The position numbers were made by a program, and so were the translations under genes. A model generated the notes under the pieces. It ran no database searches and was not told the origin of the DNA. It saw only the letters and a list, made by a program, of their open reading frames with translations. A DNA stretch of 7,071 nt from Chloroflexota bacterium (GTDB taxonomy: Bacteria > Chloroflexota > Anaerolineae > J102): positions 1-7,071 of the forward strand of contig PIVW01000308.1 of the NCBI GenBank assembly GCA_003353825.1, in the 5' to 3' direction. Positions 1 to 7,071 of the stretch are shown piece after piece. Positions within the stretch are counted from its first letter, which is position 1. Each line of letters opens with the position of its first letter.

Positions 1-392
1 AATCGCAGGACCGCGCCCACAGCCGCTAATGCCCCTAACACCGCCAATGGTTTCGATGTGATCTGGCCGCTTTGCAAATTGGCAATCACCGCACCTAAAC
101 CAAGAAGACTCAACAGCGTAAGCATGAGCAACGAATCTTCACCATGGGCGCCCATCATACCGCCTTGCTGTTGAGCAGACTGGCGGAAGAAGGGGGTCAG
201 GAATGCCACCACACCCAAGAGGCTGGCAAGCAAGAGGATGAAGGAAGGGAAAAGGGACGCGGGTAAACGAAGCCGCAAAGGGGCAGGGTGATGTGAGGGT
301 GATGCCTGTGCCCTCACACTGACCTCGTCCTCGTAATAATCGGGGTCACCTAATGCAAGTTCTCGTTTGAAGGGTCTTGAATCTGTCGTCAC
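1..392 (-). CDS. ECF transporter substrate-specific (S) component, N-terminal part, runs off left edge
   Basis: The first 130 codons of a membrane protein are present and the gene continues beyond base 1. I start it at GTG 392 because AAGGG (400-404) lies 7 nt upstream; a TTG at 440 in the same frame lacks a ribosome site. Residues 1-45 form a charged and Pro-rich cytoplasmic tail. Residues 49-69 are a membrane helix ending in FLTPFF. After a Gly/Gln/Met-rich loop (71-86, GGMMGAHGEDS) a second hydrophobic segment (87-105) leads to SKPLAVLGALAAVGAVLR, which resembles the conserved 'DAKxVAxLGVLAAxxAxLRP' segment I know from S components encoded beside CbiQ/EcfT and double ATPases in actinobacteria and Chloroflexota. 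The S component sets substrate choice; the riboswitch upstream makes cobalamin the likely ligand. It follows the ATPase gene by 66 nt, last in the visible operon. The family call is fairly firm; the ligand is inferred. Confidence 0.8.
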   Translation of the reverse strand, partial: MTTDSRPFKRELALGDPDYYEDEVSVRAQASPSHHPAPLRLRLPASLFPSFILLLASLLGVVAFLTPFFRQSAQQQGGMMGAHGEDSLLMLTLLSLLGLGAVIANLQSGQITSKPLAVLGALAAVGAVLR

Positions 393-399
393 TTTTTTG

Positions 400-404
400 C
401 CCTT
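400..404 (-). promoter_or_regulatory. Ribosome binding site of the S-component gene
   Basis: Minus-strand AAGGG sits 7 nt before GTG 392 and decides in favour of this GTG over the in-frame TTG at 440, which has no purine-rich site before it. Confidence 0.6.
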
Positions 405-458
405 GCCGAGGCGGTTAGGGTGATTTTCTGATAATGCCAATGACTCGAAGACAGGCTC

Positions 459-2159
459 TTAAATCGAGCCATTCGTATTTTTTGTGGCAGGGTATGCAGG
501 TTCTATCCGGGCCGGATTGACGTTCTGAATCGGTTGTTTCACAGTCGTCAAACTCTCCAACACATCCTCAGGCGTTAGCAAACGTGGGTCTCGAAAGAGT
601 TTGTTTACCTGGCTGGAGAAGACCAGCGATTCCGCCATCACACGGCGGGCCGGGCCATCCACCACGATCTGCCCTTGCGACATGAGGACGACACGATCGG
701 CGGTGGCGGCAACCAACTCGACATCATGCGTGGCCATGAGCACGGTCTTGCCCTGACTGCGCAACTCCTGCAGCAGACGAGCCAGATTGTGTTTCTGCAC
801 GTAATCAAGCCCGCGGGTGGGTTCGTCCAGCATTATGAGAGGGGGATCGGTGATCAGTACCGCTGCCAAGGCAACGCGCTGCCTCTGGCCGGTAGAGAGA
901 TCACGGGGATGTTTGTCCGCTAAATGATCGATGCCCAGACGTTCGAGCAGGACCTGATCGGCGGCAGGATCAGGGGTCAAATCATGGGCGCGCCGCGTGA
1001 AAGCCAGTTCATCGGCCACCGTTTCCGCGAAGAGCATGCGGTCCGGATTCTGCGGCACGTAGGCGATGTCCCTGGTCAGCACCTCGGTCGCGGTTTCAGC
1101 TGCATTTTGTCCCAGCACCCGCACGTTGCCAGCGGCCGGTTGCAAAAGCCCAACCAGATGTTTTAGCAAAGTGCTTTTGCCGCTGCCATTGCGGCCCATC
1201 AGAGCGACGAATTCGCCGGGCTGCACCTTTAACTCAACCCCCTGCAATGCCTCCACGCCATTGTCGTAGCGATGCCATAGGCGCTCGACCCGAACTGAGG
1301 GTTGCTTTCCATTGCGTTTACCAATCGTGGGCGCTTCGGGCGGAAGCTGCAACTGGTCCTTCATCTTTCTGGCAAAACGGCGGCCCTGTTTGATGGTCAG
1401 CGGCAGTGGCGTCCAGCCCAATGCCTTCCCCAATGTGATGAGCGGTGGCGTCAAGGGCACCTGTTCCAGGATCTCGTCAGGCTCGCCCAACAGGGGACTC
1501 TGTCCCTCACCAGGCCAATAGAGGATGCTATCCGCATACTGGATCACTCGCTCCAGGCGATGTTCGGAAAGCACGATCGTGATGCCCAGGTCTTCGTTGA
1601 GATGGCGCAGCGCCAGCAGTACCTCTTCGGCTGCCTGGGGGTCCAGTTGTGATGTGGGCTCGTCTAGCACCAGGATGTCCGGGTGCAGCGTCAGCACCGA
1701 GGCAATGGCAACACGCTGTTTCTCACCCCCCGAGAGCGTACTCACCGGTCGGGCGCGCAAGTGTGCGATCTGCAATTGATCCAGTGCCTCTTCCACACGT
1801 TTTCGCATGACATCTTGTGGCAACGCCCAATTTTCCAGGGCAAACGCCAACTCATCCTCGACCATATCGACCACAAAGCTCGATTCCGGATCCTGGAAGA
1901 CCATGCCTACTAAATCTGACATGCCCTTGGGTTCTAGCTGTACGGGATCTCGCCCATCCACACGCACCACGCCCGAAACCTCGCCACCATAAAAATGGGG
2001 CGCCAAACCGTTGAGGCTGCGCAAAAAGGTCGATTTCCCCGCGCCCGAGGGGCCCACCACCAGCACGAAATCCCCTTCCGGCAATTGCAGGCTGATATCC
2101 TGTAGCACGGGGCTATCCGCACCTGGATAGCGATAGTTGAAGTGCTCGAAGCGGATCAT
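459..2159 (-). CDS. ecfA: Fused double ATPase of an ECF transporter (EcfA-EcfA' in one chain)
   Basis: A 566-residue protein carrying two complete ABC nucleotide-binding domains, which powers the ECF importer by ATP hydrolysis on the cytoplasmic face. NBD1: Walker A GPSGAGKST (36-44), Q-loop Q89, signature LSGGEKQ (142-148), Walker B ILVLDEP (162-168), switch His H200. NBD2: Walker A GRNGSGKST (322-330), Q370, signature LSTGQRQ (421-427), Walker B LIMLDEP (441-447), H478. Both catalytic Glu (E167, E446) are present, so both sites could be active. The frame is open further upstream to 2429, but the extra 90 residues are a shadow of the permease gene. The ATG at 2159 starts directly at MIRFEHFNYRYPG, as ABC domains do, and overlaps the permease stop as ATGA, so translational coupling is likely; no clear ribosome site precedes it. 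Single ECF ATPases are about 280 residues, so this is a head-to-tail fusion. A roughly 45-residue tail after NBD2 has no recognised motif. Confidence 0.95.
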   Translation of the reverse strand: MIRFEHFNYRYPGADSPVLQDISLQLPEGDFVLVVGPSGAGKSTFLRSLNGLAPHFYGGEVSGVVRVDGRDPVQLEPKGMSDLVGMVFQDPESSFVVDMVEDELAFALENWALPQDVMRKRVEEALDQLQIAHLRARPVSTLSGGEKQRVAIASVLTLHPDILVLDEPTSQLDPQAAEEVLLALRHLNEDLGITIVLSEHRLERVIQYADSILYWPGEGQSPLLGEPDEILEQVPLTPPLITLGKALGWTPLPLTIKQGRRFARKMKDQLQLPPEAPTIGKRNGKQPSVRVERLWHRYDNGVEALQGVELKVQPGEFVALMGRNGSGKSTLLKHLVGLLQPAAGNVRVLGQNAAETATEVLTRDIAYVPQNPDRMLFAETVADELAFTRRAHDLTPDPAADQVLLERLGIDHLADKHPRDLSTGQRQRVALAAVLITDPPLIMLDEPTRGLDYVQKHNLARLLQELRSQGKTVLMATHDVELVAATADRVVLMSQGQIVVDGPARRVMAESLVFSSQVNKLFRDPRLLTPEDVLESLTTVKQPIQNVNPARIEPAYPATKNTNGSI

Positions 2160-3301
2160 GATCGCTGGGCGGGGGTGTTGGCCGTTGCCGGTAGAGAAGC
2201 AGTCAATGTTTGGGTCTCCACTGCTGGGCGGGCCGGTGTGGGCATGAATAAGACAGGAGTCAAGAGGAGTGCGGCCAGCAATCCATACAGGGGGTTGAAG
2301 TCTGGGAGCAGAGAATAGGGAGGGTAGGGATAATAGAACAGCTGCCTGGGAGCAAACATCGACAGCGCCACAAAAATGATAAATATCAACGCCATGATGC
2401 CGGCGACCCAGGTATCGCGGCGCCGCCACAGCCAGCGACGATAAGCGCTACGCTCATGGCGCCCTCCCTGGTGGCGGAAGGCCAAGACAAGCACCACCAT
2501 CCCCAAGGCCAGCACCGCAAAACCCAGCCAGCCGGGCCCCAGTCCAAAAGATCGCGAGATCAACCCGGCTAATAACAACAGGAGTCCAACCACGCTTCCG
2601 GCCCCGACCAGCCAGCGCTCTCGGCCCTCGGTGCGAACATCTTGCCCACCAAAGCCGCGGGTTTCCATCGATTCGGCAAGTTGGATCGCCCGATCGAGCC
2701 CGATGCCAAGCAATGCCACGAACAGGGGTTGTAAGTCACGCAGACCGCGTACTTTATAGCCTCGCAACCGCTGTGCCTCCTGGATATCCTGCCAGGCGAT
2801 CAGCGTTTGGGGAATAAACGATATGGCGATGGTAAGTGCCACACCCGCCTGATGGGCAAAACCGGGGACAAGTCGCAATAACGTATGAGGCCCCACTGCG
2901 CTGTTGAAGGCACTGAACACTACTATGAGGGTGACAAATCCCAGCCCTACCACAAATCCATAAGCCATCGCTTCCAAGGTGATGGGCCCGCCAATCATGG
3001 GCCAGGCTCGGGGCAATGTGAAGAGAACGTACTTGCCCAGATGCACGGTCAAGGCATTGTAAATAATAGTAAAAATCCAGAGCGCCAATGCCAGCTTGAT
3101 GACAGGGGCCCAAACACCTGTGCGGCTGCGTGTCACAGTGGCAATACCATGAGCAGGTTGGCGCCGCGCCAGGGTGGCGTACACAAACACCCCCGCAAGC
3201 AACAATATCAACAGATAAAAGGGATTGCGCGTAAGCAGGGCGATGCTGGCGCCACATGCCAGCCACAAAATCCAGGTGATGGGATGATAGCCCGCTGACA
3301 T
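2156..3301 (-). CDS. ecfT: ECF transporter transmembrane (T) component, CbiQ/EcfT family
   Basis: A 381-residue integral membrane protein that couples the ATPases to the S component. Numbering from ATG 3301 and taking helices by eye, hydrophobic segments lie near residues 10-44, 67-84, 111-135, 152-168, 190-203, 230-247 and 256-274. The two EcfT coupling-helix motifs are visible: EAQRLRGY (about 175-182) and AESMETRGFGG (about 209-219); their Arg-Gly residues dock into the ATPases. Beyond the usual core there is an Arg-rich patch (about 280-295), then two more helices (about 298-316 and 338-354) separated by an aromatic/Pro-rich loop (FYYPYPPYSLLPDF), making it longer than the roughly 260-residue typical EcfT. 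A GTG at 3304 is in frame and immediately precedes ATG 3301; I prefer the ATG because GGAGG (3309-3313) stands 7 nt before it but only 4 nt before the GTG. The upstream gene's TAA abuts the GTG and the ATPase overlaps the 3' end by 4 nt, so genes 3 to 5 of the operon are tightly coupled. Confidence 0.93.
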   Translation of the reverse strand: MSAGYHPITWILWLACGASIALLTRNPFYLLILLLAGVFVYATLARRQPAHGIATVTRSRTGVWAPVIKLALALWIFTIIYNALTVHLGKYVLFTLPRAWPMIGGPITLEAMAYGFVVGLGFVTLIVVFSAFNSAVGPHTLLRLVPGFAHQAGVALTIAISFIPQTLIAWQDIQEAQRLRGYKVRGLRDLQPLFVALLGIGLDRAIQLAESMETRGFGGQDVRTEGRERWLVGAGSVVGLLLLLAGLISRSFGLGPGWLGFAVLALGMVVLVLAFRHQGGRHERSAYRRWLWRRRDTWVAGIMALIFIIFVALSMFAPRQLFYYPYPPYSLLPDFNPLYGLLAALLLTPVLFMPTPARPAVETQTLTASLPATANTPAQRS

Positions 3302-3304
3302 CAC

Positions 3305-4624
3305 TTAGCCTCCACTTTGCCGGTAGAGGGCCCACAGGCCGATACCTGCCAAAGCAGCCAAAATCAGGGCGAATCCGCCGTATGTCAAGAAACGATTCGG
3401 ATCGGTGTTGCTGTTGCTGGGTGTCGGCGCCGGTGTTAGCACGCGCACCGGTTTCGCGACCTGACCGTCGCCTGCCTCCAATGGATCCGCGGCAACTTCG
3501 GCGACGACAACGGCGACGGGGGTCGGCGTCGCGGCGATGACGATGAGGGTGGGGCTAGGTGAAGTGGTAGGTGGAAGCTGCTGGATAGGTGTAGGTTGAA
3601 CGACGATCGCTGTAGGGGTTGGGGGCAGTGGTGTAAAAATAGGCGTGGGGGATACCACCGGAGTGGGGCTGGGTTGCGCCGGGATGGGTGTCTGTGTTGA
3701 GGCCGAAACCGTCAGCGTCTGCGTAAGGTTTTGCTCTTCTGTGCCACGCTGAATCCGCAGGCGGAAAAGGGTGGTTTGCGTCGGGCACACCCTCAAAGCC
3801 GAGTCCAAAGAGACCTTCTGCTCCGCCCTATCGCCATCTTTCAGAAAGACACTATCGGCTCCGATTACATTCCACTTCAGCGTTGAACAATCACCGCTGG
3901 CAATCTGGTCTGGATCCAAACCATAATCGATAGAAAGCGCCGGTTGGGCGGTCGGTGTGGGTGTCACCGATGCTGTCGTCGTTGCCGTGGGTGTGGGCGT
4001 GGTTGTAGCAGTCGGCGTCGCTGTGGGGGTGGGAGTGGCCGTGGACGTTTCGGTAGGGGTAGGCGTCAACGTGGGGGTTGCGACAAACGGTGCACAGATG
4101 TCGTTGAAGGTCATTAAAGGTGGTTCGACATCCGCTGAGCTATTATCCCCACCCGGATTCCAGACGCCTGTACTCCAGGCCCAGCCATCAACCAGGCCAT
4201 CACTTACCTGCCTGCCACCCGCACCCACTTGAGAATATTCCCAGGCATTTCCAGTCTGATGATAATATGCCCAAAATTCGCAGTCGATTCCTTGGCATTG
4301 GCAGAAACAGTCATCTAAGGGGAAATCACAGCCGTCACTATGAACACCCTCGCTTATCTTACAGACAGCTTCGCCGAATCCGCCCGACGGATTGATAACG
4401 GATTCCAGGCCGGTAATCAGTTCTGATTTTCGCAGAAGTTCAGAACCGCTAATGCTAGACTCTGTGAACTCGACACAGGCAGATGTGGTGCTACCATCAC
4501 TAAAGGTGACGACGATGCCGGCGCGGTTAGGATCGTCGGCTTGGCTGGTGCCGAAGCCTAGGATAAGGACGAGTGTTATGCCAAGAATTAGGAAGCGAAG
4601 GTGGCGAGTCATTGTTCGTAACAT
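3305..4624 (-). CDS. Secreted, membrane-anchored transcobalamin beta-domain-like (DUF4430-like) protein with Ig-like domain
   Basis: A 439-residue exported protein. Residues 1-29 are a signal peptide (basic start, LRFLILGITLVLILGFG, likely cut after TSQA). Residues about 34-178 form a domain matching the neighbour at 4731-5303: VVTFSDGSTT, a Cys-rich stretch with DDCFC (104-108) and further Cys at 88, 99, 110, 115, then FWAYY, W128, a Gly-rich VGAGG, VDGWAW (145-150) and a closing TFNDIC. This resembles the transcobalamin C-terminal beta domain. Residues 182-228 are a Thr/Pro spacer; 229-308 an Ig-like domain of the Chloroflexota type (GDCSTLKWNV ... RVCPTQTTLFRLRI); 311-405 a second Pro-rich spacer; 412-432 a membrane helix followed by a short YRQSGG tail, so the protein would be displayed outside the membrane. 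No good ribosome site precedes ATG 4624 or the in-frame ATG 4612; either gives a sound signal peptide. The frame is open to an ATG at 4702 but those residues are not signal-like. Its role is probably to bind a corrinoid or to dock the capture proteins near the ECF importer; this is inferred. Confidence 0.8.
   Translation of the reverse strand: MLRTMTRHLRFLILGITLVLILGFGTSQADDPNRAGIVVTFSDGSTTSACVEFTESSISGSELLRKSELITGLESVINPSGGFGEAVCKISEGVHSDGCDFPLDDCFCQCQGIDCEFWAYYHQTGNAWEYSQVGAGGRQVSDGLVDGWAWSTGVWNPGGDNSSADVEPPLMTFNDICAPFVATPTLTPTPTETSTATPTPTATPTATTTPTPTATTTASVTPTPTAQPALSIDYGLDPDQIASGDCSTLKWNVIGADSVFLKDGDRAEQKVSLDSALRVCPTQTTLFRLRIQRGTEEQNLTQTLTVSASTQTPIPAQPSPTPVVSPTPIFTPLPPTPTAIVVQPTPIQQLPPTTSPSPTLIVIAATPTPVAVVVAEVAADPLEAGDGQVAKPVRVLTPAPTPSNSNTDPNRFLTYGGFALILAALAGIGLWALYRQSGG
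3309..3313 (-). promoter_or_regulatory. Ribosome binding site of ecfT, inside the upstream gene's last codons
   Basis: Minus-strand GGAGG lies within the last two sense codons (GGA GGC) of the preceding secreted-protein gene, 7 nt before ATG 3301. The junction reads GGAGGCTAAGTGATG: Shine-Dalgarno, stop, alternative GTG and ATG in 15 nt, as expected for termination-reinitiation coupling. Confidence 0.75.
3941..4081 (-). repeat. Low-complexity Thr/Pro-coding tract (surface spacer)
   Basis: In-frame degenerate repeat coding for TPT/ATPT units (residues 182-228 of the 3305-4624 protein). The plus strand shows it as GT-rich 'gtgggtgtgggcg' runs. It is likely an extended, possibly glycosylated stalk between the beta-like and Ig-like domains, and is prone to length variation between strains. 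Confidence 0.85.
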
Positions 4625-4646
4625 GGTCTGCGAGTCACAGTAGGGG

Positions 4647-4725
4647 CTTAGGACAGAATAACTTGCCGATTTGCTTCCTGACATGAGGATAGAGTTCCGC
4701 AAGTTATTGAATTGTCAGTCCTAAG
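4647..4725 (-). repeat. Nested inverted repeat between the two beta-domain genes (mRNA structure)
   Basis: In the 106-nt gap between the two beta-like genes the plus strand carries two nested perfect inverted pairs: CTTAGGAC (4647-4654) with GTCCTAAG (4718-4725), and AATAACTTGC (4657-4666) with GCAAGTTATT (4699-4708). The 32-nt apical part contains a small TCCT/AGGA pair. The arms are separated by 2 nt on one side and 9 nt on the other, giving an asymmetric internal loop. There is no U-tract, so it does not look like a terminator. It may be an RNA-stability or processing element. Confidence 0.6.
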
Positions 4726-4730
4726 TGTTC

Positions 4731-5303
4731 TTAAGCAGTTCTGCGGCGGCGAGCGTAGGCAGCGAGTCCGGCCAAACCGCTGCCCAGGAGAATGAGAGTG
4801 GCGGGCTCAGGAATTTCGGCTGGAGGCGGGCTCAGTTCTGCTTCGATCTCATCGAAGGTCTTGACAGGAGGTTCGACAGTGGGATTGAAATCTTGATCGA
4901 ATCCCGACCAGGCAAATCCTTCTACGGCCCGATCTGCCGGGGTGTGATTGCTTACGCCGACCGCAGAACTCTCCCAGGTATCACCCTTAAGATTGAAATA
5001 GGCCCAGTACATCTCAAGATTGCAGAAACAGTCGTCACTGGGACAACCATCATTGTTGATATTACAGACAGCGGGACCCCAACCCGCATCGAACATGCCC
5101 ACGGGGACATCAGCACTTTCGAGCACGCCCGCTGTGCTAGCATCGCTGGGGAGGGTTACAATCTCGGTATAGGTTGTGCCATCAGAATAGCTGATGACTA
5201 ATGCAACCTGTTTGGCGCCACTGCCCTGGGCATAAGCTGTTGAGGCCAGCAGAATCGAAAACAACACAAGTAAAATGATAAAAACGTTACGACGGGATCG
5301 CAT
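4731..5303 (-). CDS. Secreted PEP-CTERM protein with transcobalamin beta-domain-like (DUF4430-like) domain
   Basis: A 190-residue exported protein. Residues 1-25 are a signal peptide (MRSRRN, then a Leu/Ile core, likely cut after TAYA). Residues about 31-155 form the beta-like domain: LVISYSDGTT, AVCNINNDGCPSDDCFC (Cys 80, 87, 92, 94), MYWAYFNLKGDTW, GVSNHTPADRAVEGFAW (129-132) and KTFDEI. The WAY(F/Y), a Trp a few residues later, and EGFAW/DGWAW are shared with the next gene, which supports homology between them. The C-terminus is a textbook PEP-CTERM signal: PEPATL (165-170), a 14-residue hydrophobic stretch and a terminal RRRR, recognised by exosortase-type enzymes. ATG 5303 is chosen for the signal peptide and for AGGAA (5311-5315) 7 nt upstream; the frame open to 5558 is a shadow of the upstream gene. 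It starts 35 nt after the alpha-domain gene ends. It is probably the beta half of a corrinoid-capture pair; no binding residues can be assigned from sequence alone. Confidence 0.82.
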   Translation of the reverse strand: MRSRRNVFIILLVLFSILLASTAYAQGSGAKQVALVISYSDGTTYTEIVTLPSDASTAGVLESADVPVGMFDAGWGPAVCNINNDGCPSDDCFCNLEMYWAYFNLKGDTWESSAVGVSNHTPADRAVEGFAWSGFDQDFNPTVEPPVKTFDEIEAELSPPPAEIPEPATLILLGSGLAGLAAYARRRRTA

Positions 5304-5310
5304 AAGTAAG

Positions 5311-5315
5311 TTCCT
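5311..5315 (-). promoter_or_regulatory. Ribosome binding site of the PEP-CTERM protein gene
   Basis: Minus-strand AGGAA lies 7 nt before ATG 5303. It selects this start among the several in-frame upstream codons and places it exactly at the signal peptide. Confidence 0.65.
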
Positions 5316-5338
5316 GTGCGAAGAAAAATAATGAGCTA

Positions 5339-6352
5339 TCAAGGAGAGAGGATCGCCGGCAAATAGAATCGTAGAGGTGTCGCCATGTCGGCGGGGTAAG
5401 GATGTGAAAGGGCGGGGATAGAATCGGTGGTCGCCAACATGCGGCTTTCTGGCAGTTCGTGCTGGAAGACAAAGGCGCCACTCGCCTCCTGAAAACTCAG
5501 CAGCGTGGTCACGGGATTCGTACCATTCTTCTCGAATTTGGCAGACTCCGGATCCCAACCGGCAGCGAGCAGCCCTTCGATAGCCAGGGCCGTGGAGTCA
5601 CTATTGCTGATGTCATCATAGCCCCAACCGGCGTCGCTGTTTTGGTTTTCGATGAGATAAGCGACTGCCGACACAAAAGCAGGATGGTTCGGCGATAACC
5701 CCAAGGTATGCAGAGCCTGAAGCACGCGCCCGCTGGTATCGACATCGGCGATCGAGGCGAAGCCATCACTAAGATCTGGATCGATCACCCAGCTCCAGCC
5801 CCCATCTGGTCGCTGCTGTCGCAGCATAGCATCTGTCGCTGCCTGGGGAATATTACGCCCCGCTTCATGAAGAGCCATCATGGCCAGAACATGCCGAAAC
5901 AGACTACCCGAATGATAGAATCCAGTCTCAGCATCGTATTTGTTCTCTAGTTCGCTAATGAGGTCGAGCCCACCGAACGCCCTGGGATCAGCCTCTGTCG
6001 CGGCAACCGCTCGCAGAACCTTGCCCATGCGTCCGGCATCACGCCTGGCCAAATAGGTGGGCACATCTGCTTCACAGGCAGCGAGCAAGCTGGTACCACC
6101 AGATGTCCAGACAGGCCCTGCCGGATTTTCACCTGCCACCACCCAGGCTGCTTCACAGGATGTCCCTAACCCGCCAATATGGCCATCCGGTTTCTGTTGT
6201 GCTTTGAGCCAAATGAGAGCGTCGGCAACAGCTTGTTGGCGTTCCAGGAGACTACCCCGCGCGCTGATAGCCAGTACACTGCCAGCAGCAGTGGTCAGGA
6301 ATAGTACTAAGAGTATGTAAACTGTCAGTTGAAATCTGTGTTGTTTAACCAT
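5339..6352 (-). CDS. Secreted prenyltransferase/squalene-oxidase-repeat protein, transcobalamin alpha-domain-like
   Basis: First gene after the riboswitch: a 337-residue exported protein. Residues 1-28 are a signal peptide (VKQHR, hydrophobic core, AAGSVLA). The mature part is helical with internal repeats of the alpha/alpha-toroid type: ALIWLKAQQKPDGHIG (45-60), YDAETGFYHSG (139-149), AMLRQQRPDGGWSW (175-188), AVAYLIENQNSDAGWGY (229-245) and LLSFQEASGAFVF (284-296), alternating with D-T/S-x-x-A/V-L segments (DTSGRVLQAL, DSTALAIEGL, TTDSIPALSHPYP). No terpene-cyclase DxDD acid motif is seen, so catalysis is unlikely. The same fold forms the N-terminal corrinoid-binding domain of intrinsic factor and transcobalamin; the TTDSIPALSHPYP ending is like theirs. 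Cys 66 and 93 could form a disulfide. There is no anchor or LPxTG, so it may be held at the surface by the beta-domain partners. ATG 6352 is preceded by AAGG at 7 nt. The role as the alpha half of a split cobalamin binder is inferred from fold and riboswitch. Confidence 0.85.
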   Translation of the reverse strand: MVKQHRFQLTVYILLVLFLTTAAGSVLAISARGSLLERQQAVADALIWLKAQQKPDGHIGGLGTSCEAAWVVAGENPAGPVWTSGGTSLLAACEADVPTYLARRDAGRMGKVLRAVAATEADPRAFGGLDLISELENKYDAETGFYHSGSLFRHVLAMMALHEAGRNIPQAATDAMLRQQRPDGGWSWVIDPDLSDGFASIADVDTSGRVLQALHTLGLSPNHPAFVSAVAYLIENQNSDAGWGYDDISNSDSTALAIEGLLAAGWDPESAKFEKNGTNPVTTLLSFQEASGAFVFQHELPESRMLATTDSIPALSHPYPADMATPLRFYLPAILSP

Positions 6353-6379
6353 AAAAAAACCTTGTCGCTATGGACAAGG
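6353..6379 (-). terminator. Intrinsic terminator of the cobalamin riboswitch, also covering the first Shine-Dalgarno
   Basis: In minus-strand sense, CCTTGTC (6379-6373), loop CATAGC, GACAAGG (6366-6360), then seven U (6359-6353) and at once ATG 6352. Two G-U and one A-U pair can extend the 7-bp stem into the U-tract. The 3' arm holds AAGG (6363-6360), the only ribosome site for the alpha-domain gene, and the U-tract is its 7-nt spacer. The same hairpin could therefore stop transcription and hide the start site. Confidence 0.82.
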
Positions 6380-6403
6380 CCTAGTGCTTTTCACAAGACC
6401 GGC

Positions 6404-6418
6404 CCCTGTCCACGCAGG
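6404..6418 (-). promoter_or_regulatory. Riboswitch switching hairpin (P13-like) and candidate antiterminator strand
   Basis: Minus strand CCTG (6418-6415), loop CGTGGA, CAGG (6408-6405) forms a short hairpin just after the aptamer. Its loop CGTG (6414-6411) is complementary to CACG (6470-6467) in the aptamer's P5 loop, matching the L5-L13 kissing interaction known for cobalamin riboswitches. GGACAGGG (6411-6404) can instead pair with CCTTGTCC (6379-6372), with seven Watson-Crick pairs and one G-U, which would break up the terminator. The two pairings share bases and exclude each other. Confidence 0.65.
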
Positions 6419-6430
6419 CTTCCGATGTTG

Positions 6431-6570
6431 TTACAGCTCCAGGTTTTCTGGCTTAGGCTACGGGTACGTGCCCCATGAGCCGTCACAGTTGCGGGACAGC
6501 GCCGGAATCTCGATCAATCGACCACCGGACTTCCCCCGATCATCGCAATCAGCGATGAAAAAAGCTGTAA
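6431..6570 (-). promoter_or_regulatory. Cobalamin riboswitch aptamer
   Basis: A class RF00174-like aptamer, read on the minus strand. P1 is closed by a perfect 8-bp pair TTACAGCT (6570-6563) with AGCTGTAA (6438-6431). Next comes a perfect hairpin CATCGC/GCGATG (6557-6541), then the conserved core GGGGAAGTCCGGTG, TTCCGGCGCTGTCCCGCAA, CTGTGACGG, and a P5 arm GGG-GCACGTA-CCC. The B12-box-like AGCCAGAAAACCTG (about 6453-6440) precedes the P1 3' strand. Cobalamin aptamers normally lower expression when they bind the vitamin, here of the import operon that follows. At 140 nt it lacks some peripheral arms of long adenosylcobalamin types, so I cannot tell which cobalamin form it prefers. Confidence 0.93.
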
Positions 6571-6596
6571 ATTTACGGTATCTAGTTTATGTTTAC

Positions 6597-6626
6597 AGTA
6601 TAGGTTGTCGTCGAAAACGATGTCAA
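6597..6626 (-). promoter_or_regulatory. Sigma70-type promoter of the cobalamin operon
   Basis: Minus-strand TTGACA (6626-6621), an 18-bp spacer and TATACT (6602-6597). The -35 box is a consensus match and the -10 box differs from TATAAT by one base. Transcription would start near 6590, about 20 nt before the aptamer's P1 strand, so the whole riboswitch lies in the leader. No other good promoter was seen in the operon. Confidence 0.75.
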
Positions 6627-6650
6627 GTTGACTGAATCATTTGCAACCAC

Positions 6651-6662
6651 TGGCTGCAGCCA
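6651..6662. promoter_or_regulatory. 12-bp palindrome upstream of the operon promoter
   Basis: TGGCTGCAGCCA is a perfect palindrome about 25 bp upstream of the -35 box, inside a looser dyad bounded by TTGC and GCAA (6641-6670) and with CCACTG repeated directly on either side (6647-6652, 6660-6665). It could be an activator or repressor site; there is no match to a known regulator that I can name. Confidence 0.3.
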
Positions 6663-6668
6663 CTGCGC

Positions 6669-6719
6669 AAAGAGCCTGCCTCCCGCCGACATGATCTGTC
6701 GGCGGGAGGCAGGTTCTTT
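6669..6719 (-). terminator. Long hairpin terminator between ftsH and the cobalamin operon
   Basis: Two 23-nt arms (6669-6691 and 6697-6719) pair around a 5-nt loop. The centre is GC-rich (CCTGCCTCCCGCCGACA) and the outer ends are AAAGA and TCTTT, giving a short U-run after the stem on either strand. As plus-strand RNA there is one G-U and all else is Watson-Crick; as minus-strand RNA that position is an A-C mismatch. It lies 66 nt after the ftsH stop and before the next promoter, so it most likely ends the ftsH transcript. The U-run is short, so efficiency is uncertain. Confidence 0.7.
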
Positions 6720-6784
6720 CGGAATTTGTGCGACCCTTACGAGAAGAGCGTGTTTCATTAGCACAAGCACCACGCAACACGTGT

Positions 6785-7071
6785 TTAGGCCGGAGCTGGA
6801 GCGGGCGGTGTTGCCGAACCCTTTTTTGTGGAAGAGCGAAAGTCTGGATCACTATCACGTGAGGGCGTTGTCGGTGGCGGGGCAGCAGGTGGTATATCGA
6901 GCGGTGGTAGTTCGCCATCCTCGGACAACGCTCTGAACTCCGCAGCCGTCAGTGATTCTCGATCCAGTAATGTTTGTGCGACCAATTCCAACATCTCACC
7001 ATGGGTTTGCAAAACCTGACGAGATTGTCGATAGCCTTCATCGACAATACGCCTCACTTCCCTGTCGTTCT
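6785..7071 (-). CDS. ftsH: ATP-dependent zinc metalloprotease FtsH, C-terminal end, runs off right edge
   Basis: Only the last 94 complete codons are in the window; the frame is open to base 7071. The segment NDREVRRIVDEGYRQSRQ, followed by VLQTHGEMLELVAQTLLDRESLTAAEFRAL, matches the helical end of the FtsH protease domain, where 'D-EV-R-I---Y--A--IL----L--LA--LLE-ETL---E' is conserved. After LSEDGELPPLD there is a 37-residue Pro/Ala/Ser-rich tail ending in PAPAPA; FtsH tails vary in length and are usually disordered. The AAA+ motifs and the HExxH zinc site lie outside the window. FtsH degrades membrane and regulatory proteins at the cytoplasmic membrane. It is separated from the cobalamin operon by a hairpin and a promoter, so it is a neighbour and not part of that system. 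Confidence 0.88.
   Translation of the reverse strand, partial: NDREVRRIVDEGYRQSRQVLQTHGEMLELVAQTLLDRESLTAAEFRALSEDGELPPLDIPPAAPPPTTPSRDSDPDFRSSTKKGSATPPAPAPA

Follow-up and report, generated by a model that had tools for sequence, protein, structure and literature searches.

A cobalamin-riboswitch-linked ECF operon of Chloroflexota as a probable corrinoid import system with a split transcobalamin-like capture protein

The operon carried by the 7,071-nt stretch of Chloroflexota DNA analysed here (the window) probably encodes a corrinoid import system equipped with an exported transcobalamin-like capture protein, which in the window is split into alpha and beta chains. Downstream of a cobalamin riboswitch, and on the minus strand throughout, the genes follow in the order alpha, beta2, beta1, EcfT, fused EcfA-A' and EcfS (Table 1). 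Each element that the preliminary description had listed, namely the cobalamin aptamer, a secreted alpha protein, two secreted beta proteins and the EcfT, EcfA-A' and EcfS genes on a single strand, was confirmed.

Table 1. Features of the operon, listed in the direction of transcription.
Feature	Position	Strand	Basis
Promoter-like site, TTGACA-18 nt-TATACT	6597..6626	-	11/12 consensus bases
Cobalamin riboswitch aptamer	6424..6578	-	RF00174, 42.1 bits
Terminator-like hairpin then T run; likely expression platform	6357..6382	-	Directly 5' of alpha ATG (6352)
Alpha, exported, predicted (alpha/alpha) toroid, 337 aa	5339..6352	-	PF13243 37.5 bits; AF2 pLDDT 91.3
Beta2, exported, predicted transcobalamin-type beta-grasp domain and PEP-CTERM tail, 190 aa	4731..5303	-	Fold comparison, PF07589
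Beta1, exported, 439 aa, likely start 4624	3305..4624	-	L001 orthologue matched by beta profiles
EcfT-like transmembrane coupling protein	2156..3304	-	CbiQ 21.8 bits, cut-off 25
Fused EcfA-EcfA' ATPase, 566 aa, two ABC domains	459..2159	-	TIGR04520, TIGR04521
EcfS S-component, N-terminal part; gene leaves window	1..392	-	Judged on L001; likely start 392 from comparison with L001

The aptamer matches RF00174 over the full length of the model (gathering threshold 31.5 bits, E 3.3e-08), and the sites on either side of it are to be read against shuffled sequence, which contains a mean of 0.5 promoter-like and 0.5 terminator-like sites. Comparison with the operon of a near relative (L001) bears on the history of the leader: the 5' part of the window leader tracks the leader of the L001 cobO gene and the 3' part that of the L001 alpha gene, with the switch from one to the other falling within a stretch that both share. 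It is quite possible, if somewhat short of an even chance, that the short leader is an artefact of assembly, in which a pair of similar riboswitches was merged into one, with loss of the intervening cobO-cobT-cobS-cobU genes; recombination between repeats would, however, be expected to leave the same join. The identity of the operon is the same in either case.

Linkage between the riboswitch and the alpha gene is conserved in relatives. Among Chloroflexota, 82 alpha matches merged into 67 genes, and in 51 of these a cobalamin riboswitch lies 79-307 nt upstream, where chance would give about 0.01 such links over the genomes surveyed; in 48 of the 51 riboswitch-linked loci a beta domain lies no more than 5 kb downstream of alpha. 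No riboswitch was found within 700 nt of the remaining 16 alpha genes, some of which lie close to contig ends, and a scan of ten of these loci with the whole Rfam library found no other riboswitch family. Five genomes possess a second copy of alpha (L053, L055, L061, L064 and L065) that lacks a riboswitch within 700 nt and has neither a beta domain nor an ECF operon beside it; at L053 an EcfA-like frame lies 8 kb off, just where the sequence examined ends. The close-relative genome scan returned one locus only. Counts by genome refer to 58 of 62 alpha-bearing genomes, leaving aside G003, G012, G173 and G267, whose alpha matches are short and partial.

By sequence, the window beta proteins do not reach DUF4430 (PF14478), the beta family that the preliminary description named for the animal carriers: they give no match, and only one of 45 wide beta domains reaches E 0.096. 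In L054 and L062 the proteins in the beta slot do match the family. Nor do beta1 and beta2 reach the NCBIfam SCO2321/SCO2322 families (29.1 and 25.7 bits, cut-off 85). Searched against solved structures, the beta profile A3 (35 selected rows, comprising the window and 34 of 120 beta matches listed) found no B12 carrier, its matches being confined to ribosomal proteins at E >=0.32. With the wide profile A4 the matches were an antigen receptor (E 0.0026), antibody chains and a further two unrelated chains, which are taken as chance. The longer protein P0051 and 41 matches beyond the 120 listed stand outside the beta set; many beta matches carry the Pfam accession PF28005. With no carrier returned by the sequence profiles, the question was settled by fold comparison, in which the predicted fold of beta2 matches the transcobalamin beta fold clear of all other matches, and not the unrelated fold that would have undone the original proposal. 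The model shows a beta-grasp of five strands in which a hairpin is inserted behind the helix, the arrangement that characterizes transcobalamin-type SLBB beta domains. For beta1, sequence comparison places the beta domain in one family with that of beta2; the protein also has a long Pro/Thr/Ser-rich linker and a C-terminal membrane-like segment. The likelier start of beta2 is 5303 rather than the 5558 of the longest frame, and the alpha, beta2 and beta1 orthologues in L001 all possess hydrophobic N-termini. The tail of beta2 scores over the PF07589 cut-off, and exosortase (PF09721) is present in the relative genomes G001 and G185; beta2 accordingly pairs the motif and the exosortase of a PEP-CTERM surface protein, with the exosortase judged on relatives.

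The alpha protein is predicted to fold as a toroid, and it matches PF13243 over the cut-off of 26.1 bits. The 50 fold matches listed for it comprise terpene cyclases, sugar epimerases and other toroids and include no transcobalamin, the best being squalene-hopene cyclases. PF01122, the alpha family of the animal carriers, is not matched by the window protein at E <=0.1; five of 44 alpha domains from relatives do match it (best E 2e-05). In the NCBIfam SCO2321/SCO2322 families alpha reaches 84.9 bits, below the cut-off of 300. The alpha alignment A2 holds 26 selected rows, the window and 25 of 50 matches listed, and A4, A5 and A6 hold 45, 44 and 25 rows selected from relatives' loci. That alpha is a terpene cyclase, and the operon concerned with lipids, is suggested by PF13243 and the best fold matches, as well as by the database name terpene cyclase/mutase given to P0001. 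This reading is extremely unlikely and was rejected: the hopene cyclase equivalog model scores 36 bits against a cut-off of 431, and the relatives of alpha are exported, linked to cobalamin riboswitches and, in some loci, fused to beta.

The partnership of alpha and beta takes several forms. The claim that the two halves are separate exported proteins holds for the window, but Chloroflexota also possess fused alpha-beta chains, at four loci, and loci with beta only. Fusion is also found in Streptomyces, and L087 and L091 are among the loci with natural fusions. The actinomycete neighbourhood mentioned in the preliminary description proved real, the same gene order being present on two plasmids of Streptomyces and one of Embleya. 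A riboswitch directly precedes the operon on two of these three plasmids; the actinomycete operon L113 has none over threshold directly upstream. Because beta occurs without alpha, in 13 genomes, alpha is optional. All 13 beta-only loci retain the riboswitch and ten retain EcfT, EcfA and EcfS. Relatives of alpha and beta therefore do not show the consistent link to some other riboswitch that would have told against the original proposal. The beta-only loci suggest an alternative in which beta alone is the corrinoid receptor and alpha serves some other role, such as spacing, cell-wall docking or carrier binding, with no clamp between the two, and the isolated human beta domain has indeed been solved with cyanocobalamin (5np4). 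We consider this rather unlikely in view of the close downstream placement of beta at nearly all riboswitch-linked alpha genes and of the alpha-beta fusions, a pairing that animals also use.

Downstream of the capture proteins lies an ECF importer. The fused EcfA-A' scores 385 bits with TIGR04520 and 350 bits with TIGR04521, each over cut-off. EcfT is weak by sequence, both in the window and in L001 (20.9 bits with CbiQ); two further relatives give 43.9 bits, over the cut-off, and 24.2 bits, just under it. The full-length EcfS of L001 matches PF12822 over cut-off (52.8 bits). A single EcfS sequence found nothing with phmmer; the EcfS family profile (25 rows of relatives, L001 first) has CbrT as its best match (6FNP chain A, E 6.5e-15), and the EcfS family is related to CbrT. 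An EcfA pair, EcfT and EcfS are thus found together, with EcfS judged on L001 and the window EcfT under the CbiQ cut-off. The CbiQ-like character of EcfT would also fit a cobalt importer, cobalamin riboswitch regulons being described as including cobalt transporters (PMC3766115). Such a function is very unlikely, since the EcfS family matches PF12822 and CbrT and the exported domains match corrinoid carriers.

Among corrinoids, the substrate may not be cobalamin itself but cobinamide or another incomplete corrinoid, or else a range of cobamides. The L001 operon is joined to cobO, cobT, cobS and cobU, CobS lies downstream in seven of 67 loci, a search for CbiC drew a blank in 46 of the 58 alpha-bearing genomes, and ECF-CbrT is described as moving cobinamide too (PMC5997447). 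Against this, no cob genes lie in the window, and those relatives of beta that are animal carriers carry cobalamin; we regard a substrate other than cobalamin as a doubtful, though appreciable, possibility. A separate expectation, that corrin synthesis would be rarer in alpha-bearing genomes, was not borne out (CbiC in 12 of 58, against 38 of 301 overall).

A mechanism for the corrinoid import system may be envisaged by analogy with transcobalamin. A shortage of cobalamin would presumably lead the riboswitch to permit transcription, and alpha and beta would be exported, with the membrane anchor of beta1 and the PEP-CTERM tail of beta2 keeping the receptor at the cell surface. There, alpha and beta may assemble, the beta domain and the alpha toroid closing jointly on a corrinoid, whether cobalamin, another cobamide or cobinamide, that would then be handed to the CbrT-like EcfS, while EcfT and the fused EcfA-A' would energise inward transport. 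A bolder proposal, which we hold only tentatively and at rather less than even weight, is that alpha and beta clamp the corrinoid outside the membrane in the manner of intrinsic factor and pass it directly to the CbrT-like S-component, that beta is the ancient core and alpha a later addition, split or fused according to lineage, and that animals inherited their two-part device from bacteria.

The idea of such a system has a precedent. The preliminary description held that no function had been established for the secreted parts, but Burroughs et al. 2007 (PMC1796856) described secreted transcobalamin-type SLBB proteins whose operons also contain CbiO-like and CbiQ-like genes, and proposed a role in the scavenging of B12 or its precursors. 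As presented there, the clade occurs in low-GC Gram-positives, planctomycetes and some euryarchaea, the toroid is fused on either side, and a second SLBB protein is often present in the operon. Features common to those operons and the window include the beta-grasp with a hairpin insert after the helix, secretion, a CbiO-like ATPase and a CbiQ-like membrane protein; the window operon is thus of this type, with EcfA-A' over cut-off, the window CbiQ match below it and the assignment supported in relatives. New with respect to 2007 are the cobalamin riboswitch linkage, the split into separate alpha and beta chains, the beta-only operons, the CbrT-related EcfS and the spread to Chloroflexota and actinomycetes, and the present betas also differ in being missed by DUF4430; the words riboswitch, Chloroflex- and Streptomyces have 0 occurrences in the main text of that paper.

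Other systems share parts of the arrangement. Animal transcobalamin, haptocorrin and intrinsic factor hold alpha and beta in one chain, whereas the window encodes separate, surface-anchored chains with two beta proteins per alpha, an alpha nearer to squalene cyclases in sequence and predicted fold, and a putative delivery to an ECF importer in place of an endocytic receptor. ECF-CbrT of Lactobacillus delbrueckii, as reported (PMC5997447), resembles the present importer in its related EcfS, ECF mechanism and proposed corrinoid substrate; the purified complex is described there as transporting in liposomes, and therefore needs no exported capture protein, whereas here the ECF genes are accompanied by those for alpha and beta. 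An actinobacterial acI module (PMC5301498) likewise is presented as having ECF genes behind cobalamin riboswitches, as a proposed cobalamin transporter; the main text has 0 occurrences of transcobalamin, squalene and prenyltransferase and names no exported transcobalamin-like protein. BtuG of Bacteroides is portrayed in PMC6143338 as a surface protein capturing B12 for an importer, a likeness of role, though BtuG is a lipoprotein that works with BtuB and is found, in that account, only among Bacteroidetes. Among the matches listed from open-licence PubMed Central, none was noticed that links cobalamin riboswitches to transcobalamin-like proteins, which is not proof of absence.

The evidence for the 2007 proposal was gene neighbourhoods, in which the partners were of cobalt type; the linkage to the riboswitch and the relation to CbrT indicate corrinoids far more firmly, and make the scavenging idea directly testable. 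In the usual account, an ECF importer captures its vitamin through the membrane S-component and nothing else. If the proteins encoded next to the importer in Chloroflexota, Streptomyces and Embleya do act in capture, this scheme would gain a receptor step, and candidate functions can be offered for proteins now named hypothetical, terpene cyclase, or SCO2321 or SCO2322 family. The small bacterial proteins, with beta alone, alpha and beta split, or the two fused, provide material on the origin of intrinsic factor and transcobalamin.

Cobalamin riboswitches stand before most genes for alpha, the exported (alpha/alpha) toroid protein. The alpha profile matches in 62 of 301 Chloroflexota genomes (E 1e-10). 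Four of these, whose matches were short and partial, were left out; the Rfam cobalamin riboswitch model RF00174, run on the remaining 58, matches in 54. Merging of alpha matches gave 67 genes, of which 51, from 50 genomes, have a same-strand cobalamin riboswitch 79-307 nt upstream, versus a chance expectation of about 0.01 such links; five of these riboswitches score under the Rfam gathering threshold. All 67 loci were then examined for neighbours. A beta domain is found within 5 kb downstream of alpha, or fused behind it, for 48/51 linked and 5/16 unlinked genes (those with no cobalamin riboswitch within 700 nt upstream), and the importer genes were counted within 9 kb of alpha (EcfT, 43/51 linked and 4/16 unlinked; EcfA, 31/51 and 7/16; EcfS, 24/51 and 3/16), counts that miss some genes beyond contig ends, as at L077 and L049. 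CobS is matched downstream of alpha in 7/67 loci, and NCBIfam backs both of those tested (L042, L075). A whole-Rfam scan of 10 of the 16 unlinked loci (all except L038, L045, L063, L064, L065 and L079) found no other riboswitch family, and two unlinked loci, L058 and L060, show a more distant cobalamin riboswitch, roughly 2.2-2.4 kb upstream. Five genomes (loci L053, L055, L061, L064 and L065) carry a second alpha gene that lacks a riboswitch within 700 nt, a beta domain and an adjoining ECF operon.

Features of the window, listed as they follow the end of the ftsH-like gene; all genes of interest are on the minus strand
Feature	Position	Strand	Remark
ftsH-like gene, end	6785-7069	-	Peptidase_M41 match
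promoter-like site	6626-6597	-	sequence motif, between ftsH-like gene end and riboswitch
cobalamin riboswitch	6578-6424	-	RF00174, 42.1 bits
terminator-like hairpin	6382-6357	-	stops at alpha start codon
alpha	6352-5339	-	
beta2	5303-4731	-	start inferred
beta1	4624-3305	-	start inferred
EcfT	3304-2156	-	
EcfA-A'	2159-459	-	start inferred
EcfS, start only	from 392, off window edge	-	start inferred

Starts of beta2, beta1, EcfA and EcfS were placed by N-terminus appearance or by reference to L001, a near relative, and longest frames were not used. L001 is a contig of a Chloroflexi MAG on which this operon recurs, with an alpha 93% identical to that of the window; cobO, cobT, cobS and cobU sit between its ftsH and alpha. 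NCBIfam scores are 205 bits for cobO (cut-off 168), 122 for cobS (110) and 207 for cobU (161); cobT (4615-5671) is matched by two overlapping frames, each under the whole-protein cut-off, as a break in the frame or an error in sequencing would produce. In L001 both cobO and alpha have a cobalamin riboswitch in front of them, scoring 38.2 bits for cobO and 27.7 bits, under the gathering score, for alpha. The window has a single leader, whose 5' part tracks the cobO-side copy and whose 3' part tracks the alpha-side copy, so that positions 6478-6546 resemble a join of the two, and the window lacks the four cob genes that separate these copies in L001; either a recombinational deletion or a collapse in assembly would fit this join.

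Because they were found via beta alone, loci without alpha allow the cobalamin link to be tested independently. The beta2 profile matches in 62/301 genomes (E 1e-5); alpha is unmatched in 13 of these, and in 13/13 a same-strand cobalamin riboswitch lies closely upstream of beta; thus alpha is optional. EcfT, EcfA and EcfS follow in 10/13. The remaining loci comprise L105, with EcfT and EcfA as far as the contig end, L100, with EcfS plus cobT, cobS and cobU matches (CobS at 108 bits, slightly under the TIGR00317 cut-off of 110), and L099, with no recognised neighbour at all within the 10 kb examined. Natural fusions argue that alpha and beta work together: L087 and L091 encode single-frame alpha-alpha-beta chains, with a riboswitch upstream and EcfS, EcfT and EcfA downstream, and the unlinked loci L056 and L059 encode single-frame beta-alpha-alpha chains. 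At L054 and L062 the beta profile is blank, yet the gene between alpha and EcfT encodes a PF14478 (DUF4430) protein (44.7 and 43.8 bits; cut-off 23.8). The alpha protein of L054 (5318-7987; 889 aa), which adjoins this DUF4430 protein and ECF genes with no riboswitch detected, matches MgtE_N over cut-off and gives weak CARDB and dockerin-like hits. Residues 80, 87, 92 and 94 of beta2 (window 4731-5303) are cysteines in two pairs; 80 and 92 are invariant, and 87 and 94 are both present or both absent in 120/120 sequences among the matches listed.

Crude hydropathy scanning across the 67 loci, with cut-offs of our choosing and two-domain frames counted once under their first domain, detected hydrophobic N-termini in 62/65 alpha and 55/60 beta frames, and membrane-like C-termini in 46/65 and 51/60. 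A PEP-CTERM motif terminates beta2, and relatives G001 and G185 have exosortase genes. Where alpha lacks a membrane-like tail, its C-terminus is in many cases a short YLP-like motif, as in the window (5339-5365) and in alpha relatives; this may be a sorting signal of Chloroflexota.

The EcfS of L001 matches PF12822 over cut-off, and a 25-row EcfS profile has as its top match chain A of 6FNP (ECF-CbrT; 182 aa, E 6.5e-15), followed by folate S-components (5.6e-05). From its length and this match, chain A is taken to be CbrT itself; ECF-CbrT (entry 6FNP) in proteoliposomes mediates ATP-dependent uptake of cobalamin and cobinamide (PMC5997447). The corrin-ring enzyme CbiC was not found in 46/58 alpha-bearing genomes, G001 included; corrinoid scavenging is no more than suggested by this count, since genome completeness is not stated and CbiC is likewise rare across the remaining sampled genomes.

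Outside the phylum, plasmid tblastn returned five records for EcfS and nine for alpha; three of the former and one further record of the latter were examined. Streptomyces sp. SAT1 (L112) has, in order, a cobalamin riboswitch, a beta-alpha-alpha fusion, beta, EcfT, EcfA and EcfS, beyond which lies an opposite-strand metE with its own cobalamin riboswitch; Embleya (L114) has a riboswitch (32.2 bits, marginally above threshold), alpha, beta, EcfT, EcfA and EcfS. The operon of Streptomyces sp. NBC_01237 (L113) contains a beta-alpha-alpha fusion as well, but the riboswitch match of this plasmid precedes a divergent alpha gene, and before the operon itself no match exceeds threshold. Such an extra alpha-like gene, divergent from the operon, is carried by both Streptomyces plasmids (L112:796-2208, L113:1099-2511), that of L113 with its own cobalamin riboswitch. 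In Vescimonas (L115) a toroid protein lies close to a gene annotated DUF4430; the stretch examined shows neither an ECF profile match nor a riboswitch above threshold.

The core idea is not new, because it was proposed by Burroughs et al. 2007 (PMC1796856), who described transcobalamin-type SLBB (beta-grasp) proteins as mostly secreted, often fused on either side to a toroid, often alongside a second SLBB protein, and generally in predicted operons with genes for a CbiO-like ATPase and a CbiQ-like membrane protein; key B12 biosynthesis enzymes were said to be usually absent from their bearers, and scavenging of B12 or its precursors was a possible role. The main text, as available, does not use the word riboswitch or name Chloroflexi or Streptomyces. 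ECF modules behind cobalamin riboswitches were proposed as cobalamin transporters in the acI genome paper (PMC5301498), whose available text does not name transcobalamin-like proteins, and a riboswitch-regulon survey noted riboswitch-regulated B12 genes in Chloroflexi (PMC3766115). What is added here is the quantified riboswitch linkage, the split of alpha and beta into separate chains, fold evidence for beta domains overlooked by sequence families, beta-only operons, the relation of EcfS to CbrT, and a distribution that extends to Chloroflexota, Streptomyces and Embleya. The operon very likely imports corrinoids with the help of exported, transcobalamin-like proteins that capture them; alpha and beta would likely form a putative clamp in this scheme, and a direct hand-over of the corrinoid to EcfS is plausible.
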